A stretch of 64,000 nt of DNA, from contig NZ_JYFC01000006.1 of NCBI RefSeq assembly GCF_000938265.1, positions 186,001 to 250,000 on the forward strand, written 5' to 3'. This DNA is from Agreia bicolorata (lineage in GTDB: Bacteria; Actinomycetota; Actinomycetes; Actinomycetales; Microbacteriaceae). Position 1 is the first letter of the stretch; every line of letters begins with the position of its first letter. The notes below the pieces were generated by a model. The model was not told where the DNA came from. It was given only the letters and a program-made list of their open reading frames with translations, and made no database searches. Positions 1 to 64,000 of the stretch are shown here, in pieces. A program made the position numbers and the translations under genes.

Positions 1-2043
1 GAGGGCCTCGTGCACGGGCCGGCGCATTCGAGCATTGGTCAGGAGGGTGGCGCGGTCGGATCGATCGTGGGCCTGCGCTCGAGCGACGGCGTGAACGGCT
101 CGCACCGGGGCCACCATCAGTTCCTCGCGAAGGCACTCACCCATGTCTCGGGCGGTGTGATCGATCCCGCGAACGCGGTCGACGCAGCCACTCAGGAGGT
201 CCTGCAGCGTACCCTCGCCGAGATCCTCGGTCTGGCCCAAGGCTATTGCCGCGGACGGGGAGGTTCGATGCACCTGCAGTGGTTCGAGGCAGGGGCGCTC
301 GGCACGAACGCCATCGTGGGCGGCGGTGCACCGCTGGCCGCGGGCAATGCCTGGGCTCAGAAGCACAGCGCGAGTTCGTCGCGACATGACGAGAGCAGCG
401 ATCTCACCATCAACTACTTCGGTGACGGCGCAGCGCAGATCGGCTCGGTGCTCGAGTCGCTCAACCTCGCCGCAGCCTGGAAGCTGCCGGTCGCCTATTT
501 CATCGAAAACAACCTGTACGCCGTGTCGACGCGCGCCGATGAGGTTACGGCTGACACTCGATTCTCGGTGCGCGGCCAGGGCTTCGGAGTGCCCTCCTGG
601 CGTGTTGATGGAATGGACCCCCTTGCCGTGCACCTCGCAACGGAGGAGGCCGCGGCTCTTATGCGCGCGGGCGGGGGGCCCACAGTGATCGAGGCCGAGG
701 TGTATCGGTTCTTTCATCAGAATGGGTCATTCCCTGGCAGCGCATTCGGCTACCGAACGAAGGACGAGGAGGCGGAATGGGGCGCCCGCGACCCGTTGCA
801 GCTCGTCGCCCGCAAGATGGTCGAGCGTGGTCTGATCGACGACGCGGGTGTGGCCGCGCTGCGGGAGGAGGCCCAGCGGGCGATGAAGGATGCCTCGGCC
901 GAGCTCGTTGAGGTCGATCCGGACCGCCCCGGCAAGCGACGCATCAAACCCGGCCTCTGGCCCTCGCCTGACTTCGTCAACGTGGGCGTGCGCGGCGACG
1001 CGTCCGAACTGGAGGGACTGCCCAGTGCGCCCGACGCCGACGTAGCGACCCGCCCGATCAAGTTTGTCGACGCCATCGCCCAGCTGATGGACAGGCGCAT
1101 GGAGCTCGACCCCCGCATCGTGGTGATGGGTGAAGACGTGCACCGCCTCAACGGGGGCACGAACGGAGCCACCAAGGGCCTGGTTCAGAAGTACGGCGAG
1201 GGGCGCGTGCTCGGCACGCCGATCAGCGAGAACGCGTTCATGGGTCTTGCCGGGGGGCTCGCGCTCGACGGCCGATACCGGCCCGTGGTCGAGTTCATGT
1301 ACCCCGACTTCATGTGGGTGGCCGCTGATCAGGTGTTCAACCAGGTGGGCAAGGCGCGACACATGTTCGGGGGCGACAACCCTGTGCCGCTGGTGCTGCG
1401 CACCAAAGTCGCGATCGGATCAGGCTACGGCTCGCAGCACCTGATGGACCCGGCCGGCATCTTCGCCACCAGCCCCGGGTGGCGCATAGTCGCCCCGTCG
1501 AACGCCGCCGACTACGTGGGTCTGATGAACGCGGCGCTCGCACTCGAGGATCCGGTGCTCGTTATCGAGCACGTCGACCTCTACGGCGTGGCCGATGAGG
1601 TTCCCGAAGGTGACCTCGATTACGTCATTCCGCCGGGCAGCGCTGCCGTGCGCCGCGAGGGGTCGGAGGTCACGGTGATCAGTTATCTCTCAATGGTCAA
1701 GCACGCGCTGGAAGCGATCGACCTGACCGGCGTCGATGGCGAGCTGATCGATCTGCGCTGGCTCGACCGGGCGTCAATCGACTGGGACACCATCGGTGCG
1801 AGCATTCAGAAGACCAACGCGGTGCTGATCGTGGAGCAGGGCGCGCAGGGAACCTCGTACGGGGCCTGGCTGGCCGATGAGATCCAGCGCCGATACTTCG
1901 ACTGGCTCGATCAGCCGGTCGCGCGGGTCACGGGCGAGGAGGCCTCGCCGAGCATATCGAAGGTGCTCGAGCGGGCGGCGATTGCCCGCACAGAAGAAGT
2001 TGTCGCCGGCCTCGAGGCCGTGCGCGCTGGATTCGGAGGCTGA
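1..2043 (+). CDS. 2-oxoacid dehydrogenase E1, fused alpha and beta subunits (5' truncated)
   Basis: This is a thiamine-diphosphate E1 component that decarboxylates a 2-oxoacid and passes the acyl group to the lipoyl domain of the adjacent E2. The reading frame is open from the first base, and the GTG at 10 lies inside a conserved E1 motif (HGPAHSSIGQEGG), so the true start is upstream of the window. The alpha half has the TPP-binding GDG at about residues 138-140 of the GTG-numbered frame, followed by ENN. From about residue 346 a transketolase-like beta half follows (VDAIAQLMD, GEDV, PISENAF, EFMYPDF). Alpha and beta are normally separate chains, so this is a natural fusion. The stop lies 3 bases before E2. 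The exact substrate (pyruvate, acetoin or branched-chain acids) cannot be read from the sequence. Confidence 0.9.
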   Translation, partial: EGLVHGPAHSSIGQEGGAVGSIVGLRSSDGVNGSHRGHHQFLAKALTHVSGGVIDPANAVDAATQEVLQRTLAEILGLAQGYCRGRGGSMHLQWFEAGALGTNAIVGGGAPLAAGNAWAQKHSASSSRHDESSDLTINYFGDGAAQIGSVLESLNLAAAWKLPVAYFIENNLYAVSTRADEVTADTRFSVRGQGFGVPSWRVDGMDPLAVHLATEEAAALMRAGGGPTVIEAEVYRFFHQNGSFPGSAFGYRTKDEEAEWGARDPLQLVARKMVERGLIDDAGVAALREEAQRAMKDASAELVEVDPDRPGKRRIKPGLWPSPDFVNVGVRGDASELEGLPSAPDADVATRPIKFVDAIAQLMDRRMELDPRIVVMGEDVHRLNGGTNGATKGLVQKYGEGRVLGTPISENAFMGLAGGLALDGRYRPVVEFMYPDFMWVAADQVFNQVGKARHMFGGDNPVPLVLRTKVAIGSGYGSQHLMDPAGIFATSPGWRIVAPSNAADYVGLMNAALALEDPVLVIEHVDLYGVADEVPEGDLDYVIPPGSAAVRREGSEVTVISYLSMVKHALEAIDLTGVDGELIDLRWLDRASIDWDTIGASIQKTNAVLIVEQGAQGTSYGAWLADEIQRRYFDWLDQPVARVTGEEASPSISKVLERAAIARTEEVVAGLEAVRAGFGG

Positions 2044-2046
2044 GCC

Positions 2047-3327
2047 ATGGCTGAGATCATCCGAATGCCTGAGGTGCTCGCGGGCACGGCTGAGGCGGCC
2101 GTCCAGACGTGGAATGTAGGGATGGGCGACGTTCTTGCGCAGGGAGCGAAGCTCGCCGAGATCGAGACCGAGAAGGCGGTCGTGGAGTACATTGCCGAGA
2201 CCTCGGGCACGGTGGGGCGCCTCCTCGTGGCCGAGGGGCAGAACGTGGCGGTCGGCGAACCGATCGTGGTGCTGGTCGCGGAAGGCGAGGGGGATGCCGA
2301 GATCGACGCGGCCCTTGCTGCGGCTGGGGTGACGGTTTCGCCGGCGCCGGGTGCCGCCGCGACCGCTTCGCCGACTGCGCCAGAAGTGCCGGTGCCAGCG
2401 CCCGTCTCGGTGGTGGCCCCTGTCCGGCGATTCGTCAGCCCGCTTGTTCGCCGGCTAGCTCAAGAGAGCGACGTCGATCTCGGCTCGCTCACCGGCTCAG
2501 GCCCCCACGGCCGCATCGTGCGCCGCGACCTCGAGAAGTACCTCGAACTGCGCGCCGCCGAACTGTCGCGTTCCGCTCAGGAGGCGGCGATGCCGTCCCC
2601 CGCAGCACCACTCGACCCAGTGGTGTCCGCCTCCGGCGACAACGTCGGGTATGTCGACGTGCCGCTCGATCGCATGCGCAAGGCGATCGCGAACCGCCTC
2701 ACGCTGAGTAAATCGACGGTGCCGCACTTCTACCTCACCGCCGACTGCCGCGTCGACGAGCTACTCGCCCTGCGAGCCCGCGTCAATGAGACGGCTGTGC
2801 GTCGGGTATCGGTGAACGATTTTGTGCTGAAGGCCGCCGCCGCCGCCCTCGTCGAGGTGCCGGAAGCGAACTCGATCTGGAACACCGACTCAATTCGCCG
2901 CTTCGACCGCGTCGACATCGCCGTGGCCGTCGCCGTCGACGGCGGACTGACGACTCCGGTGCTGCGGGATGTCGCGCGCACCCCGCTCAGCGAAGTGAGC
3001 GCCTCGGTCGCCGACCTCGCCGAGCGCGCCCGGGCTGGAAAGCTACGTCAGCACGAGCTTGAGGGCGGCAGCTTTGCGGTGTCGAATCTGGGCATGTACG
3101 GAACGGCGTCGTTCAGCGCGATTCTCAACCCGCCGCAGGCTGGCATCCTCGCCGTGGGCGCGGCACAAAAGCGGCCGGTGGTCGATGCAGAGGACGTGCT
3201 CTCTGTGGCGACCGTGATGACCGTGACGCTCTCCGCCGATCACCGGGTGCTCGATGGCGCCGTGGCCGCGCAGTGGCTCGCGGCCTTCCAGCGCCGTATC
3301 GAGAACCCCCTCTCGATCCTGATATGA
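2047..3327 (+). CDS. Dihydrolipoamide acyltransferase E2 of the 2-oxoacid dehydrogenase complex
   Basis: This is the core acyltransferase of the complex. It accepts the acyl group from E1 on a lipoylated lysine and transfers it to CoA. An N-terminal lipoyl domain carries the lipoylation site in ETEKA (Lys43). A Pro/Ala linker leads to a peripheral-subunit binding domain at about residues 127-166 (FVSPLVRRLAQ, GSGPHGRI). The C-terminal catalytic domain ends with the active-site motif DHRVLDG (His about 399). At 426 aa with a single lipoyl domain it has normal length for the family. It follows E1 by 3 bases, and its TGA touches an ATG at 3324, so the genes are cotranscribed. No E3 (lipoamide dehydrogenase) gene is present in the window. 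Confidence 0.93.
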   Translation: MAEIIRMPEVLAGTAEAAVQTWNVGMGDVLAQGAKLAEIETEKAVVEYIAETSGTVGRLLVAEGQNVAVGEPIVVLVAEGEGDAEIDAALAAAGVTVSPAPGAAATASPTAPEVPVPAPVSVVAPVRRFVSPLVRRLAQESDVDLGSLTGSGPHGRIVRRDLEKYLELRAAELSRSAQEAAMPSPAAPLDPVVSASGDNVGYVDVPLDRMRKAIANRLTLSKSTVPHFYLTADCRVDELLALRARVNETAVRRVSVNDFVLKAAAAALVEVPEANSIWNTDSIRRFDRVDIAVAVAVDGGLTTPVLRDVARTPLSEVSASVADLAERARAGKLRQHELEGGSFAVSNLGMYGTASFSAILNPPQAGILAVGAAQKRPVVDAEDVLSVATVMTVTLSADHRVLDGAVAAQWLAAFQRRIENPLSILI

Positions 3328-3356
3328 GCAGTATCCCCGAGCGAAAGAAGACACAC

Positions 3357-4736
3357 ATGGCCACCATCACCAGCATCGACCCCACCACCGAAGAGGTGCT
3401 CGCGCGCTTCGAGGAAGACGACGAGAAGCTCGTTGAGCAGAGGATTGCCGCTGCTCGCGCCGCCGTCGGAGTCCTGCGCGAAGCGGGCTTCGCCAAACGT
3501 GCCGAATGGATGCGCGCCGCCGCAGAGCTGCTCGACGCCGATGCAGACGTGCTGGCCGAACTTATCACCGCCGAGATGGGTAAGCCCCATGCCCAGGCTC
3601 GCGCCGAGGTGCACAAGTCGGCGAATGCGATGCGTTACTACGCCGAACACGCCGAGGAATTCCTTACCGGCCGCAGCCTCGACGACCCCTCGGTCGTGGG
3701 AGCGAGCCGCGCGGGCGCCCGCTACGACCCGCTCGGCGTGGTGCTCGCAGTGATGCCGTGGAATTACCCCATTTGGCAGGTTATCCGCTTCGCCGCCCCG
3801 GCTCTTATGGCCGGAAACACTGGTCTGCTCAAGCACGCCTCGAACGTGCCGCAGGCGGCCCTCTATCTCAGCACCCTGTTCGAACGCGGTGGCTTCCCCG
3901 AGGGTGCGTTCGCAACACTCCTCATCTCCTCGTCGCGCGTGGCCGATGTGATCCGCGACCCGCGCGTCGCCGCCGTCACCCTGACCGGATCCGAGGGCGC
4001 GGGCCGCTCGGTCGGCGAGGCCGCTGGCAGTGTGCTGAAGAAGGCCGTGCTCGAGCTGGGCGGCTCCGACCCGTTCGTGGTGATGCCCTCCGCAGACATC
4101 GCGGCCGCCGCCGAGACCGCGGTGCGGGCTCGCACGAGCAACAACGGACAGGCCTGCATCAACGCCAAGCGCTTCATCGTTCACAACGATGTCTACCAGG
4201 AATTCACCGACGCCTTCGTGGCGCGTATGGCAGCCCTCGTCGTGGGAAATCCGATGGATCCCGCGACGGAGATCGGCCCCCTCGCCACCGCCTCAGGCCG
4301 ATCCGACGTGGAGGAGCTCGTTGACGACGCCCGGGCGAAAGGCGCCGATGTTCTCACCGGCGGCATTCGCCCCGCGGGCCCCGGCTTTTTCTATCCGCCT
4401 ACGGTGATCGCCAACATCGACCGTGACATGCGTCTGTTCGAGGAGGAGGCGTTCGGCCCCGTGGCATCCGTCTATCGCGTGTCATCGCTCGAGGAGGCTT
4501 TTGAGGTCGCGAACGCGCTCGACTTCGGACTCGGCTCCGCTTTCTGGAGCACCGACCCGGCCGAGATCACTGCGGCCATCACCGGCATCGAGTCGGGCGC
4601 CGTTTTCATCAACGGCATGACTCTCTCCTATCCCGAGCTTCCCTTCGGAGGCATCAAGCGCTCCGGCCACGGCCGGGAACTCTCCATCGAAGGAATTCGC
4701 GAATTCTGCAACCTCAAAACCGTGTGGGTCGCCTAG
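3357..4736 (+). CDS. NAD(P)-dependent aldehyde dehydrogenase, succinate-semialdehyde dehydrogenase-like
   Basis: This cytosolic enzyme oxidises an aldehyde to the carboxylic acid. The 459-aa length and the MPWNYPIWQ and KHASNVPQ segments fit the short succinate-semialdehyde dehydrogenase branch of the superfamily. The general-base glutamate is in ELGGSDP (about residue 233) and the catalytic cysteine in NNGQACINAKR (about residue 267). I chose the ATG at 3357 because a purine-rich stretch (gcgaaagaag) precedes it. An in-frame ATG at 3324 overlaps the E2 stop but lacks a ribosome-binding site. The gene sits 29 bases behind E2 in the same operon, which suggests that both act in one catabolic route. 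The actual aldehyde is unknown. Confidence 0.88.
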   Translation: MATITSIDPTTEEVLARFEEDDEKLVEQRIAAARAAVGVLREAGFAKRAEWMRAAAELLDADADVLAELITAEMGKPHAQARAEVHKSANAMRYYAEHAEEFLTGRSLDDPSVVGASRAGARYDPLGVVLAVMPWNYPIWQVIRFAAPALMAGNTGLLKHASNVPQAALYLSTLFERGGFPEGAFATLLISSSRVADVIRDPRVAAVTLTGSEGAGRSVGEAAGSVLKKAVLELGGSDPFVVMPSADIAAAAETAVRARTSNNGQACINAKRFIVHNDVYQEFTDAFVARMAALVVGNPMDPATEIGPLATASGRSDVEELVDDARAKGADVLTGGIRPAGPGFFYPPTVIANIDRDMRLFEEEAFGPVASVYRVSSLEEAFEVANALDFGLGSAFWSTDPAEITAAITGIESGAVFINGMTLSYPELPFGGIKRSGHGRELSIEGIREFCNLKTVWVA

Positions 4737-4748
4737 TCATCCGTTAGT

Positions 4749-4862
4749 TCACGCCGCCGGCAGCCTCAGGAGATCGTGAGCCGCGATGGTCACGGTGTCG
4801 CCACCGAACCACACGGGCGCGTTGTTGCCGATCATCCGCTCAGGGTATGCGTCGTTCAGGCC
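4749..4862 (-). pseudogene. Possible C-terminal remnant of a lost gene
   Basis: The reverse strand between the aldehyde dehydrogenase and the LuxR gene holds an open frame that ends in a TGA at 4751-4749 and reads like ordinary protein (YPERMIGNNAPVWFGGD, then TVTIAAHDLLRLPAA). It continues into the 3' end of the downstream-numbered LuxR gene in a different frame and has no plausible start. I read it as the tail of a gene whose body was replaced when the regulator pair was inserted. The family is not recognised. It may also be a chance frame in GC-rich DNA. Confidence 0.3.
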
Positions 4863-6406
4863 GTGGCACTGTCGAGGCCAAGTCTGTGGGCGAGGTCGGA
4901 TGCTTCTGTGCGGTCGTTCACACCGAGCTTGCGATAGAGGTTGCGAACGGTCGACTTGAGGGTGTTGGCGGTGATGAACAACGTCTCAGCGATCTTGTTG
5001 TTCGACAGCCCTGAGGCGAGCAGTGCCAGCACCTGCCGTTCACGCCGTGACAGCGAAGGAATTGCGGCACGCGGATCGTCACTGCTGTTGTGCAAGAACT
5101 GAAGTACGGCGGAATCCACGGGGAGCCCGCTCGCTTCGCTCAGCTCACGAAGGGTCTGGGTGTCGATGGTGGCGTAGAGCATCGATAGTCCTTCGCGCTC
5201 AATCAGATCGTGAGCGCGCCGAAACGCATCGAGGGCCGGCTCTCGGCGATCGAGTCGCAGCTCGCTTGCCGCGGCGACGAGCAGCACCGCGCCCTGAAGG
5301 CGAGGAGGCATATCGTCGCTCGGCAGCCGCGAGACGGTGGCATGGGCCTCGGAGAATCTGCCCTGTCGGTATGCATTCTCCGCGGCGATTGCCGCCGGGA
5401 TCCGGTCGTCGGGGCCGCCCGGGCCCCTCAGCGTTCCGCGCCTCGCTCGCAGTGTCCAGCGGGCCAGAGCGACCAGCCTTCTGTGCGCGCCCGGTTCGAC
5501 GGCCCGTGAGACGTGTCGTCGTGTCTCGCGTGTTACGAGGGTCTCCGTGATGATGATGTCCTCGGGCGATGTGCTCAGCAGGGAGTGCAGCCACAACGAC
5601 GCGGCCCAGTACTCGCCGGCGACGAACTGGTCGGCCTGAGTGAGCTGCTGCCGAGCTCGCTCGGTGTCGAGCCCGTCAAGAGCGATCAAGGCCTCGGCCA
5701 GGAGCAGCGGAACGTCGTAGCGGTCGACCGCGACGTCGAATCCGGTCGCATGGTCGAGCCATTTTCGTGCGGTGTGGATGCGCCCCTGCTCGGCGTGCAT
5801 CCACGCGAGCGAGGCGGCTGCCCGACGTGAGACTCGGGGTTGCCCGGTCGCCACCGCGGCTGCCCAGGTCTGCTCGTATTCGAGGGCAGCGAGAGGGCTG
5901 TCGCCTACATCGAGGGCCTGGGCCCAGTGGATGGTGAGATGAGGCAGGGCTACGCGCAGATCGGCGATGTCGTCTGCGTCGGCAGCGTCGAGAACGCGAC
6001 GAGCCTCGGTGGCGTTGGCCACGGCATCCGCGATTCTGCCGGCCGAGCGATGCGCGGCCACCCTGCTTGTGACGCCGAAGAGCGTGTCACGCAGGGTCAG
6101 ATGGGGAGAGGGCGTGTCTGCTGCAGGGTTGAATCGACGACGAAATGCGTGTGGTGCGGCTCCGGACGCGATGTAGCGAAGATAGTCGACTTCGATGAGC
6201 AAGGAGGGTGTCTCGATGAACGCTTCGGAGGGCAGGGTGGTGAAGGCGTCGAGAAGAATCTGCGGCTCGGTCAGAACGAATCGATCCCAATGGTCTTCGA
6301 TGACGCGCGCCGCTGCACGCCAGCCGTGCGAGTCGAGCTCTGCGCGAAAACGCACAAGAAAAGCGGCTGCGGTCTCACTGAGGGGCTGGGCCCTGCCTAT
6401 CGTCAT
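4856..6406 (-). CDS. Large LuxR-type transcriptional regulator (copy 1)
   Basis: This is a predicted DNA-binding regulator of about 516 aa. The C-terminal 65 residues form a LuxR/GerE helix-turn-helix (SRRERQVLALLASGLSN, then TANTLKSTVRNLYRKLGV). The remaining 440 residues are helical and TPR-like, with no recognisable ATPase or receiver domain, so it is a short relative of the MalT/LAL class. I chose the ATG at 6406 because GGGGA lies 9 bases upstream; an ATG at 6415 is also in frame but sits directly on that G-run. The next gene (6570-8093) encodes a clear paralogue with the same domain order. The ligand and targets are unknown. Confidence 0.85.
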   Translation of the reverse strand: MTIGRAQPLSETAAAFLVRFRAELDSHGWRAAARVIEDHWDRFVLTEPQILLDAFTTLPSEAFIETPSLLIEVDYLRYIASGAAPHAFRRRFNPAADTPSPHLTLRDTLFGVTSRVAAHRSAGRIADAVANATEARRVLDAADADDIADLRVALPHLTIHWAQALDVGDSPLAALEYEQTWAAAVATGQPRVSRRAAASLAWMHAEQGRIHTARKWLDHATGFDVAVDRYDVPLLLAEALIALDGLDTERARQQLTQADQFVAGEYWAASLWLHSLLSTSPEDIIITETLVTRETRRHVSRAVEPGAHRRLVALARWTLRARRGTLRGPGGPDDRIPAAIAAENAYRQGRFSEAHATVSRLPSDDMPPRLQGAVLLVAAASELRLDRREPALDAFRRAHDLIEREGLSMLYATIDTQTLRELSEASGLPVDSAVLQFLHNSSDDPRAAIPSLSRRERQVLALLASGLSNNKIAETLFITANTLKSTVRNLYRKLGVNDRTEASDLAHRLGLDSATA

Positions 6407-6569
6407 CGTCAACATTCCCCGGTCGAGTCACGAACTGTGCGGGTGGCGACGACGGTCGGAGCCCCCCGTGAAATGGCGAGGAGGATCGGGCGTTGGGGCC
6501 CGAAGCACTCACCACTTGGAGAGACACGCGACCTGGGTATTTATTACGCGGATTTCTTGACTCGGTGAC

Positions 6570-8093
6570 TCATTCGTCGCCGCGGTCGATTCCCATCAGC
6601 CGCGCGAGTTCAGAGGCGCTCTGCCGATCGTGAACTTCGAGCTTGCGGTAGACGTTCCGAAGGGTCGATTTGAGGGTGTTCGAGGTCACGAAAAGATGCT
6701 CGGCGATCTCGGCGTTCGAGAGTTCCGTGGAGAGAAGCCCGAGCACCTGACGTTCTCGCCGGCTGAGAGAAGGGATGCGCTGACGCGGCGTATTGAGCGG
6801 GTAGATGAAGTCCCTGACGACCGGCCGCAGTTCGCGCGAGCTCAGGCGCGCGAGTTCGTGAAGGTCTGAGCTGTCGATGAGTGAGAAGGTGAGGAGCAGA
6901 CTCTCGTGCTCAGCCAGCGCCTGCGCCTGGCGAAACGCGTCGACTCCGGAGTTGATTCGGCCGAGGCGAAAGCGGCTCGCGGCAGTGACAAGCAGCGCCC
7001 CGGCCCTGATCCGGGGCGCGGTGGTCTCTGCCAGAACCGGCGCGCACCGGCGCAGCGCATCGGAGAACGAACCCTGACGGTAGGCCGTCTCCGCGGCGAT
7101 CAGATCGCGAGCCGCATTGTGTTCGAGGGCCGCCGCCTCGGCGCCGTGTGTCGTCGGCGGCATGTTCAGTGCCCACCGGGTGAGCTCGAGGTACCGCGCG
7201 TTGGCGCCGCTGTTCGTGAGCTCGTCTGGATGGCTGAGAACCTCGCCGACCAGGTCGAGCTCGACGTGGGCGAGGTCTTCGGCCGAGTCGCACAGCAGCG
7301 ACCTGACCCAGAGGGTAGCGGCCCAGTACTCGTCGACAGGCAGGTGCAGGGCGGACGCCACCTGTGCTCGAGCCTCATCGCGCTGAAGCGAATCGATCGC
7401 CAGCAGGGCGGCGGCGAGATGCATGGGTACGTCGTATCTGTCTGCCGATACGTCGATAGCCCTGCCTCGATCGAGCCAGCTGCGCGCCTCGTGCGTGTGG
7501 CCCTGCTCGGCGTACATCCAAGCGAGGGAGGACGCCGCGCGGCGCGCCAGCTCCGACTGGTCGAAGAGAAGAGCGGTTTCATATGTGTCTTCGTAGAGTT
7601 CGATGGCGGCGGGATGGTCTCCGGCATCCATCGCCCTCGACCACTGGATCGTGAGATGGGGCAATGTCGATTTCAGTCGGGCGAGATCGTTGCTCTCTGC
7701 GGAGCGCAGCGCGCGATGCGCTTCGACTGCAACAGCGACCGCCCCGGGCAGCCGTCCCGCGGCGCGCGATGACACGATGCGTCTGGTCGCGGCGATCAGG
7801 TACTCCATCAGGCCGGGGTCGCTGCGTGGCGGCGCCGTTCCTACGACCGCGCGCCGGAGCTGGTCGACCCCGATGAGCCAGGTGGGATTCTCTATCAACG
7901 CCTCTGACGGCAACATCTTTATGGCATCGAGCAAGACCTCGGGCTCGGTGAGGGCGAACTCGTGCCAGTGCTTTTCGATCAGTGGCTGGGCCTCGCGCCA
8001 TCCGCGTGTGTGGAAGGTGGACGCGTACAGACTCGTGAAGCGAGTGGCGCGCTCGGAGTCTCCTCCTCCGACTGATCCGACGATCGGAGTCAT
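6570..8093 (-). CDS. Large LuxR-type transcriptional regulator (copy 2, tandem paralogue)
   Basis: This 507-aa protein is laid out like its neighbour. The N-terminal block matches copy 1 (HW-x-x-F-x-LTEPE-x-LLDA, LPSEALIENP) and the C-terminal helix-turn-helix reads SRRERQVLGLLSTELSN followed by TSNTLKSTLRNVYRKLEV. The two genes are tandem duplicates that have diverged throughout. The ATG at 8093 is preceded by GGAAGG at 5 bases; the GTG at 8099 is an alternative. The 160-base gap to copy 1 holds no other gene, and each copy may have its own promoter. No cognate sensor is adjacent. Confidence 0.85.
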   Translation of the reverse strand: MTPIVGSVGGGDSERATRFTSLYASTFHTRGWREAQPLIEKHWHEFALTEPEVLLDAIKMLPSEALIENPTWLIGVDQLRRAVVGTAPPRSDPGLMEYLIAATRRIVSSRAAGRLPGAVAVAVEAHRALRSAESNDLARLKSTLPHLTIQWSRAMDAGDHPAAIELYEDTYETALLFDQSELARRAASSLAWMYAEQGHTHEARSWLDRGRAIDVSADRYDVPMHLAAALLAIDSLQRDEARAQVASALHLPVDEYWAATLWVRSLLCDSAEDLAHVELDLVGEVLSHPDELTNSGANARYLELTRWALNMPPTTHGAEAAALEHNAARDLIAAETAYRQGSFSDALRRCAPVLAETTAPRIRAGALLVTAASRFRLGRINSGVDAFRQAQALAEHESLLLTFSLIDSSDLHELARLSSRELRPVVRDFIYPLNTPRQRIPSLSRRERQVLGLLSTELSNAEIAEHLFVTSNTLKSTLRNVYRKLEVHDRQSASELARLMGIDRGDE

Positions 8094-8239
8094 CTTCACC
8101 TTCCAGCGTGAATGTATGTCACCTGATATGCACTTTCCACCAGATGTTGGCTATACGCGGCACTGACGCTTAAAGTGTGTCGATCCTAACCGGCCTTGCC
8201 GCTCGACGAATGGTTGGGGCGCTGTGTCAGGCTGGGCAC

Positions 8240-9064
8240 ATGACGATCGCTGCCAACAATGACCTGCTCGACATCGCCCGCCGGATCGGCCTCGAAGCGG
8301 GCGCGCTCGCGGCTCGTCGTCGCGCCGAGGGCGTCGAGGTCGCGGCCACGAAATCCTCGATCGTCGATGTGGTCACCCTCGCCGACCGTGAGGTCGAAAG
8401 CTACATACGCAGCGCGATCTCTGACGTGCGGCCGGCCGACGGATTCCTCGGCGAAGAGTCCACGGGATCGACCGGCGACTCTGGGCTCACCTGGATCGTC
8501 GATCCCATCGATGGCACGGTCAACTACCTCTACGGCATCCCGCAGTACGCCGTGAGCATCGCCGTCGTCGAGGGCGGCGCCGATCCCCGAGAGTGGAACA
8601 CGCTCGCGGGCTGCGTGGTGAACCCGGCGACGGGCGAGGTCTTCACAGCGGCGCAGGGTGGCGGCGCCTATCTGGGTATCCAGCAGCTTCAGGTCAACTC
8701 CGACGTCTCGCTCGAGCAGACGCTTCTCAGCACGGGTTTCTCGTACAGTTCCGAGACGCGCGTGCGCCAAGCGCAGGTGCTGGCCGGCATCCTCGGCCGC
8801 GTCCGCGACATCCGCAGGGCAGGATCCGCGGCTCTCGACCTCTGCTGGGTCGCCGCGGGGCGTCTCGACGCTTACGCCGAGCGAGGCCTGAACCCCTGGG
8901 ATCACGCTGCCGGGGCGCTCGTCGTTCGAGAGGCGGGCGGCCGGGTCAGCGGCTTCGACGGCGACGCCGAGAGCGTCCGATTCCTGCTGGCGGCCGACGA
9001 ATCGCTGGCCGTCGAGCTCGAGCCGATCCTGCGCGATCTCTACGCATCCGCTGGTCTTATCTAG
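8240..9064 (+). CDS. Inositol monophosphatase family phosphatase
   Basis: This is a Mg2+-dependent phosphomonoesterase of the IMPase/SuhB superfamily, 274 aa. All three metal-site signatures are present: GEES (Glu72-Glu73), DPIDGT (Asp88, Asp91, Thr93) and WDHAAGALVVREAGG (Asp about 221). I chose the ATG at 8240 by homology of the following residues to the family start. CAGGCT lies exactly 6 bases upstream, a weak leaderless-type -10 element. The substrate could be inositol phosphate, histidinol phosphate or a sugar phosphate. It is a single gene, divergent from the LuxR pair. Confidence 0.88.
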   Translation: MTIAANNDLLDIARRIGLEAGALAARRRAEGVEVAATKSSIVDVVTLADREVESYIRSAISDVRPADGFLGEESTGSTGDSGLTWIVDPIDGTVNYLYGIPQYAVSIAVVEGGADPREWNTLAGCVVNPATGEVFTAAQGGGAYLGIQQLQVNSDVSLEQTLLSTGFSYSSETRVRQAQVLAGILGRVRDIRRAGSAALDLCWVAAGRLDAYAERGLNPWDHAAGALVVREAGGRVSGFDGDAESVRFLLAADESLAVELEPILRDLYASAGLI

Positions 9065-9216
9065 AGGGCGCGCATGATCGGCGGTTGCCGAATCGGTTCG
9101 CTTTGCGGAAATTTTCAGACTCGGCGGTTAGCCTCGACAGTCGCGTCTTCGACTTGCCTGAGTTTCACGAGACGCGCTTCGATCTACACCCGAACTGATA
9201 TTGGAACTTCTGCGCT

Positions 9217-10677
9217 TTGGCTCGTCATAACCCCCGTCCAGATGACTTCTCGTCTGCGACTGACGGTTCGACGCCCAAGAGCGAAGCTGCTCCGCAGTCT
9301 CGTCGGTCGAGGCGGCAAGCGGCCACCGATTCCACGGCCGTGATTCCGGATGCGCGGCCCGCCGCGGCTCCCCAGACCCGCAGGGCGGCTCGGGCCGCCG
9401 GCGTGGCCGCTCCGGTCATCCTCACCGAGGCGCAGGAGCGCGAGGCAGAACGGGCTGCATTCGAGAACACCGTCCGCCCGCGTGGGCGTCGTGCAGCCGC
9501 GTCGACCGACGAGCTCGCCTCCACCGTTGCGTTCGCCGCGACCGAGCCTGAATATGTGGCGGCCGGCGTAGCCGAATCGGTCACTCCGGTATCGGCTGTT
9601 GGCGTCACCGTCGAAGAGTCCGACGTCTCCGCGACCGGCTCTCCCGCCGATGTCACTGTTCCTGTTGTGGCTGCATCGTCATCCGCCTCCCTCCCCGTCG
9701 CCGCCGATATCGACCCGGCCGACGTGCTGGGCGAGGTCGCACCCGCCCCCGCAGGTCGAGTTCCGGGCCGACGCGCGGTCTCCGATGCGTCAGACGACGA
9801 GAATGCCCCGCCTCGGGTGAAGGCCGGTCGCCGAGCGGCCAGCGCGCCCGCCGAGCGCTCGAGGGTGAGCTCGCCGAAGTCGGCGGCCGACGCATCCGGC
9901 AACGGATCCGGCGAGGCAGTGATACCGCAGCGACGCCGTCGACCGTCGACCAAGACGATCGCCAAGAAGAGCTTCGGCATGTTCGCGTTCCTCGTGGCCG
10001 GGGGAATCGCCGTCGCTACATCGCTTCCTGCCGAGGCGTACTTCGCCGCGACGCCCAATGCATCGATCTCGCAGAGTGTGCAGGTTCAGGCTCAGCGGAA
10101 CACCGGTGGCGAAACCGAGAAGCAGCAGATAGAACCGGCGACCGAGGCGTCTGCGGCGCAGGTCGACCGCGACTCCTACACGGTCACGAGTGTGCCCAAG
10201 GTGTCGATGTCCGGGTTCAACACGGCCGACACCTTCTCGAACGACACCAGCGGCAGCATCCAGTGGCCATTCCCGACCGGCGTGCCGATCAGCGACGGCT
10301 TCGGATACCGATCATCGCCCGGCGGAATCGGAAGTACGAACCACCAGGGCATCGACTTCAATCCGGGAATGGGCGCGCCCATCCAGGTAGTCGCCGACGG
10401 CACGGTGCGTCTCGCGCAGAAGAGCGATGCGGGTGGCTACGGCTGCTACGTGATCGTCGACCACAACGTCAACGGCATGAAGTTCGCGAGCCTCTACGGG
10501 CACATGCAGTGCAACTCGGTCGCCATGAGCAAGGGTGAAGACGTGAAGGTCGGCCAGCAGGTCGGCAACGTCGGCAGCACCGGAACCTCCACGGGTGCGC
10601 ACCTGCACTTCGAGATCCACAACGCGAGCGACACCCCGATCGACCCGATGCCCTGGCTCAACCAGTACGCCAACTAG
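9217..10677 (+). CDS. Membrane-anchored M23 family metallopeptidase
   Basis: This is a predicted peptidoglycan hydrolase. About 250 residues of Ala/Pro/Arg-rich low-complexity sequence precede one transmembrane segment (about residues 253-272). The extracellular part ends in a LytM/M23 domain with complete zinc ligands: NHQGIDF (His376, Asp380) and HLHFEIH (His462, His464). The start is TTG at 9217, because an in-frame stop at 9196 excludes anything upstream and no ATG precedes the membrane segment. The low-complexity N-terminus is therefore cytoplasmic if the topology is single-pass with the peptidase outside. A -10-like TTAGCCT near 9127 would give a leader of about 80 bases. Confidence 0.87.
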   Translation: MARHNPRPDDFSSATDGSTPKSEAAPQSRRSRRQAATDSTAVIPDARPAAAPQTRRAARAAGVAAPVILTEAQEREAERAAFENTVRPRGRRAAASTDELASTVAFAATEPEYVAAGVAESVTPVSAVGVTVEESDVSATGSPADVTVPVVAASSSASLPVAADIDPADVLGEVAPAPAGRVPGRRAVSDASDDENAPPRVKAGRRAASAPAERSRVSSPKSAADASGNGSGEAVIPQRRRRPSTKTIAKKSFGMFAFLVAGGIAVATSLPAEAYFAATPNASISQSVQVQAQRNTGGETEKQQIEPATEASAAQVDRDSYTVTSVPKVSMSGFNTADTFSNDTSGSIQWPFPTGVPISDGFGYRSSPGGIGSTNHQGIDFNPGMGAPIQVVADGTVRLAQKSDAGGYGCYVIVDHNVNGMKFASLYGHMQCNSVAMSKGEDVKVGQQVGNVGSTGTSTGAHLHFEIHNASDTPIDPMPWLNQYAN

Positions 10678-10767
10678 GTGCCGGATGCGCCGACTCGGCG
10701 GAAAATCACCAGTAGCCGAGGCGGAGAGTGCATCTCCGCCGGATGGATCGGTCCCCTCGAACTCACT

Positions 10768-10813
10768 CGTCGAAAATGCACCCAAGAGCGGATTCTTGGG
10801 TGCTTTTTCGACG
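10768..10813. terminator. Bidirectional rho-independent terminator
   Basis: A near-perfect palindrome has the stem gcacccaaga/tcttgggtgc (10778-10787 with 10794-10803) with a 6-base loop. An outer cgtcgaaaa/ttttcgacg extends it, giving a U-tract in both directions. It lies between the convergent M23 peptidase and alpha-glucosidase genes. Confidence 0.9.
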
Positions 10814-10851
10814 TGTCGATGTGCGTTGGGGCCGCGGTCGACCCCCGAGGG

Positions 10852-12591
10852 CTAGTTCGCGAGCCAGACTGTCGTGTCGACCGCGAGTACGCGTTCGGTG
10901 ACGGCCTCCGACGCGAGGAGCACCTCGGCGGCGGGCAGCTCGACCGGCACCGAGCCGATGTTCGAGATCACCGTGACTGCGCCGTTCGAGAATGCGATCA
11001 CATCGTCGCCGTACCCTGGCAGCCACTCGATCGCGCCCATTCCGAGCCTGTGTTCCGCGCGCAGTGACAGGGCGAGCTTGTAGAGCTCCAGCGTCGATCC
11101 GGGCACGCCCGTCTGGCTGTCGCGCGAGTATTCATCCCAGTCACCCGGCTGCGGCAACCAGCTGGCGGTCGTGGGGCCGAAGCCGTAGCTCGGCTTGCCT
11201 GCCTCCCAGGGAATCGGCACGCGGCATCCATCGCGCCCGTAGCGCTTGCCGTTGGTGCGGAACCAGGTCGGGTCTTGACGCGCCTCGTCGGGCAGGTGGA
11301 TGGCCTCCGGCAGCCCGAGCTCCTCGCCCTGATAGACGTATGAGCTGCCGGGGAGGGCGAGCATCAGGGCGGTGGCGGCGCGTGCGCGGCGCAGCCCGAG
11401 AGCGGTGTCGGGGAGTCCGGGGGACTTCGGCCCGATGCCGTCACCCTGCAGGTTGTCTGCGCCGAGCGCCAGTCGGCTCGCGTGCCGCACGACGTCGTGG
11501 TTCGACAGAACCCAGGTCGAGGGTGCACCGACGGTGCCGAAGGCGTAGATCGAGGTGTCGATCACCTTGCGCAGCTCGGGGGCATTCCACGACGCCGAGA
11601 GGTACGTGAAGTTGAAGGCCTGCTGCATCTCGTCGGGGCGCACCCACCGGGCGAGCTTGGTGAGCGGCTCGACCCAGGCCTCGGCGCAGAGCACGCGATC
11701 GCCCTCGTATTCGTCGAGCACCTCGTGCCATGAGCGGTAGATCTCGTGCACGCCGTCCTGCGCCCAGTAGGGAGGGGTAGGCGGATCGTCGGAATCGATT
11801 CCGGGTTCGAGGGGCGAGACGCCGCCGCCCATGCTGCCGGCATCCGCGGGAGGCGTGTAGTCGGGGAGCCCGGCCTCTTTGATCAAGCCGTGCGCGACAT
11901 CCACCCGGAAGCCGTCGACACCGCGGTCGAGCCAGAAACGCAGAACGCCGAGCATCTGCTCGCGCACCCAGGGGTTCTCCCAGTTGAGGTCGGGCTGGCT
12001 CACGTCGAAGATGTGCAGATACCACTGGCCGGGGGTGCCGTCGGCGTTGGTCGTGCGCTCCCACATGGGGCCGCCGAACACCGACTGCCAGTTATTGGGG
12101 GCGATCTCACCGTTCTCGCCGAGGCCGTCGCGGAACATGTAGCGGTCGCGCTCGGGGCTGCCTTCGGGTGCGGCGAGTGCGGCCTTGAACCACTCGTGAT
12201 CCCACGAGGTGTGATTGGGAACGAGGTCGACGATCACCTTGAGGCCGAGTTCGTGTGCGCGAGCGAGCATGGCGTCGAAATCAGCGAGGGTGCCGAACAG
12301 GGGGTCGACGTCGACGTAGTTTGCGACGTCGTAGCCCGCGTCGTGCTGGGGTGAGGTGAAGAAGGGCGAGAGCCAGATGGCGTCGACGCCGAGGTCGGCG
12401 AGCGAGTCGAGGCGGCTCGTGATTCCGGGAAGGTCGCCGATGCCGTCGCCGTCGCTGTCGGCGAACGATCGAGGGTAGATCTGATAGATCACGGCGGAGC
12501 GCCACCACTCGGTGCCGCTGCCGATCGCGATCAGGGACGACTGCGGGGCGGATTCGGGCGCGCCTGAAGTCTCGGTGAGTTCGACTGTCAT
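10852..12591 (-). CDS. Glycoside hydrolase family 13 alpha-glucosidase
   Basis: This enzyme hydrolyses alpha-glucosidic bonds of oligosaccharides in the cytosol (maltose, isomaltose or trehalose type). The N-terminal barrel signature WWRSAVIYQIYPRSF is diagnostic of the oligo-1,6-glucosidase/alpha-glucosidase group. The nucleophile is in GFRVDVAHG (Asp about 231), the acid-base in CAEAW (Glu about 304) and the stabiliser in NHD (Asp about 366). The 579-aa length fits. The ATG at 12591 is preceded by TAGAGT at 7 bases (12599-12604), consistent with a leaderless mRNA; the upstream TTG is less likely. There is no signal peptide, and no sugar ABC transporter or LacI repressor is adjacent. Confidence 0.9.
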   Translation of the reverse strand: MTVELTETSGAPESAPQSSLIAIGSGTEWWRSAVIYQIYPRSFADSDGDGIGDLPGITSRLDSLADLGVDAIWLSPFFTSPQHDAGYDVANYVDVDPLFGTLADFDAMLARAHELGLKVIVDLVPNHTSWDHEWFKAALAAPEGSPERDRYMFRDGLGENGEIAPNNWQSVFGGPMWERTTNADGTPGQWYLHIFDVSQPDLNWENPWVREQMLGVLRFWLDRGVDGFRVDVAHGLIKEAGLPDYTPPADAGSMGGGVSPLEPGIDSDDPPTPPYWAQDGVHEIYRSWHEVLDEYEGDRVLCAEAWVEPLTKLARWVRPDEMQQAFNFTYLSASWNAPELRKVIDTSIYAFGTVGAPSTWVLSNHDVVRHASRLALGADNLQGDGIGPKSPGLPDTALGLRRARAATALMLALPGSSYVYQGEELGLPEAIHLPDEARQDPTWFRTNGKRYGRDGCRVPIPWEAGKPSYGFGPTTASWLPQPGDWDEYSRDSQTGVPGSTLELYKLALSLRAEHRLGMGAIEWLPGYGDDVIAFSNGAVTVISNIGSVPVELPAAEVLLASEAVTERVLAVDTTVWLAN

Positions 12592-12598
12592 GCGCAAT

Positions 12599-12604
12599 AC
12601 TCTA
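12599..12604 (-). promoter_or_regulatory. -10 element of alpha-glucosidase (TAGAGT)
   Basis: The hexamer TAGAGT lies 7 bases before the ATG at 12591, which would put the transcription start at or beside the initiation codon (leaderless). Confidence 0.5.
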
Positions 12605-12634
12605 GCCTCGAATCGTTTCGACTCCCGACAGCGG

Positions 12635-12664
12635 TTCGAAGCGGCTGTGTTGTGATGCTATTCT
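12635..12664 (+). promoter_or_regulatory. Promoter of the tRNA pair
   Basis: TTCGAA (12635-12640) and TATTCT (12659-12664) are separated by 18 bases and lie 46 bases before tRNA-Thr. The two tRNAs lie 50 bases apart with a single terminator behind them, so they are probably cotranscribed. Confidence 0.45.
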
Positions 12665-12709
12665 CTACAGGTGCCAAATCGCACGGCTCATCAGTCGTGC
12701 GCAGGCTAC

Positions 12710-12781
<72 letters not shown>

Positions 12782-12831
12782 CCGTCCTCCACAGGCCACA
12801 GCGAAAGTTGTCGGCCGACCGGACGGCGCCC

Positions 12832-12905
12832 GGCGGGGTAGCTCAGGTGGTTAGAGCACACGGCTCATAATCGTGGTGTCGCGGGTTCGAGTCCCGCTCC
12901 CGCTA
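12832..12905 (+). tRNA. tRNA-Met (anticodon CAT)
   Basis: This is a complete 74-base cloverleaf without an encoded CCA. The anticodon stem is cacgg/tcgtg with loop ctcataa, anticodon CAT. The T arm is gcggg-cccgc. The acceptor stem has a terminal G-U pair. The presence of that pair and the elongator-like arms suggest elongator Met rather than initiator; a tRNA-Ile lysidinylated at C34 cannot be excluded by sequence alone. Confidence 0.92.
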
Positions 12906-12911
12906 CGAAAA

Positions 12912-12943
12912 CCCCCAAGATCTCGCCATCTTGGGGGTTTTTT
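12912..12943 (+). terminator. Rho-independent terminator of the tRNA operon
   Basis: A perfect 10-bp stem cccccaagat/atcttggggg with loop ctcgcc is followed directly by six T residues. Confidence 0.93.
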
Positions 12944-12982
12944 CGTGCCCGCGGCCTGCAATGCTCAGCGCCGCTCACCGGC

Positions 12983-12988
12983 TACCCT
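12983..12988 (+). promoter_or_regulatory. -10 element (TACCCT) of the phosphatidyltransferase gene
   Basis: TACCCT lies exactly 6 bases before the GTG at 12995, the geometry of a leaderless transcript. Confidence 0.55.
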
Positions 12989-12994
12989 CAGAGA

Positions 12995-13636
12995 GTGGAG
13001 ACCCCGACGAAACCGCGTCAGCGCGAGCGCATACTGAACGTGCCGAATACCATCACGTTCGCCCGTCTCATCCTGTTCATGCCCCTGTTCGTTTTGCTCG
13101 TTCTGGTGTGGCACGAGAACTTCTGGGCGTTCATCGTGCTGGTGGCTCTGGGCGCCACCGACTGGATCGACGGCTTCGCCGCCCGCAGGCTCAACCAGGT
13201 GACGCACTTCGGTGCGGTGCTCGACCCTGTCGCCGACAGGGCCAGCCAGGTGGTCGTGTGCGTGACCCTCGTCATCAGCGGAATCCTGCCGCTCTGGATC
13301 CTCATCGCCATCGCTGCAACGGACCTCATTCTGGGCCTGATCATCCTCGCCTACAAGCGCCAGGGGTCGATGACGATCACCTACATCTCGAAGATCCGCA
13401 CGACATTCCTCATGCTCGGCCTGCCGCTGCTTCTGCTCGCACACTCCGACTTCGCCGGCCATGAGGTGCTGGCCGTTGTCGCGTTCTACGGTGTGGTCAT
13501 CGGATGCGTGCTGCACGTCTTCGTGGGCGCCCAGTATGCGGCGATCGTCATCCGCGAGGGCCGCGCACATTCGCGCCCACTCGGCGCATCCGCTGCCGGC
13601 CGTCCAGACGCGGATGCGCCGAATCGGCGCGGATAG
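12995..13636 (+). CDS. CDP-alcohol phosphatidyltransferase family protein
   Basis: This integral membrane enzyme transfers a phosphatidyl group from CDP-diacylglycerol (or a similar donor) to an alcohol in phospholipid synthesis. The family motif is perfect: Asp56, Asp59-Gly60, Ala63-Arg64, Gly73, Asp77 and Asp81. Five or six hydrophobic segments surround it. The start is GTG at 12995, supported by a -10 hexamer 6 bases upstream. PgsA-like phosphatidylglycerophosphate synthase is the closest guess from length (213 aa), but cardiolipin or inositol-phosphate synthases share the motif. The next gene follows after 10 bases. Confidence 0.87.
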   Translation: METPTKPRQRERILNVPNTITFARLILFMPLFVLLVLVWHENFWAFIVLVALGATDWIDGFAARRLNQVTHFGAVLDPVADRASQVVVCVTLVISGILPLWILIAIAATDLILGLIILAYKRQGSMTITYISKIRTTFLMLGLPLLLLAHSDFAGHEVLAVVAFYGVVIGCVLHVFVGAQYAAIVIREGRAHSRPLGASAAGRPDADAPNRRG

Positions 13637-13646
13637 CGGCAGCTCG

Positions 13647-14456
13647 ATGCCCGTCCTGCGCATCGAGAGCCTCGGTGATGCGAGGCTCAGCGACTACGCC
13701 CACCTCACCGACGTCGCCCTCAAGAAGGCGCGCGGCACAGAGCACGGCCTCTACCTCGCCGAATCGCTGCTCGTCTTCGAGCGTGCGTTGCGTGCAGGGC
13801 ATACTCCCCGGTCGGTTCTGGCCCTCGGAACCTCCACCGACGAAGCCGAGGCGGTGCTCGCCGAGCACGGATTCTCCGACATCCCGATCTTCACGGGGCC
13901 GGGCGAGCTGCTCGCCGAGCTCACCGGCTACATCCTGCACCGCGGACTCATCGCCTCGATGAATCGCCCGGCGCTCGCGAACCCGGCGGAGCTCATCCGG
14001 AACGCGCGCCGAATCGTGGTTCTCGAGAACGTGGTCGACCCCACGAATGTGGGCGCGATCTTCCGTTCCGCGGGCGCGATCGGCGCCGATGCGATTCTCG
14101 TCACGCCGCGGTGCTCCGACCCGTTCTACCGCCGCGCCATCCGGGTGAGCATGGGCACCGTGCTGCAGGTGCCCTGGACTCGCGTGGGGGAGTGGCCCGA
14201 GACCCGTGAGCTGCTCGTCGAGGCCGGCTTTCATGTTGCCGCGCTCGCACTGACTCCGGATGCCGTCAGCCTGCGCGACTTTCAGGCTCGGCTTCCCGAG
14301 AAGCTGGCCCTGGTGCTCGGCGCGGAGGGCGAAGGCCTGACGTCCGAGGCGATCGCGGCATCGGACACGGTGGTGCAGATTCCGATGAAGCACGGAATCG
14401 ACTCGCTGAACGTCGCGGCCGCCAGCGCGGTGGCCATGTGGGCGGTCTCCGGTTGA
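13647..14456 (+). CDS. TrmH/SpoU family RNA 2'-O-methyltransferase
   Basis: This is an S-adenosylmethionine-dependent methyltransferase acting on ribose of tRNA or rRNA. An N-terminal substrate-binding region (residues 1-110, KKARGTEHGLYLAESLLVFE) precedes the SPOUT domain. The domain shows motif 1 (ENVVDPTNVGAIFRSA), motif 2 (LVLGAEGEGL) and motif 3 (IPMKHGIDSLNVAAASAVAM). The ATG at 13647 lies 10 bases after the phosphatidyltransferase, so the two genes are cotranscribed. The protein has 269 aa, typical for the family. The target nucleotide is not evident. Confidence 0.9.
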   Translation: MPVLRIESLGDARLSDYAHLTDVALKKARGTEHGLYLAESLLVFERALRAGHTPRSVLALGTSTDEAEAVLAEHGFSDIPIFTGPGELLAELTGYILHRGLIASMNRPALANPAELIRNARRIVVLENVVDPTNVGAIFRSAGAIGADAILVTPRCSDPFYRRAIRVSMGTVLQVPWTRVGEWPETRELLVEAGFHVAALALTPDAVSLRDFQARLPEKLALVLGAEGEGLTSEAIAASDTVVQIPMKHGIDSLNVAAASAVAMWAVSG

Positions 14457-14476
14457 TGTAATCAGCGCCCGGGAGA

Positions 14477-15175
14477 TCATTCCGAGAGGGTGACGACTCC
14501 GAGCCCTGCGTCGGCCTGCTTGACCGCGTCCCACGCGCTCGATTGCGTGCACGCCACCCCGACCGACACGAATACACCCGCGTCGCCGAATGCCCGCACA
14601 GCCAGGTAATTGCTGTTCGATGCACCCCAGAGAAGATCGACGAACTCGACCTTGGCCGACGAGAAGCCCCCGGTGAAGGTGTGCTTTGCGAAGGCGTCGT
14701 CGGGGACCTGATCCTTGCGCAACGCCGAGGCCACGTCGCGAGAGGTCGTCTCGTCGTCGCCGGCGGTGACATCGACGGCGTCGAGCGACGACTGCCAGAT
14801 GCGTAGCTGGCATCCCGTGGACTCGCTGACGTAACTCATCGTGTCTGGGTCGTTCCTGGCATCCGGATCGACGACCCAGTCGGTGCCCTCGGGCGGGCTG
14901 AAGGTGAGGGCGGCGAGGCTACCGGCGGGCAGCGTGTAGTCCGAGTCGAAGGTGAGGTCGCTGTAGTCGACGTCGCCGGGCGACTCGCTGGATGGCGACG
15001 GCTCGGGCGTGGGCCCGGCCGTATCGGCGCCCCGCATGAAACCGATGACCAGCGTGAAGACCACCGCGGCGGCCGCGAGCGACAGCACGAGCCCGAGCGC
15101 GCCGCCGATTCCGAGCACGATGAAGAGGGTGCGGTTCGACGTGGATTGCGGTTTCGGGGCCGGGGGAGTGCTCAT
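14477..15175 (-). CDS. Membrane-anchored extracytoplasmic protein, function unknown
   Basis: This 232-aa protein has a short polar N-terminus, one strong transmembrane segment (about residues 17-45), a Pro/Ser-rich linker and an extracellular domain of about 150 residues with two cysteines (ESTGCQLR, VACTQS) that may form a disulfide. I do not recognise a family. The domain order resembles actinobacterial membrane-anchored proteins of unknown role. The stop is 20 bases from the convergent methyltransferase gene. TAGACT lies 8 bases before the ATG, so the mRNA leader is very short. Confidence 0.75.
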   Translation of the reverse strand: MSTPPAPKPQSTSNRTLFIVLGIGGALGLVLSLAAAAVVFTLVIGFMRGADTAGPTPEPSPSSESPGDVDYSDLTFDSDYTLPAGSLAALTFSPPEGTDWVVDPDARNDPDTMSYVSESTGCQLRIWQSSLDAVDVTAGDDETTSRDVASALRKDQVPDDAFAKHTFTGGFSSAKVEFVDLLWGASNSNYLAVRAFGDAGVFVSVGVACTQSSAWDAVKQADAGLGVVTLSE

Positions 15176-15226
15176 CGTTCATCAGTCTAGGCAGGCAGAG
15201 CAGAGCAGGCGCCGCCGGGGCGTTCG

Positions 15227-15232
15227 TAGAAT
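15227..15232 (+). promoter_or_regulatory. -10 element (TAGAAT) of the MaoC-MaoC-murB operon
   Basis: TAGAAT lies exactly 6 bases before the GTG at 15239, placing the predicted transcription start on the start codon. Confidence 0.6.
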
Positions 15233-15238
15233 GGAGGG

Positions 15239-15685
15239 GTGCCTGTGAACCCTGAACTCGTTGGACGCGTCTTCGCCCCGACCTCTCCCTATCTTGTCGG
15301 CCGCGAGAAGGTGCGCGAATTCGCCGCGTCCGTCTTCGCCACGAGTCCGCTCAACACCGACGTCGAGGCGGCCCGCGCTGCCGGCTACGCCGACGTCGTC
15401 GCCCCGCCCACGTTTGCGGTGGTGGTGCAGGAGCACACGCTGAAGCAACTGTTGAGCGAGCCGGATGCCGGCATCGACTTCTCGCGCGTCGTTCACGGCG
15501 ATCAGCGCTTCACTTTCAGCCGTCCGATCGTGGCGGGTGATGAGCTCACCGCCACGCTCAGCGTGGCGAGCATCAAGTCGCTCGGAGGTCACTCCATGGT
15601 CACCGCCGAGTCGACGATCGTCGACGTGACGGGCGCGCACGTCGTGACCGCAACATCCACCCTCGTCGTCAGGGGAGACGAATGA
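15239..15685 (+). CDS. MaoC-like N-terminal dehydratase (HadA-like subunit)
   Basis: This is one half of a heterodimeric hot-dog dehydratase like mycobacterial HadA, which lacks the catalytic Asp/His pair and shapes the acyl pocket. The signatures are GREKVREFA near the N-terminus and YADVVAPPTF-x-V. It overlaps the catalytic partner by 4 bases (ATGA), as expected for obligate partners. The start is GTG 15239 by the leaderless -10 spacing; GTG 15245, with GGAGG 7 bases upstream, would remove two residues. Organisms of this group lack mycolic acids, so a role in general fatty-acid metabolism is an inference. Confidence 0.82.
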   Translation: MPVNPELVGRVFAPTSPYLVGREKVREFAASVFATSPLNTDVEAARAAGYADVVAPPTFAVVVQEHTLKQLLSEPDAGIDFSRVVHGDQRFTFSRPIVAGDELTATLSVASIKSLGGHSMVTAESTIVDVTGAHVVTATSTLVVRGDE

Positions 15686-16131
15686 CCGCCGGAATCACCA
15701 TTGCAGCCGATGAACTGACCGCGGGCGATGTCGTCGCGGGCGGCCACTTCGCGCTGAGCCGCGACTCGCTCGTGCGCTACGCCGGAGCCTCCGGAGACTT
15801 CAACGCGATCCACTACCGCGACGACGTCGCGGCATCCGTGGGCCTGCCCGGCGTTCTCGCGCACGGCATGCTCACCATGGGACTCGCCGTGCAGCCCGTC
15901 GTCGACTGGATCGGCGACCCCGGGCGTGTGCTCGACTACCAGGTGCGCTTCACCCGGCCCGTGCTGGTTGACCCCGTCGACGGAGCAGAGTTGATCGTCA
16001 GCGCGAAGGTCGGCAAGGTCGACGCCGAGGCGGGCACCGCGCGCATCGACCTGACGGTCACTTTCAACGGCGACACCGTTCTCGGCAAGGCGCAGGCCGT
16101 CGTCTCTCTGGCGCCCACCGCATCCGTATGA
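15682..16131 (+). CDS. MaoC family dehydratase (HadB-like catalytic subunit)
   Basis: This is the catalytic hot-dog subunit for dehydration of 3-hydroxyacyl thioesters. It has the hydratase-2 signature YAGASGDFNAIHYRDD (Asp39, Asn41, His44) and GLPGVLAHGMLTMGL. The 149-aa length is normal for the family. It is coupled to both neighbours by ATGA overlaps, so the dehydratase pair and murB form one operon. Confidence 0.88.
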   Translation: MTAGITIAADELTAGDVVAGGHFALSRDSLVRYAGASGDFNAIHYRDDVAASVGLPGVLAHGMLTMGLAVQPVVDWIGDPGRVLDYQVRFTRPVLVDPVDGAELIVSAKVGKVDAEAGTARIDLTVTFNGDTVLGKAQAVVSLAPTASV

Positions 16132-17360
16132 GCGGGCGGCACGGGCGATCCGAACCGCATGCCGATGAGCAGGCGGTCGGCTCGGTCGAGGCTGTGGATG
16201 TCGCGCTCGGCCCCCTGACGACCCTCAAGGTGGGCGGCCCGGCTGCTCGCATCATTGAACCCGTGGGGGAGCCCGAGCTGCTGCAGGCCGTGCTCGGTGT
16301 GTGGGACTCGGGCGACGACTGGTTCGTGCTCGGTGGCGGCTCGAACGTCGTCATCTCCGACGACGGCTTCGATGGCACCGTCATCCGCGTCGCGACACGT
16401 GGAGTCGCCCGCATCGTGGCGCCCAGCGGCACCGTTCGGCTGCGCGTGCAGGCCGGCGAGCCATGGGACGAGCTCGTGGCCTACACGGTCGACCAGGGGT
16501 GGTCGGGCCTCGAGGCGCTCTCCGGTATCCCCGGGTCGACAGGCGCGTCGCCCATTCAGAACATCGGCGCTTACGGGCAGGAGGCCGGCGACTCGATCGT
16601 CTCGGTCGACTTCCTCGACTACGGCACAGGGCGCGTGGAGCGCATCGCGCGCGACGACCTCGAGCTCGGCTACCGCACGAGCGTGTTCAAGCGGGGCAAG
16701 CGCGGAGTCGTGCTCTCGGTCACGTTCTCGCTGACAGAGTCGGATGCGTCGGATTCCTCCACAGGCCCGCTCGGCCCGCTCGCGCTCGGCGACCCGATCG
16801 CGTATCCGCAGTTGGCCGCCGCTCTCGGCGTCGCCGTGGGCGACCGGGTCGCGCTGGGCGCCGTGCGTTCGGCGGTTCTTTCGCTGCGGGCGTCGAAGGG
16901 CATGGTTCTGGATGCGACGGATCCCGATTCCGTCAGCGCCGGATCGTTCTTCACCAACCCGATCGTCTCCGAGAATTTCGCCCGCGGACTGCCGTCGGAT
17001 GCGCCGCGGTGGCTCGTCGAGCCCGAGGAGGAACCGATCGTGGTGCCACTACCCGACCCAGCGTCCGGCCTGGTGGTCGATCTGTCCGGGCCGCTCGGCG
17101 GAGCCGCATCCGGGCCCGCACCGACATCGGCGGCTCCGCAGGTCAAGCTGAGCGCCGCGTGGCTGATCGAGCGCGCCGGAATCGGCAAGGGCTTCTCGTT
17201 GCCCGGCTCGCGCGCCGCGATCTCGTCGAAGCACACGCTCGCGATCGTGAACGCGGGCGACGCCACGGCGGCCGACATCTCGGAACTGTCGCGGTACATC
17301 CAGAATCGCGTGTCGGCGGAGTTCGGCGTGGTACTTCAGCCGGAACCCGTCTTCGTCTAG
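16128..17360 (+). CDS. murB: UDP-N-acetylenolpyruvoylglucosamine reductase
   Basis: MurB reduces UDP-GlcNAc-enolpyruvate to UDP-MurNAc with FAD and NADPH, an essential cytosolic step of peptidoglycan synthesis. FAD-binding motifs TTLKVGGPA and LGGGSNVVISD are present, as are the loop LSGIPGSTGASPIQNIGAYG and the catalytic serine motif GSFFTNP. The C-terminal EFGVVLQPEPVFV is also intact. At 410 aa it is longer than typical MurB. The extra length is mainly a Pro/Ala/Glu-rich insert of about 40 residues between FFTNP and the conserved KLSAAWLIERAG block. The start overlaps the hadB-like stop (ATGA). Confidence 0.95.
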   Translation: MSGRHGRSEPHADEQAVGSVEAVDVALGPLTTLKVGGPAARIIEPVGEPELLQAVLGVWDSGDDWFVLGGGSNVVISDDGFDGTVIRVATRGVARIVAPSGTVRLRVQAGEPWDELVAYTVDQGWSGLEALSGIPGSTGASPIQNIGAYGQEAGDSIVSVDFLDYGTGRVERIARDDLELGYRTSVFKRGKRGVVLSVTFSLTESDASDSSTGPLGPLALGDPIAYPQLAAALGVAVGDRVALGAVRSAVLSLRASKGMVLDATDPDSVSAGSFFTNPIVSENFARGLPSDAPRWLVEPEEEPIVVPLPDPASGLVVDLSGPLGGAASGPAPTSAAPQVKLSAAWLIERAGIGKGFSLPGSRAAISSKHTLAIVNAGDATAADISELSRYIQNRVSAEFGVVLQPEPVFV

Positions 17361-17393
17361 CGCACCCTGACTCTATTGCTGCGAAGCATGCGC

Positions 17394-17399
17394 TAGCCT
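17394..17399 (+). promoter_or_regulatory. -10 element (TAGCCT) of a lipoprotein gene
   Basis: TAGCCT lies exactly 6 bases before the GTG at 17406. Confidence 0.55.
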
Positions 17400-17405
17400 C
17401 GGCGG

Positions 17406-18161
17406 GTGATTCGAATTAGTCGAGGGTTGCGCCCTCTCGTGGTGATGGTCGTTCTGGGCGGTGTTCTGGGCGTGTCCGGCTGCGCGCCCTCAGATGCTCC
17501 GGATGCTCCGGGGTCGAGTCAGGCTGCTGGTTCGGCGCTGTCGACAGAGCAGGCGCAGAGGCTTGCAATCTTTCGTTTCAACAACTTCGACAGTGGTGTG
17601 CGCGCCGTCACGTTCAGTATTCCCGGGGCGCAGCCGGTGCAGTTCTCTGGCTGGATCGACTACGCGGCGGGGGCGGGCTACGGCTTCGCGTCGACCACCG
17701 TCGACGGTGCGCCCGATGCCGGTCTGCTGCGCTTCACGCCGCACACGCTCGGATATCAGCCGACGACGCTTGGCGCGGCGCCACTGCCCGTGCCGGCCGA
17801 CGGCTGGCAGGACAGTGCTCTCAACCCGTCTGCGACGAGTCTGTCGAACGTGGTCGCCGTGCTGCTGAGCCTCGGCAATGACCGGCCCGACAACCCCCAG
17901 CTTCTGCAGCAGACCGACGCGCTCTGGCTGCGCTCAGACGAGGTCGACGGGACTCCGGTCGATGTCTTCGCCGGCCCCACATCCGACGCTCCCGCGACGG
18001 CCGCGCCGACCAACGCGGCGCCGACCCTTCGGTATTGGATCGACGAGACCGGTCATCTACTGAAGGCGGAGATCCCCGTGGCCGGCCAGGCCGATACGTG
18101 GACCACGGTGAACTTCACCGACGCGGACGCGGGCGTCAGCCTGGATGTGCCAACGCAGTAG
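17406..18161 (+). CDS. Putative lipoprotein, function unknown
   Basis: This 251-aa protein begins with a lipoprotein signal peptide (basic RISRGLR, hydrophobic core, lipobox VSGC with Cys at about 27), so it is anchored to the outer face of the membrane. The mature part is mostly beta-like, with FSGWIDYAAGAGYG and a variable Ala/Pro/Thr stretch near residue 195. The overall pattern recalls LolA/LppX-type lipid-binding lipoproteins, but the similarity is too weak to assign. GTG start by the leaderless -10 spacing. It converges with the LAATG gene across 12 bases. Confidence 0.75.
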   Translation: MIRISRGLRPLVVMVVLGGVLGVSGCAPSDAPDAPGSSQAAGSALSTEQAQRLAIFRFNNFDSGVRAVTFSIPGAQPVQFSGWIDYAAGAGYGFASTTVDGAPDAGLLRFTPHTLGYQPTTLGAAPLPVPADGWQDSALNPSATSLSNVVAVLLSLGNDRPDNPQLLQQTDALWLRSDEVDGTPVDVFAGPTSDAPATAAPTNAAPTLRYWIDETGHLLKAEIPVAGQADTWTTVNFTDADAGVSLDVPTQ

Positions 18162-18173
18162 TGCGCGTGGTGG

Positions 18174-19040
18174 CTACGCGGAGCGGCGGCGCGTTACAAC
18201 GAGCGAGGCGGCGCCGACCAGAAGCAGCATCCCAGAGACCGTTCCGAGAACGAGACCGTCGGAGCTTCCCGTAGCGGCGAGCGTCTTGGCGGGTGCGGAT
18301 GCAGCCTCGGCCGGGGCAGCAGTGTCGGCGACGATGGTCGTGGTGCACACGTCTTCGTAGACGACGAACTGTGCCGCACCATCGAGCAGTATGGTCTGGA
18401 ACTTGCTGACGATCAGGTCGATACCGGACACGTACGTCGTGACGTTTTCTTCGAAGTCCTCTGGCAGCACCGGGCTGGTGTAAGGCCCGCCGACGGGCAG
18501 ATCTGCATCGAGAGTGGCCTGCGCTTGGTTGAGGAAGTCTGTACGAGCAGACTCGAGCGCGTTGGAAGCGGCCTGGAACGGCTGCAGGTCGGGGTCGGAC
18601 AAGAGCGAGTTGAAGAGGGCCGGGAGATTCTGCTGCCAGCCAGTCGTATTGTCCGGGTCGACGGTGTTGAGCTGCTCAGCTAGCTCTTGGAGTGATGCGA
18701 ACACATTAGTTTCGGCCTGAACCGCATTGCGAGCGTCCTCCGCTTCGGTCACCCCGGTCTTATAGGCAGCGAGGTCGTCGGAGGTGAAGAGGGCAGGAAA
18801 ATCGAGTGTGAGGTCTGACGTGGTCGTGATGAACTGTTTCTCGGCGACTCCGAGGGGCTCGTAAAAGTTCTCGCTCTGCGAGAAAGCAAGCCATGGCTGC
18901 GTCTGAGCGGTGGCCTGCTTGGTGCAGGTGACGACCTCGGCCGCGTGGGCAGCGGAGGGCAGCGCGAGAAGTGCGAGTGCGCTCGCCGCCGCGACGGTGA
19001 TGACTGCGGCACGCGCGGTGCCGATAGACAGAACTGACAT
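18174..19040 (-). CDS. Secreted protein with C-terminal LAATG sortase signal
   Basis: This 288-aa surface protein has an N-terminal signal peptide (cleavage near AAHAAE), a helical mature region and a complete sorting signal at the C-terminus. LAATG is at 254-258, followed by a hydrophobic span and the basic tail TRRRSA. LAxTG is the motif of class E sortases in high-GC Gram-positives, so covalent attachment to the cell wall is inferred. The mature domain has no recognisable fold. A G5 run 12 bases before the ATG may serve as ribosome-binding site. No sortase gene is in the window. Confidence 0.82.
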   Translation of the reverse strand: MSVLSIGTARAAVITVAAASALALLALPSAAHAAEVVTCTKQATAQTQPWLAFSQSENFYEPLGVAEKQFITTTSDLTLDFPALFTSDDLAAYKTGVTEAEDARNAVQAETNVFASLQELAEQLNTVDPDNTTGWQQNLPALFNSLLSDPDLQPFQAASNALESARTDFLNQAQATLDADLPVGGPYTSPVLPEDFEENVTTYVSGIDLIVSKFQTILLDGAAQFVVYEDVCTTTIVADTAAPAEAASAPAKTLAATGSSDGLVLGTVSGMLLLVGAASLVVTRRRSA

Positions 19041-19285
19041 AAGTGATCGACTCCCCCGTTGCCACTGCAGGCGCAGCGGGCCTCATAACACTACAGAGTG
19101 TGGTGAATCGGCAGCAAGTGCACAGGCCAAATTCAGCTTGAGGTGTGCAGCGGGTGGAGGGCTGGGCCGATTCTGTCGACTTCAGGCGTGTCAATGGTGA
19201 GTACTGCCCATGCCTCGAACTCGGTCTGTATACCGCTGACTGCTAGGGTTTTCACACCACGCACCCCCTAAAAGGAGTACATACA

Positions 19286-19702
19286 ATGCGAATCTCGCGC
19301 ACCAAGACCACATCGCTGATTGGCGCGCTCGCCATCACCGGACTTCTGCTGACCGGTTGCGCCGGCGGGCAGAGCAAGGCCGACGCCTGCAAGGTCCTCG
19401 AGTCAGGTCTGACCGACCTGCAGAGCGAACTGACCAGCAGCCTCTCCGACGCCGCCACCGACCCTGAGGGCGCTTCCAAGGCTCTGCAGACGGTCTCTGA
19501 CAAGTTCTCCGAGAATGTCTCGAAGGTGTCGAATGACGACGTCAAGAAGGTCGCTGACGACGCCGACAAGGCTCTGAGCACCCTGGTCAGCGAGTTCAAG
19601 ACCTACGCCGCCGACCCGGCCTCTGCCGACACAACGGCTCTGACCGGCGCTTCGAGCGACGTTCAGAACACCTTCACCGAGCTCTCGAAGGTCTGCAGCT
19701 AG
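19286..19702 (+). CDS. Small helical lipoprotein, function unknown
   Basis: This 138-aa protein has a lipoprotein signal (KTTSLIGALAITGLLLTGC, lipidated Cys25). The mature chain is acidic, Ala/Ser/Asp-rich and predicted helical, with two further cysteines that may pair. AAAAGGAG at 11 bases is a strong ribosome-binding site, and a strong terminator follows, so it is a monocistronic and probably well expressed gene. Its family is not recognised. Confidence 0.78.
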   Translation: MRISRTKTTSLIGALAITGLLLTGCAGGQSKADACKVLESGLTDLQSELTSSLSDAATDPEGASKALQTVSDKFSENVSKVSNDDVKKVADDADKALSTLVSEFKTYAADPASADTTALTGASSDVQNTFTELSKVCS

Positions 19703-19712
19703 TAGCAACGAC

Positions 19713-19754
19713 GAAGCGGGCCCGGGGTACAGCACCCTGGGCCCGCTTCTTTTT
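19713..19754 (+). terminator. Rho-independent terminator of the small lipoprotein gene
   Basis: An 11-bp stem gaagcgggccc/gggcccgcttc (19713-19723 with 19739-19749) is followed by TTTTT. Confidence 0.92.
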
Positions 19755-19949
19755 AACGACATCGGATGCCCGTCGCCGGGCTCGTAAAACGACACGATAC
19801 GTAACGTGATGGGTCGTCACGTTGCAATCTTTCTCAAACTTCTTTAGCTTGAGGTAATAGGTAGGGGCCGACGGGGATGTGGGGATCTGGTCCCGGGGGG
19901 ACCGGTCGGCCTCTACCACGAACTCTCGTGATGAGAGTGCGCGCAGAAG

Positions 19950-20441
19950 TTAGACGACGACCGCGTTCAAGACCTCGTCGAGCAGCAGTGAGGCGTCTTC
20001 GTCGCTGACGCGGCGCGCCAATGCGAGCTCAGAGATGAGCACCTGTCGGGCCTTGAGCAGCAGTCGCTTCTCGCCGGCCGACACGCCCTGCGCCTGCTCG
20101 CGACGCCACAGGTCGCGCACGACCTCGGCGACACGGTGCACGCTGCCCGAGGCCATCTTCTCCTGGTTCGCCTTGTAGCGACGCGACCAGTTGCCCGGCT
20201 CTTCGACGAAGTCGTTCTGCAGAACGGCGAAGACCTCGTCGACGCCCGCGGCGTCGATGACGTCGCGCACGCCCACGAGTTCGACGTTGTCGATCGGAAG
20301 CTTGATGATGAGATCGCTCGTGTGTACCCGCAGCGTCATGTAGCGCTTGTCTTCGCCCTTGACCTTCTTGGTCTCGAGCTCAGTGATGGTGACCGCTCCG
20401 TGGTGCGGGTATACGAGGGTCTCTCCAATATCGAATTTCAC
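19950..20441 (-). CDS. carD: CarD-family RNA polymerase-binding regulator
   Basis: CarD binds the RNA polymerase beta subunit and stabilises the open promoter complex, supporting rRNA and housekeeping transcription in actinobacteria. The N-terminal RNAP-interaction domain has VYPHHGAV-x-I and the C-terminal domain contains EEPGNWSRRYKANQEKMASG, VVRDLWRR and SAGEKRLL-x-KARQ. The match is end to end with the mycobacterial protein. The start is GTG 20441; the reading frame extends upstream but homology begins here. Length is 163 aa. In related genomes it is monocistronic, as here. Confidence 0.95.
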   Translation of the reverse strand: MKFDIGETLVYPHHGAVTITELETKKVKGEDKRYMTLRVHTSDLIIKLPIDNVELVGVRDVIDAAGVDEVFAVLQNDFVEEPGNWSRRYKANQEKMASGSVHRVAEVVRDLWRREQAQGVSAGEKRLLLKARQVLISELALARRVSDEDASLLLDEVLNAVVV

Positions 20442-20526
20442 GACTGGGCTTCTCTTTTCTTTGTGACGTGGTGTGCGGAGGTGAGATCTGAGGTGAGCGC
20501 TGACCCTGCGGGCCAGGCTGTGGGGG

Positions 20527-21129
20527 TCAGCTGAGCCACGGGGGCAGCAGAGCGATGAGTTCGTCGACGAGTTCGTTCTCGCTGATGTCGTGATGGTCGG
20601 CGACCCAGGCGCTGAGCAGGCTGATGGTGCCGCCGGCGACATAGGTCGCGGCGAGACGAGCCCGGATGGCGCCGGCTCCCGAGGTGGGCGCGCCGAGCGT
20701 CGCCAGTACCTGATCGGCATAAGCGGCGATCACCTCGTCGAACGCACGTCGAGACAGTGGGAGGCCGAGTGCGTGGGAGTAGAGAGACTGCCGCTGGGCG
20801 AAGTGCTGCACGAGACGCGTGTAGCTCTCGCGGAGGCTGGACGCCGGGTCTGTGTCGCCCCGGTTCGGCGCGGCGACACTGGCGAACTCCTGGCGGAGCA
20901 GGGCGACTGCCAGGTCGTCGAGACTCGAGAAGTGCGCGTAGAACGAGCTGCGACTGATCTTCGCCTCGCGCACGATGTCGCTGACAGAGATGTCATCGGC
21001 GTCTGCGGCGTGAAGACGTGAGACCGCGGCCAGGATTCCCTGACGCGTGCGAGCCGCTCTCGGATCAGCCGGGGCGTCTGCGGAGGATCGAAAACTGTCG
21101 GGCAGAACAGCACTCCGCACAGTTGACAT
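20527..21129 (-). CDS. TetR family transcriptional regulator
   Basis: This is a 200-aa repressor-type protein. An N-terminal helix-turn-helix (residues about 30-75: ISVSDIVREAKISRSSFYAHFSS) precedes an all-helical ligand domain. TAGACT lies exactly 6 bases before the ATG at 21129, making a leaderless mRNA likely. A 22-base perfect palindrome covers the expected -35 region, which suggests autoregulation. The divergent marR gene starts 90 bases away, so the pair may be cross-regulated. The ligand is unknown. Confidence 0.9.
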   Translation of the reverse strand: MSTVRSAVLPDSFRSSADAPADPRAARTRQGILAAVSRLHAADADDISVSDIVREAKISRSSFYAHFSSLDDLAVALLRQEFASVAAPNRGDTDPASSLRESYTRLVQHFAQRQSLYSHALGLPLSRRAFDEVIAAYADQVLATLGAPTSGAGAIRARLAATYVAGGTISLLSAWVADHHDISENELVDELIALLPPWLS

Positions 21130-21135
21130 CACGGC

Positions 21136-21141
21136 AGTCTA
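21136..21141 (-). promoter_or_regulatory. -10 element (TAGACT) of tetR
   Basis: The hexamer sits 6 bases before the ATG at 21129; its expected -35 region falls inside the palindrome at 21149-21170. Confidence 0.55.
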
Positions 21142-21148
21142 TCACGAT

Positions 21149-21170
21149 TTCTCGGACACCTGTCCGAGAA
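21149..21170. promoter_or_regulatory. Candidate TetR operator
   Basis: Perfect 10-base arms ttctcggaca and tgtccgagaa are separated by CC. The site lies between the divergent tetR and marR genes and covers the tetR -35 region. Size and position are typical of TetR operators. Confidence 0.7.
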
Positions 21171-21207
21171 CAGTGAGAGATGCTTAGTTGGACTAGTGAC
21201 CGCGCCA

Positions 21208-21213
21208 TAGAAT
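21208..21213 (+). promoter_or_regulatory. -10 element (TAGAAT) of marR
   Basis: TAGAAT lies exactly 6 bases before the ATG at 21220. Confidence 0.6.
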
Positions 21214-21219
21214 CGAGCT

Positions 21220-21717
21220 ATGGAATCGGCGGAGGTGCGCGCTTCGGGCTACTGGTATGGCGACGATGCCGAGCTGAAGACGGGCGTCGACGCTCTCAAT
21301 GCTCTTCGTCGCTACCGCGTGGCGGAGATGGCAATGCGTCGTCGAACGCGCGCCGCCCTGCGCCTCAACGAGACCGACATCACGGCGCTGCGCTTCGTTG
21401 TGAATGCCGAGCGCGATGCGCGCGTCGTTAGCCCGAAAGACTTGGCCGGGCATCTCGGCATCTCGTCGGCATCCACGACCGTGCTTGTCGACCGGCTCGT
21501 TGCCAGCGGGCACCTGAGTCGAGCAAAGCATCCGAGCGACGGGCGGGCTGTGGTGTTGGCTACGACGCCCACGACTCATGCCGACATGAGCGAGGTGTTC
21601 GGCGACATGCATCAGCGCATGATGGCGGTAGCGCGCGGCCTCGACGCGCGCGACGCCACGGTTATTACCGCATTTCTGGAGCGAATGAGCGAAGCTGTGT
21701 CGCAGTCGGATAAATAG
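21220..21717 (+). CDS. MarR family transcriptional regulator
   Basis: This 165-aa winged-helix regulator has the MarR core VSPKDLAGHLGISSASTTVLVDRL and the wing segment HPSDGRAVVLATT. It is leaderless by its -10 spacing. A short gene for a DUF7882-type protein follows 17 bases after the stop but has its own -10 element. CTAG-rich sequence before marR (ttagttggactag) and before the next gene (ctagataaactaactag) could be MarR sites, but this is weak. Confidence 0.88.
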   Translation: MESAEVRASGYWYGDDAELKTGVDALNALRRYRVAEMAMRRRTRAALRLNETDITALRFVVNAERDARVVSPKDLAGHLGISSASTTVLVDRLVASGHLSRAKHPSDGRAVVLATTPTTHADMSEVFGDMHQRMMAVARGLDARDATVITAFLERMSEAVSQSDK

Positions 21718-21722
21718 CTAGA

Positions 21723-21728
21723 TAAACT
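21723..21728 (+). promoter_or_regulatory. -10 element (TAAACT) of the DUF7882-type gene
   Basis: TAAACT lies exactly 6 bases before the GTG at 21735. Confidence 0.55.
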
Positions 21729-21734
21729 AACTAG

Positions 21735-22052
21735 GTGGGAAAACTCATCTATGGCCCGACCGGCCTTGAAATCGATATAGACGACCGTCTGCTCGCTCAC
21801 CTGCGTGTGGTCGTGAACGCGAAGTTCCGACGGGGAGAGTCTTTTCTCTTCAACTGGGAGCACAACTCCGACGAAGGCAACGGGCGCAGCTCCATTTGGA
21901 TGCATCCGACGATTCCCCTGCATATCCGCTTCTACGGCAACCGCCAGCCGCCGGTGAACCGCGCGTGGATCGAGGCTCTGATGGTCACGGCGAACAGCGC
22001 GAACGGCATGGTGCTGATCGCGGAGCCGGGAGGAACGGGCCCGCAGACCTAA
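21735..22052 (+). CDS. Small DUF7882-type protein
   Basis: This 105-aa protein starts MGKLIYGPTGLEIDIDDRLL and contains LRVVVNAKFRRGESF and IPLHIRFYGNRQPPVN. This pattern is common in Microbacteriaceae, and such proteins are sometimes mislabelled as ATP-dependent DNA ligase. Nothing in it resembles a ligase nucleotidyltransferase domain. No signal peptide or membrane segment is present. It follows marR closely, which suggests a regulatory link, but the function is unknown. Confidence 0.82.
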   Translation: MGKLIYGPTGLEIDIDDRLLAHLRVVVNAKFRRGESFLFNWEHNSDEGNGRSSIWMHPTIPLHIRFYGNRQPPVNRAWIEALMVTANSANGMVLIAEPGGTGPQT

Positions 22053-22082
22053 CCCGCGCTAGGCCGAGGGGTCGTCCGTTTC

Positions 22083-22183
22083 CGTCGGGCGCCGCGCTGC
22101 AATTCAGGAGAAACGTGCCGAACGCGACGTTTTCGTACGCGGCGCCCCCGATTCTCCTGACAACGAGCCGCGCCCACCCGACG
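22083..22183. repeat. Long imperfect inverted repeat
   Basis: Arms at 22083-22112 and 22152-22183 begin with cgtcggg/cccgacg and end with tcaggagaa/ttctcctga, with partial pairing between and a 39-base GC-rich loop. It fills most of the junction between the convergent DUF7882 and M20 genes. It has no U-tract. Confidence 0.65.
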
Positions 22184-22215
22184 CCCTCTCGGTACTGGCT
22201 CTCTAGCGGCGGCGC

Positions 22216-23400
22216 CTACGCGCAGAAATCGTCGATCGTGCGCTCGAGCACGCGGGCGACCGTGTCGACCGAGGCGAGATCTACCCATTCGCTGGCCGCG
22301 TGCGCTCCGCCGCCGGTGACTCCGAAGAGCACAGCGGGGATGCCTGCGGCGGCCAGCAGGGCGCAGTCGGTCCAGAACGGTTCGCCCCGCAGAACGGGCG
22401 CCTTGCCCGTGACGGCCTCGACGTTCGCGAGCACACTCTGCACGACGGCCGACGAGCGGTCCGCCTCGAAGGGTGGCTCGGTGAGGCCCGGCACGATGCG
22501 GTATGAGAATCCCGGATGCTCGGCCGACACCGCGACCAGAAGTGCGTCGATCTCGCCGACGACCGTGTCGACATCCTGCCCGGGAAGCGTGCGCCACTCG
22601 ACGCCGACCGTGCACTCGGCCGGATAGCTCGACATCTCGACGCCGCCGCGTACGAGAGACGCGTGCACGTTGGCCGAGCCGAGAAACGGATGCTCGGGCC
22701 GGCTCGCGAGATCGTGCGCCAGGTCGCCGAGACGCGCGAGAAAGCGGCCCGCCTGCACGATCGCGTCGCGACCGAGGTCGGGACGCGAGCCGTGAGCGGC
22801 GCGACCCTCGATGACGACGTCGAGCCAGACGAGTCCGCGGTGTGCGAGGGTGACCTCGCCGTCGCTCGGCTCGACGACGATGGCGCCATCGGCGGAGAAG
22901 CGTTGCAGCACCTCGATGGTGCCGGCGCTCTCGAATTCTTCGTCGGCGACGAGCGCGAGCACGATGTCGCCGCGGTGGGGCCGTTCTGCGGAGGCCGCGG
23001 CGGTCACCAGCATGGCGGCGATGCCCGACTTCATGTCGTAGCTGCCCCGCCCGAACATCGCGCCGTCGCGAATCACCGGAGCGAGGCCGTCGCCGTCGTA
23101 GCTGTCGAGCGAGACGGTATCGATGTGTCCGTTGAGCATCAACGACCGGCCTCCACCCGTGCCGCGCCAGGTTGCGACGATCGACGGGCGGCCGGGCGTG
23201 GCCTCGAGTCGTTCGATGTCGCATCCATAAGGCGTCAGCCAGTCGGTGATGAAGTCGGCGAGGGCCGCCTCGCCACGTCCCGTGCTGCCGAGGTCGGGGT
23301 TCGATGAATCGATCTCGACGAGTCGCCGCAGAAGGGAGACGAGTTCGGACTCGCCGGTGGCGGCAGTGCTCTGCCTTGGGCTGTCGACGATCTCGCTCAT
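22216..23400 (-). CDS. M20 family metallopeptidase (ArgE/DapE type)
   Basis: This is a two-zinc aminoacyl or amide hydrolase in the cytosol, 394 aa. The first metal motif NGHIDTVSLD, the second GRGSYDMKSG and the general-base region VADEEFESAG are complete. A dimerisation domain (RAAHGSRPDLGRDAI) is inserted as usual. The ATG at 23400 follows GACAAT at 6 bases, a leaderless-type spacing; an upstream extension of the frame is not conserved-looking. Substrate could be an N-acyl amino acid or a dipeptide. Confidence 0.88.
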   Translation of the reverse strand: MSEIVDSPRQSTAATGESELVSLLRRLVEIDSSNPDLGSTGRGEAALADFITDWLTPYGCDIERLEATPGRPSIVATWRGTGGGRSLMLNGHIDTVSLDSYDGDGLAPVIRDGAMFGRGSYDMKSGIAAMLVTAAASAERPHRGDIVLALVADEEFESAGTIEVLQRFSADGAIVVEPSDGEVTLAHRGLVWLDVVIEGRAAHGSRPDLGRDAIVQAGRFLARLGDLAHDLASRPEHPFLGSANVHASLVRGGVEMSSYPAECTVGVEWRTLPGQDVDTVVGEIDALLVAVSAEHPGFSYRIVPGLTEPPFEADRSSAVVQSVLANVEAVTGKAPVLRGEPFWTDCALLAAAGIPAVLFGVTGGGAHAASEWVDLASVDTVARVLERTIDDFCA

Positions 23401-23560
23401 GACTCCATTGTCTCGTGAGGATCGCCGTGCCGGGGAGCCGGGTTGCATTGACGGCGTAAATGCCTGTCCTGGAAGCGACTCACACCGCATCGATTGCTAA
23501 TAACGCGACGAAAAGTCGCGAAACGGGCTCGTGTGTCGATTAATCCTCAGCTATCGGATG

Positions 23561-23566
23561 TATTCT
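23561..23566 (+). promoter_or_regulatory. -10 element (TATTCT) of the helical-protein gene
   Basis: TATTCT lies exactly 6 bases before the ATG at 23573. Confidence 0.55.
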
Positions 23567-23572
23567 CATCGT

Positions 23573-24277
23573 ATGTCCGCCGTCTCGACCACTGATGAGC
23601 GCGCCCTCGTGCGCAACCTTCTCGCCGATCATGCAGTCGCCGGCGCGGAGGATTTCGGTCGTTTTGTGAACGACAGTCGCTACTTCGACACCTCCTCCTT
23701 CGACTCCAAAGCGGCCACGCCCGTGCTGATCGAGGTGCTTCCCCGTCTCACCGATCCTGGTGTGATCGAGACCGTTGCCCTGCACCTCAAGAACCCGGCG
23801 GCACGGCCCGCAGCCTTCGGTGCGCTCCATACCTCGTTCCTCACCTGGGGTGTGGCGCGGCGCGGACGCGTCGGGTGGCAGCTCGGCGAGGCGCTCGTGA
23901 ATGCGGCACCGCTTCGCGAGACGCCCCTGATTCTCGAGATTGCTACCGACAGGGCATACGGCATGAATCGCCAGCAGGTCGTGCTCGGTCTGCCACGCTT
24001 TCGGCGCGCCCCCGAGACGGAGCGCGCGTTGCGCGAACTCATCCACGACACCGACGTCGCGCAGCAGGCAATGTACGCCCTGCGTCGCGTGATCGGTCCG
24101 CAGCTCACGGTCGAGGAGCTCGAGGGGGTTCGCCGCGCACATCCCGATACAACGCTGGCGAGGCTCGCCCGTCACGAGATCCGCAAGATCAGTCGCACTC
24201 TGCGGCGGCAAGATGCGGCCGCCTCCGCTTCGCCGCTCGACGACGACACTCTCTCACTCGACTCCGTCTCGGCATAA
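23573..24277 (+). CDS. Helical, HEAT-repeat-like protein of unknown function
   Basis: This 234-aa soluble protein is made of successive short helices (for example TPVLIEVLPRLTDPGVIETVA, LIHDTDVAQQAMYALRRV) that recall HEAT/ARM repeats, and has no signal peptide. It ends in a Ser/Asp-rich tail. The ATG at 23573 is supported by the leaderless -10 spacing. It stands alone between divergent and convergent neighbours. A scaffold role is only an inference from the fold. Confidence 0.7.
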   Translation: MSAVSTTDERALVRNLLADHAVAGAEDFGRFVNDSRYFDTSSFDSKAATPVLIEVLPRLTDPGVIETVALHLKNPAARPAAFGALHTSFLTWGVARRGRVGWQLGEALVNAAPLRETPLILEIATDRAYGMNRQQVVLGLPRFRRAPETERALRELIHDTDVAQQAMYALRRVIGPQLTVEELEGVRRAHPDTTLARLARHEIRKISRTLRRQDAAASASPLDDDTLSLDSVSA

Positions 24278-24322
24278 CACGCCGAGGTAGCCCGAGTTGG
24301 AGCGCTCCCACGCGCATCCATC

Positions 24323-24368
24323 TGGCGCGAATCGACCCAAGATCTCACGCGAGGGTCGATTTGCGCCA
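24323..24368. repeat. Hairpin at a convergent gene junction
   Basis: Sixteen-base arms tggcgcgaatcgaccc and gggtcgatttgcgcca pair with one mismatch across a 14-base loop. It lies between the helical protein and the FAD enzyme and has no U-tract. It is possibly a U-independent terminator. Confidence 0.6.
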
Positions 24369-24401
24369 AGTTGCGGGCCAAGCCGCAGGGGAGTGAAGGG
24401 G

Positions 24402-25850
24402 CTACGGGGCCAGAGACGGCGTCGATCTGATTCCGAAGCTGTGCTTCAGCGCGCTCTTCGCCGCGTACCAACCCGCGAGGCCATGCACGCCCGGGCCCGG
24501 CGGGGTCGACGACGAGCAGAGATAGATGCCGGATGCCGGTGTGCGCCAGGGCTCGAGTGAGAGCACGGGCCTGCGCACCAGCTGGGTGAGCGTGGCCGCA
24601 CCCGCAGCGATGTCACCCCCGATGTAGTTCGGGTTGTAGTTCTCCATGTCGCGCGCGGTCATGCTCGCCGAAGCGAGGATCAGGTCGCGGAACCCCGGGG
24701 CAAAGCGCTCGATCTGAGTGATGATGGCCTCGGTCTGATCGATCGACGAGTCCTTCGGAACGTGCGTGTACGCCCAGAGCACGTGCTTGCCCTCGGGCGC
24801 GCGCGACGGGTCGAAGCTCGACGGCTGCGCGACGAGCACATAGGGGTTCGAGGTGTGCCGGCCAGACGCCACTTCGGCCTCGGATGCCGCGATCTCGGCG
24901 CGGGTTCCGCCCACGTGCACGGTGCCCGCTTTGTGCAGCTCGACATTCGTCCACGGCACGGGCCCCGACAGGGCGAAGTCGACCTTGGCAACCCCGTTGC
25001 CGTAGCTGAACTTTCGCAGCGCGTTCGTGTAGACCGTGGGCAGGCGTCGCCCCGCGATGTCCGCCAGAGCGCGCGGGGTCGTGTCGAAGAGCACGGCCGT
25101 CGACGACGGCAGCTGATCGAGCGACCGGATGCCGGCATCCGTCTCGATCTGCCCGCCGTGCGCCACGAGATCGGCGGCCATAGCATCCACGATCGCCTGG
25201 CTGCCGCCGACCGGCACGGGCCAGCCGCGGCCGTGCGCGTAGCTGCCGAGGCTGAGCGCGACCGCCGCCGTCGCGAGGCTGGGCATGGGTCGGATGGCGT
25301 GGGCCGCGATGCCGGCCAGCATCGCGGGCGCCGCATCGCCTTGGAAGCGCGCGTTCCAGGTTGGCAGACCTTGTTCGAGCAAGCGCAGGCCGAACAGCGC
25401 GGCCGTGACGGGCTGGCGCGGAGCCATGAGCAGATTCGAGCCCGCGAGGCGCGCCACCTGGTCGGCGCGCTCGACAAGCGGGGCCATCAGAGAGTGGAAC
25501 GCGGCGCCGTCGCGGCCGAGCGCCCCGACCGTGCGGGCGAGGTCGTGATAGGCGATTCCGGCGCGACCGCCATCGAGCGGATGCCCGTACGACACCTCGG
25601 GAAGGGCCAACTCGATGCGGTTCTGCAGCCGGAAGCGCTGAAAGAACCCGGAGGCCAGGGCCATGGGGTGAACGGCCGAGCAGACGTCGTGCAGAAAGCC
25701 CGGGAGCGTCAGTTCTTTCGTGCGGGCGCCTCCGCCGATTGTCGAGTTCTTCTCGTAGACGCGCACCGATAGCCCGGCACGGGCCAGGGTCACAGCCGCG
25801 GCAAGACCGTTGGGCCCTGCGCCGACGACGACCGCATCCACTTCGCTCAT
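24402..25850 (-). CDS. FAD-dependent oxidoreductase, phytoene-desaturase-like
   Basis: This 482-aa protein has an N-terminal Rossmann FAD motif (VVVGAGPNGLAAAVTLARAG, then YEKNSTIGGGARTKE). Its C-terminal flavin signature SSSTPPGPGVHGLAGWYAAK is characteristic of the CrtI/amine-oxidase superfamily. No carotenoid genes are near, so the substrate is open. The frame is open far upstream, but TAGGCT 7 bases before the ATG at 25850 and the FAD motif fix the start. Confidence 0.87.
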   Translation of the reverse strand: MSEVDAVVVGAGPNGLAAAVTLARAGLSVRVYEKNSTIGGGARTKELTLPGFLHDVCSAVHPMALASGFFQRFRLQNRIELALPEVSYGHPLDGGRAGIAYHDLARTVGALGRDGAAFHSLMAPLVERADQVARLAGSNLLMAPRQPVTAALFGLRLLEQGLPTWNARFQGDAAPAMLAGIAAHAIRPMPSLATAAVALSLGSYAHGRGWPVPVGGSQAIVDAMAADLVAHGGQIETDAGIRSLDQLPSSTAVLFDTTPRALADIAGRRLPTVYTNALRKFSYGNGVAKVDFALSGPVPWTNVELHKAGTVHVGGTRAEIAASEAEVASGRHTSNPYVLVAQPSSFDPSRAPEGKHVLWAYTHVPKDSSIDQTEAIITQIERFAPGFRDLILASASMTARDMENYNPNYIGGDIAAGAATLTQLVRRPVLSLEPWRTPASGIYLCSSSTPPGPGVHGLAGWYAAKSALKHSFGIRSTPSLAP

Positions 25851-25857
25851 ACGATCC

Positions 25858-25863
25858 AGCCTA
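25858..25863 (-). promoter_or_regulatory. -10 element (TAGGCT) of the FAD oxidoreductase
   Basis: TAGGCT lies 7 bases before the ATG at 25850. Confidence 0.5.
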
Positions 25864-25909
25864 CGGGCGAGGCAGTCGCGAGAGCCCGGAATGGCGTGCG
25901 GGCGGCTGC

Positions 25910-26845
25910 TCAGTAGGCGAGCTCGGCGCTCGCTAGCTGCCCTGTCACGTCGCCGATCAGGGCTTCGCCGAGCGGATTCAGGGCGAGCAGCTCGGTTCCG
26001 TCGGCGAGCGCGGCCAGGTCGACCCAGATCGCCGAGGGGCTGTGCGTCGACCAGAAGTAGTACATGCGATTGGTCACGTCGCTGGCCGCGTGCCACCAGG
26101 TGGGGTACACGCCTCCGTCGTCGTAGGGAGCTCCCGGAGGAACCGCCGCGTTCTGTGTGATGCGGAACACTCCCGCGACCGTCTCGTTGATGTTCGCGGG
26201 CTCGGGCAGATAGTGCCTGAAGTAGCTCGCGCGCACGAAGCGATCGAGAGAGGTGATGTCGCCGGGCGGGGGGAGCTCGCCGCCGAACGGGGCGTAACGG
26301 GCCCGGTTGGCGAGCTGCTGGTCGTAGTCGGGGGAGTTCGCCATGACGGTGAATTCCTTGCCGTGGTGCACCACCAGCTTGCCGTCGATGGGCTCGATGA
26401 TCGCCGAATCGCCCGACGAGTCTTCGAGGGCGAGGTGCGCGCCGATGTACTGGCCTCTGATGGGAGGCGCGATGAGCTGAACGTCGTCGAGATGCTCGAG
26501 AACCTCGGCGACAGTCGCGAAGTGATCGAGCACGTACTGCACCCACAACGCGATGGTGATCGTGGGAGCGCCATCAATCGTCGGCGGCTCGATGTCGTAG
26601 AGAAACAGAGCGTGGGCCGCGAGTCCCTTCTCATTCATGCCGTCCGAGGTGCCGACGTTCCACATGCTGAGCCCGACGCTCGAGTACGCCGATCGCCATG
26701 TGGCGGCATCCGGCTGCGACCCGCCCGAGCGCTCGAGGCCGCGCGGGTAGAACCACAACTCGGGCTCGTCGCTGACCTCCCAGTCCATGCAGCGCGAGGT
26801 GACTTTCGCGATCGGGTTGTCATTCCAGAAGACACGGGTGCACAT
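25910..26845 (-). CDS. Ntn-hydrolase of the choloylglycine hydrolase / penicillin V acylase family
   Basis: This is a linear-amide C-N hydrolase of 311 aa. The protein starts MCTRVFW, so removal of Met1 exposes Cys2 as the N-terminal nucleophile. The other conserved elements are the early Asp in MDWE, WNVGTSDGMNEKGL and the Asn/Arg positions further on. There is no signal peptide, so it acts in the cytosol. The ATG at 26845 is confirmed by the need for Cys2 and by TAGTCT 7 bases upstream. Substrates in this family include bile salts, penicillin V and N-acyl homoserine lactones; the sequence does not tell which. Confidence 0.9.
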   Translation of the reverse strand: MCTRVFWNDNPIAKVTSRCMDWEVSDEPELWFYPRGLERSGGSQPDAATWRSAYSSVGLSMWNVGTSDGMNEKGLAAHALFLYDIEPPTIDGAPTITIALWVQYVLDHFATVAEVLEHLDDVQLIAPPIRGQYIGAHLALEDSSGDSAIIEPIDGKLVVHHGKEFTVMANSPDYDQQLANRARYAPFGGELPPPGDITSLDRFVRASYFRHYLPEPANINETVAGVFRITQNAAVPPGAPYDDGGVYPTWWHAASDVTNRMYYFWSTHSPSAIWVDLAALADGTELLALNPLGEALIGDVTGQLASAELAY

Positions 26846-26852
26846 AGGCCAG

Positions 26853-26858
26853 AGACTA
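26853..26858 (-). promoter_or_regulatory. -10 element (TAGTCT) of the Ntn-hydrolase gene
   Basis: TAGTCT lies 7 bases before the ATG at 26845. Confidence 0.5.
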
Positions 26859-26916
26859 CTGGGCGCGGCCCGCAACCCCTAGACCCCCGTTCGTGGATGC
26901 TCGATGCTGGTGTGTC

Positions 26917-27360
26917 ATGTCGACAAACGTCAGAGTCATGGCCTGTTCCCCCGAAGACGTCTTCGCCGTGCTCGCCGACGGATGGCTTTTTCCCTCGTGG
27001 GTCGTCGGGTCGTCTCGCATGCGCGATGTTGAGAAGGCGTGGCCTGCAGAAGGCTCGCATCTGCATCACTCGTTCGGGTCGTGGCCGGCCGTCATCGACG
27101 ACGAGACCACGATGCACGAGTGGGATCCGCCCCGGCACATGCTGATCGTCGCCAAGGGCTGGCCCATCGGTGAGGCGTCGGTTCAGATCGACGTGAAGCC
27201 GAGGGGCAATGGATGCGTCGTGCGCATCATCGAGAAGGCCGTCGCGGGCCCGGGAAAATACGTGCCTCCGGCACTGCTCGACATCGGACTCTACGTGCGC
27301 AACGTCGAGACGCTGCGCCGCCTGGCGTACATTGCCGAAGGGAAGGCCGACGGCAAGTAG
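26917..27360 (+). CDS. SRPBCC family protein
   Basis: This 147-aa protein has the START-like helix-grip pattern: an N-terminal strand, SPEDVFAVLADGWLFPSWV, a central beta sheet (HEWDPPRHMLIVAKGWPIG) and a long C-terminal helix (NVETLRRLAYIAEG). Such proteins bind hydrophobic ligands or act as cyclases. It is divergent from the Ntn-hydrolase gene by 71 bases. No specific role can be read. Confidence 0.82.
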   Translation: MSTNVRVMACSPEDVFAVLADGWLFPSWVVGSSRMRDVEKAWPAEGSHLHHSFGSWPAVIDDETTMHEWDPPRHMLIVAKGWPIGEASVQIDVKPRGNGCVVRIIEKAVAGPGKYVPPALLDIGLYVRNVETLRRLAYIAEGKADGK

Positions 27361-27385
27361 CCGCCTTCTCAGTAGTTACCTTTGT

Positions 27386-27421
27386 GGACTGTAGATACCG
27401 GCGCACCGGCAACTACAGTCC
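27386..27421. repeat. Hairpin at a convergent gene junction
   Basis: Sixteen-base arms (27386-27401 and 27406-27421) pair at 14 positions around the tetraloop cgca. There is no U-tract. It lies between the SRPBCC gene and the LATTG protein gene. Confidence 0.65.
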
Positions 27422-27458
27422 GTTGTGGGCACTGTCGCCGGTTCGATGCGCCGCGTGG

Positions 27459-28184
27459 CTAGCCGGCCTGGACGCCCGCCGAGAACGTAATCGTCGAGAG
27501 GGTGACTCCGTCGCAGCCGTCGTTCTGCGGGATGTTCACAACCGCGCTGACACTGGTGAGGCCGACGCTCTCGTCTGGGAATTTCGCGTTCATTGCATCG
27601 AGGATGGGCTGGAACTTTATGTAGACGAACGCGGGCACATTGGTGCTGACCAGCACGGACGGGTCGATACCGCCCTGCGAGAGGGGAACCGTGTAACTCA
27701 CCTGGTCGGCAACCGACTCACCGCCTCGGAACAACGACACGTCTGCCGTGACCGTCACCTGGGCGGGCTGCGTGGTGGACGCATCGATGAGGGCTTGAAC
27801 GGCTGCCGCGTCGTTCTGCGGGAACTCGTGGTAGAAGCCGAGGAAGCCGTCGTCGGTGCGGAAGTCCCAGAAGCCGAGTGTCTCGCTCACGCTCGGCAGG
27901 GCCGTGGTCGGTGTACACGAAGGCGTCGGTGCCGGCGTCGGAGTCCATACCACCGGCGGGGGTGTCGAAGTCGAGCACGGGACGCCAGACGCGGCCTGCG
28001 CGCTCGGGGCCGCCGACCCGAGAAGTGTCAGGCCCAGAAGCAGCGGGATGACGAGGAAGGCCGACCAGCCCGCGCGCTTCTTCGCCGCGAATACGGCGAC
28101 GATGCCCGCGGCGAAAAGAACGGTGGCAATAATGAGGAACGGCAGCAGTGTGTCGGTTCCTGTGGTGGCCAGGCAGTCGGTCAT
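27459..28184 (-). CDS. Membrane protein with N-terminal LATTG-TM-KKR module and extracellular domain
   Basis: This 241-aa protein has an unusual layout. Residues 1-9 read MTDCLATTG, followed by a hydrophobic span and KKR, which together look like a C-terminal sortase signal placed at the N-terminus. A second hydrophobic span ends in SAQAASG, like a signal-peptide cleavage site. A Pro/Thr linker and a beta-rich extracellular domain of about 150 residues follow. By the positive-inside rule the N-terminus would be outside. The ATG is preceded by a G5 run at 10 bases. The domain is not recognised. Confidence 0.72.
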   Translation of the reverse strand: MTDCLATTGTDTLLPFLIIATVLFAAGIVAVFAAKKRAGWSAFLVIPLLLGLTLLGSAAPSAQAASGVPCSTSTPPPVVWTPTPAPTPSCTPTTALPSVSETLGFWDFRTDDGFLGFYHEFPQNDAAAVQALIDASTTQPAQVTVTADVSLFRGGESVADQVSYTVPLSQGGIDPSVLVSTNVPAFVYIKFQPILDAMNAKFPDESVGLTSVSAVVNIPQNDGCDGVTLSTITFSAGVQAG

Positions 28185-28453
28185 AAGTGTGAATCCCCCG
28201 TGATGGATGCGCCGCTCGGCGCGATCGGTCGGCCCGCCACATCACAGAGGCGAGAGATCGTAGTGATCCGATCATAGGGGGTAGTGCCGACGGATGAAAA
28301 GCAGATTGTTCCCCTCGTTGGCTCGGTGAGCCGCGCGGTCTTACTTGGGGGCTGATCGCGATCGCCCGCGGTGTGCAAGGGCGATCCGATCGGACCGCGA
28401 TAGTAGGGTGCCGATCGAGACGACCCGGAAGTGTGGGTGTCGAAGGAGGCGCC

Positions 28454-29320
28454 ATGATCGCGGAACTGAACAAGCTGGTCGAGCTGGTCGAGCAACGTCT
28501 GACCGACGACCTCGATGTGGCATCGCTGGCGACAGAACTCGGCACGACGGAGTACCACCTGCGGCGGATGTTCTCGTCGCTGGCTGGCATGCCGCTCTCG
28601 GAGTACATCCGGCGCCGCCGAATGACCCTCGCTGCGGCAGAGGTCACCGGTGACGGCGACCTGCTGGGCATTGCGGTGCGCTACGGCTACGGCTCAACCG
28701 AAGCCTTCGCTCGAGCGTTCCGCTCTGTGCACGGAGTCGGCCCAGGTGACGTCAGGCGAGAAGGCGGCCCCCTTCACACACAATCGCAGATCAGGTTCCG
28801 CCTGACCGTTGAAGGGAGCATCACCATGGACACCCGCATCATAGACAAGCAGGCCTTCCGCCTCATTGGTCACGCTGCTCGCGTGCCCCTCATCCACGAG
28901 GGGATAAACCCGCACATTCAGACGCACATCGCATCTTTGCCCATCGCAGAGCACGCGCGCCTCAAGGAACTCAGCGACACCGAGCCGATCGGGTTGCTGC
29001 AGGTGAGTGCAGACGTAAACCCTGACTACACCGAAGGAAGCGACCTGGCCTATCTGCACGGCGTCGCCGTGACGGACTCGATCGAGGTTCCGGAGGACCT
29101 CGACATCATCGAGGTTGCCGCGGGAACCTGGGCGGTGTTTCGCACACAGGGCGACTACCCCGCATCTCTGCAGGCGACCTGGGCAGCGACCGCGACCGAT
29201 TGGTTCCCGTCGAATCCGTGGCTGTTGCGTGCCGGGCCGTCGATAGTCGCGGTGCTCGATCGCGCCGACGATTTCAGCACGGCGACCTGTGAACTCTGGC
29301 TGCCCGTAGAACGCGCGTGA
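28454..29320 (+). CDS. AraC family regulator with GyrI-like effector domain
   Basis: This 288-aa protein has an N-terminal AraC double helix-turn-helix (residues about 1-100: DLDVASLATELGTTEYHLRRMF, then GIAVRYGYGSTEAFARAFRSVHG). The C-terminal GyrI/SOUL-like ligand domain follows (from MDTRIIDKQAFRLIGHAARV). The layout matches Rob/BmrR-like multidrug or toxic-compound sensors. AAGGAGG 6 bases before the ATG at 28454 fixes the start. The next gene, a reductase on the same strand, may be its target. The 269-base upstream region has a TAGGGT-type -10 near 28405. Confidence 0.88.
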   Translation: MIAELNKLVELVEQRLTDDLDVASLATELGTTEYHLRRMFSSLAGMPLSEYIRRRRMTLAAAEVTGDGDLLGIAVRYGYGSTEAFARAFRSVHGVGPGDVRREGGPLHTQSQIRFRLTVEGSITMDTRIIDKQAFRLIGHAARVPLIHEGINPHIQTHIASLPIAEHARLKELSDTEPIGLLQVSADVNPDYTEGSDLAYLHGVAVTDSIEVPEDLDIIEVAAGTWAVFRTQGDYPASLQATWAATATDWFPSNPWLLRAGPSIVAVLDRADDFSTATCELWLPVERA

Positions 29321-29372
29321 CCGCGCGCCCCGTCGGCCGTAGCATCGAACGCACGAGATAAAGGGGGCTCGG

Positions 29373-29933
29373 ATGCGCCGCGTGACCTATTCGATGAGCG
29401 TGTCGCTCGACGGCTACGTACATGGGCCGGATGGCGATTTCGACTGGCCGGGTCTGAGCGACGAGGTGTTCGACATTGCCCTCGCCGAGATTCGCGCGGT
29501 CGGGGTGCATCTCATGGGTAGGCGCCTTTACGAGGCGATGCTCTATTGGGAGACGGTCGATGAAGAGGCGCTCGCGGTTCCGGTGCGAGAGTGGCTCGGC
29601 ATGTGGAATGCACTGCCCAAGGTGGTCTTCTCCACGACGCTCTCGACGGTTCAGGGCAATGCCCGCCTGGCCGAGGCGAATCTTGCCGATGAGATCGAGC
29701 GGCTGCGTGCAGAGTCGGCCGAGGGTGACATCGCCATCGGCGGTGCCACCCTCGCCGCCGAGGCCGCTACTCTCGGGCTGATCGACGAGTACTACATCAG
29801 GACCTACCCCGTGCTGGTCGGGGGAGGGCTGCCGTTCTTTGCGCGTGATGAGCGACGCGTCGACCTCGAGCTGCTCGGGGCCCGAGCGTTCGACTCGGGC
29901 GTCGTGTACCTGCGCTACCGAGTGCGCAGGTGA
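29373..29933 (+). CDS. Dihydrofolate reductase / RibD C-terminal family protein
   Basis: This 186-aa NADPH-dependent reductase-fold protein starts MRRVTYSMSVSLDGYVHGPDGDFDW, the usual opening of this family. GRRLYEAM and IAIGGATLAAEA form the nucleotide site, and LVGGGLPFF closes the fold. AAAGGGGG lies 5 bases before the ATG. These proteins are often of unknown physiological role; it may be paired with the AraC/GyrI regulator 52 bases upstream. Confidence 0.86.
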   Translation: MRRVTYSMSVSLDGYVHGPDGDFDWPGLSDEVFDIALAEIRAVGVHLMGRRLYEAMLYWETVDEEALAVPVREWLGMWNALPKVVFSTTLSTVQGNARLAEANLADEIERLRAESAEGDIAIGGATLAAEAATLGLIDEYYIRTYPVLVGGGLPFFARDERRVDLELLGARAFDSGVVYLRYRVRR

Positions 29934-29937
29934 GTAA

Positions 29938-30241
29938 GCGATTCGTGTACCGCGTATGGTACGACCAGCCAAAGACAACCCAGTGGCCGGCCCGAGTGTG
30001 CTGTGGGTGGATGACGTCGAACGCGCCGCGAGCCTTCTTTCGGAGACGCACAAGCGCGTGACGGCTTCAGCGAATGCGCACGTCATCATCGCTGAGGCGA
30101 ACCCCAGTACCTATTATCGGCGCATACGCCGTTGGAGCTCTGCGGTACGTTGCCCCGCTCCAGATGCTTCTGGACTGTGTGGGGCTTGGCGGCCGGCAGG
30201 AAGAGATCGCGACGAGCATTGCAAAGGAGTGGTCGAGGTGA
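29938..30241 (+). pseudogene. Frameshifted, 5'-truncated AbiEi-like antitoxin/regulator remnant
   Basis: Two frames together read like one protein. Frame 1 (from about 29938) gives DDVERAASLLSETHKRVTA and HVIIAEANPS. A shift near 30110 continues as PVPIIGAYAVGALRYVAPLQ, LLDCVGLGGRQEEIATSIAKEW and a TGA at 30239-30241. The PLQ-x-LLD-x-x-LGGR-x-EE-x pattern recalls the C-terminus of AbiEi-type antitoxins. The N-terminal helix-turn-helix region is missing, because the sequence abuts the reductase stop. Alternatively the second part alone (ATG 30074, 55 aa) is a small intact gene. Its stop overlaps the next GTG start (GTGA). Confidence 0.42.
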
Positions 30242-30747
30242 GCGAGCAGCGCCACAACTGGAGCGCCGGAGCCGAGAAGTACGTGAAACGAGCCATCGGG
30301 GAGTCGGGCGAGCGGCTACTGGTTGCGGGAGCGCCCCTGGTCGCTCGCCACGAGGCGATCGAGTCCGGCCACTTCCGTGGCGAAGGCAGCACCGGCGGTG
30401 GCGGCAGCGTGCAGTTGTCGAACGGCGGCTCTGTCGAAGGAGTTCCCCAGGAGGAACTTCCCGCTCGATGGGGCAACCTCATGGAGCACCTGTCCGAGGT
30501 TGAAGACGCGCGCCTTCGCGCTCTCGTCTACAACGACGCGGTGACTCGCAGGCAGTTCTATGTCGATGGCAACAAACGAACCGCGCGACGTATGATGACG
30601 GGCGAGCTCATGGCCCACGGACACGACCCGGTGAACGTTCCTCACGCTCGGAGGCTCGAGTACAACGTTGCGCTGGATCACTTGTTCGGCACAGACGACG
30701 CCACACCCCTGATGCGATTCACGGCGTCGTGCGCGCTGCCATCGTAG
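30238..30747 (+). CDS. Fic/Doc-like protein lacking the canonical histidine
   Basis: This 169-aa protein has a Fic-fold core: FYVDGNKRTARRMMTGELMA matches the DGN-[GK]-R loop and the following helix, then VNVPHARRLEYNVALDHLFGT. In active Fic enzymes a His stands four positions before the Asp of DGN; here the aligned residue is Gln (RRQFYVDGN). AMPylation is therefore doubtful. The start is taken as GTG 30238, overlapping the stop of the upstream frame; GTG 30232 is also possible. Its context, directly behind an AbiEi-like remnant, is that of a former toxin-antitoxin or regulatory pair. Confidence 0.68.
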   Translation: MSEQRHNWSAGAEKYVKRAIGESGERLLVAGAPLVARHEAIESGHFRGEGSTGGGGSVQLSNGGSVEGVPQEELPARWGNLMEHLSEVEDARLRALVYNDAVTRRQFYVDGNKRTARRMMTGELMAHGHDPVNVPHARRLEYNVALDHLFGTDDATPLMRFTASCALPS

Positions 30748-30758
30748 GCAGTCGCGCC

Positions 30759-31115
30759 TCAGCCCGCAGGTAACGGCGTGCCCTGGTGAAAGAAGCACCT
30801 CACGCGGTCGCCATCCTGTCGCCAGAGTGATGACCGACGACTGCGTCGTGCGGCGAACTCGAGACGATACGACAGCAGCACCGTGTCGTCATTAATGAGC
30901 CGCGCCTCTCGTTCGGTCAGCGCGGCATCCGGATGCTCGTCGCCGTCGCCGACCAGAGCGTCGATGATCTCGTCGCGGCTCCAGCGCCGCCCCGACTGCC
31001 CGATCTCGTAAAAACCGGATGCGAGCAGTTCGGCGAGTCGATCGGCATCGCTTCGCACGCCCATCGTCAACAGGGCTTCCTCGGCTTGCCACGCGGCTTC
31101 GATGAGGTCGTCCAT
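30759..31115 (-). CDS. NTF2-like (SnoaL/DUF4440) protein
   Basis: This 118-aa cone-shaped alpha+beta protein has the DUF4440 pattern: a long N-terminal helix, DADRLAELLASGFYEIGQSGRRWSRDEI, and paired strands ending in FFHQGTPLPAG. It is probably a ligand-binding or small-molecule enzyme; the function is not assigned. TAGTCT lies 6 bases before the ATG, so it is leaderless. It converges with the Fic-like gene across 11 bases. Confidence 0.82.
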   Translation of the reverse strand: MDDLIEAAWQAEEALLTMGVRSDADRLAELLASGFYEIGQSGRRWSRDEIIDALVGDGDEHPDAALTEREARLINDDTVLLSYRLEFAARRSRRSSLWRQDGDRVRCFFHQGTPLPAG

Positions 31116-31121
31116 GACCCA

Positions 31122-31127
31122 AGACTA
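31122..31127 (-). promoter_or_regulatory. -10 element (TAGTCT) of the DUF4440 gene
   Basis: TAGTCT lies exactly 6 bases before the ATG at 31115. Confidence 0.55.
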
Positions 31128-31160
31128 CGGATGGTGGGAGCGTGCCGAGGCCTCGGGTGA

Positions 31161-31652
31161 TTATCGGCTCAGCGCGAGCCGATAGGACCTCATCGGGAGA
31201 CCGGTCACGGCATGCGGGATTTCTTCGCCGAACGGTGCAAAGCCCTTGCGCGTGTACAGCGCAAGGGCGCGGGCATTCGTTGTGCGTACTTCGAGAGTGA
31301 CCCTCTCAAAACCTCTGAGCCTCGCCTGCTCCACCGCGTCGTCGAGCAAGGCCGTGCCGACGCCGCTACCGACCCCGTCGGGATCGACGGCGAGATAATG
31401 CAGCAGGGCCTCCGCCGGATCCGACCGGCCCGCATCGACCAAGGCGAATCCGCTTCGTGGCGCCGTGGCGACAGCGAACCGAACGATCGGGTTGTCGAAC
31501 GCGGATCGAACCCTCTGTGCCATCTCCTGAGCATCAACTGTGCCATCCCTAAACTCGATCGCGCGCACCCAAATGTCGGCGCACAGTTCGATGTCATCGG
31601 GCGTCACTCCGTCGCGTATGGAGATCGAATTCGGGTTGCCGGTCAATGTCAC
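31161..31652 (-). CDS. GNAT family N-acetyltransferase
   Basis: This 163-aa acetyl-CoA-dependent acyltransferase has the GNAT core. Strand 4 is LLHYLAVDPDGVGSGVGTALLDDAVEQA, with the acetyl-CoA pyrophosphate loop V-x-SGVGTAL. The C-terminal motif is LEVRTTNARALALYTRKGF. The start is uncertain: GTG 31652 begins the conserved domain, while ATG 31679 in the same frame would add nine residues. The substrate is unknown. Confidence 0.83.
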   Translation of the reverse strand: MTLTGNPNSISIRDGVTPDDIELCADIWVRAIEFRDGTVDAQEMAQRVRSAFDNPIVRFAVATAPRSGFALVDAGRSDPAEALLHYLAVDPDGVGSGVGTALLDDAVEQARLRGFERVTLEVRTTNARALALYTRKGFAPFGEEIPHAVTGLPMRSYRLALSR

Positions 31653-31713
31653 CCTTCTATTTGAGCGCAGCCACGACATGGCTCGCAATCGGTTCGAGCA
31701 GAAGACTGGAATG

Positions 31714-31719
31714 TAGCTT
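31714..31719 (+). promoter_or_regulatory. -10 element (TAGCTT) of the M24 peptidase gene
   Basis: TAGCTT lies exactly 6 bases before the ATG at 31726. Confidence 0.55.
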
Positions 31720-31725
31720 GGTGGC

Positions 31726-32418
31726 ATGAATGACCACATCGAGGTGCAGCAGATTGCTAAGAAAGCGATGGAAGCCGCACGCGCTGCGCTGCATCCTGGT
31801 CAGACGTTGGCGGAAGTGCGCAAGGACTGCGAGGCAAGTCTCCTTGAGTTGGGAGCGGATTCCTTCTGGTACTGGGGAATTGGCGCATTCGTGTTCGCGG
31901 GTTCAGGAACTATCAGATCTGATTCCGGTCGCCACTACGAGACGCCCGACTATGTTCTCGGTGAGCAAGAACTACTTACGCTCGACCTCAGCCCCCAAAG
32001 ACGAGGGATCTGGGGAGACTTCGCTCGGACACTTGTCATTCAGGATGGGGTTCCCCTTCAGGATCCCCTGGACTCCTCGAACGCGGAGTGGCGTTCGGGA
32101 ATCTTGATGGAACGGCATCTCCATGCCCAACTCTGTGAGCTCGTTGTGCCATCAATGACTTTCGAAGAACTAGCCCGGACCATGAACGAACGCATTCTCG
32201 ATCTCGGTTACGAGAATCTCGACTTCCTCGGGAACCTCGGTCATTCCATAGGAGCGCGGAGCTCAGACCGTGTGTACATTGAGCCGGGTAATCAGGCACG
32301 TCTAGACAGCGTCGAGTACTTCACTTTTGAGCCTCACATTCGCCGACCCAACGGATGCTTCGGATACAAGCACGAAGACATCTACTACTTCAATGGAGGT
32401 CGGCCCGTGGCCATCTGA
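31726..32418 (+). CDS. M24 family metallopeptidase (pita-bread fold)
   Basis: This 230-aa enzyme is related to methionine aminopeptidase and aminopeptidase P. All five metal ligands can be placed: Asp87 in LTLDLSP, Asp98 in WGDFART, His173 in LGHSIG, Glu202 in FTFEPHI and Glu217 in KHEDIYY. It lacks the extra N-terminal domain of aminopeptidase P, so it is close to the minimal catalytic fold. It is leaderless by -10 spacing. Base composition here is somewhat less GC-rich than in the flanks, which could reflect transfer. Confidence 0.86.
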   Translation: MNDHIEVQQIAKKAMEAARAALHPGQTLAEVRKDCEASLLELGADSFWYWGIGAFVFAGSGTIRSDSGRHYETPDYVLGEQELLTLDLSPQRRGIWGDFARTLVIQDGVPLQDPLDSSNAEWRSGILMERHLHAQLCELVVPSMTFEELARTMNERILDLGYENLDFLGNLGHSIGARSSDRVYIEPGNQARLDSVEYFTFEPHIRRPNGCFGYKHEDIYYFNGGRPVAI

Positions 32419-32540
32419 ACCCAGTTTCCTGCCGCAATGTGGAGGACACGGCCGCGATTCACAATCACGTATGTCTCGGATGGTTCGCCCTCGTTGTAGT
32501 CGACGCCCAACTGGTTCGGCGCCCCCCAGTCAATATGCGT
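32395..32540 (-). pseudogene. Possible gene remnant between M24 peptidase and kinase genes
   Basis: A 48-codon open frame, protein-like in sequence (DWGAPNQLGVDYNEGEP, then ETYVIVNRGRVLHIAAGNW), runs across the convergent junction and overlaps both gene ends. It has no start codon context. Bases 32492-32519 match 37014-37041 (inside the LLM oxidoreductase) at 27 of 28 positions. It could be a decayed gene or a translocated fragment. The family is not recognised. Confidence 0.3.
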
Positions 32541-33090
32541 TCAGTAGGTCGCTCAGCCAGCGTTCGATCTCACGCTGTGAGCGCAGGCGCACCACCGTGA
32601 GATGAGCGAACTCTGACTCCACCTCCGGGATCAGTTTGCGGTACTTGTTTCGGGTCGACCAGGCCCACCGCACGATGTGTTCGCGATCGGTGAAGAACCT
32701 ATAGAGCGGCCCCTCGACGTTTCCGTTCCAGAGTTCCTCTCGGTTCAGTCGTCTCTTGAGTGTTCGCCGGATGACGCGCGGAAGGGTCGCCGTCAGAAAT
32801 GGCAGATCCAGCCATAGGAGGAGGTCGGCCTTCTCGGCGAGCATGCGTCGCGCTGTCGAGTACTGCCACTCGGTAATCCACGCGTCTTGGCTCACCAATG
32901 AACCCACATCGTGCAGGAATGTATCGCGGGGAACCCAGTTGGGCCCGTGGAAAAGCGAGTCGATTTCCGTGTGCGGTACGTCAAGGATCTGCGATAGACG
33001 CGCGGCGAGAGTCGTCTTGCCGACTCCCGACACCCCAGCAATCAGGATGCGCTGAGGCTTCTTTGAAAGCGGATCCTCGGAACTCAACAC
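32530..33090 (-). CDS. P-loop kinase-like protein (adenylate-kinase-like)
   Basis: This 186-aa ATPase has a Walker A motif GVSGVGKTT (residues 19-27) right after the first strand and a lid region rich in Arg (RRTLKRRLNREELWNG). Topology-modulation FlaR-like and small-molecule kinases share this pattern: TEIDSLFHGPNWVPRD is the substrate-binding segment. GTG start with TATCGT 7 bases upstream (leaderless). The phosphorylated substrate is unknown. Confidence 0.82.
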   Translation of the reverse strand: MLSSEDPLSKKPQRILIAGVSGVGKTTLAARLSQILDVPHTEIDSLFHGPNWVPRDTFLHDVGSLVSQDAWITEWQYSTARRMLAEKADLLLWLDLPFLTATLPRVIRRTLKRRLNREELWNGNVEGPLYRFFTDREHIVRWAWSTRNKYRKLIPEVESEFAHLTVVRLRSQREIERWLSDLLNAY

Positions 33091-33097
33091 GCGTCCA

Positions 33098-33103
33098 ACG
33101 ATA
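33098..33103 (-). promoter_or_regulatory. -10 element (TATCGT) of the P-loop kinase gene
   Basis: TATCGT lies 7 bases before the GTG at 33090. Confidence 0.45.
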
Positions 33104-33258
33104 TCGGCGGCGTAGTGGGGCTGACGGTGGCGCCTTGGCTGCGATCGCCGGCGATGCGCTCTCGCAACGACGGGTGTTACAGCGCGGAAACAAACGGGCG
33201 CACCCGCCGCAACACACGAACGCTACCGTGAGCCATTGAAGGAATCTTGGAGCAGGTC

Positions 33259-34041
33259 ATGATCAACAGCGTCATACGTTCCGTGCCGAACACCATGACC
33301 GCTGCGCCCAGCATGGGTCTCGCAGCAGGGTTCGGTCAGCTGGCCCGTCTCATGCGCCCGGTTACCCACCATGACGCTTTTGCGGTCGTTGGATGGGACC
33401 CCCGCTCAGGGACGCATCACATCGTCACATCGAGTGGATACCCGGACTCCGTGGAAGGCCGCGCGGCCGTTCAGTCCTATGCCTTCGACGAGTCCAACTC
33501 GGCCGTGCTCTCGAACACCGTTCCGACCCGCATCGACGACCTGAACTTCGACTATCGAGAATCAGCGTTCTACCGTTCGGCCCTGAAACCGATCGGATTC
33601 ACGGATGGAATGACGGCAACTCTCCACGGTCGGGGCGGGCAGTACGCGGGGCTCTTGCATTTCTCCGCCCGACGGCGCGCGACGTTCACCCAGGACGCAG
33701 TCGAGATGACGGCGGATGTCACGGAGGTGTTCGCGGAGGCCTGGTTGGGGTGGTGTGAACGAGCGCCGGCCCATCCCGAGCAGAAGAGTGTCCGGGGCGG
33801 GACGGCGCTCCTCTCGCCGAGGGAGCTCGACATCCTTCAGGGGATGAGCCTCGGCCATACGAATCAGAGAATTGCGAACGATCGCGGAATTTCGGTGCGA
33901 ACCGTCACGACTCACGTGCAAGCGATTCTCCGCAAGACCGGTCAAGAATCACGCGCGGGTGCTGTGACCTTCGGTGTTCAGAACGACCTGATCGATCTGA
34001 GCAAGAAGGCCGTGCGGCCGGCGGGCCCGCGTCAGTTCTGA
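33259..34041 (+). CDS. LuxR family regulator with GAF-like sensor domain
   Basis: This 260-aa regulator has an N-terminal sensor of about 170 residues resembling GAF/autoinducer-binding folds (HHDAFAVVGWDP, YAGLLHFSARR). The C-terminal LuxR helix-turn-helix reads LSPRELDILQGMSLGHTNQRI, then SVRTVTTHVQAILRKTG. It is much shorter than the two MalT-like copies at 5-8 kb and not a close relative. The ATG at 33259 is preceded by GGAG at 6 bases. Its 3' end overlaps the convergent hydrolase gene by 10 bases. Confidence 0.85.
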   Translation: MINSVIRSVPNTMTAAPSMGLAAGFGQLARLMRPVTHHDAFAVVGWDPRSGTHHIVTSSGYPDSVEGRAAVQSYAFDESNSAVLSNTVPTRIDDLNFDYRESAFYRSALKPIGFTDGMTATLHGRGGQYAGLLHFSARRRATFTQDAVEMTADVTEVFAEAWLGWCERAPAHPEQKSVRGGTALLSPRELDILQGMSLGHTNQRIANDRGISVRTVTTHVQAILRKTGQESRAGAVTFGVQNDLIDLSKKAVRPAGPRQF

Positions 34042-35177
34042 CGGGCCAGCGCCCGCATAAATTCCAGGTTTTCTGGGGTGCCCTCGTCACCGATGAAGCC
34101 GGTGCGCCGATTTGCTGAGAGCTTCACGATGACGGTGGCGGTTATCGGGTCCACGTAGATGAATTGGTTGTACACCCCGATCGCCGTGAATTCTCCTCTG
34201 TCGCCAATGGGAAGCCACCACTGGTACCCGTAGCCGAGCGGGTAGTAGGTGATTCCCACAAGTGGCTTGCCGGGCTGCAGATGCGGGCCATCCGCGGTGA
34301 GAGATTCCCGAACCCACTCGGAGGGAACGATCTGCCGACCGTTGAACACGCCGTCGTTCCGGTACAGCTCTCCCAACCGAGCGAAGTCTCTCGCCGTCAT
34401 ATTGAGGCCGTAGTAGGTCGCTTCCACGCCGTCCGCGTCTGAGAGCCAGTAGCTCGGGGAGGTGACGCCGAGGGGTTCGCACAATTTCGTCTGCATGTAG
34501 CTCGCGACCGACTGGCCGGTTGCGCTTCGAATGAGAAGGCCGAGCGCCTGCGTATCGCCCGAGTTGTAGCGACTCAGCTCGCCGGGGTTCCGCTCGCGCA
34601 CCATAGCCGCGACGACGTCTTCGAAGCTTCCATAACCCGTTTGTGCCGCTGAGAGCTGGAACACATCCGACGTCGGATCGTCGTACTCTTCGGTCCAGCG
34701 AGCGCCAGAAGACATCTGAAGTACGTTGCGGATGGAGACACCGTCGTATGCGGACCCCGGGTTGACGCGAATGTAATCACTGATCGGGTCGTCGACGCCG
34801 CCAATGTGCCCCTCAGAGATAGCAATGCCCACCATGGCCGAGACAAAGCTCTTTCCCGCCGACATCGAAATCCATCGGAGTCCCGGGTGGGCCCCTAGCG
34901 CGTACCGCTCGTAGACAACCTTCCCCTCCTTGAGCATCAGCAAGGCCGTGGTCTCCGTGAACTGAAAGAACTCCTCGAAACTACGCTGCTTACCGTCGAA
35001 GTCGTAGGTGTCGGGCGCCTCGACGGCCGGCCCTGCAGGCCACGGAATCGGTGTGCTGGAAGGCGGCATCTCGACGGACGGAACGATCTCGTTCATCCGT
35101 CCGAAGTTCTGAAACTGGGGCGCATCGGTGAACAATTGCAGGGCTTCGATCTCTGCTGTCATGTCATCGGGATTCAT
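34032..35177 (-). CDS. Serine hydrolase of the beta-lactamase family (class C / esterase type)
   Basis: This 381-aa protein has the penicillin-binding fold. The SxxK motif is SAGK in ISMSAGKSF and the second motif is YNS in RYNSGD. There is no signal peptide, so it is a cytosolic esterase, amidase or peptidase rather than a secreted beta-lactamase. AAGGA lies about 9 bases before the ATG at 35177; an ATG at 35186 is less well placed. It is divergent from an APC permease, and the two may handle one amino-acid-derived substrate. Confidence 0.85.
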   Translation of the reverse strand: MNPDDMTAEIEALQLFTDAPQFQNFGRMNEIVPSVEMPPSSTPIPWPAGPAVEAPDTYDFDGKQRSFEEFFQFTETTALLMLKEGKVVYERYALGAHPGLRWISMSAGKSFVSAMVGIAISEGHIGGVDDPISDYIRVNPGSAYDGVSIRNVLQMSSGARWTEEYDDPTSDVFQLSAAQTGYGSFEDVVAAMVRERNPGELSRYNSGDTQALGLLIRSATGQSVASYMQTKLCEPLGVTSPSYWLSDADGVEATYYGLNMTARDFARLGELYRNDGVFNGRQIVPSEWVRESLTADGPHLQPGKPLVGITYYPLGYGYQWWLPIGDRGEFTAIGVYNQFIYVDPITATVIVKLSANRRTGFIGDEGTPENLEFMRALARQN

Positions 35178-35459
35178 TGATCTCATCCTTCAATTTGTGG
35201 CGTCGAATTGGGTCGACGGAGAGACACTGACCAGCAGTGGCCGCCGAGTGACATCACAGTAGGTTGGTGCACCTCGCTCGGCCAATCCGCACTAATGCGT
35301 AGGTGCCGCGCTGGTGTCTCACCACTCCTGCAACCTTGTCGTGAGGGAGGAGCCGACTACGCAATTGTGCCGATGGGATGCGGACGTTCGCTTCTCTATT
35401 CTCAACACAAGTCGCCCAGGGGCGGATACCCGATGTCAGTACGAGGAAAGGATGCGCAC

Positions 35460-36878
35460 ATGAGCGAACAGCAATCACCGGAGAGCGTACAGGCTCTCGA
35501 TCCGGCTGATCAGAAGCTCGCCGAACTCGGCTATAGCCAAGAGCTCAAGCGAACAATGAGCCTTCTCGATGTGGTGGTCTTCGGTCTCATCTTTATGGTC
35601 CCGATGGCGCCGGTTGCAGTTTTCGGGGTGATATTCAGCTACTCGGGTGGCATGGTCGCCCTGGTCTACCTGGTCGCTGGACTCGCAATGGTGTTCAGTG
35701 CCCTGAGCTATCAGACGATGGCCAAAGAATTCCCCGTGGCCGGATCCGTCTACTCGTATGTGCGTATGTCGACGTCGAAGTTCTTGGGTTTCATCGCCGG
35801 CTGGGCGATCCTCCTCGACTACCTCTTGCTGCCCGCCTTGCTCACGATCCTCGGAGCCTCAGCGCTCACGTCGATCGCTCCGGAGGTACCCGGCTGGGTG
35901 TGGGTCGTCGCTTTCGTCGTCGCTGCGTCGATCTTCAACTTGCGCGGACTCTCGATGACCAAGAAACTGACCCTGGTCTTCTTGGGTATCCAGCTGGTGG
36001 CACTGGTCGTGTTCGTCGTAGCGGCTCTCCTGGCGATCTCTCAAGGGCGCGCCACCTTCTCCCTCAGCCCTTTCTACAACCCCGAGTACTTCTCGTCGGC
36101 GATCGTGTTCGGCGCCATCCCACTCGCCGCACTGAGCTACGTCGGGTTCGATGCGATCGCGACCCTCAACGAAGAAGCGAAGGGCGGCGGGCGCACCGTT
36201 TCGCGGGCCACCATCATCGTGCTGGTGCTCGTCATCGTTATGTTCGTTGCACAGGTCTACCTGGCAGCTCTCTTCGTTCCCACCGAGGGTCTCCAGCCGG
36301 GAGTCGACACCAACAACGCCTTCTACGACATCGTCGGTGTCATCGTCTCACCGTGGTTCAAGGCATTGTTCGTCTTGCTCGGAGCGTTTGTGTCGATCTT
36401 CGCGAATCTCCTCGTCTCCCACGCCACGACATCCAAGCTCGTGTTCGCCATGGCGAGAGATCGCCAGCTTCCTCACGGTCTTGCGAAGATCAGCCCCCGA
36501 ACGGGCGCACCGTCGCGGTCCATGCTGCTCATCTCGGCGATCACTCTGGTGATCAGCATTCTTGCTCTGGGTAACATCGAACTGCTGACGACGATGGTGA
36601 CATTCGGCGCGTTGACCGCCTACATCCTCCTGCACGTAGCAGTTCTGATTCATTTCGGATTTCGCGGACGAAGCCGATCCATCTTTGTGCACTGGGTATC
36701 GCCGGTAGTCGGGATTCTTGTTCTCGGCTATGCGCTGTGGAGCACCAACGACATCGCCAAGATCGTCGGCGTGTCATGGCTCGTCGTCGGCACCATCGTG
36801 GGCTGGGTCGTCCTCAGTCGGGCGCGCCGGGAGTCGACGGAGAGTCGAGTGAGCAGCGACGCGCCCTCTGCGGTGTGA
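35460..36878 (+). CDS. APC superfamily amino acid/amine permease
   Basis: This 472-aa transporter has 12 hydrophobic segments and the APC hallmarks: TM1 with VVVFGLIFMVPMAPVAVFG, FPVAGSVYSYVR and LSYVGFDAIATLNEEAKGG. It imports amino acids, polyamines or related compounds by cation symport. AGGAAAGG precedes the ATG at 35460 by 8 bases; an ATG at 35433 is also in frame. The 282-base divergent region to the serine hydrolase contains no other gene that I can support. Confidence 0.9.
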   Translation: MSEQQSPESVQALDPADQKLAELGYSQELKRTMSLLDVVVFGLIFMVPMAPVAVFGVIFSYSGGMVALVYLVAGLAMVFSALSYQTMAKEFPVAGSVYSYVRMSTSKFLGFIAGWAILLDYLLLPALLTILGASALTSIAPEVPGWVWVVAFVVAASIFNLRGLSMTKKLTLVFLGIQLVALVVFVVAALLAISQGRATFSLSPFYNPEYFSSAIVFGAIPLAALSYVGFDAIATLNEEAKGGGRTVSRATIIVLVLVIVMFVAQVYLAALFVPTEGLQPGVDTNNAFYDIVGVIVSPWFKALFVLLGAFVSIFANLLVSHATTSKLVFAMARDRQLPHGLAKISPRTGAPSRSMLLISAITLVISILALGNIELLTTMVTFGALTAYILLHVAVLIHFGFRGRSRSIFVHWVSPVVGILVLGYALWSTNDIAKIVGVSWLVVGTIVGWVVLSRARRESTESRVSSDAPSAV

Positions 36879-36907
36879 TGCGGCGGGGCCCATTCGTCCC
36901 GAGTGAG

Positions 36908-36948
36908 CAGGTCTTGTCGGTGATGATGTCAATCACCGACAAGATCTG
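36908..36948. repeat. Hairpin at a convergent gene junction
   Basis: Seventeen-base arms (36908-36924 and 36932-36948) pair with one mismatch around a 7-base loop. No U-tract follows in either direction. It lies between the APC permease and the LLM oxidoreductase. Confidence 0.72.
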
Positions 36949-36963
36949 CGCACTCGATGGCCG

Positions 36964-37974
36964 CTACTTCAGTTCAGGCAGGATGTCTTTCACAATCGTC
37001 TCGAGCAGGTGCGCGTTGTAGTCGACGCCCAGCTGGTTCGGAATCGTGACAAGCACCGTGTCGGCGTCGCGCACCGCAGCGTCGTCGAGCAGCTCCTTCA
37101 CGATCGCGTCGGGCTCGCCCACGTAGCTCTTGCCGAAGCGGGCGATGCCATTGTCGAGGTAGCCCACCTGGTCTTCGCGGTCGCGGGTCATGTCGCCGAA
37201 GTAGGCGCGGTCCTGGTCTGTGGTGATCGGCAGGATGCTGCGGCTCACAGATACGCGCGGCTCGCGTTCCCAGCCGGCGTCCTTCCAGGCGGCGCGGTAG
37301 AGGGCGATCTGCTCGGCCTGGAGGTCGCCGAACGGCACGCCGGTGTCCTCCGACAGAAGGGTCGAGCTCATCAGGTTCATGCCCTGCTCGGCCGTCGAGA
37401 CGGCGGTCGCGCGAGTGCCCGAACCCCACCAGATGCGGTCGGCGAGACCGGGCGATTGGGGCAGGATGCCGAGGGGCTGGCTCACACCCGTCATCTGCGG
37501 GTTGCTCATGGCGACTCCCGCGCCCGTGATGGCCGCGCGGAACATCTCGGTGTGCGCCCGGGCGAGGTCGGCATCCGTTGTGCCGTCTTGCGGAACGAAG
37601 CCGAACGACTCGGAGCCGCGGAGCGCCGTCTCGGGTGATCCCCGGCTGACGCCGAGCTGCAGTCTGCCGCCCGAGATGAGGTCGGCGGTCGCCGCCTCTT
37701 CTGCCATATAGAGAGGGTTTTCGTAGCGCATGTCGATCACGCCGGTGCCGAGCTCGATCTTCGATGTGCGGGCAGCCATCGCTGAGAGCAGCGGAAACGG
37801 CGAGGCGAACTGGCGCGCGAAGTGGTGCACGCGCATGTAGGCGCCATCGACGCCGATCTCCTCTGCAGCGACGGCCAGCTCGATCATCTGCAGGTGCGCG
37901 TCGGCTGCCGTTCGGGTCAGCGACCCGGGTATGGGCTGCCAGTGGCCGAACGAGAGAAAACCAATTTTCTTCAT
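36964..37974 (-). CDS. LLM class flavin-dependent oxidoreductase
   Basis: This 336-aa luciferase-like monooxygenase is an FMN or F420 enzyme of TIM-barrel fold. It has an N-terminal KKIGFLSFGHW strand, HHFARQFASPFPLLSAMAART, a GVIDMRYENPLYMAEEAATAD segment and GRLQLGVSRGSPE. The start is the ATG at 37974. It is a single gene with no flavin reductase nearby, so substrate and cofactor are open. Residues PNQLGVDYN near the C-terminus are encoded by the 28-base segment repeated at 32.5 kb. Confidence 0.88.
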   Translation of the reverse strand: MKKIGFLSFGHWQPIPGSLTRTAADAHLQMIELAVAAEEIGVDGAYMRVHHFARQFASPFPLLSAMAARTSKIELGTGVIDMRYENPLYMAEEAATADLISGGRLQLGVSRGSPETALRGSESFGFVPQDGTTDADLARAHTEMFRAAITGAGVAMSNPQMTGVSQPLGILPQSPGLADRIWWGSGTRATAVSTAEQGMNLMSSTLLSEDTGVPFGDLQAEQIALYRAAWKDAGWEREPRVSVSRSILPITTDQDRAYFGDMTRDREDQVGYLDNGIARFGKSYVGEPDAIVKELLDDAAVRDADTVLVTIPNQLGVDYNAHLLETIVKDILPELK

Positions 37975-38126
37975 GTGTATGTGAACGCATGAAAGCGTCA
38001 GATATTCCATTCGAACGCGCGGATTAAGTCGACGTAAACAATCAATGGCACAGCCGCAACCGATCCAAATCCCAGCCTGCGCCGAATAGTCTGATGGCTA
38101 GCAGAACTGCGAGAGGACTTTCCAGA

Positions 38127-38816
38127 ATGCGCGTTTTGAGTTACAACCTGCGGAACAACAGTGCCAGTGGCGAACTCGCAGCCCTGGCCGACGACTTCGA
38201 TGTCGACATCTTCTGTGTTCAAGAGGCCGACACGGCGTCGCTTCCGCCGACCATGGGGCACCTGACCATGTCGCACGCCACCACAGAGAACCGCCTTGGC
38301 CTCGCGCTCTACTACCGGGCCGAGCGCTTCTCTGTTGAAGACAGCACCACCTTCACGCTCAAGAAGTCCATGCACGACCGGGTTATGTCTCCCGGAACCC
38401 AGCGTCTGCTCGGCGCCCGACTCCTCGATCGGCAGACGGAGCGCTCATTCGTTGCCGCATCGTTCCATGCCGCGCCGCTCACGGCATCCAATTCTCTGCG
38501 TCGAACCCAGATCGCCGCGGCTCACGAAGAGCTGCAGCGCATCGGCGGTGACATTCCCATTCTGATGGTGGGCGATTTCAACTACCCGCTGTTCCAGAAC
38601 AAGCTGCGCGCCGGAATCAAGGACACGGGCTATGAGCTCTCGCTGAGCGACAGCGTCACCTACCTGCGCTACAAGTGGGTGCGCGGTCACTTCGACTTCG
38701 CGACCTCGACCGGGTTCCGCATCGACGAGGTCAAGACGCTTCCGCAGGGCGACTCCGACCACCTGCCGATTCTGGTAAAGGCCGAATACGACATGGCCGA
38801 GGTCGTCGGCGACTAG
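38127..38816 (+). CDS. Endonuclease/exonuclease/phosphatase family protein
   Basis: This 229-aa metal-dependent hydrolase has the DNase I-like fold with its catalytic landmarks: LSYNLRNN at the N-terminus, QEAD (Glu metal ligand), GDFNYP and DSDHLPI (Asp-His). It has no signal peptide. TAGTCT at 38087-38092 would start a leader of about 27 bases that contains GAGAGGA 9 bases before the ATG at 38127. An ATG at 38094 lies upstream of the predicted transcript start. Substrate (nucleic acid, phospholipid or inositol phosphate) is unknown. Confidence 0.87.
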   Translation: MRVLSYNLRNNSASGELAALADDFDVDIFCVQEADTASLPPTMGHLTMSHATTENRLGLALYYRAERFSVEDSTTFTLKKSMHDRVMSPGTQRLLGARLLDRQTERSFVAASFHAAPLTASNSLRRTQIAAAHEELQRIGGDIPILMVGDFNYPLFQNKLRAGIKDTGYELSLSDSVTYLRYKWVRGHFDFATSTGFRIDEVKTLPQGDSDHLPILVKAEYDMAEVVGD

Positions 38817-38833
38817 TCGAAGATCGCTGTGCC

Positions 38834-39685
38834 GTGGCTGCCTCATCCGGCGAGCAAGGCGCGTTACGCAAGCAACCCGGTCGGGCGGGAACGCGAGCAT
38901 CTGCCCGTCGGGCCTCTCGCCGCGCAGCGAGGGGGCCGTTCTGGCGCACCGTCGTCATCGCGGCCGTGATCGCCCTCTGGCCTTCCGTCGGCATGGCCCT
39001 TCAGGCCGGATTCGCCGGGCCGGGTGAGCGGCCCCTTGTTGTGGGTGCGGTGCCGAGCATTCCGACGCCATCTCCGACGGTGGCCGCGGCGGCCACTCCA
39101 CAGCCCGTCATTCCGCTCTCGGTGCTCAGCGACTCGCACGCCTACTTCGCTGCATCCTGGTGGCGGCAGACCGTCGAGGCGAACGCCATCGAGGGCGTCT
39201 CGATGGGGGCGTTCGCGTCGCAACCCGGCGCGGTGGCCGACACCATCGCATCCGGTCTCGACGATGCGGCGGCTGGGGCGCAGGGCGGCTACGTGCTCGT
39301 GCAGGCCGGAACCAACGACCTGCTCGACGGCAGCTCGCCCGCCCGGGCCGCGTCAGACATCCAGGCTCTGTGGGCAGGTGTGCGCGAACGCGGATCGACC
39401 CCGATCGCCGTTCTCGTGCCGCCATCGAACCAGGTCGGTTCCAAGGTGATCGAGCTCAACCGGCTGCTGGCCGGCGCCGCCCGGCAGGCCGGCATCGCGA
39501 TTCTGGATGTCTACACACCGGTCGCCGACGCCGGTGGCCGCTGGCAGCCGGGCACCTCAGACGACGGCAAGCACGCGAATCTCGAGGGCGCGACGCGGCA
39601 GGCGAACGAGGTGCTCGCTCAGCTGCCAGGCATCCTGGCCGGACGCCTGGGTCAGCTAGCAGAGATCGCGCCGCCCGCCCCCTGA
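38834..39685 (+). CDS. Membrane-anchored SGNH-like hydrolase
   Basis: This 283-aa protein has a basic N-terminus, one membrane span (about residues 37-58), a Pro/Thr linker and a divergent SGNH domain outside the cell. The putative catalytic serine is in LSDSHAY (Ser101), the Asn in AGTNDLLDG and the His in DDGKHANLEG. These fit blocks I, III and V of the superfamily even though block I reads SDS rather than GDS. It is possibly a carbohydrate or peptidoglycan esterase. GTG start, 17 bases after the nuclease, so probably cotranscribed. A paralogue with lost catalytic residues lies at 50684-51463. Confidence 0.78.
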   Translation: MAASSGEQGALRKQPGRAGTRASARRASRRAARGPFWRTVVIAAVIALWPSVGMALQAGFAGPGERPLVVGAVPSIPTPSPTVAAAATPQPVIPLSVLSDSHAYFAASWWRQTVEANAIEGVSMGAFASQPGAVADTIASGLDDAAAGAQGGYVLVQAGTNDLLDGSSPARAASDIQALWAGVRERGSTPIAVLVPPSNQVGSKVIELNRLLAGAARQAGIAILDVYTPVADAGGRWQPGTSDDGKHANLEGATRQANEVLAQLPGILAGRLGQLAEIAPPAP

Positions 39686-39782
39686 GCGTGTTGAAGGGCT
39701 ATCCGCTCCGGTTCGGCGCATCCGCTACTGGACGACCGGGCGCAGATAGACCGACCGGGCGCGGATGCGAGGCAGCGGCGGG

Positions 39783-40226
39783 TCAGCCCTGCTGCGACGC
39801 CGCGAAGTCGCGTCGGATAGCGGCCAGCGCGCCGGGCGACAACTCGAATCCGATCGGATGCCCCGGGTTCACCACGATGCCCACTTCGTCGGCGACGCTG
39901 GCCACGAAACGTCCTCCGGTGAGGGTGACCGTGTGCGGAGCGACCTCGAGGTAGTCGGCCGGAACGCGCGCCAGGTCGGTGAAGAGCGGCAGCATCGGAG
40001 CGCCGCCCACGGTGCTCAGCACGAGAGGGCTGAAACCATCGGCGGCATCGCCGGATGTCTCGGTGCGGCTGAGCGCGAACACCTGCGTCGTGAGGAACGC
40101 CGAGATGAAGACCGTCTGCCGCACCTCACCCCGAATGCCGTCGAGCAGCGACTGCTCGAGCTCGTTGTGCACGGGATCCGCGGCGAGTCGGGCATCGAAG
40201 TCGGCTGAGCCACTGGAGTCTGTCAC
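39783..40226 (-). CDS. SseB family protein
   Basis: This 147-aa protein resembles the SseB N-terminal domain: L-x-DGIRGEVRQTVFISAFLT, the GGAPMLPLFTDLARVP strand and VVNPGHPIGFELSPGAL-x-AI. SseB domains occur widely as short stand-alone proteins in actinobacteria with no proven function. GTG start with TAGGCT 6 bases upstream. There is no signal peptide. Confidence 0.82.
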   Translation of the reverse strand: MTDSSGSADFDARLAADPVHNELEQSLLDGIRGEVRQTVFISAFLTTQVFALSRTETSGDAADGFSPLVLSTVGGAPMLPLFTDLARVPADYLEVAPHTVTLTGGRFVASVADEVGIVVNPGHPIGFELSPGALAAIRRDFAASQQG

Positions 40227-40232
40227 CGGTCA

Positions 40233-40238
40233 AGCCTA
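40233..40238 (-). promoter_or_regulatory. -10 element (TAGGCT) of the SseB-family gene
   Basis: TAGGCT lies exactly 6 bases before the GTG at 40226. Confidence 0.55.
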
Positions 40239-40275
40239 ACGAGAGGTCGCGTGTCTCCGATGGTGCAGTTGAGGG

Positions 40276-41451
40276 CTAGGCGGCCTTGCGTCGCGCCACA
40301 GCCATGAGCACGCCACCCGAGAGAAGCAGCACGGCGAGGGCGAGCCCTCCGGCGAGAAGCCCGCCATCCAGGCCCGTGTTCGCCAGCACTGGCTTCGGCG
40401 TCACGGCAGTGGGGCCGGATGCGACGGGCGGGGTCGGCAGCGTAGGCGCGACAACCGCAGGGAACGCGGCGTCGAGAGCAGCGCTCACGGAGTCGGTGAG
40501 GAACGTGGCGCCCAGGGTGTTCGGGTGCAGCGTTCCCGGGTCGAGGCTCTCGCCCGCCAGGCGAACGCCGTTCACGTAGGCGGACCCGTCGGTGACGCAC
40601 GCGTTGTGGCCGAAGCTGGAGGCGAACGACGGAACGTAGGTGAAACCGGCAGTTGCCGCGGCGTTCTGGATGGCGGCATCCAGCTTGACCTCGACCGAGT
40701 GCAGGTACGGGGCGTCGATCGTCGTGAACGGGAAGGTGTTGGCCGCGCTGCCGATTGCGGTGAAGCATCCCTCGGCGGGGACTGTCGCAGGGAAGATGCT
40801 GGGGTATCCGACGACGAAGACCTTGGCGTTCGGTGCGGCTGCGGCGACAGCTGCGTAGGTCTCGGCCAGCGACGTCGAGACGGGGCCGGCGATCTTTGCG
40901 GCGAGGAGGTCGCCCTGGGCCGTGTAGGCAGTGGCGCAGTTGGGCAGCGTGTTCTCGAACAGCAGCGGACCGTCGGCGCTTGCGGCGAGGCACGACTGCA
41001 CGATGTCGGTGAAGCCCAGATCGTTTCCGCCGATGGTCAGCGTCACGACGTCGGTGTCGGCGCTGAGCGCGGCGATCTGCGGAGCGATGTTGCCGTACTG
41101 GCTATTCACCGTGACATCACTGGTTTCGGCGCCGGAGCACGACACGTCGGTGAGGTTCAGGCCATAGGCCGCCGCGACTTGGTGGGGAAAGTTCACCGAA
41201 CTCTGGCCGCACTCAGGGGTCGGCAGCCCGGTGAGCGGCGTGAGCCCCAGCCCGGCCGAATACGAGTCACCGAGTGCGACGTAGTCGAGGCCTGCAGTCA
41301 CGGCGGGAACGCCCGGAGCTGGAGCCGCGGTGGCGGTCGACGATGCAAGCAGCGAGCCCGTGATGAGCGCGCCGGCGACAACGGCGGTGCCGATGAAACG
41401 TGCGGCGGTGTAGCGGGCGTGAGCGCGCGTGGAAGCAGTTCGTGACGTCAT
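40276..41451 (-). CDS. Secreted SGNH/GDSL hydrolase with LANTG sortase signal
   Basis: This 391-aa surface lipase/esterase has a signal peptide ending near TATAAPA and a canonical SGNH domain. Block I is ALGDSYSAG with Ser63, the oxyanion Asn is in TIGGNDLGF and the His is in LHPN. At the C-terminus LANTG (356-360), a hydrophobic span and ARRKAA make a class E-type sorting signal. Six cysteines suggest disulfides as in streptomycete lipases. A G6 run 8 bases before the ATG is the only ribosome-binding candidate. It is divergent from the SipW cluster. Confidence 0.92.
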   Translation of the reverse strand: MTSRTASTRAHARYTAARFIGTAVVAGALITGSLLASSTATAAPAPGVPAVTAGLDYVALGDSYSAGLGLTPLTGLPTPECGQSSVNFPHQVAAAYGLNLTDVSCSGAETSDVTVNSQYGNIAPQIAALSADTDVVTLTIGGNDLGFTDIVQSCLAASADGPLLFENTLPNCATAYTAQGDLLAAKIAGPVSTSLAETYAAVAAAAPNAKVFVVGYPSIFPATVPAEGCFTAIGSAANTFPFTTIDAPYLHSVEVKLDAAIQNAAATAGFTYVPSFASSFGHNACVTDGSAYVNGVRLAGESLDPGTLHPNTLGATFLTDSVSAALDAAFPAVVAPTLPTPPVASGPTAVTPKPVLANTGLDGGLLAGGLALAVLLLSGGVLMAVARRKAA

Positions 41452-41669
41452 AGTTGAATCCCCCCTGCGGTCATACTACGGGTTGTCTTGGCAGCCCCTA
41501 CGCAATAAATGTGCGGGCACTACCGGCCCCCACTACTGGCACTACTCGACTCTCTGCGCGCGACTACGTGAAGGGCCGTTCTGAGCCCCATCGTGAATTC
41601 CGCTCATGTCATCGTTCAACCCTCAGAGGCCACAACAGGGGCGGCTTCATCAAGTTGGGGAGTTCAGTA

Positions 41670-42422
41670 ATGTCACAGACATCAGAGTTCGACGCACCGG
41701 AGACTCCAGTCGGACCGTCGCTCAAAAAGCGTTCCACGAAGCAGAAGGCCTTCGCGGTTCTCGCTGCAGGCCTCGTGCTCGGAGTCGGCGCCACGGTCAC
41801 GCTGGCCGTGTGGAACGACTCCGAATGGGTCGTCGGTGGAACAGCCGGCGCCGGCGGAGACCCGGGCACCCCGGGCGTCGGAACCAGCACATTCGAGGTG
41901 CAGCAGAACACCTCGTCGCCGTTCGTAGCCGACGAGTGGACTGACGAAGAGACCAACCCCGGCGGATCGCTGGTCTTCACCGCGGGCGCGCTCACGCTCA
42001 CCCCGGGCGACTCCATCTACGCGCCTGTGTCGCTCAGCACGACTGACGGATCGGTCGCCGCACCGAGTGTGCGTCTGAGCGGCGCCGTCGACGCGACGAA
42101 CATTCCCACCGAAGACGCCGATGGCCTGCTCGCAGACGCCCTGCAGCTTCGCGTGGTCGTTGCTACCGGTGCACGCGACGCCGCTCCCGCCACCTGCAGC
42201 GACGCATCGTTCGGCCTCGGCGCGACGTTCGTGGTCGGCAGTGCGACCACCACGGCGGCACTCGACACGGCCGGCGCCACGGTCGACGCTCTGGCAGCAG
42301 ACTCGGGCAACCAGCTCAACTACTGCTTCGAGATCTCGCTGCCCGGTGACGCTCCCGACACTCTGCAGGGTCGAACAGTCGCTCCCGCCTGGCAGTTCGT
42401 GTCGTCCTCCGAGCTGATCTAG
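41670..42422 (+). CDS. Alternate-signal exported protein (SipW-type substrate)
   Basis: This 250-aa protein begins with a long basic N-region (SLKKRSTKQK), one hydrophobic segment and TLAVWNDSEWV. This is the pattern of the actinobacterial alternate-signal (RER_14450-like) exported proteins related to TasA and camelysin. The W-x-D-x-E-W element is at residues 48-53. The mature part is beta-rich and Thr/Ala/Asp-rich with two cysteines, fitting an extracellular fibre or matrix subunit. The gene sits 43 bases before a SipW-like peptidase. GGGG lies 9 bases before the ATG. Confidence 0.8.
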   Translation: MSQTSEFDAPETPVGPSLKKRSTKQKAFAVLAAGLVLGVGATVTLAVWNDSEWVVGGTAGAGGDPGTPGVGTSTFEVQQNTSSPFVADEWTDEETNPGGSLVFTAGALTLTPGDSIYAPVSLSTTDGSVAAPSVRLSGAVDATNIPTEDADGLLADALQLRVVVATGARDAAPATCSDASFGLGATFVVGSATTTAALDTAGATVDALAADSGNQLNYCFEISLPGDAPDTLQGRTVAPAWQFVSSSELI

Positions 42423-42465
42423 CAACCGGCACGATCCTCGAGGCTGACGAGCGGAAGGCGAATCG

Positions 42466-43086
42466 ATGAGCCGAGTCGCCGAGATCCGCGGGACCCACCG
42501 TGAACATCCCCATGCACACGGTGGGTCTCGTCACCCGAGACGGCTTGCGTCTGTCGCCACTCGAATCAGGGATGCGGCGCTCGCGCTCGCCGGTCTCGCC
42601 GGTCTTGCCGCCATCGCCTGGGGCATCGCAACAGTGTTCTTCGGATTCTCGCTCGTGACCTTCGCCACCGGATCCATGGCCCCGACGATTCCGACGGGCT
42701 CACTGGCTCTGGTGCGTGAGGTCCCGGCATCCGAGCTCGAGGTCGGGCAGGTCGTCACCCTTCAACGAGGAGGGGAACGCCTGCCGATCACCCACCGCAT
42801 CATCGCAATCGAGCCCGACCCGAATGTACCGACCGGCCGCATCGTGTCGATGCAGGGCGATGCAAACACGATTCCCGACCTCTTTCCGTATCACGTGAAG
42901 ACGGGAAAGGTCGTTCTCGGCTCCATCGCCGGGGGGCAGGCCATCAGCGACGCGATCGGAAGCCCGATCACCCTGGTCGCCGTGACTCTCGGAGCCGGCG
43001 CCCTCGTCTTATGGGCCTTCTGGCCCCGCATTCCGACATCCAGCACCACCGAACCACGAAGAGGTGAGAGACGCTATGCGCGTTGA
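42466..43086 (+). CDS. Signal peptidase I, SipW (ER) type
   Basis: This 206-aa membrane protease has a TM span before the catalytic serine in TGSMAPTIPTGS (Ser70). The general base is His110 in LPITHRIIAIE, where ordinary bacterial signal peptidases have Lys. That Ser-His layout is the SipW/ER type, which processes TasA-like proteins. A second TM span is at the C-terminus. GGAAGG precedes the ATG by about 8 bases. The next gene overlaps its end, so the cluster is one operon. Confidence 0.9.
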   Translation: MSRVAEIRGTHREHPHAHGGSRHPRRLASVATRIRDAALALAGLAGLAAIAWGIATVFFGFSLVTFATGSMAPTIPTGSLALVREVPASELEVGQVVTLQRGGERLPITHRIIAIEPDPNVPTGRIVSMQGDANTIPDLFPYHVKTGKVVLGSIAGGQAISDAIGSPITLVAVTLGAGALVLWAFWPRIPTSSTTEPRRGERRYAR

Positions 43087-43885
43087 ACCCGCATCCGCGA
43101 GACGTCGAGCAGCAACAGCGCTCGCCATGGTCTTCGCCGTACTGCTTATGGTGGCGGGCATCGCGCTCGTCTCGGCCCGAGCATCCGCGGCCCTAGTGCT
43201 GCCGGGGGATCCCAACCCGCAGCCGGGTGCCCCCGGGTACCTGAGTCTCGAGACCTCGCCAGACCCGTTGCAGTTCATCGATATGAGCCCCGGTGACGTG
43301 GGTTACGGGCAGATCACGATGAGCCTCGACAACGCCGCGACGGCCCGCATCGCCCTCGAGATGTACGCCGGGGGAGAGCTGCTGGCTCACCCCAACGGCG
43401 TGGTCATCTCGATCGCGTCGTGCGACGTCGCATGGGCGGGAATTCCCGCAGAGCCGGTCACCTTCGACCCCCCAGATCCCGGATGCGGCGACAATCCGCA
43501 GCCGATCACCTCCGTCGGGCCGGGTGCGGAATCAGACGGAACGCCGCTGTTCGACCTCGGAACACTTGACGCGAACAGCCCGCGTTTCATCCTCGTCGAG
43601 GTGCGCATGCCCGACGTCTCGGCCAGTCGCGATGAGAGCCTCATGGGGCTCTCGGGAGACTTCGCCTTCCACGTTCTCGCCGAGGGCGACGACGCGGTTC
43701 CGACCACCCCGCCGACGACACCCGGCACGCAGACACCCGGCACGACCGGTGCCGGCGGCAAGGGCGGCCTCGCCAACACCGGACTCGATGTGCTCGCGGT
43801 TGTGCTCATCGGTTCTGGAGCCATCGCGCTCGGAATGATCGTGCGCTATCGCCGAACCCTCAGCCCCCGAAGGAGCGAGTCATGA
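43076..43885 (+). CDS. Secreted protein with LANTG sortase signal
   Basis: This 269-aa protein has a standard signal peptide (hydrophobic core, ASAAL cleavage region), a beta-rich domain with two cysteines, a Thr/Pro/Gly-rich stalk and a C-terminal LANTG (232-236), hydrophobic span and basic tail. It is probably linked to the wall by a class E sortase. It overlaps sipW by 11 bases and the next gene by 4, so the three are translationally coupled. The domain is not recognised; a minor subunit or anchor of the surface structure is inferred. Confidence 0.8.
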   Translation: MRVEPASARRRAATALAMVFAVLLMVAGIALVSARASAALVLPGDPNPQPGAPGYLSLETSPDPLQFIDMSPGDVGYGQITMSLDNAATARIALEMYAGGELLAHPNGVVISIASCDVAWAGIPAEPVTFDPPDPGCGDNPQPITSVGPGAESDGTPLFDLGTLDANSPRFILVEVRMPDVSASRDESLMGLSGDFAFHVLAEGDDAVPTTPPTTPGTQTPGTTGAGGKGGLANTGLDVLAVVLIGSGAIALGMIVRYRRTLSPRRSES

Positions 43886-45708
43886 CCCCGCGCAGCACAA
43901 CCCGCCGCCCCCTTTCTCGATCGGCGATGCGTCGACTGATCGGCGCGCTGGCGGGCGTGGTCGCGATCACCGTCACGGTGGGCACGTCGATTCAGGCCGC
44001 ACCGACGGATGCCTCGTGGCTCGATGCCGAGTGGGATTCGGCCGCCGTGGGAACGCTTGACTGCGGCCCGGGCGGCTCGCCGTTCACCACGCGGGCGTCG
44101 GGCAAGCTGCTGGGCGGAAGCCTGGCTGGTATCAACCTCGACGACCTCGCCGAGCTCGACGGCATCAGTGGTGTCAACGACGAATCCGGTGTGGCGATCA
44201 CGCCCCCGCCGCCGCAGTCGAACTCGCTGGGCGACAACGCCTACGCGAATCCGCTCACCGTCACGGCTCTGGACACTCTGCAGGTCAGCCTCGGCGATCT
44301 TCTTCTGCTTCCGCTGAACGCCGACCTCGGGGTCGACAACAGCTACGTGCGGGTCAACGCCGATGGAACCTCGACGGGTGCGACCGGCGCGGTGAGCAAC
44401 AGCGGAGCCATCCAGACCACGGCGAGCCAGCCCGGCCCGAACCCGCCAACCTTCGCGACGCTGCAGTTGAAGAACATCGTGCAGTCGGCGCTCGGCCAGG
44501 ATCTGAGTACGGCTATCGCGGGCCTTGCAGACGCTTCTCTCGAGGTGGGCGCCGTAGCGTCGAATGCGACGCTTGACGCCTGTGCTGCGACCTGGACGGG
44601 GTCGATTCTCTCGTCGCTGCAGCGCCAGTACGCAGTGGCCGGGGTCGACCTCGACCTGACGTCGCCCACGGTCGGGACTCTCGTCACGGGCACGACGGGA
44701 GTCATCAACGGTCTCGACGGGTCAGTCGAAGCGCTCGCGGGCAACGCCGGCGTGCTGTCGTCGTTGACGACGGGAATCTCCGGACTTGTGAACACGGTGC
44801 TGACCACGGCCGGCCTTGGTCTCGGGTCCGTCACCATCAACAATCTCGCCGTCAATATCGACCTGACCCAGGTCAATGGTCTCCTCGATGACACCATCTC
44901 CGACAACGCAGGAATCGTCAGCATCGATCTGCTGACGGGTCAGATCAGCATCGATCTCGACGGCTTGCTCGGCGCCGCCTATGGCACGTCGGGAATCAAC
45001 GGGCTTCCTGCCAACACGCAACTGCTGATCAATGACGACATCATCAACGCGCTTACAGCGGCGACGACGGAGGCTCTCGTCAATTGGGTCGACGATCTCG
45101 AGAGCGAGATTCGGGATGCCCTCGAGTCGCTCACGCTTTCGGCCCAGGTGGTGGTGAACGTGCTCCAGGGCGCCGGCCCGCCTGCCGCTTCGGTGACGTT
45201 GTCTATCCCCGAAGTCTCGCTGCAGGGGCTCATCGACGGTGATCCTGTCGTGACAACGTCGGTGAGCCTGGCAGGCGGTGCCTCGTGCACCGTATTGACC
45301 CTCGTCCTCTGCACGGCCCTCAACACGGTTGGCACTCTGCTGGCTCCGACGATCTCCGCGTCGCTGGGTGCAGCACTCGATGCCGCTCTGTTCACCTCGG
45401 CGACCAACGTTCTCGCGACGACACGAGCCGCGCTCCTCGCGCTCACCGACCCGGTGATCACCTTGGTGGCCAACGCCACGCGGGGTCTCTTCGGAGAGGA
45501 CTCCCTGCTGTCGCTGACCGCGAATGCCCAGAACAGCCCCGACCCGGCCAACGGCAACCCCGAGCCGGCCTGGTCGGTTCCGGGCCCGGATCCGGCGACG
45601 GGATCGACGGGTCAGTATGACGTGGCCGCATTGAGGCTCACCGCGGTGGGCACCACAGTGCAGCTCGATCTGGCCCGGTCGTCGGTGGGAACCAGCGCCC
45701 CGCGCTAG
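43882..45708 (+). CDS. Large secreted protein, choice-of-anchor G type
   Basis: This 608-aa exported protein has a basic N-terminus (TTRRPLSRSAMRR), one hydrophobic segment and TDASWLDAEW (W-x-D-x-E-W at 46-51) just after it, which matches the first protein of the cluster. The rest is a long Leu/Thr/Ala/Asp-rich beta-helix-like chain with regular hydrophobic periodicity and few cysteines. The overall pattern resembles choice-of-anchor G proteins. No LPxTG-type tail or C-terminal membrane span is present. It is probably the largest matrix component handled by the linked SipW peptidase. Confidence 0.75.
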   Translation: MTPRSTTRRPLSRSAMRRLIGALAGVVAITVTVGTSIQAAPTDASWLDAEWDSAAVGTLDCGPGGSPFTTRASGKLLGGSLAGINLDDLAELDGISGVNDESGVAITPPPPQSNSLGDNAYANPLTVTALDTLQVSLGDLLLLPLNADLGVDNSYVRVNADGTSTGATGAVSNSGAIQTTASQPGPNPPTFATLQLKNIVQSALGQDLSTAIAGLADASLEVGAVASNATLDACAATWTGSILSSLQRQYAVAGVDLDLTSPTVGTLVTGTTGVINGLDGSVEALAGNAGVLSSLTTGISGLVNTVLTTAGLGLGSVTINNLAVNIDLTQVNGLLDDTISDNAGIVSIDLLTGQISIDLDGLLGAAYGTSGINGLPANTQLLINDDIINALTAATTEALVNWVDDLESEIRDALESLTLSAQVVVNVLQGAGPPAASVTLSIPEVSLQGLIDGDPVVTTSVSLAGGASCTVLTLVLCTALNTVGTLLAPTISASLGAALDAALFTSATNVLATTRAALLALTDPVITLVANATRGLFGEDSLLSLTANAQNSPDPANGNPEPAWSVPGPDPATGSTGQYDVAALRLTAVGTTVQLDLARSSVGTSAPR

Positions 45709-45726
45709 GCGCGATTCGGTGCCACC

Positions 45727-45785
45727 GTGCCCGAATACCTCTATTCCGTCGGGGCTACCCGCGCCGAATGGAGGTATTCGGGCAC
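45727..45785. repeat. Long hairpin after the surface-protein operon
   Basis: Twenty-base arms (45727-45746 and 45766-45785; gtgcccgaatacctctattc and its complement) pair with one mismatch across a 19-base loop. No U-tract follows. It lies between two genes on the same strand and could terminate the SipW operon. Confidence 0.7.
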
Positions 45786-45834
45786 AAACACGAACCCATG
45801 CCCGCACACCGCCGCGATGAGCGAACATAGAAGC

Positions 45835-46728
45835 ATGACCTCGAGCGAACTGCGGCGGGTGGCGAGAGCCCTCTACGAGCTGCCGCCCGCCGAGTTCACG
45901 GCGGCCCGCAATCAGGCCGCCCGAGAGGTGTCGCAGCGATCGGATGCCACGGCGATCAAACGCTTGGCCCGGGCGCAGGCTTCGGCCTGGGCGGTCACCG
46001 CCCTCGTGCGCGAAGACGTGGCGCTCTTCGGCGAGCTGCTCGAGCTCGGCGAGCGACTCCGCGACGCGCAGGAGAACCGCGATCCGGTCGCCCTGCGGTC
46101 GCTCGGGGCCGAGCGGCAGAAGCTGCTGTCTCGGGCATCCGCTCGTGCACGCGAACTCGCCGATGCCAAAGGCGTCACCGTCAGCGGTTCGGCCATGATC
46201 GAGGTCTCGCAGACCCTGCAGGCGGCAATGACAGACCCGGATGCCGCCGCGCTGGTGCGCGACGGGCTTCTGTTGCGCGGGCTGACGGTCACGGGGTGGG
46301 AGCCGGTGCGGCTCGACGGTGCTGCCGCGCTGCCGCCCGAGGGAGTCTCTGTGGGGCGGGCCGCTCGGGCTGCGCGACCACGGGCATCCACGGCCGACCC
46401 CGAGGTGAGCGAGCGGGAGCGCAAGTCGGCGGAGGCCGCGGCATGGAGCGCGCTCGACGACGTGACCACCGCGCATCACTCGGTGAGCGACCTCGCGAGT
46501 GCACTCGACGAGCTCGCGAGCCGGCGCGCCGACCTCGAGGCGGAACGCACCGAGATCGAAGAGCAGCTGCGCGGCGTGGAGTCGGATCTGGCGGGCATCT
46601 ATCACGACATTCAGGTGGGGGAGCGCGACAAGAAGGCGGCCGAGCGCGCCGAGGTGCGGGCCAAGAAGCGGGCGAAGCAGGCCCAGGAGCGCCTAGACCG
46701 CCTCGGCTGGCCCCCGCGCCGAGGGTGA
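45835..46728 (+). CDS. Coiled-coil protein of unknown function
   Basis: This 297-aa cytosolic protein is mostly alpha-helical. The N-terminal half is Ala/Arg-rich (SSELRRVARALYELPPAEF, AIKRLARAQASAWAVTALVR). The last 100 residues form a coiled coil ending in a Lys/Arg/Ala-rich tail (KKAAERAEVRAKKRAKQAQE) that could bind nucleic acid. The start at 45835 is tentative; ATG 45817 is also in frame. A strong terminator follows. No family assigned. Confidence 0.75.
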   Translation: MTSSELRRVARALYELPPAEFTAARNQAAREVSQRSDATAIKRLARAQASAWAVTALVREDVALFGELLELGERLRDAQENRDPVALRSLGAERQKLLSRASARARELADAKGVTVSGSAMIEVSQTLQAAMTDPDAAALVRDGLLLRGLTVTGWEPVRLDGAAALPPEGVSVGRAARAARPRASTADPEVSERERKSAEAAAWSALDDVTTAHHSVSDLASALDELASRRADLEAERTEIEEQLRGVESDLAGIYHDIQVGERDKKAAERAEVRAKKRAKQAQERLDRLGWPPRRG

Positions 46729-46795
46729 AAAGAGGGGTGAAAGATGCTCAGTGTTATGGCATCGAACTCCAATGCTCCATAGCTTTGTATCGAGA

Positions 46796-46838
46796 GAGCG
46801 CCGGTTCAACCCCCAATAGAGCCGGCGCTCCTCTTTTT
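46796..46838. terminator. Rho-independent terminator
   Basis: A 9-bp GC stem gagcgccgg/ccggcgctc (46796-46804 with 46822-46830) is followed by ctcttttt. It sits between convergent genes. Confidence 0.88.
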
Positions 46839-46840
46839 GT

Positions 46841-47662
46841 TTAGCGCCGCAGCATCGCCTGCACGGGTTCATGATCGGATGCGGCTGCGCCGTCGAAACG
46901 CGAGGCATTGATGGCCGCCTCACGCACCTCGAGGTCCCGGCTCACGAGAATCCAGTCGATGCGCTTGGTGCCCGTCTTGGGTGCACGGTAGTTCGAGAAC
47001 GTGCCCCACGGGGCGGTGAGCCGCATGCCGGCCGCGGTCCAGGCATCCACCAGGGGCCCGGCATCGCCGGCGATCGCCTCGAACGGAACCGTTCCGACAT
47101 CGGTGTTCATGTCGCCCATCACGATGATCGGCTCGGCGCTCGATGTGGCCAGGGCCGCGAGTTGCTCTGCCGAGCGCAGCCGAGCCCGCCTGGAGATGTG
47201 GTCGAAGTGCGTGCTCACTACGCGAAGCGGTTCGTGGGTCTTCACGTCGACGAAGCGGGCGACGACGGCCACACGCGGAATCAGGTTTCCCCAGGAACGC
47301 GACCCCGCGACATCCGGTGTGTCTGACAGGGCGATCTGCTGCCAGCTTTCGAGATGTAGCCGACGCGAGTCGAAGAAGAGCGGGCATCCCTCGCCGGTTC
47401 CGTCGGCATTGCGGCCGTAGCCGATGCGGCGGTAGTGCGGGCCGAGAACGGCGGAGATGAAGAGCGCCTGATCGGGCAGGGCCTCTTGAGTCGCGAGCAC
47501 GGTGGGGCGCTCGCGAGCGATGAGCCGGCGCAGCAGTGGCTGGCGTTTCGCCCAGAGGTCGGGGCTGCCCGGGGCGTTCTGCCGCATACGACGCCGGATG
47601 TTGTAGGTCATCACATGCAGATCGGGCGCGTGGGCCTCGCCGAAGATCGGGGCGTCAGTCAT
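46841..47662 (-). CDS. Endonuclease/exonuclease/phosphatase family protein
   Basis: This 273-aa DNase I-fold protein carries MTYNIRRRM, QEAL (metal Glu), STHFDHISRRAR, GDMNTD and ASDHEPV (catalytic His). It has no signal peptide. It is a different branch from the 38-kb family member, with the longer HFDH-x-S-x-x-AR segment typical of the group near CCR4/sphingomyelinase-like proteins. TACGCT lies 6 bases before the ATG at 47662, and the longer open frame upstream is rejected for that reason. Confidence 0.88.
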   Translation of the reverse strand: MTDAPIFGEAHAPDLHVMTYNIRRRMRQNAPGSPDLWAKRQPLLRRLIARERPTVLATQEALPDQALFISAVLGPHYRRIGYGRNADGTGEGCPLFFDSRRLHLESWQQIALSDTPDVAGSRSWGNLIPRVAVVARFVDVKTHEPLRVVSTHFDHISRRARLRSAEQLAALATSSAEPIIVMGDMNTDVGTVPFEAIAGDAGPLVDAWTAAGMRLTAPWGTFSNYRAPKTGTKRIDWILVSRDLEVREAAINASRFDGAAASDHEPVQAMLRR

Positions 47663-47668
47663 GGGGCC

Positions 47669-47674
47669 AGCGTA
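47669..47674 (-). promoter_or_regulatory. -10 element (TACGCT) of the nuclease-family gene
   Basis: TACGCT lies exactly 6 bases before the ATG at 47662. Confidence 0.55.
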
Positions 47675-47796
47675 GGCCGCGTGACCCGTTTGGTGCGGGA
47701 GGCGCCGTGCGTCAAGGGGGGTCTCGTGTTGCGCGGGGCGACGTAACGTCGTGAGCGCACGGACAAGCTGATGCCGCAATACAAGGAGTTACTTTT

Positions 47797-48252
47797 ATGC
47801 CCCAGATCATCGAGACCGTCGACGTTTCTGTTCCGGTGAATGTTGCCTACAACCAGTGGACGCAGTTCGAGGAGTTTCCCAAGTTTCTCGACGAGGTCGA
47901 TTCCATTCAACAGGTGACCGACACTCTCACCGAGTGGAAGGTGAGCGTCGCAGGAGTCGAGCGCACCTTCGAGGCGAAAATCACCGAGCAGCACCCCGAT
48001 GAGCGGGTCGCCTGGAACAGCACCGGCGGCGAGGTCGACCACGCGGGCGTCGTGACCTTTCACAAGCTCGCCGACACCGAGACGCGCGTGACCGTTCAGC
48101 TCGACTGGGAGCCCGAGGGCCTGCTCGAGAAGCTCGGATCTGCCCTGGGCGTGGGCAGTCACGCGGTGAAGAAAGACCTGAAGAACTTCAAGGAGTACAT
48201 CGAGTCGGCCGAGCACCCCGACGGTGCCTGGCGCGGCGACGTTCAGGCGTAA
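47797..48252 (+). CDS. SRPBCC/START-fold protein (cyclase/dehydrase type)
   Basis: This 151-aa protein matches the actinobacterial polyketide cyclase/dehydrase-like SRPBCC group: ETVDVSVPVNVAYNQWTQFEEFPKFL, RVAWNSTGGEVDHAGVVTF and a C-terminal amphipathic helix (VKKDLKNFKEYIES). AAGGAG 9 bases before the ATG and a strong terminator suggest a well expressed single gene. No polyketide genes are near, so a lipid or small-ligand-binding role is more likely than a cyclase. Confidence 0.87.
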   Translation: MPQIIETVDVSVPVNVAYNQWTQFEEFPKFLDEVDSIQQVTDTLTEWKVSVAGVERTFEAKITEQHPDERVAWNSTGGEVDHAGVVTFHKLADTETRVTVQLDWEPEGLLEKLGSALGVGSHAVKKDLKNFKEYIESAEHPDGAWRGDVQA

Positions 48253-48308
48253 CGCAGCTTTCCTGACCGGATTCGACAAAGAGCTGAGAAATTCTTATCT
48301 TTGAATGA

Positions 48309-48358
48309 GTAGAGGGCGTTCGTTGACCGTTTAAGCTAAACGGGCGCCCTCTACTTTT
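48309..48358 (+). terminator. Rho-independent terminator with nested stem
   Basis: The outer 10-bp stem gtagagggcg/cgccctctac (48309-48318 with 48345-48354) encloses a second small stem around gtttaagctaaac. TTTT follows. Confidence 0.85.
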
Positions 48359-48382
48359 CATTTCTCACACCATTCGGATTCC

Positions 48383-48844
48383 ATGACTGCCCCTGTGCCC
48401 GCCCGCGACCACGCCAACATGACTGTTGCCGAGCGCGAGTTCACGTTCGACTCGCTGCTCGCGGAGTTCGGCGATCCCGATGCGTCGGCTCAGGTCGACG
48501 CTGGTTCGGCGCCGGCGACCCCGGCCGCTGCTGCCGCTGTGGCTGCCGCTGCCGCTGCTCCCTCGCCCGTTCCTGCCGCAGCTCCTGTCGCCCACACGGC
48601 GCCGCCGCAGAGGCGCCAGATTCCGGATGTTGCCGCCGCGAGCCCCGCGCCGATGAGGCGCTCGGACGCCAAGGCGGCAGCCCAGGCGCCCATCGCTCAG
48701 GTGCCCGCGCCCTTCGCCGCGCCGAGGCGCCGCGCTGCCCGGCTCTCGCTGCCCATGCCGCCGGCTGGCGTGCTCAAGCTCGGCGGCCTCGTTGCCGTCG
48801 CCGGCATCAGCCTCACCCTGGCGTACGTGGCCCTCTCGCGCTGA
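48383..48844 (+). CDS. Alanine/proline-rich protein with C-terminal membrane anchor
   Basis: This 153-aa protein has an acidic N-terminal 35 residues (VAEREFTFDSLLAEFGDPD), a long Ala/Pro-rich disordered segment, an Arg-rich patch and a single hydrophobic helix at the very C-terminus (VLKLGGLVAVAGISLTLAYV). It could be a tail-anchored cytosolic protein. No homologous family is recognised. The ATG follows the upstream terminator by 25 bases, so the leader is short. Confidence 0.55.
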   Translation: MTAPVPARDHANMTVAEREFTFDSLLAEFGDPDASAQVDAGSAPATPAAAAAVAAAAAAPSPVPAAAPVAHTAPPQRRQIPDVAAASPAPMRRSDAKAAAQAPIAQVPAPFAAPRRRAARLSLPMPPAGVLKLGGLVAVAGISLTLAYVALSR

Positions 48845-48852
48845 GAATTCCG

Positions 48853-48858
48853 TACGGT
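48853..48858 (+). promoter_or_regulatory. -10 element (TACGGT) of a small membrane protein gene
   Basis: TACGGT lies exactly 6 bases before the ATG at 48865. Confidence 0.5.
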
Positions 48859-48864
48859 GGAGGC

Positions 48865-49134
48865 ATGACATTCGCCTCTGTGAAGCGCATTCTGCTGGTC
48901 GCCGCGATCGTCGCTGTTGTTGTGGGGTCGGTAGCCGCGGTGGTTTCCGCTGCCCAGCCCATGTCGTTTGCCTGGATTGCGTACGCGCCGCTGTCGCGCG
49001 AGGTGTTCAACCCTAACTCCACCCACCTGATCGCAGCTCCGACGATATACGCGCTGACGGTCGTCGCGCTCGGTCTCATCGCAGCCGCATTCTGGGCCGG
49101 GCTCGTCGTGGGGGAGCGCCGATCGCGAGATTGA
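48865..49134 (+). CDS. Small two-span membrane protein
   Basis: This 89-aa protein has two hydrophobic spans (about residues 8-32 and 58-80) joined by a loop with PLSREVFNPNSTHL, and ends in ERRSRD. Both termini would be in the cytoplasm. GGAGG lies too close to the start for a normal ribosome-binding site, while TACGGT 6 bases upstream fits a leaderless message. Function unknown. Confidence 0.65.
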   Translation: MTFASVKRILLVAAIVAVVVGSVAAVVSAAQPMSFAWIAYAPLSREVFNPNSTHLIAAPTIYALTVVALGLIAAAFWAGLVVGERRSRD

Positions 49135-49194
49135 TCGTGACCTACGGCGACCAGGGTGTGCAGTGGGCGCTGAGAGGGAGACCCAGCTCAGTGA

Positions 49195-49743
49195 CTATTG
49201 CGGAGCAAGGTCACCACAGGCAGGGATCTCGACGACGTGCTGCTCGAACGCGCCTCGAATGCGGTTGGCGGCTTCGAAAGGCTTCTGGGCGTCGGGAAAC
49301 ATGATCGCGTTCATCGCATCAAGATCTGTCGCCTCCGACACCTTGCCCCAGCTCGCGCTGAGCTGCACTGATGTCTCGCCGAGAAGGTGGATGTCGTCGC
49401 TGATCTCCGTAGGCCATATGGTCGGGTCGGCCAGGAACTTGTCGGCAGCCAGATTGAACTCTCGTGAACCCCGGGCGGCGACAGGAGCGATCTGAAGCGC
49501 GTCGTTCGTTGCCAGCGCGTTGTAGAGCTCCTCGCGCACTGCGTTCGTCGGGCAGGTCGACTCCGCATAGACCTCGGCCGCGTGATTCCACAAAGGTGCC
49601 TGAGCGCTTGGCAGGGCAGTCGGATCTGGAGTGGCTGCTTTCACGTCCCCCACGATGTTGAACCGAACGCAGCCGCTGAGCCCCGCGACGAGGAGTGCTC
49701 CCAGCAGAGTGGCTGAGATGGCCGCCCGTGCGCCGGTTGGCAT
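49195..49743 (-). CDS. Putative lipoprotein, function unknown
   Basis: This 182-aa protein carries a lipoprotein signal (LLGALLVAGLSGC, lipidated Cys about 25). The mature part is helical with two more cysteines (ESTCPTN and the C-terminal IPACGD) and reads like a small extracytoplasmic domain. The start is uncertain: ATG 49743 gives a normal-length signal, while GTG 49773 with a nearby G-run would add ten residues. No family recognised. Confidence 0.7.
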   Translation of the reverse strand: MPTGARAAISATLLGALLVAGLSGCVRFNIVGDVKAATPDPTALPSAQAPLWNHAAEVYAESTCPTNAVREELYNALATNDALQIAPVAARGSREFNLAADKFLADPTIWPTEISDDIHLLGETSVQLSASWGKVSEATDLDAMNAIMFPDAQKPFEAANRIRGAFEQHVVEIPACGDLAPQ

Positions 49744-49870
49744 TCGGCCCCATGAATCTGATTTTCGAGACACAAGCCCCCCGGCCCTCGATCGCGATGA
49801 ATTCGATACCTGAAGCCCCCGGCGACGAATACAACGACTCTGGCATAAAAAAGAGCGGTCTGCTCCGCAA

Positions 49871-50593
49871 TCAGAGCAGCGAAGACAACACGAGTGATCC
49901 GTTGAACACCACATGAGCGATAACTGATCCGCCGATGCGACCGGTGAGGCCCGCGATCAGGGCGGTTCCGAGTCCGAGGACGAACGTCGAGAGTCCGAGC
50001 ACAAGTGCGGCGGTGGGGTTCACGGCCTGGGTCAGGTGCAGGGCGGCGAAGAGTATGGCGCTTGCGAGAATCGACAGCACTGCTGCTGATCGTGAGCCCA
50101 GCTTTGGCGTGCTTGCGAGAAGCATCGCTCGCTGAAGCAATCCTCGAAAAAACAGTTCCTCTATAAGGGGAGCGATGAGAACAGGGGCGAGGATGGTGCC
50201 GAAGAGCCACCATCCGTCGTAGACCGTGTCGCCGAAGGTCACCCCCATACCCACCATGTGGCCCGTGACTGCGATCTCGATGATGCCTGCCGCTGCGCGG
50301 GCGAGGAGACCCGCGCCCACTCCGAGAAAGACGTCGAGAAGCGTGATCCGCAATCCGAGATCTCGAGGCAACGAGCGAGTCCCGCGAACGAAGCACGCGA
50401 CAGTGACCGCGGCGAGAAACGGAACCCACACGACGGCGTAACTCAGCAGAAGCACAACGTGGCCGTCGTAGAACGTGGCCGAGCGCAGCCACGTGATCAG
50501 CGCAGTCATCAGAATCAGTGCAAAGGCGAGGCCAAATACCGACTCAACGATTCCCCACCGCCGCTGCGGCGCATTCCCCCGAGGCGCTGTCAC
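49871..50593 (-). CDS. CPBP family intramembrane metalloprotease
   Basis: This 240-aa membrane protein has seven to eight spans and the CPBP (CAAX protease/Abi) motifs EE-x-x-x-R in LIEELFFRGLLQ, H in ALHLTQ and H-x-x-x-N in IAHVVFNG. Homologues are prenyl-protein proteases or bacteriocin-immunity-related; the substrate is unknown. The open frame runs further upstream, but TACGTT exactly 6 bases before GTG 50593 supports that start and frees the promoter of the divergent gene. Confidence 0.85.
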   Translation of the reverse strand: MTAPRGNAPQRRWGIVESVFGLAFALILMTALITWLRSATFYDGHVVLLLSYAVVWVPFLAAVTVACFVRGTRSLPRDLGLRITLLDVFLGVGAGLLARAAAGIIEIAVTGHMVGMGVTFGDTVYDGWWLFGTILAPVLIAPLIEELFFRGLLQRAMLLASTPKLGSRSAAVLSILASAILFAALHLTQAVNPTAALVLGLSTFVLGLGTALIAGLTGRIGGSVIAHVVFNGSLVLSSLL

Positions 50594-50599
50594 TCTGCC

Positions 50600-50605
50600 A
50601 ACGTA
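50600..50605 (-). promoter_or_regulatory. -10 element (TACGTT) of the CPBP protease gene
   Basis: TACGTT lies exactly 6 bases before the GTG at 50593. Confidence 0.5.
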
Positions 50606-50683
50606 GCGGATGCGCGCCGCAATACTCAGGTCGCCCACAGCGCAGAGCAAAGTAGGCTGGAACTTCATCTCGTGGGGGACACT

Positions 50684-51463
50684 ATGGCCGCAAAACCCAG
50701 CCGATCACGACCGGGCCGACGTCTATTCGGTCGCGGGGCCGACTATGTCGCGCTTGGATTGATCGCGGTTGCCGCTATCGCCCTCGCTGCTCTCGCACTT
50801 TCGGGGTTCTCGCTGAGACCAGGAATCAATCTGTCGCCAACGTCGCGCCCGGCATCCACCGTCTTTGATCTGCCCGCGGAAACCCCCACTCCGACGCCAA
50901 CACCCGAGGCGCCGATCAGTGTTTCGCTTCTCACCGACCAGCCGAGTGCTGCGGCCGACTCGTGGTGGGCGTCGTCGGTGGCTGCATCACTGGTGCCGGG
51001 AGTCGTCGCGGGCGGAGATTTCGCGCCGACCGCAACGGTTGATTCTGCGCTCACGGTCTCTGAGCTCGAGGCTCGTGTCGCGGCGGTGCCGAGCCTGAGC
51101 GGTTTCGTCGTTGTGCACGCGGGAGCGGGCGATCTCGATGTAGGTACTGCGCCGGCCGCGGTGGCCACGGAGGTACAAGGCTTGTGGCAGGCAGTCGCTG
51201 CCAAGGGGGGTACTCCGATTGTGACTCTGGTCTCGCCGTCGAATGAGAACGGGGCCGAGACTGTCGAGCTCAACGGTCTGTTGCAGACCGACGCAGCGGC
51301 AGCAGGCTTCGGTGTTCTCGATCTCTATTCGCCGGTGGCAGCCTCCAACGGTTCGTGGTCACCCACGTTCTCCGCCGACGGAGTTTTGCCCAATGCTGCG
51401 GGGTCGCAGGCGCTGGCGCAGGCCGTGGTCAGTCAGCTTCCACAATTAGTCGTAACAAAATAA
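50684..51463 (+). CDS. Membrane-anchored SGNH-like protein with lost catalytic residues
   Basis: This 259-aa protein has the same build as 38834-39685: basic N-terminus, membrane span (about 20-40), Pro/Thr linker and a divergent SGNH domain. They align through LSDSHAY/LLTDQPS, SWW, QAGTND/HAGAGD, VPPSNQVGSKVIELN/VSPSNENGAETVELN and DGKHANLEG/DGVLPNAAG. At each catalytic block the key residue is replaced: Ser by Gln86, Asn by Gly and His by Leu. It is therefore a probable pseudoenzyme, perhaps a binding partner in the EPS locus. G5 lies 5 bases before the ATG. Confidence 0.78.
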   Translation: MAAKPSRSRPGRRLFGRGADYVALGLIAVAAIALAALALSGFSLRPGINLSPTSRPASTVFDLPAETPTPTPTPEAPISVSLLTDQPSAAADSWWASSVAASLVPGVVAGGDFAPTATVDSALTVSELEARVAAVPSLSGFVVVHAGAGDLDVGTAPAAVATEVQGLWQAVAAKGGTPIVTLVSPSNENGAETVELNGLLQTDAAAAGFGVLDLYSPVAASNGSWSPTFSADGVLPNAAGSQALAQAVVSQLPQLVVTK

Positions 51464-51516
51464 TGCGCCCGTAACGCACGCCCACTACGGTGGACATCAA
51501 CAACTGGGGGGTGAAT

Positions 51517-51732
51517 ATGGGTGAGGTGTACCTCGAATCCGAGGGCGAGAAGGTCGCTGTCATCGCACGCAAGGTCGGGGCAGGTCAGCCCGTTCGCGTG
51601 GCGACGGTGTACTTGATGACAGACGGGTGGCACGCTAAGAGTGCTGATCTGCACACGCGGCACGCCTGGTCCGGCCCATATGGGTCGCCAGCAGAAGCTC
51701 TGGCGAGTTTCGCCATGCCGATCAGCGCCTAG
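51517..51732 (+). CDS. Small protein of unknown function
   Basis: This 71-aa protein starts MGEVYLESEGEKVAVIARK and has a beta-rich pattern (VRVATVYLMTDGWHAKSAD). No signal or membrane span is present. A G6 run 5 bases before the ATG serves as ribosome-binding site. It lies 53 bases behind the SGNH-like gene and 28 before the acyltransferase, so it is probably part of the same transcript. No family recognised. Confidence 0.6.
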   Translation: MGEVYLESEGEKVAVIARKVGAGQPVRVATVYLMTDGWHAKSADLHTRHAWSGPYGSPAEALASFAMPISA

Positions 51733-51760
51733 GCCACCACTGACTAATTGACGGGCGGGT

Positions 51761-52819
51761 ATGAAGACGATAGACGACGTCTTCGACCCAGCCCGAAACA
51801 GTCTCAACGCGATTCGGCTGCTTCTCGCTGCGAGCGTCATCGTCAGCCATTCTTGGCTGGTCAACGGGCTGGGGCTTCCTCCCATGGTCGGCGGTACAGA
51901 CCCGGGGCTCGTAGCAGTTGCCGGTTTCTTTGCAATCTCGGGCTATCTCGTCACGTCGAGCCGACTTCGCGCATCGACGCTGCGCTCGTATCTCTGGCGC
52001 AGGTTCTTGCGAATCTACCCGGCGTTCATCGTTGCGCTCGTGGTTGTCGCGTTCGTGCTTGCGCCCCTGTCGGCACTCATCGACCCATCGAGCAAGGTCG
52101 ACTGGGGCAGCGCGGGGCTTTATGTACTCTCGAACGCCGGCTTGTACCTGCGGCAGGTCACCGTTGAGCACACGCTGATCAACAACGCCTTTCCGTTCGT
52201 CTGGAATGTGCCCTTGTGGACCCTGTTCTACGAAGCGATCTGCTACCTCATCGTGGGTGTGCTGGTGTCGCTCGTTCCGCGCCGGATGCTCGGTGTCGCC
52301 CTAGTCGCGCTGCTCGCCGTGTGCACGGCACTCTCGATGTCGTTCCATCTCTGGCCGGGCTTCATGATTTTGCCCATCTTAGAAAACTTGGCGAGCCTGG
52401 GCAGCTTCTTCTGCGCTGGGGCTCTGCTCTACATCTATCGAACTCGAGTGCCATCGTCTGGCCTTCTCGTCGCCGTCGCAATTGTGCTCGCGCTTCTGCT
52501 CGCCACACTCGGTCTCTTCAAACCGCTCGCCGCCGTGGCGATGGCATACGGGGTGCTCTACGCCGGTAGCCGCCTGCCACTGACCGGGGTCGGTCGCCGC
52601 AACGACATCTCATACGGCATGTATATCTACGGCTTTCCGACGCAGCAGCTGCTGATTCTGGTGCTCGGGGGAGCCATGCTTCCCGTCTGGCTCTTTGCGA
52701 TCGCGTCGGTCGCTGCAACGATTCCCCTGGCCTGGCTCAGCTGGCTCGGGGTGGAGAAGCCTGCGCTCCGGCTGCGGCGTCGCGACCGAAGACCTGATTC
52801 GATACGAGTCGCCCCCTAA
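51761..52819 (+). CDS. Acyltransferase family membrane protein (OafA/acyltransferase-3 type)
   Basis: This 352-aa protein has about ten membrane spans and the acyltransferase-3 N-terminal motif LNAIRLLLAASVIVSHSW with the conserved His. GFFAISGYLVTSSRL and RRFLRIYPAF also match the family. It O-acylates a cell-surface glycan, and its place directly before the EPS locus suggests that polysaccharide as the target. The C-terminus ends on an Arg-rich cytosolic tail without an added SGNH domain; the SGNH-like protein upstream might supply or have replaced such a domain. Confidence 0.88.
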   Translation: MKTIDDVFDPARNSLNAIRLLLAASVIVSHSWLVNGLGLPPMVGGTDPGLVAVAGFFAISGYLVTSSRLRASTLRSYLWRRFLRIYPAFIVALVVVAFVLAPLSALIDPSSKVDWGSAGLYVLSNAGLYLRQVTVEHTLINNAFPFVWNVPLWTLFYEAICYLIVGVLVSLVPRRMLGVALVALLAVCTALSMSFHLWPGFMILPILENLASLGSFFCAGALLYIYRTRVPSSGLLVAVAIVLALLLATLGLFKPLAAVAMAYGVLYAGSRLPLTGVGRRNDISYGMYIYGFPTQQLLILVLGGAMLPVWLFAIASVAATIPLAWLSWLGVEKPALRLRRRDRRPDSIRVAP

Positions 52820-52981
52820 TTGGGTGTATGAATCGTAAGGCGCGTTCGGCGGCGCGGCGATATCCTCATGAGCGGGGGCAGCGTTGTCGGCCGGTACCAG
52901 GCTTGACGTCATTGTCGCGCATGGTTCGGCGGATCGCATTGGCATGCTCCGATTCACTGAGTGATGCAATGGGGAAGCAGC

Positions 52982-53284
52982 ATGATGGATGAGATTCCGG
53001 CTCGGGTCATTCGCCTGTTCGGCAACGACAAGGCGCGACCGAAGGTGATGCGGGTCTATAACGCGAACACGGGGTGGGCCGCCGCGGAGGGCACTCCCAT
53101 CATCACGTGGCAGACGGTCGAAGACCTTCTTCGCCAGGGATCGACCTCCGCTGAGGTCAAGTGGCGCTTCCGTACGCGGCAGTTCTCCATTCTCGACATG
53201 AAGCGTCCGGCACTAGACGGCAGTGTCGAACAGACGCAGCCGGGTGCGGGTCAAGCGCGACGCGGTCGCGGCATCCAGAACTGA
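52982..53284 (+). CDS. Small basic protein of unknown function
   Basis: This 100-aa protein (MMDEIPARVIRLFGNDKARPK, VYNANTGWAAAEGTPIITWQ) is basic towards the C-terminus (QARRGRGIQN) and has no signal or span. GGGGAAG lies 4 bases before the ATG at 52982. It stands between the acyltransferase and the EPS kinase. No family recognised; the coding assignment rests on codon pattern and ribosome-binding site. Confidence 0.5.
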   Translation: MMDEIPARVIRLFGNDKARPKVMRVYNANTGWAAAEGTPIITWQTVEDLLRQGSTSAEVKWRFRTRQFSILDMKRPALDGSVEQTQPGAGQARRGRGIQN

Positions 53285-53311
53285 GCAATGCGCCGATAGC
53301 TTCAGCGGCTC

Positions 53312-53333
53312 CGCGTTACATCTCTGTAACGCG
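53312..53333. promoter_or_regulatory. Candidate operator before the EPS kinase gene
   Basis: Perfect 9-base arms cgcgttaca and tgtaacgcg are separated by TCTC, about 93 bases before the GTG of the BY-kinase gene. The size fits a dimeric repressor site. Confidence 0.5.
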
Positions 53334-53425
53334 TTCGAAGCGAGGCTCCCATCGAACTATGGCACGATGACGGTGGGGCCTTTTTGGCCACCAGGCTTGA
53401 CGACCTTGAGGGGAAGGCCGCTGAA

Positions 53426-54826
53426 GTGGAACTTCGCGATTACATCCGCATCCTGCGCAAGAGTTGGGTGCTCATCGCGGTGCTGCTTTTCGTCGGCATT
53501 GGCGCAGCTGCCGGCTATTCGATTCTCCAGACTCCGAAGTACAGTTCCTCGGCCAAGGTCTTCGTCTCGACATCGGGTGGCACGACAGCGTCGGACCTTC
53601 AGCAGGGAAACACTTTTACGCAGCAGAGGGTCAAGACATACGCTGATTTGGCGACGACGCCGATTGTGCTGCTGCCTGTAATCACTGAGCTGGGCCTCGA
53701 TGTGAGCAGCAGTGATCTAGCTAAAATGATCACGGCGTCTGCTCCTCTTGATACCACGTTGATCGAGATTTCCGTCACCAATGTGGACCCGACTCTGTCT
53801 GCGCAGATTGCCACTTCGGTTTCTGAAAGCCTGACGCTCGCAGTGGAGAATATCGAGACGTCGACGAGTGACGCTGCAAATGTGTCGCCCGTCAAGCTCA
53901 CCCTCGTGCAGCACGCCGAAGTGCCCCAGAAGCCCGTGAGCCCGAACATTCCGCTGAACATCGCACTGGGCGGGTTGGTTGGTCTCGCTTTGGGCATAGG
54001 CCTAGCTGTGCTTCGCGAGACGCTCGATAACCGAATTCGCAACGAGCGTGACGTCGAGCTCATCACCGACGTACCGATTCTCGGTGGAATTGTGTTCGAC
54101 CCCAAAGCCTCCGAACGCCCGCTCATTGTGCACGACGACCCTCGGAGTCCTCGCGCCGAGTCGTTCCGCACGTTGCGTACTAATCTGCAATTTCTCGATG
54201 TCGGTCGCGAGAACCGCTCCTTTGTTATCACGTCATCCATCCAGAGCGAGGGCAAGAGCACGACCGCGGCGAACCTGGCAATTGCGCTCTCCGACGCAGG
54301 CGCTCGAGTGTTGCTCGTCGACGGCGATCTTCGTCGGCCGAAGGTTCATGAGTACCTGGGGCTTGAGGGTGCGGTCGGCCTGACCGACCTGCTGATCGGC
54401 CGGGCCGAGCCTGAAGACGTCATTCAACCCTGGGGCAAGGGCGATCTGTTCGTGTTGCCTGCCGGCAAGATTCCGCCGAACCCGAGCGAGCTCTTGGGCT
54501 CCGACGCGCTTGTGAATCTAATCGGAGAGTTCAACCGCGCCTTCGATGTGGTGCTCTTCGACGCCGCGCCTCTTTTGCCCGTCACAGACGCTGCGATCTT
54601 GGCGCGAACGGTCGGAGGAACAATCGTCGTGTGTGCCGCTGGCAGGACCCACAAGAACCAGCTCAAGGGCGCCTTCACTGCGCTGGGCAACGTAGATGCG
54701 CCGATCTCGGGGGTCGTGCTTACGATGCTCCCGACAAAGGGCCCGGATGCCTATGGCTACGGGCGCTATGGATACGGCTACGGATATGGCTATGGGGATA
54801 CATCTGTTCCCGCTGCCACATCGTGA
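53426..54826 (+). CDS. Polysaccharide chain-length regulator fused to BY-family tyrosine kinase
   Basis: This 466-aa protein joins a Wzz-like domain (two membrane spans near residues 15-35 and 170-190 around an extracellular part) to a cytosolic BY-kinase. The Walker A motif is SEGKSTTAANLA (Lys about 277), Walker A' is LLVDGDLRRP (Asp about 299) and Walker B is VLFDAAPL (Asp about 379). The last 25 residues hold seven Tyr in alternating Gly-Tyr repeats, the autophosphorylation cluster. GAGGGGAAGG 8 bases before GTG 53426 fixes the start against a longer TTG-initiated frame. It controls EPS polymer length together with the phosphatase downstream. Confidence 0.93.
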   Translation: MELRDYIRILRKSWVLIAVLLFVGIGAAAGYSILQTPKYSSSAKVFVSTSGGTTASDLQQGNTFTQQRVKTYADLATTPIVLLPVITELGLDVSSSDLAKMITASAPLDTTLIEISVTNVDPTLSAQIATSVSESLTLAVENIETSTSDAANVSPVKLTLVQHAEVPQKPVSPNIPLNIALGGLVGLALGIGLAVLRETLDNRIRNERDVELITDVPILGGIVFDPKASERPLIVHDDPRSPRAESFRTLRTNLQFLDVGRENRSFVITSSIQSEGKSTTAANLAIALSDAGARVLLVDGDLRRPKVHEYLGLEGAVGLTDLLIGRAEPEDVIQPWGKGDLFVLPAGKIPPNPSELLGSDALVNLIGEFNRAFDVVLFDAAPLLPVTDAAILARTVGGTIVVCAAGRTHKNQLKGAFTALGNVDAPISGVVLTMLPTKGPDAYGYGRYGYGYGYGYGDTSVPAATS

Positions 54827-54881
54827 TCGTGGTCCAGTATTAGGCCAACCGCGCACTGTCATCTTCGGGGGGAGATAGGTA

Positions 54882-55586
54882 TTGGTTCAGTCAGAGTCCG
54901 GTGACGAATTCGTTGTTCTTTTCGTGTGCACGGGCAATATCTGTCGTTCGCCCTTGGCAGAGCAGCTCCTACGTTCCCGGACGGTGTCTCGCTCGGCCTT
55001 GATTTCGACCTCGAGTGCCGGCACTTATGCTTTGCCTGGTCAGGCCATGACCGAACAGGCAGCCGCGCTGTCACATCGGTACGGTGGCGACCCATCGCAA
55101 CACCAGGCCTCTGAATTGACCCCGGCTCTCGTCAAGCGGGCAAATCTCGTTGTGGTGATGAGTAGGGTGCATCGCGCCGAAGTCGTGTCGATGATGCCGA
55201 GGGCGTCTCGCAAGACGTTCACGTTGCGCGAGCTGGATCGACTGATCGGCACGTATCGAGAGCTTGAACCCGAGGCATGGGCCTCACGCCGCGAAGCGAG
55301 TGTTCCCGCGCTCGATGCCTTTGTTCGTGACGTTGGCGCTGTGCGTGGATTCTCGACGGCGGCAGTCGTACCGACGGACGACGATATTGTCGACCCCTAT
55401 CGTCGGGGGCAAGGCGTCTACGACGAGGTTGGCTCGCTCATCTCGCAATCAATTAGTCACGTGGCCGAGGCAATCATCAGTGTGACCTCTTCTGGGTCAA
55501 AAACAAGACGTGATGAACTGTCACAAAACGATAGGATCGTCCAGGATCAGAGTCGCTCCGCTCAGCAGCAACGGGGGGAACGATGA
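54882..55586 (+). CDS. Low-molecular-weight protein tyrosine phosphatase
   Basis: This 234-aa enzyme dephosphorylates the BY-kinase. The P-loop FVCTGNICRSPLAE has the nucleophile Cys16 and Arg22, and the general acid is in DDDIVDPYRRG. It is longer than the usual 150-200 aa because of a Ser/Gln/Arg-rich C-terminal tail. TTG start with a G6 run 9 bases upstream. Kinase, phosphatase and sugar transferase form one operon, with the next gene overlapping by 4 bases. Confidence 0.9.
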   Translation: MVQSESGDEFVVLFVCTGNICRSPLAEQLLRSRTVSRSALISTSSAGTYALPGQAMTEQAAALSHRYGGDPSQHQASELTPALVKRANLVVVMSRVHRAEVVSMMPRASRKTFTLRELDRLIGTYRELEPEAWASRREASVPALDAFVRDVGAVRGFSTAAVVPTDDDIVDPYRRGQGVYDEVGSLISQSISHVAEAIISVTSSGSKTRRDELSQNDRIVQDQSRSAQQQRGER

Positions 55587-57070
55587 TTGAGCACCAGGTC
55601 GAAGCCGGAACCAAGCAACCGACGCACAAGGTCGGGCGCGATTGGCGCCAGCGTTACGCGTACGGCCTCATGCTCACTGATCTGCTCGTACTCATCTGGG
55701 TGATCGTAGGGGTGCAGATCGCTTGGTTCGGGCTTACGACGTCGGAAGTGACGTTCAGTGGAAGTTTGAGCGACGTGGCTCTAAGCTACAGCTTTACTTC
55801 GCTGACCTTGATCGTCGCGTGGATGCTGATGCTCGGAATCTTCGGGACTCGCAGTTACAGAGTGCTCGGCACGGGTGCTCAGGAATATCGACTCATCGCA
55901 GATGCGAGTGTCCGCCTGTTCGGACTCGTGGCGATCGTGGCTTTCCTGTTCAAGATCGACTTTGCCCGCGGATACATTCTCCTGGCATTTCCGCTCGGGG
56001 TCATCATTTTGCTGATGTCGCGATGGATCTGGAGACAATGGCTCGGAGTGCAGCGCCAGAACGGTGAGTACTCTTCGCGTGTCCTTCTCGTGGGTTCCGA
56101 GGCATCGACGATGTATCTCGCGAGTGAATTGGCGCGCCTTCCGACGGCTGGTTATCACGTAGTAGGGGCATGTATCCCTAATGGCACAGTGGCTGGCTAT
56201 CTCGGCGACACCGGGGTGCCCGTGTTTGTGAGTATTGACCGTCTGCAGGAGGCGATGGGCCAGAGCGGGGCAGATACCGTTGTGATCACCAGTAGCGAAG
56301 AACTTTCGGCCGAGAAGATCCGTGAGATCAGTTGGTCGCTCGAGCCCGGTCGTCAGCACTTAGTCGTCGCGCCAAGCCTCACTGACATTGGCGGCCCTCG
56401 AATTCATACTCGTCCCGTTGCAGGACTTCCTCTTATCCATGTGGAGACCCCGAGGTACTCGGGTGCAAAACAGTTCACGAAACGGGCTTTCGACCTTGTC
56501 GTGTCCTCACTACTGATCGCTTGTCTGTCGCCGCTTCTGGCCCTCGTGGCCATCGGTGTGCGGCTGACGTCGTCCGGCCCGGTTCTTTTTAGACAGGAGA
56601 GGATCGGCATCGATGGCAAGCATTTCGAAATGCTTAAGTTTCGCTCGATGGTCACGAACGCTGAAGAAATGCTGGAGCAGCTGAAGCTCCAGCATCGAGA
56701 CAAGGGTAATTCTGTGTTGTTCAAGATGTCGAACGATCCGAGAATTACGCCTATCGGAAGGCTCCTGCGTCGGTTCAGCCTTGACGAACTTCCGCAACTT
56801 TTTAATGTGCTTGGCGGAAGCATGTCACTTGTCGGTCCGAGGCCACCCCTGGAGCGGGAGGTCGATCACTACGACGCCCACGTTCACCGTCGGTTCCTGG
56901 TAAAGCCTGGCATAACAGGGCTGTGGCAGGTGAGTGGACGATCGAATTTGTCGTGGGCAGATACGGTGCGCCTGGACCTCTACTACGTCGAGAATTGGTC
57001 CATTACTGGGGACCTGAACATTTTGTTGCGGACAGCCAGAGCCGTATTGGCCCGGGACGGAGCCTTCTAG
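55583..57070 (+). CDS. Undecaprenyl-phosphate sugar phosphotransferase (WbaP/WcaJ type)
   Basis: This initiating enzyme of EPS assembly transfers a sugar-1-phosphate to undecaprenyl phosphate. It has four to five N-terminal spans, a CoA-binding-like middle domain (SSRVLLVGSEASTMYLASEL) and the catalytic C-terminal domain. That domain carries KRAFDLVVSSLLIACLSP, LFRQERIGIDGK, FEMLKFRSM, SLDELPQLFNVLGGSMSLVGPRPP and KPGITGLWQVSGRS. The length of 495 aa is normal. The start overlaps the phosphatase stop and has a G6 run at 4 bases. Confidence 0.94.
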   Translation: MIEHQVEAGTKQPTHKVGRDWRQRYAYGLMLTDLLVLIWVIVGVQIAWFGLTTSEVTFSGSLSDVALSYSFTSLTLIVAWMLMLGIFGTRSYRVLGTGAQEYRLIADASVRLFGLVAIVAFLFKIDFARGYILLAFPLGVIILLMSRWIWRQWLGVQRQNGEYSSRVLLVGSEASTMYLASELARLPTAGYHVVGACIPNGTVAGYLGDTGVPVFVSIDRLQEAMGQSGADTVVITSSEELSAEKIREISWSLEPGRQHLVVAPSLTDIGGPRIHTRPVAGLPLIHVETPRYSGAKQFTKRAFDLVVSSLLIACLSPLLALVAIGVRLTSSGPVLFRQERIGIDGKHFEMLKFRSMVTNAEEMLEQLKLQHRDKGNSVLFKMSNDPRITPIGRLLRRFSLDELPQLFNVLGGSMSLVGPRPPLEREVDHYDAHVHRRFLVKPGITGLWQVSGRSNLSWADTVRLDLYYVENWSITGDLNILLRTARAVLARDGAF

Positions 57071-57093
57071 GCATTCAGGGCAGATAGGTGCAC

Positions 57094-57140
57094 GCAGCGA
57101 CCGTCTCATCGGACGATGACAAACCGGAGACGGCCTGTGC
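57094..57140. repeat. Weak hairpin at a convergent junction
   Basis: Arms gcagcgaccgtctc (57094-57107) and gagacggcctgtgc (57127-57140) pair at 11 of 14 positions, between the convergent sugar transferase and polymerase genes. No U-tract. Confidence 0.4.
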
Positions 57141-57144
57141 GGGA

Positions 57145-58419
57145 TCAAAGACGGATGCTTAGAGGCCGTTTCTTCTCGTATATCTGCCTCAACGAGTTCG
57201 ACTTGGGATTCTCGCCAGAATCGAACAGCGCCATAAAAACCCATGGAAATGCAAACCAAATAGAACTGGTGAGAGCAGAGGTTGCACCAAGTCCCAAGAA
57301 AAACCCCAGACTTTCAATTGGCGTCGATGTCCGGCGCCAGAGAGCGAAAAGCCCGACAAGCAACAGTGTGAGCCCTATCAGCCCTGAGTCGTATAACTGA
57401 GCTATCCACGCATTTGATAAATAGTCAATCCGGGCTGTGCTGACGAGATCGCCGTGTCGCTGTGAGAAACTGTTTGATCCCAATCCGGTGAGAATCGAAT
57501 CGTTGCTTTGGATATCCGAGAAGGCTAAGCGCCACGAGGTGATCCTGAACGCAGCTGTGCCCGAATCGAGAGTAAAGATTGACGATGCTCGATCGAGCAG
57601 CGGAAGCAACCATGTCGGCCCGCCACTGCCCATTGACAGAATTACGGTCAAGGAAATCAGAAAAACCCCGACGATATTTTGGGTGACTGGCTTCCTGCGA
57701 CGCAGGAGGGTGAGAAGCAGGATGATCCCGAGCGAAAACCAAGTGGCACGTGTCATCGTGAGCACGCCGGCCATGGCGATAACAATAGAGATGACGAGAA
57801 CCCTCCGAGTCAAGCGCTCGCGCCAGTAGAGCACCAGCGCAAACCAGAGACAACAGATGGCTCCCATGATATTTGGCTCGAAGGAAAGCCCCACGATGCG
57901 GACAAATGCATCACCTGTATCTGAGATGGTGAGAGGAAAATGAAGACCGAGAGTTTGATTTGCCGCCCAGGCAAGCAGAGAAAGGGCGCTCACAAGACCG
58001 ATGGCGTAGGTTCCCACTGTGACTAGTTCTTCCCTCTTCTCCATGTACCTCAAGGTGACCATGAGAGCGAATATGCTCGCCGCCGTCCAAACGACTATAT
58101 AGAGGCTTGAGACAGGCTGGGGGGAGCGAAATATACTCGCGATGCCGGCGAACAGCAGCCACGACGACAACGAAACCCAGATCCATGGTGAGATGCGGTG
58201 ACGTCGAACCTCTGGGGTCTCTCGACGCTGTCCTACTACTGCGGCCAACAAGAACACAATGCCGAGATGTTCAGGACGAACAACAGCTCCAGCAACGTTG
58301 AATCCGATCCCATTCGAGATCATGCAGAGCACGTAAAGAAACCAACTTATTCTCCACCGACTTAGTAAGTATGGAAGCAAGACCACGACCGCCGTCGCTA
58401 CCAATACGTACGCAACCAT
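57145..58419 (-). CDS. O-antigen ligase / Wzy-type polymerase family membrane protein
   Basis: This 424-aa protein has about eleven membrane spans and a large periplasmic-type loop. The pattern fits the O-antigen ligase/polymerase superfamily: GLSFEPNIMGAICCLWFALVLY, LTMTRATWFSLGIILLL and a late loop with LTGLGSNSFSQRHGD. It would polymerise EPS repeat units outside the membrane. The start is ATG 58419, which overlaps the stop of the preceding gene as TAATG; a longer in-frame start at 58461 is unlikely. This is the last gene of the minus-strand EPS operon. Confidence 0.85.
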   Translation of the reverse strand: MVAYVLVATAVVVLLPYLLSRWRISWFLYVLCMISNGIGFNVAGAVVRPEHLGIVFLLAAVVGQRRETPEVRRHRISPWIWVSLSSWLLFAGIASIFRSPQPVSSLYIVVWTAASIFALMVTLRYMEKREELVTVGTYAIGLVSALSLLAWAANQTLGLHFPLTISDTGDAFVRIVGLSFEPNIMGAICCLWFALVLYWRERLTRRVLVISIVIAMAGVLTMTRATWFSLGIILLLTLLRRRKPVTQNIVGVFLISLTVILSMGSGGPTWLLPLLDRASSIFTLDSGTAAFRITSWRLAFSDIQSNDSILTGLGSNSFSQRHGDLVSTARIDYLSNAWIAQLYDSGLIGLTLLLVGLFALWRRTSTPIESLGFFLGLGATSALTSSIWFAFPWVFMALFDSGENPKSNSLRQIYEKKRPLSIRL

Positions 58420-59543
58420 TAATTCGTTGGCCCCAGGTCTTGTGCTCGAGGCATAAGCCATCTATCCGCGAGGATGCGTCCATCCATATTTGGAAGAGTC
58501 GACTGAATATCTTCTGCAGATCGATCCGTCTTAGAAGCGGAAACGATACCTCGCGCGATGTCCTGGGCGCCGCAATCGGAGTCCAGGACGACATGTCCGT
58601 GATCCTCAAGCCACGTTGCCAGGCCTGTTTCGCGGGTGGTCACGATCTCACATCCCGCAGCTAGTGCCTCAACGATGGGTAGACCGACTTGCTCGCGCCA
58701 TTTTGGCGTTCGTCGAGAAGGCAGGACGACAACGTGCGCCGATTCGAGCGCCGCTCTGATCTCGGGTCGGGTGGGGTTAACTCGCAGATCTACGAAATCA
58801 AGTTCCTGCGTCCGAGTGCGCACGGTTGCCTCTAGTTCACCGTGCCCAAGGACTGAGAGTCTTAGTTCGGGAGCTTTGTGTGAGACGAAAGACCAAGCCT
58901 CGAGAACGGAAAGAACGTCTTTTCGCTCATCAAATGCTCCCAAGAACATGACCTTGTTCTGCTTCTTTGGGGTCGTGGTTGGAAGAGCGGTTGGAAGCGC
59001 AAGGTATGTTGTGACTTTCAGCTGTCGGTATCTTTGTTCCCAGTCTGGACCGAGAACAGAAGCATAGTTCGCGCGCGCACCATCGGTCCCAAAGGCAATT
59101 TGGGAGGTCTGGCGAAGTATCGGGTGCACCATGAGGCGAAGAACAGTTCGCACGAATACCGAAGGTAGCCGAAACCTGGATTGCACTTTCTCGACCTGGT
59201 CCAGATTTTCAATTGCGTAAGACACGAGGGTGGAGGTTGGCCTTGCGGGTCTCAATAGGTGCTTGGCTCCGATGACCAATGAGATCATCAAGACCTTTGT
59301 TGTTGCTCCAATTGCTAGGGGTTCAGGAACTTCTAGGCGTCGATAGTCATTCGACCATATTCGCCTGAGGAATCCGAGCAGAGTAACTCGGTGCACTTGC
59401 GGCATAGAAAGCGCGAGCCGCTCGTCCCAGTCTTCCCGGGTTATCGAATAGTAGAAGTCTGCCGCGCTCATCTCGGATAGCCGCTCAAGATGCGCAACCC
59501 GGGCAACTGGGTAATAGCGTGCGCAGTTTGAATACTCAGCCAC
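58419..59543 (-). CDS. Glycosyltransferase family 4 protein
   Basis: This 374-aa GT-B glycosyltransferase has the C-terminal nucleotide-sugar domain: KVMFLGAFDERKDVLSVLEAW, ELRLSVLGHGELE, HVVVLPSRRTPKWREQVGLPIVEALAAGC with the E-x7-E motif, and TTRETGL. GTG start overlapping the previous stop (8 bases). The sugar donor is not evident. Codon use is more AT-rich than in the first 50 kb. Confidence 0.9.
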   Translation of the reverse strand: MAEYSNCARYYPVARVAHLERLSEMSAADFYYSITREDWDERLALSMPQVHRVTLLGFLRRIWSNDYRRLEVPEPLAIGATTKVLMISLVIGAKHLLRPARPTSTLVSYAIENLDQVEKVQSRFRLPSVFVRTVLRLMVHPILRQTSQIAFGTDGARANYASVLGPDWEQRYRQLKVTTYLALPTALPTTTPKKQNKVMFLGAFDERKDVLSVLEAWSFVSHKAPELRLSVLGHGELEATVRTRTQELDFVDLRVNPTRPEIRAALESAHVVVLPSRRTPKWREQVGLPIVEALAAGCEIVTTRETGLATWLEDHGHVVLDSDCGAQDIARGIVSASKTDRSAEDIQSTLPNMDGRILADRWLMPRAQDLGPTN

Positions 59544-60513
59544 GTGTCTCCTCCCGCTTCTCTAACCGAATCGATTCTCTCCATAGTGCAGTTGCATACA
59601 GGCGGAATCGTAGAGAGTTGATGCGGCGTGACTGCATCTTTGTGCCGGGTAGCCGGGAGAGCGACGCGTAAACAGCCGAGCGGCCTGCGAAGCCTCCTAC
59701 GACAATCAATTTCCATGTCCCCGAGTGCAGCAGGCCTCGAGAGATAGAGCTCTTATAGAGGTCGAACAAGTTGACGATCCAAACAGTCCCCACGCGGCCG
59801 TCCACGTTCGTGCTGCTACCACCTACCTGGTGAAGTGCGGTCAACGTCTTGTCGACTTTGATCAGGTTGCCTTCTGCCCGCAGCCGAAGACATAGATCGA
59901 CGTCCTCCGCATACATGAACCAACGCTCGCTCAATCCCCCCACTCGCTTCCACGCGTCCATTTTGATCAGTAGACAGCCGCCCGAGGCCCAGTCGACAGA
60001 CGTCCTGGATCCCACCAGGTCGTGGTTGAAGAAGTAGTGCCCGCGGAGGAGCGGAAACCGTCCACTCAGCCGGGATAGCCCTGATGCGTGCAGGAACATG
60101 CGCCAGATAGACGGCCTAAGCCCGGCGCCTATGGTAAAAAATTCGGATTCCGGGTCCCGTACAAGAGGAGCATACGCAACGGCTTCAGAGTCCTCCGAGA
60201 GGTGACGACTTAAGTCTCTAAGTGTCTCGCCATCAAGAAGAGCATCCGGGTTCAGAAGTAAAATCTGATCGCTATTTACGCTTGACGCGACAATATTCAC
60301 GGCTTTAGCAAAGCCCAAGTTCTCGGAACTCTCTATGATCCGGACGCTAGGGAATGAGTCTTGAACTAAATCGATAGTGTTGTCGGTCGATGCGTTGTCC
60401 AGCACGACTATCTCCGTGTCGAGAGGATTTCCAAGACGCTCCAAGCAGTTGGCAATCACATGTTCGCTGTTGTATGTGACTACTGCGACTGCGATGGTCG
60501 ATTTGGCCGTCAT
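59536..60513 (-). CDS. Glycosyltransferase family 2 protein (rhamnosyltransferase-like)
   Basis: This 325-aa GT-A enzyme has VAVVTYNSEHVIANCLERL, LDNASTDNT, ENLGFAKAVN and the metal-binding-like LLNPDALLDG, followed by SGGCLLIKMDAWKRVGG and FMYAEDVDLCLRLRAEG. This arrangement matches WbbL-type rhamnosyltransferases. It overlaps the neighbouring genes by 4 and 8 bases, so it is translated from the same operon mRNA. Confidence 0.9.
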   Translation of the reverse strand: MTAKSTIAVAVVTYNSEHVIANCLERLGNPLDTEIVVLDNASTDNTIDLVQDSFPSVRIIESSENLGFAKAVNIVASSVNSDQILLLNPDALLDGETLRDLSRHLSEDSEAVAYAPLVRDPESEFFTIGAGLRPSIWRMFLHASGLSRLSGRFPLLRGHYFFNHDLVGSRTSVDWASGGCLLIKMDAWKRVGGLSERWFMYAEDVDLCLRLRAEGNLIKVDKTLTALHQVGGSSTNVDGRVGTVWIVNLFDLYKSSISRGLLHSGTWKLIVVGGFAGRSAVYASLSRLPGTKMQSRRINSLRFRLYATALWRESIRLEKREETRG

Positions 60514-61199
60514 CCTCGTAGGCCGATCACCTTAGCGGGGGAACCGACCGCGACGGAGAATTCCGGCAAGGACCGAGTCACCACAGAACCAGCGCCGACC
60601 ACCGAACCGGATCCGATAGTCACTCCGGGCATTACTTTCACGCCTGCCCCCAGCCAGCAGTCGTTGCCGACGACGACGGCTAGCCGTTTCCCGCCTTGTT
60701 GGGCGATAGGAACGTCGCGTCTTTCGTATATGTGATTTTCGCTCACAATGAATACGTCGGGGCCCAGTAAGCAATTGTCTCCAATTGAGACACCGCCCTG
60801 GCCCCAGATGGTCGCACGGACTCCGATTGAGGTCTGGTTGCCGATGGATATTCCCACGCCGGGTTCCCGCAGTACGACTGATGCCATCAAGATGGAGAAT
60901 GCGCCGATTGTTACCCGATCTCCGATCCTGATCCCGTCACCTCCGTAGCATTGAAAGAACGAGTGTTCGCCAATTACAAGGTCGGGTCCCGCGCTTAGGC
61001 TCCGTCGGTTGTGGATAGTCACGTTTCGACCTAAGAACTTTCGGTGAGTAGCTCTGAGGGACTTTGCGTCAAACACGACTCCTCGCGCGACTGATGGTAT
61101 TCGTGTGAGAACCATGTGTAAGGCGACGGACGTGGGGAGATCTCCCAAATCGTGTCCACGAACTCGCTGATAAATTTTGCCCACGAGGCGCCCAATCAT
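60510..61199 (-). CDS. Hexapeptide-repeat acetyltransferase (WbbJ/maltose O-acetyltransferase-like)
   Basis: This 229-aa left-handed beta-helix enzyme has hexapeptide repeats such as IRIGDRVTIGAFSIL, ISIGNQTSIGVRATIWGQG and VSIGDNCLLGPDVFIVSE with the conserved NHIY. The tail ends WLGAGVKVMPGVTIGSGSVV, GSPAKVIG. It O-acetylates a sugar of the EPS or its precursor. The ATG at 61199 overlaps the upstream stop as ATGA. Confidence 0.9.
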   Translation of the reverse strand: MIGRLVGKIYQRVRGHDLGDLPTSVALHMVLTRIPSVARGVVFDAKSLRATHRKFLGRNVTIHNRRSLSAGPDLVIGEHSFFQCYGGDGIRIGDRVTIGAFSILMASVVLREPGVGISIGNQTSIGVRATIWGQGGVSIGDNCLLGPDVFIVSENHIYERRDVPIAQQGGKRLAVVVGNDCWLGAGVKVMPGVTIGSGSVVGAGSVVTRSLPEFSVAVGSPAKVIGLRG

Positions 61200-62269
61200 G
61201 AAGTGTGGATTCCCTTCTGATTCCCGAGCACCTGTCGGACCTTCACCGCGACGTCCGCCCATGAGGTTTGAATAGCGGTTTGGTGGACGCGCATTTGCTT
61301 GAGCTTCTCGGGCACATCACGGATCACTTCTGCTAGAGCTTCCACATCAAGCGGATCTGTATAGATGGGGCCATCACCATTTACTTCCCGCAAAATGGGG
61401 ATATCGCTCAATATTCGTACCGTGCCGAATGCACTAGCCTCGATTGGAGGTAAGCCGTAGCCCTCATCGAGCGAGAGATAAATCAGCGCTCGCGCATTTT
61501 CATACAGCCATCGGAGCTCTCCGTCAGAGACTCGGCCCAGGAAGCAAAGCGCTTTCTCGTTCACTAGCTGTCGAGCGATGGCGGGACCATCGTCGGGCAA
61601 CCCATTGGGCTCCCCGACTACGACGAGAGGCGTGTCTTCAGTAACTGTTTCTGAGGCTGCGGATGCGCAAACTACCGTGGCCAGATTCTTACGTACATTT
61701 AGGCGTCCTACGGAGAGGAAGAAATCCCGCGATTTCGGCGCCCCCCGTGGTGGTGTCGAAACTGCCGTGCTCAGAGATGATGCGACGGCGAGCCCGACAG
61801 CACTGATCTCCTTGGCCCGGAGGAATCGCTTGATACGCCTAGCTTCTGTCTTTGAGGATGTAAGCACCGTCGAGTTCGTTAGTTGAAGTAGGAGGCCGAT
61901 AAAGCTGAGATAGAGGCGCTCGCGCATGCTAAACCACTCAGGATGTTCCTTAAAAATCGCATCATGAATGAAAACTGCGCCATTTCGTGCCAGCGGAGCA
62001 AAGTTCTGCGTAAGGATCTGTGCTCCCATGCCTCGTGCCTTCCAAGGCACTTCGAAGGCAGCCGCAAGTGCATGAATCGGCAAATCCAAAGGCAAGAGGT
62101 TGAGATTCGGCAAAGCGGCTTGCAAAGGCTGTACGTCTGACCGTCGGCACGCGAGCCAAACCTCGTCGTCAGGAAAAGACTCGATCCAAGCGGCTACAAG
62201 TTCTCTTACGACCAGTCGGCCGCTAGGCGGTCCGCCAAACCACCAATAACCGTCGAAGATAACCTTCAT
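61196..62269 (-). CDS. Glycosyltransferase family 4 protein
   Basis: This 357-aa GT-B glycosyltransferase starts MKVIFDGYWWFGGPPSGRLV. The donor-binding half has FFLSVGRLNVRKNLATVV, VVVGEPNG and LCFLGRVSDGELRWLYENAR. The E-x7-E region is YLSLDEGYGLPPIEASAFG. The longer open frame upstream is rejected because ATG 62269 forms an ATGA overlap with the preceding stop. The sugar specificity is unknown. Confidence 0.9.
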   Translation of the reverse strand: MKVIFDGYWWFGGPPSGRLVVRELVAAWIESFPDDEVWLACRRSDVQPLQAALPNLNLLPLDLPIHALAAAFEVPWKARGMGAQILTQNFAPLARNGAVFIHDAIFKEHPEWFSMRERLYLSFIGLLLQLTNSTVLTSSKTEARRIKRFLRAKEISAVGLAVASSLSTAVSTPPRGAPKSRDFFLSVGRLNVRKNLATVVCASAASETVTEDTPLVVVGEPNGLPDDGPAIARQLVNEKALCFLGRVSDGELRWLYENARALIYLSLDEGYGLPPIEASAFGTVRILSDIPILREVNGDGPIYTDPLDVEALAEVIRDVPEKLKQMRVHQTAIQTSWADVAVKVRQVLGNQKGIHTS

Positions 62270-63399
62270 TGCGGCTTCGCCAATAGAACTTTTAGTTCGT
62301 TCTCGTATGACGCGCATACCGCTTCCCACGCGTAGTGCTCGCGCGCTCGCGCCTGGATTTGGATCCTCATTTCAGATTGCTGCTGCTGGGACTGCATGAC
62401 TTGACGGATTGCGTTTGCGATGTTCTTCGCGTCGGGATCCACAAAGACCCCATACTCTCCTAGCACCTCACGGTTGAAGACCGTGTCGCGTGCGACTGTC
62501 GGCGCGCCACAAGCCATCGCCTGCACGAGGGCGGGATTTGTGCCCCCCACGCTATGACCGTGAAAATAGACGCCAGCGTGCTGCCACAAGGAATGAAGTA
62601 ACGAGTCGTCACTCACATGGCCCATCCAAGTGACATTAGGCGAGTCGCTCGCCAAGCGTCTTGCCGCATTGTCTAGCTCGCCGCCATATCCCGAAGAGCC
62701 CACTATTACTACCTTGTAGTCCTCAGAGATATGCTTTGCGGCTTGGAGAAACTCCCAAAAAGTGTTCTCTGGAACAAATCGCGCCACAAAGAGGACAAAC
62801 TTCCCGTGCGCGAGTCCAGGGGGCACCGGCAAGTCGTCGGGGACGTCACCGCCATATGGGATAAATGCGCCATCTCGCTGAAAGTCCTTAGCCCACATAT
62901 CGCCAATGTGTACCGAATCGTGAACTAGGCGAGTGGCATGGCGTGCTGTTGCTTTTGCTCCGCCAAGAAACATAGCTTTGGCTATTCGACCCCATTTTTC
63001 CCGTTTCCATTCGACACCGTCGACGTTCACGAGAGTTGGGATTGAACGCAGCCGAAGAAGCGGTAGAAAATAACCGTTGGCAACATTCATGACGAGAGCG
63101 ACCTGTGGCCTGGTCGCCGCGGCGTGTGCTGTTGCTGAGAAACCGTATGTCAGCGTGCTAAGTGATTTGGATTCGAGTCCCCACGTCACTACTGACCTAA
63201 TCCGGTTATCGTCAGGGTCACCGGACTTCGACGTTCCGCGGCGACCGTAGACCGTGACGTCCCATCCTCGAGCCGCCAGGTACGGCGCAAGTCTACGAAC
63301 GGCCGTTTCGAAACCGCCGTAGTAGCTCGGATACCCACGCGTTCCAATAATGGCCACGGACTTGCGATCCGGACCGTGCTCAGATCGATAGGAATTCAT
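62266..63399 (-). CDS. Glycosyltransferase with DUF1972 N-terminal domain
   Basis: This 377-aa GT-B enzyme begins with the DUF1972 motif SVAIIGTRGYPSYYGGFET, typical of EPS rhamnosyl- or galactosyltransferases that add the second sugar. The donor domain has FVLFVARFVPENTFWEFLQAA, VIVGSSGYGGEL, WMGHVSDDSLLHSLW and HGHSVGGTNPALVQAMACG. The start ATG 63399 overlaps the stop of a 10-codon micro-ORF. It is the first gene of the minus-strand operon. Confidence 0.9.
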   Translation of the reverse strand: MNSYRSEHGPDRKSVAIIGTRGYPSYYGGFETAVRRLAPYLAARGWDVTVYGRRGTSKSGDPDDNRIRSVVTWGLESKSLSTLTYGFSATAHAAATRPQVALVMNVANGYFLPLLRLRSIPTLVNVDGVEWKREKWGRIAKAMFLGGAKATARHATRLVHDSVHIGDMWAKDFQRDGAFIPYGGDVPDDLPVPPGLAHGKFVLFVARFVPENTFWEFLQAAKHISEDYKVVIVGSSGYGGELDNAARRLASDSPNVTWMGHVSDDSLLHSLWQHAGVYFHGHSVGGTNPALVQAMACGAPTVARDTVFNREVLGEYGVFVDPDAKNIANAIRQVMQSQQQQSEMRIQIQARAREHYAWEAVCASYENELKVLLAKPQ

Positions 63400-63428
63400 C
63401 CGATCAGATTCGTTGATAGATCGAGCAT
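63396..63428 (-). CDS. Ten-codon leader micro-ORF coupled to the EPS operon
   Basis: ATG at 63428 opens a frame encoding MLDLSTNLIG. Its TGA overlaps the ATG of the glycosyltransferase (ATGA). A G6 run lies 10 bases upstream, and the operon gene itself has no better ribosome-binding site. It could deliver ribosomes to the first gene by termination-reinitiation. It may also be chance. Confidence 0.35.
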   Translation of the reverse strand: MLDLSTNLIG

Positions 63429-63805
63429 TTATGTTTGACCCCCCAGTCCAACTGCGCACAAGGCGCGAGATGTTTAGATTATCGGGCTGCAGCCCATTTC
63501 GCGTAACGACGAAGATCAAGATCGCCTGACACCACGTCCAGGCGGGGCACGCGACGGACCCGCCGTAGCTTGTTCGTTGTATATGACGATCCATCGTGAC
63601 ATTAGCGGGGTACGCTTCGTTCAGACGTTCAGGTAGAGCTGTGGTGTTCCGGGGGCAAAGATACTCGATCGCTGGAAAGCGGTGAATTGAGTATGGAGCG
63701 TCAACTGTGGCGCCTCGGGGACGCTCTCCGAACTGATACATGCACTTCGAGGGCGGAGGTCTATATGGTCTTGTCTGTTTATGGGTCGGGGAATGGTGTG
63801 ATGCT
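63429..63805. other. Divergent intergenic region between EPS operons
   Basis: These 377 bases separate the minus-strand glycosyltransferase operon from a plus-strand glycosyltransferase. The reverse-strand frame stays open across it but is rich in His/Pro/Arg without protein-like periodicity, so I take it as non-coding. It should hold promoters for both directions. I see no long repeat or riboswitch-like structure; only the G6 run at 63439-63444 stands out. Confidence 0.5.
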
Positions 63806-64000
63806 ATGAGTGAGCGTCCGATCGGTGTCGTGGCCGTCGTCGCAACGTTCAATCCAGATGACGGGTTGCTTGACAATGTTCGTCAGATTATTAGTCAGGT
63901 CGACAGTGTTGTCATAGTCGATGACGCGAGCACCAACGGCGCGAAAGTCTTGAGCGAATGTGAGGAGCTGGGCGCTCAGATCATTCGATTTGCGGTGAAC
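63806..64000 (+). CDS. Glycosyltransferase family 2 protein (3' truncated by window end)
   Basis: The 65 visible residues start MSERPIGVVAVVATFNPDDG and continue with a GT-A N-terminal pattern: DNVRQIISQVDSVVIVDDAST, then N-x-AKVLSECEELGAQIIRF. This is the usual opening of rhamnosyltransferases of family GT2. The gene runs off the window. It is divergent from the DUF1972 glycosyltransferase operon and probably belongs to the same EPS locus. Confidence 0.8.
   Translation, partial: MSERPIGVVAVVATFNPDDGLLDNVRQIISQVDSVVIVDDASTNGAKVLSECEELGAQIIRFAVN

Follow-up and report, generated by a model that had tools for sequence, protein, structure and literature searches.

Cysteine-bearing N-terminal sortase headpieces on unrelated exported proteins of Microbacteriaceae, and a possible disulfide tether to the cell wall

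The locus and its gene product

The window, that is the whole stretch of 64,000 nucleotides from Agreia bicolorata that was analysed, contains on its reverse strand an open reading frame (27459-28184) that starts with ATG and encodes 241 residues, opening with MTDCLATTGTDTLLPFLIIATVLFAAGIVAVFAAKKRAGWSAFLVIPLLLGLTLLGSAAPSAQAASGVPC. A sequence-only reading of the window had noticed LATTG at residues 5-9, a hydrophobic span, KKR, a second span and an AQA-like site, and all of these are present in this frame, where the protein runs in the order MTDC, LATTG, span 1, KKR, span 2, AQA-A..C and then a secreted-type domain (Table 1). That account did not mention Cys4 and Cys70, which are central to what follows. 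No signal peptide precedes the motif; 232 residues stand C-terminal to LATTG, and the AQA site ends 55 residues past the TG. We placed the signal peptidase I site by the AxA rule and the basic loop in the cytoplasm by the positive-inside rule, with the second span as the presumed core of a signal peptide. Of the two cysteines further along, Cys90 probably pairs with Cys224. A Pfam scan of the protein gave no match below E 0.02 and a Foldseek search against the PDB none at E <= 0.001. The predicted structure has a mean pLDDT of 65 and says nothing about Cys4 and Cys70, because they fall in its low-confidence regions (residues 1-13 and 54-76, below 50).

The neighbouring genes encode a Polyketide_cyc2 protein and an AraC/GyrI-type regulator, and no sortase gene was seen among these neighbours. 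The genome encodes two headpiece proteins of the kind described below, one VKOR (132.9 bits) and, on another contig, one class E sortase (250.6 bits, cut-off 160). It also encodes one sortase-like protein that scores far below the cut-offs of the sortase classes. This protein (G000:C17:116510-116815) lies on the same contig as the window, about 70 kb before it; it has TTASG at the place of the TSCNP of the class E sortase, so that the catalytic cysteine seems lost, and carries extra C-terminal spans.

The three other window proteins said to end in LAATG or LANTG, a span and basic residues do so in their frames (Table 1). The LANTG-tailed protein on the reverse strand is a GDSL-like lipase/acylhydrolase (Pfam Lipase_GDSL_2), and the one on the forward strand adjoins a cluster of exported proteins (41454-45708), with a Pfam match in 0 of the 2 scanned. 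Several Agreia genomes (G000:C1:409066-409173; also G001, G002 and G005) further contain a 76-residue frame with a C-terminal LADTG, span and basic residues, which may be of the type that NCBIfam calls 'LAXTG motif-containing small protein'.

Table 1. Features of the headpiece gene and of the C-terminally tailed proteins in the window
Feature	Position	Strand	Basis
GGGGGA, possible ribosome binding site, 9 nt upstream of ATG	28194..28199	-	reading of the sequence, inferred
Residues 1-4, MTDC, short N-terminal peptide, predicted outside	28173..28184	-	
Cys4, proposed tether cysteine, directly precedes LATTG	28173-28175	-	single pre-motif Cys in 65/65 headpieces
Residues 5-9, LATTG, class E sortase-type motif	28158..28172	-	class E sortase in own genome
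Residues 13-34 (approx.), first hydrophobic span	28083..28148	-	helix in predicted structure, confidence low to middling
Residues 35-37, KKR, basic loop, predicted cytoplasmic	28074..28082	-	positive-inside rule
Residues 41-57 (approx.), second hydrophobic span	28014..28064	-	helix only partly modelled
Residues 62-64, AQA, predicted signal peptidase I site	27993..28001	-	AxA rule
Cys70, proposed Cys4 partner, mature-protein start, just past AQA	27975..27977	-	
Residues 71-92, Pro/Thr/Ser-rich linker, wall-spanner-like, includes Cys90	27909..27974	-	
Residues 93-241, beta-rich mature domain, includes Cys224	27462..27908	-	
Protein with C-terminal LAATG tail	frame 18177-19082	-	hydrophobic span and basic residues after motif
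Protein with C-terminal LANTG tail	about 40276-41475	-	hydrophobic span and basic residues after motif
Protein with C-terminal LANTG tail	about 42986-43885	+	hydrophobic span and basic residues after motif

A portable N-terminal headpiece

A protein search with the window protein returned matches in 4 of the 8 genomes of the genus, several of them limited to an N-terminal stretch of 104-127 residues, the rest of the protein being unrelated; such matches to the N-terminus of the window protein fell on M1 peptidases and on one protein without a Pfam match. A profile of the N-terminal module (A1) matched 111 of 299 family genomes, many of its rows being ordinary C-terminal tails that span positions 4-40 only. 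A second profile (A3), trimmed to exclude both cysteines, was run on 398 genomes of the family, 396 of the order and 396 of the phylum. At least 40 of the 398 family genomes gave a row reaching from position 5 or earlier to position 60 or later with no stop; by reading, at least 39 genomes in at least 18 of 85 genera carry a headpiece, that of the fortieth (G207) being broken at a contig end. The order scan yielded five headpiece proteins (L072, L073, L075, L082, L100) in four genomes of two other families, and among the best 30 loci listed and 4 further regions of the phylum scan no headpiece was seen outside the order.

With duplicates (L006, L008-L010, L067, L068, L070, L251) and false positives (L050, L056, L064, L065, L066, L069, L101, L102, L247, L248) removed, we gathered 65 headpiece proteins, which are mostly from the family itself and include these five from the rest of the order. 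Their mature parts form 20 clusters (blastp, E <= 1e-4), among them M1 peptidases and an S33-type hydrolase, a number that is an upper estimate because L047 resembles a distant relative of the window family. Eight representatives scanned against Pfam gave Peptidase_M1 in one, Hydrolase_4 (S33) in one and no match in six. The 65 leave out two real headpieces with the cysteine pair by reading (L263 and L024), which were cut or missed by the filter, and L278, which lies at a contig end with its motif out of frame. Also left out is L044 (G004:C53:138455-138658), a degenerate copy with its two spans and cysteine-bearing mature part intact (five cysteines past the spans), in which the motif reads LSSTD and the sequence upstream has neither start codon nor cysteine.

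These comparisons indicate, at the level of sequence, that the string of Cys, L[AP]xTG, span, basic loop, span, AxA and Cys is a portable N-terminal headpiece. Beyond the mature cysteine follows a linker which, in 37 complete proteins, contains 19% proline against 6% further on, and 59% P+T+S+A against 36%. The N-termini of two sister proteins exceed the cut-offs of curated NCBIfam sorting-signal models, LPXTG_anchor (16.8 against 15.9 bits, residues 6-39) and Microco_LAVTG (28.4 against 27 bits, residues 15-47), in a scan of eight proteins, whereas the window protein itself reaches 15.6 bits against a curated sorting-signal model with a cut-off of 27.

The earlier proposal of a sortase-signal module with its motif outside the membrane gains support from this conservation. 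Free variation at LATTG did not occur, since an alignment of the window protein with L004, L012 and L047 gives LATTG, LANTG, LAATG and LAATG, in which LA-x-TG is kept and only x varies; elsewhere, the degenerate copies L044 and L278 lack the motif. The aligned orthologue L004 (G003:C1, about 35.9 kb) has no ATG, GTG or TTG near its TTDCLANTG; a G-rich stretch stands ahead of ATC ATT, so that the gene may use a rare start codon or be wrongly annotated. We rejected one candidate line of support, namely that headpiece and tail motifs co-vary within a genome, as the result was mixed: G236 has C-terminal tails of the forms LPxTG (5) and LAxTG (6) next to headpieces with LPSTG and MAVTG, and G284 has 12 LAxTG tails and one LGSTG (13 read) next to headpieces with LANTG and LPNTG.

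Such a protein might owe its N-terminus to chance or to a recent gene fusion confined to its own genome, and the phylum does contain a long natural protein in which a sorting tail is fused to a lipoprotein-like signal. We regard this as barely credible for the window gene and reject it, along with a single fusion, given that full-length profile matches stand on many unrelated proteins and that orthologues and unrelated carriers occur in the family genomes and genera counted above. Convergence, also put forward by the sequence-only reading, finds no support. Its suggestion that the tail of a lost gene was fused on is not needed to explain the window gene, whose headpiece is an established module on many unrelated domains, but may describe the remote origin of the module. 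The fusion in question, L222 (G886:C238 region), is one frame of 700 residues with a signal-peptide-like start, repeat domains, LPITG, a span and RR, which continues into a second span with a lipobox-like SAAC site and then a second secreted domain; its architecture differs from that of the headpieces and it is excluded from the 65. In this natural fusion a sorted protein is joined to a lipoprotein-like one, and the headpiece may descend from a protein of this type.

Two spans suffice to anchor a protein, and the headpiece could accordingly be an uncleaved or partly cleaved membrane anchor, in which the cysteine pair staples the outer ends of the hairpin and LAxTG is the relic of the tail that gave rise to the first span. 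All lineages in which headpieces were seen are rich in ordinary LAxTG tails, which could readily have supplied the first span, and the predicted structure offers no proof of cleavage. However, L-x-x-T-G is kept in nearly all copies read, partly by selection as the filter demanded an LxxTG-like pentapeptide, although the spans have diverged to a mean column identity of 36% (alignment A2). The substitutions, moreover, are those typical of sortase motifs (53 LAxTG, 7 LPxTG and five others, namely 3 LSNTG, 1 MAVTG and 1 LVETG), and an AxA site and a wall-spanner-like linker come after the second span. An anchor of this kind hence appears unlikely to us.

The cysteine pair

Exactly one cysteine stands ahead of the motif in 65 of 65 headpieces, at a distance of 1-4 residues in 62 and of 12-21 in three; in four of the 65 (L029, L052, L053, L279) this cysteine depends on a start further upstream than the nearest one, the chosen start being preceded by a purine-rich stretch in L052 and L053 and by none that we saw in L029. 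The first mature cysteine follows 57-97 residues past the TG, and within 80 in 63 of 65. In alignment A2 the invariance of this second cysteine is by construction, the rows having been cut there, and is no evidence. The subset found with the cysteine-free profile A3 behaves alike, with one pre-motif cysteine in 24/24, the second within 80 residues in 23/24 and an odd count in 18/18. Among complete headpiece proteins as a whole, 50 of 51 have an odd number of mature cysteines (cysteines inside spans omitted); the lone even one is L016, where an apparent internal deletion, judged against L019, would have removed one cysteine. The background frequency of cysteine in the rest of the mature parts is 0.44% (74 of 16,686), and in 85 C-terminal LxxTG tails, which cover all loci and in which a protein with two motifs is counted twice, a cysteine lies up to 5 residues upstream in none and up to 20 in three.

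An odd mature count leaves one cysteine over to pair with that of the headpiece, and the arrangement expected of a disulfide-tethered anchor, with one cysteine on each side of the hairpin and an odd count in the mature part, is the one observed. We also tried reading the mature cysteine as that of a lipobox and rejected this: the window site, GVPC, does not follow [LVI][ASTVI][GAS]C, the pattern fits in 2 of 65, and both of these loose fits (L045, L287) lie beyond the AxA site. Since the peptide has a single cysteine directly before the cut site, it might instead be planted in the wall to capture other cysteine-bearing exports through disulfide exchange, or might regulate or decoy the sortase. 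This we hold to be quite improbable, as each headpiece comes with a partner cysteine of its own and an odd mature count, which fit pairing in cis.

A matched comparison is provided by the relatives of the M1 peptidases, which were retrieved by their catalytic part and not by the headpiece. Nine of the best 80 of 566 carry a headpiece (two from Agreia, six from Herbiconiux and one from Amnibacterium flavum), and each of these has two cysteines in the whole protein, one per side of the hairpin. Of the remainder, 10 have a lipobox by regular expression (one, L140, looks wrongly called), 56 have a plain signal peptide, three are cut by contig ends and two have no clear frame. The domain is free of cysteine in 54 of the 56 with a plain signal peptide, and no cysteine was seen between signal peptide and domain in these proteins. 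Thus, the enzyme needs no cysteine, and the cysteine comes with the headpiece. By sequence, the M1 relatives take no anchor, a lipid anchor or a headpiece at the same end.

This comparison bears on the idea that the sortase cut serves to release or activate the mature protein with no tether, in which case the disulfide would be transient, later broken or exchanged, and the protein would be secreted. Most M1 relatives among the best 80 of 566 bear plain signal peptides and would be secreted, and in M26 IgA1 proteases, according to the portion of PMC9637739 available to us, N-terminal LPXTG recognition is tied to maturation 56 residues downstream. Yet a simple signal peptide is enough for secretion, the cysteine pair is kept in 65 of 65 with a Pro/Thr-rich spacer adjoining the would-be anchor, and the relatives with a lipobox at the same place point to a need for N-terminal anchoring. 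We judge release without a tether to be rather unlikely.

Proposed mechanism

We prefer the reading, to which we give a probability of roughly 0.6, that the headpiece receives one cut from signal peptidase and one from the class E sortase, that the small cysteine-bearing peptide goes to the wall and that a disulfide holds the N-terminus of the mature protein there. The gene product would then be an exported protein bearing an N-terminal sortase headpiece, and the steps might follow in this order: 1) The two spans would enter the membrane as a hairpin whose basic loop stays inside, so that the very short N-terminus and the C-terminal domain come to lie outside, as argued by the short acidic N-terminus, the basic loop and the AxA after span 2. 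Such a hairpin would bring Cys4 and Cys70 to the outer face of the membrane. 2) A Cys4-Cys70 disulfide would form outside; the VKOR of the genome belongs to the machinery of oxidative folding. Excerpts of PMC9974433 state that exported proteins of Actinobacteria undergo oxidative folding and that about 60% have an even number of cysteines. 3) Signal peptidase I would cleave after AQA. 4) The class E sortase would cleave between T and G of LATTG and move the peptide MTDCLATT to the wall precursor; sortases are described as cleaving between T and G and joining the upstream part to lipid II (PMC13251363, in the passages available). 5) The hairpin would be thrown away, and the mature protein would be fixed to the wall at its N-terminus via the Cys4-Cys70 bond. 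The Pro/Thr-rich stretch would serve as wall spacer, with the C-terminus free; a stretch rich in Pro, Thr, Ser and Ala directly after the mature cysteine lies where such a spacer is expected. As only a few residues stand upstream of the motif, sortase transfer would anchor nothing useful without the disulfide. The suggestion that LATTG belongs to a donor peptide for sortase E came nearest to this explanation; what it overlooked is the cysteine pair that would give the peptide a purpose.

Should such a tether exist, M1 peptidases and other surface enzymes would hang on a redox-sensitive bond, their covalent anchoring could be undone by reduction, and sortase action would be tied to oxidative folding. 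The module should then be transplantable to any exported domain by about 70 extra N-terminal residues, and could offer a compact N-terminal tool for surface display with a free C-terminus and reductive release. Searches for sortase substrates require a C-terminal signal, as stated in the accessible part of PMC13251363, and would therefore miss headpiece proteins.

Comparison with known systems

The window protein shares with classical sorting signals the pentapeptide, the span with basic residues and a cognate sortase in the genome; it differs in that its signal is not C-terminal on a protein with an N-terminal signal peptide. Bender and Weiser (2006) is said to be the primary paper on an N-terminal LPNTG. 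The passages available of several studies call an N-terminal LPXTG atypical in the IgA1/Zmp metalloproteases of streptococci and Gemella (PMC9637739, PMC2705793, PMC6722419, PMC2225412), and in one further excerpt that of the M26 proteases is described as sortase-linked (PMC7695701). As far as these descriptions go, the M26 proteases (ZmpA, ZmpB and ZmpC) resemble the headpiece proteins in having LPXTG near the N-terminus together with hydrophobic segments, and their mature enzyme starts about 56 residues past the motif (PMC9637739), compared with 57-97 residues from the TG to the mature cysteine in headpieces. In the window protein, too, hydrophobic segments follow an N-terminal motif, and the predicted mature part begins at a similar distance of about 56 residues. 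In contrast, the motif of the M26 proteases is described as preceded by, or lying within, a separate signal peptide and an N-terminal domain of 200 residues that contains three TM segments (PMC2225412), whereas the headpiece has no separate signal peptide, places its motif at about residue 5 and adds a conserved cysteine pair. The M26 case, by the same descriptions, involves sortase A, LPXTG and one protease family, and the headpiece class E-type LAxTG and many unrelated mature domains; G5 and M26 protease domains are absent from the window protein, which has no Pfam match, and from eight others, which have M1, S33 or none.

The sections available of PMC5148588 describe class E sortases and LAXTG in connection with signals at the C-terminus. 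Their C-terminal substrates (chaplins, CwpA/CwpB; PMC5148588, PMC13251363, each as far as available) share with the headpiece LAxTG, a span, basic residues and a class E sortase, but the signal is at the other end, and the tails examined here lack the close upstream cysteine of the headpiece (0/85). The headpiece motif also gives matches, either weak or exceeding the cut-off, to two NCBIfam models, NF058583 (LAXTG_small_WW) and NF058582 (Microco_LAVTG), although neither is described, in the model descriptions as retrieved, as N-terminal or with cysteine. Lipoproteins too are exported proteins held at the N-terminus via a cysteine, and other M1 relatives use a lipobox, but the mature cysteine of the headpiece stands outside one.

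Within the open-access literature, we found no description of a cysteine-tethered or LAXTG-type N-terminal sorting signal. We consider it slightly more likely than not that the headpiece represents a class of wall anchor not yet described, in which sortase would attach just a peptide of 4-20 residues with a cysteine and the protein would hang by an N-terminal disulfide. An N-terminal LPXTG is known, and what is new here is the cysteine pair, the missing signal peptide and the portability of the headpiece, together with, possibly, the chemistry of its anchoring.
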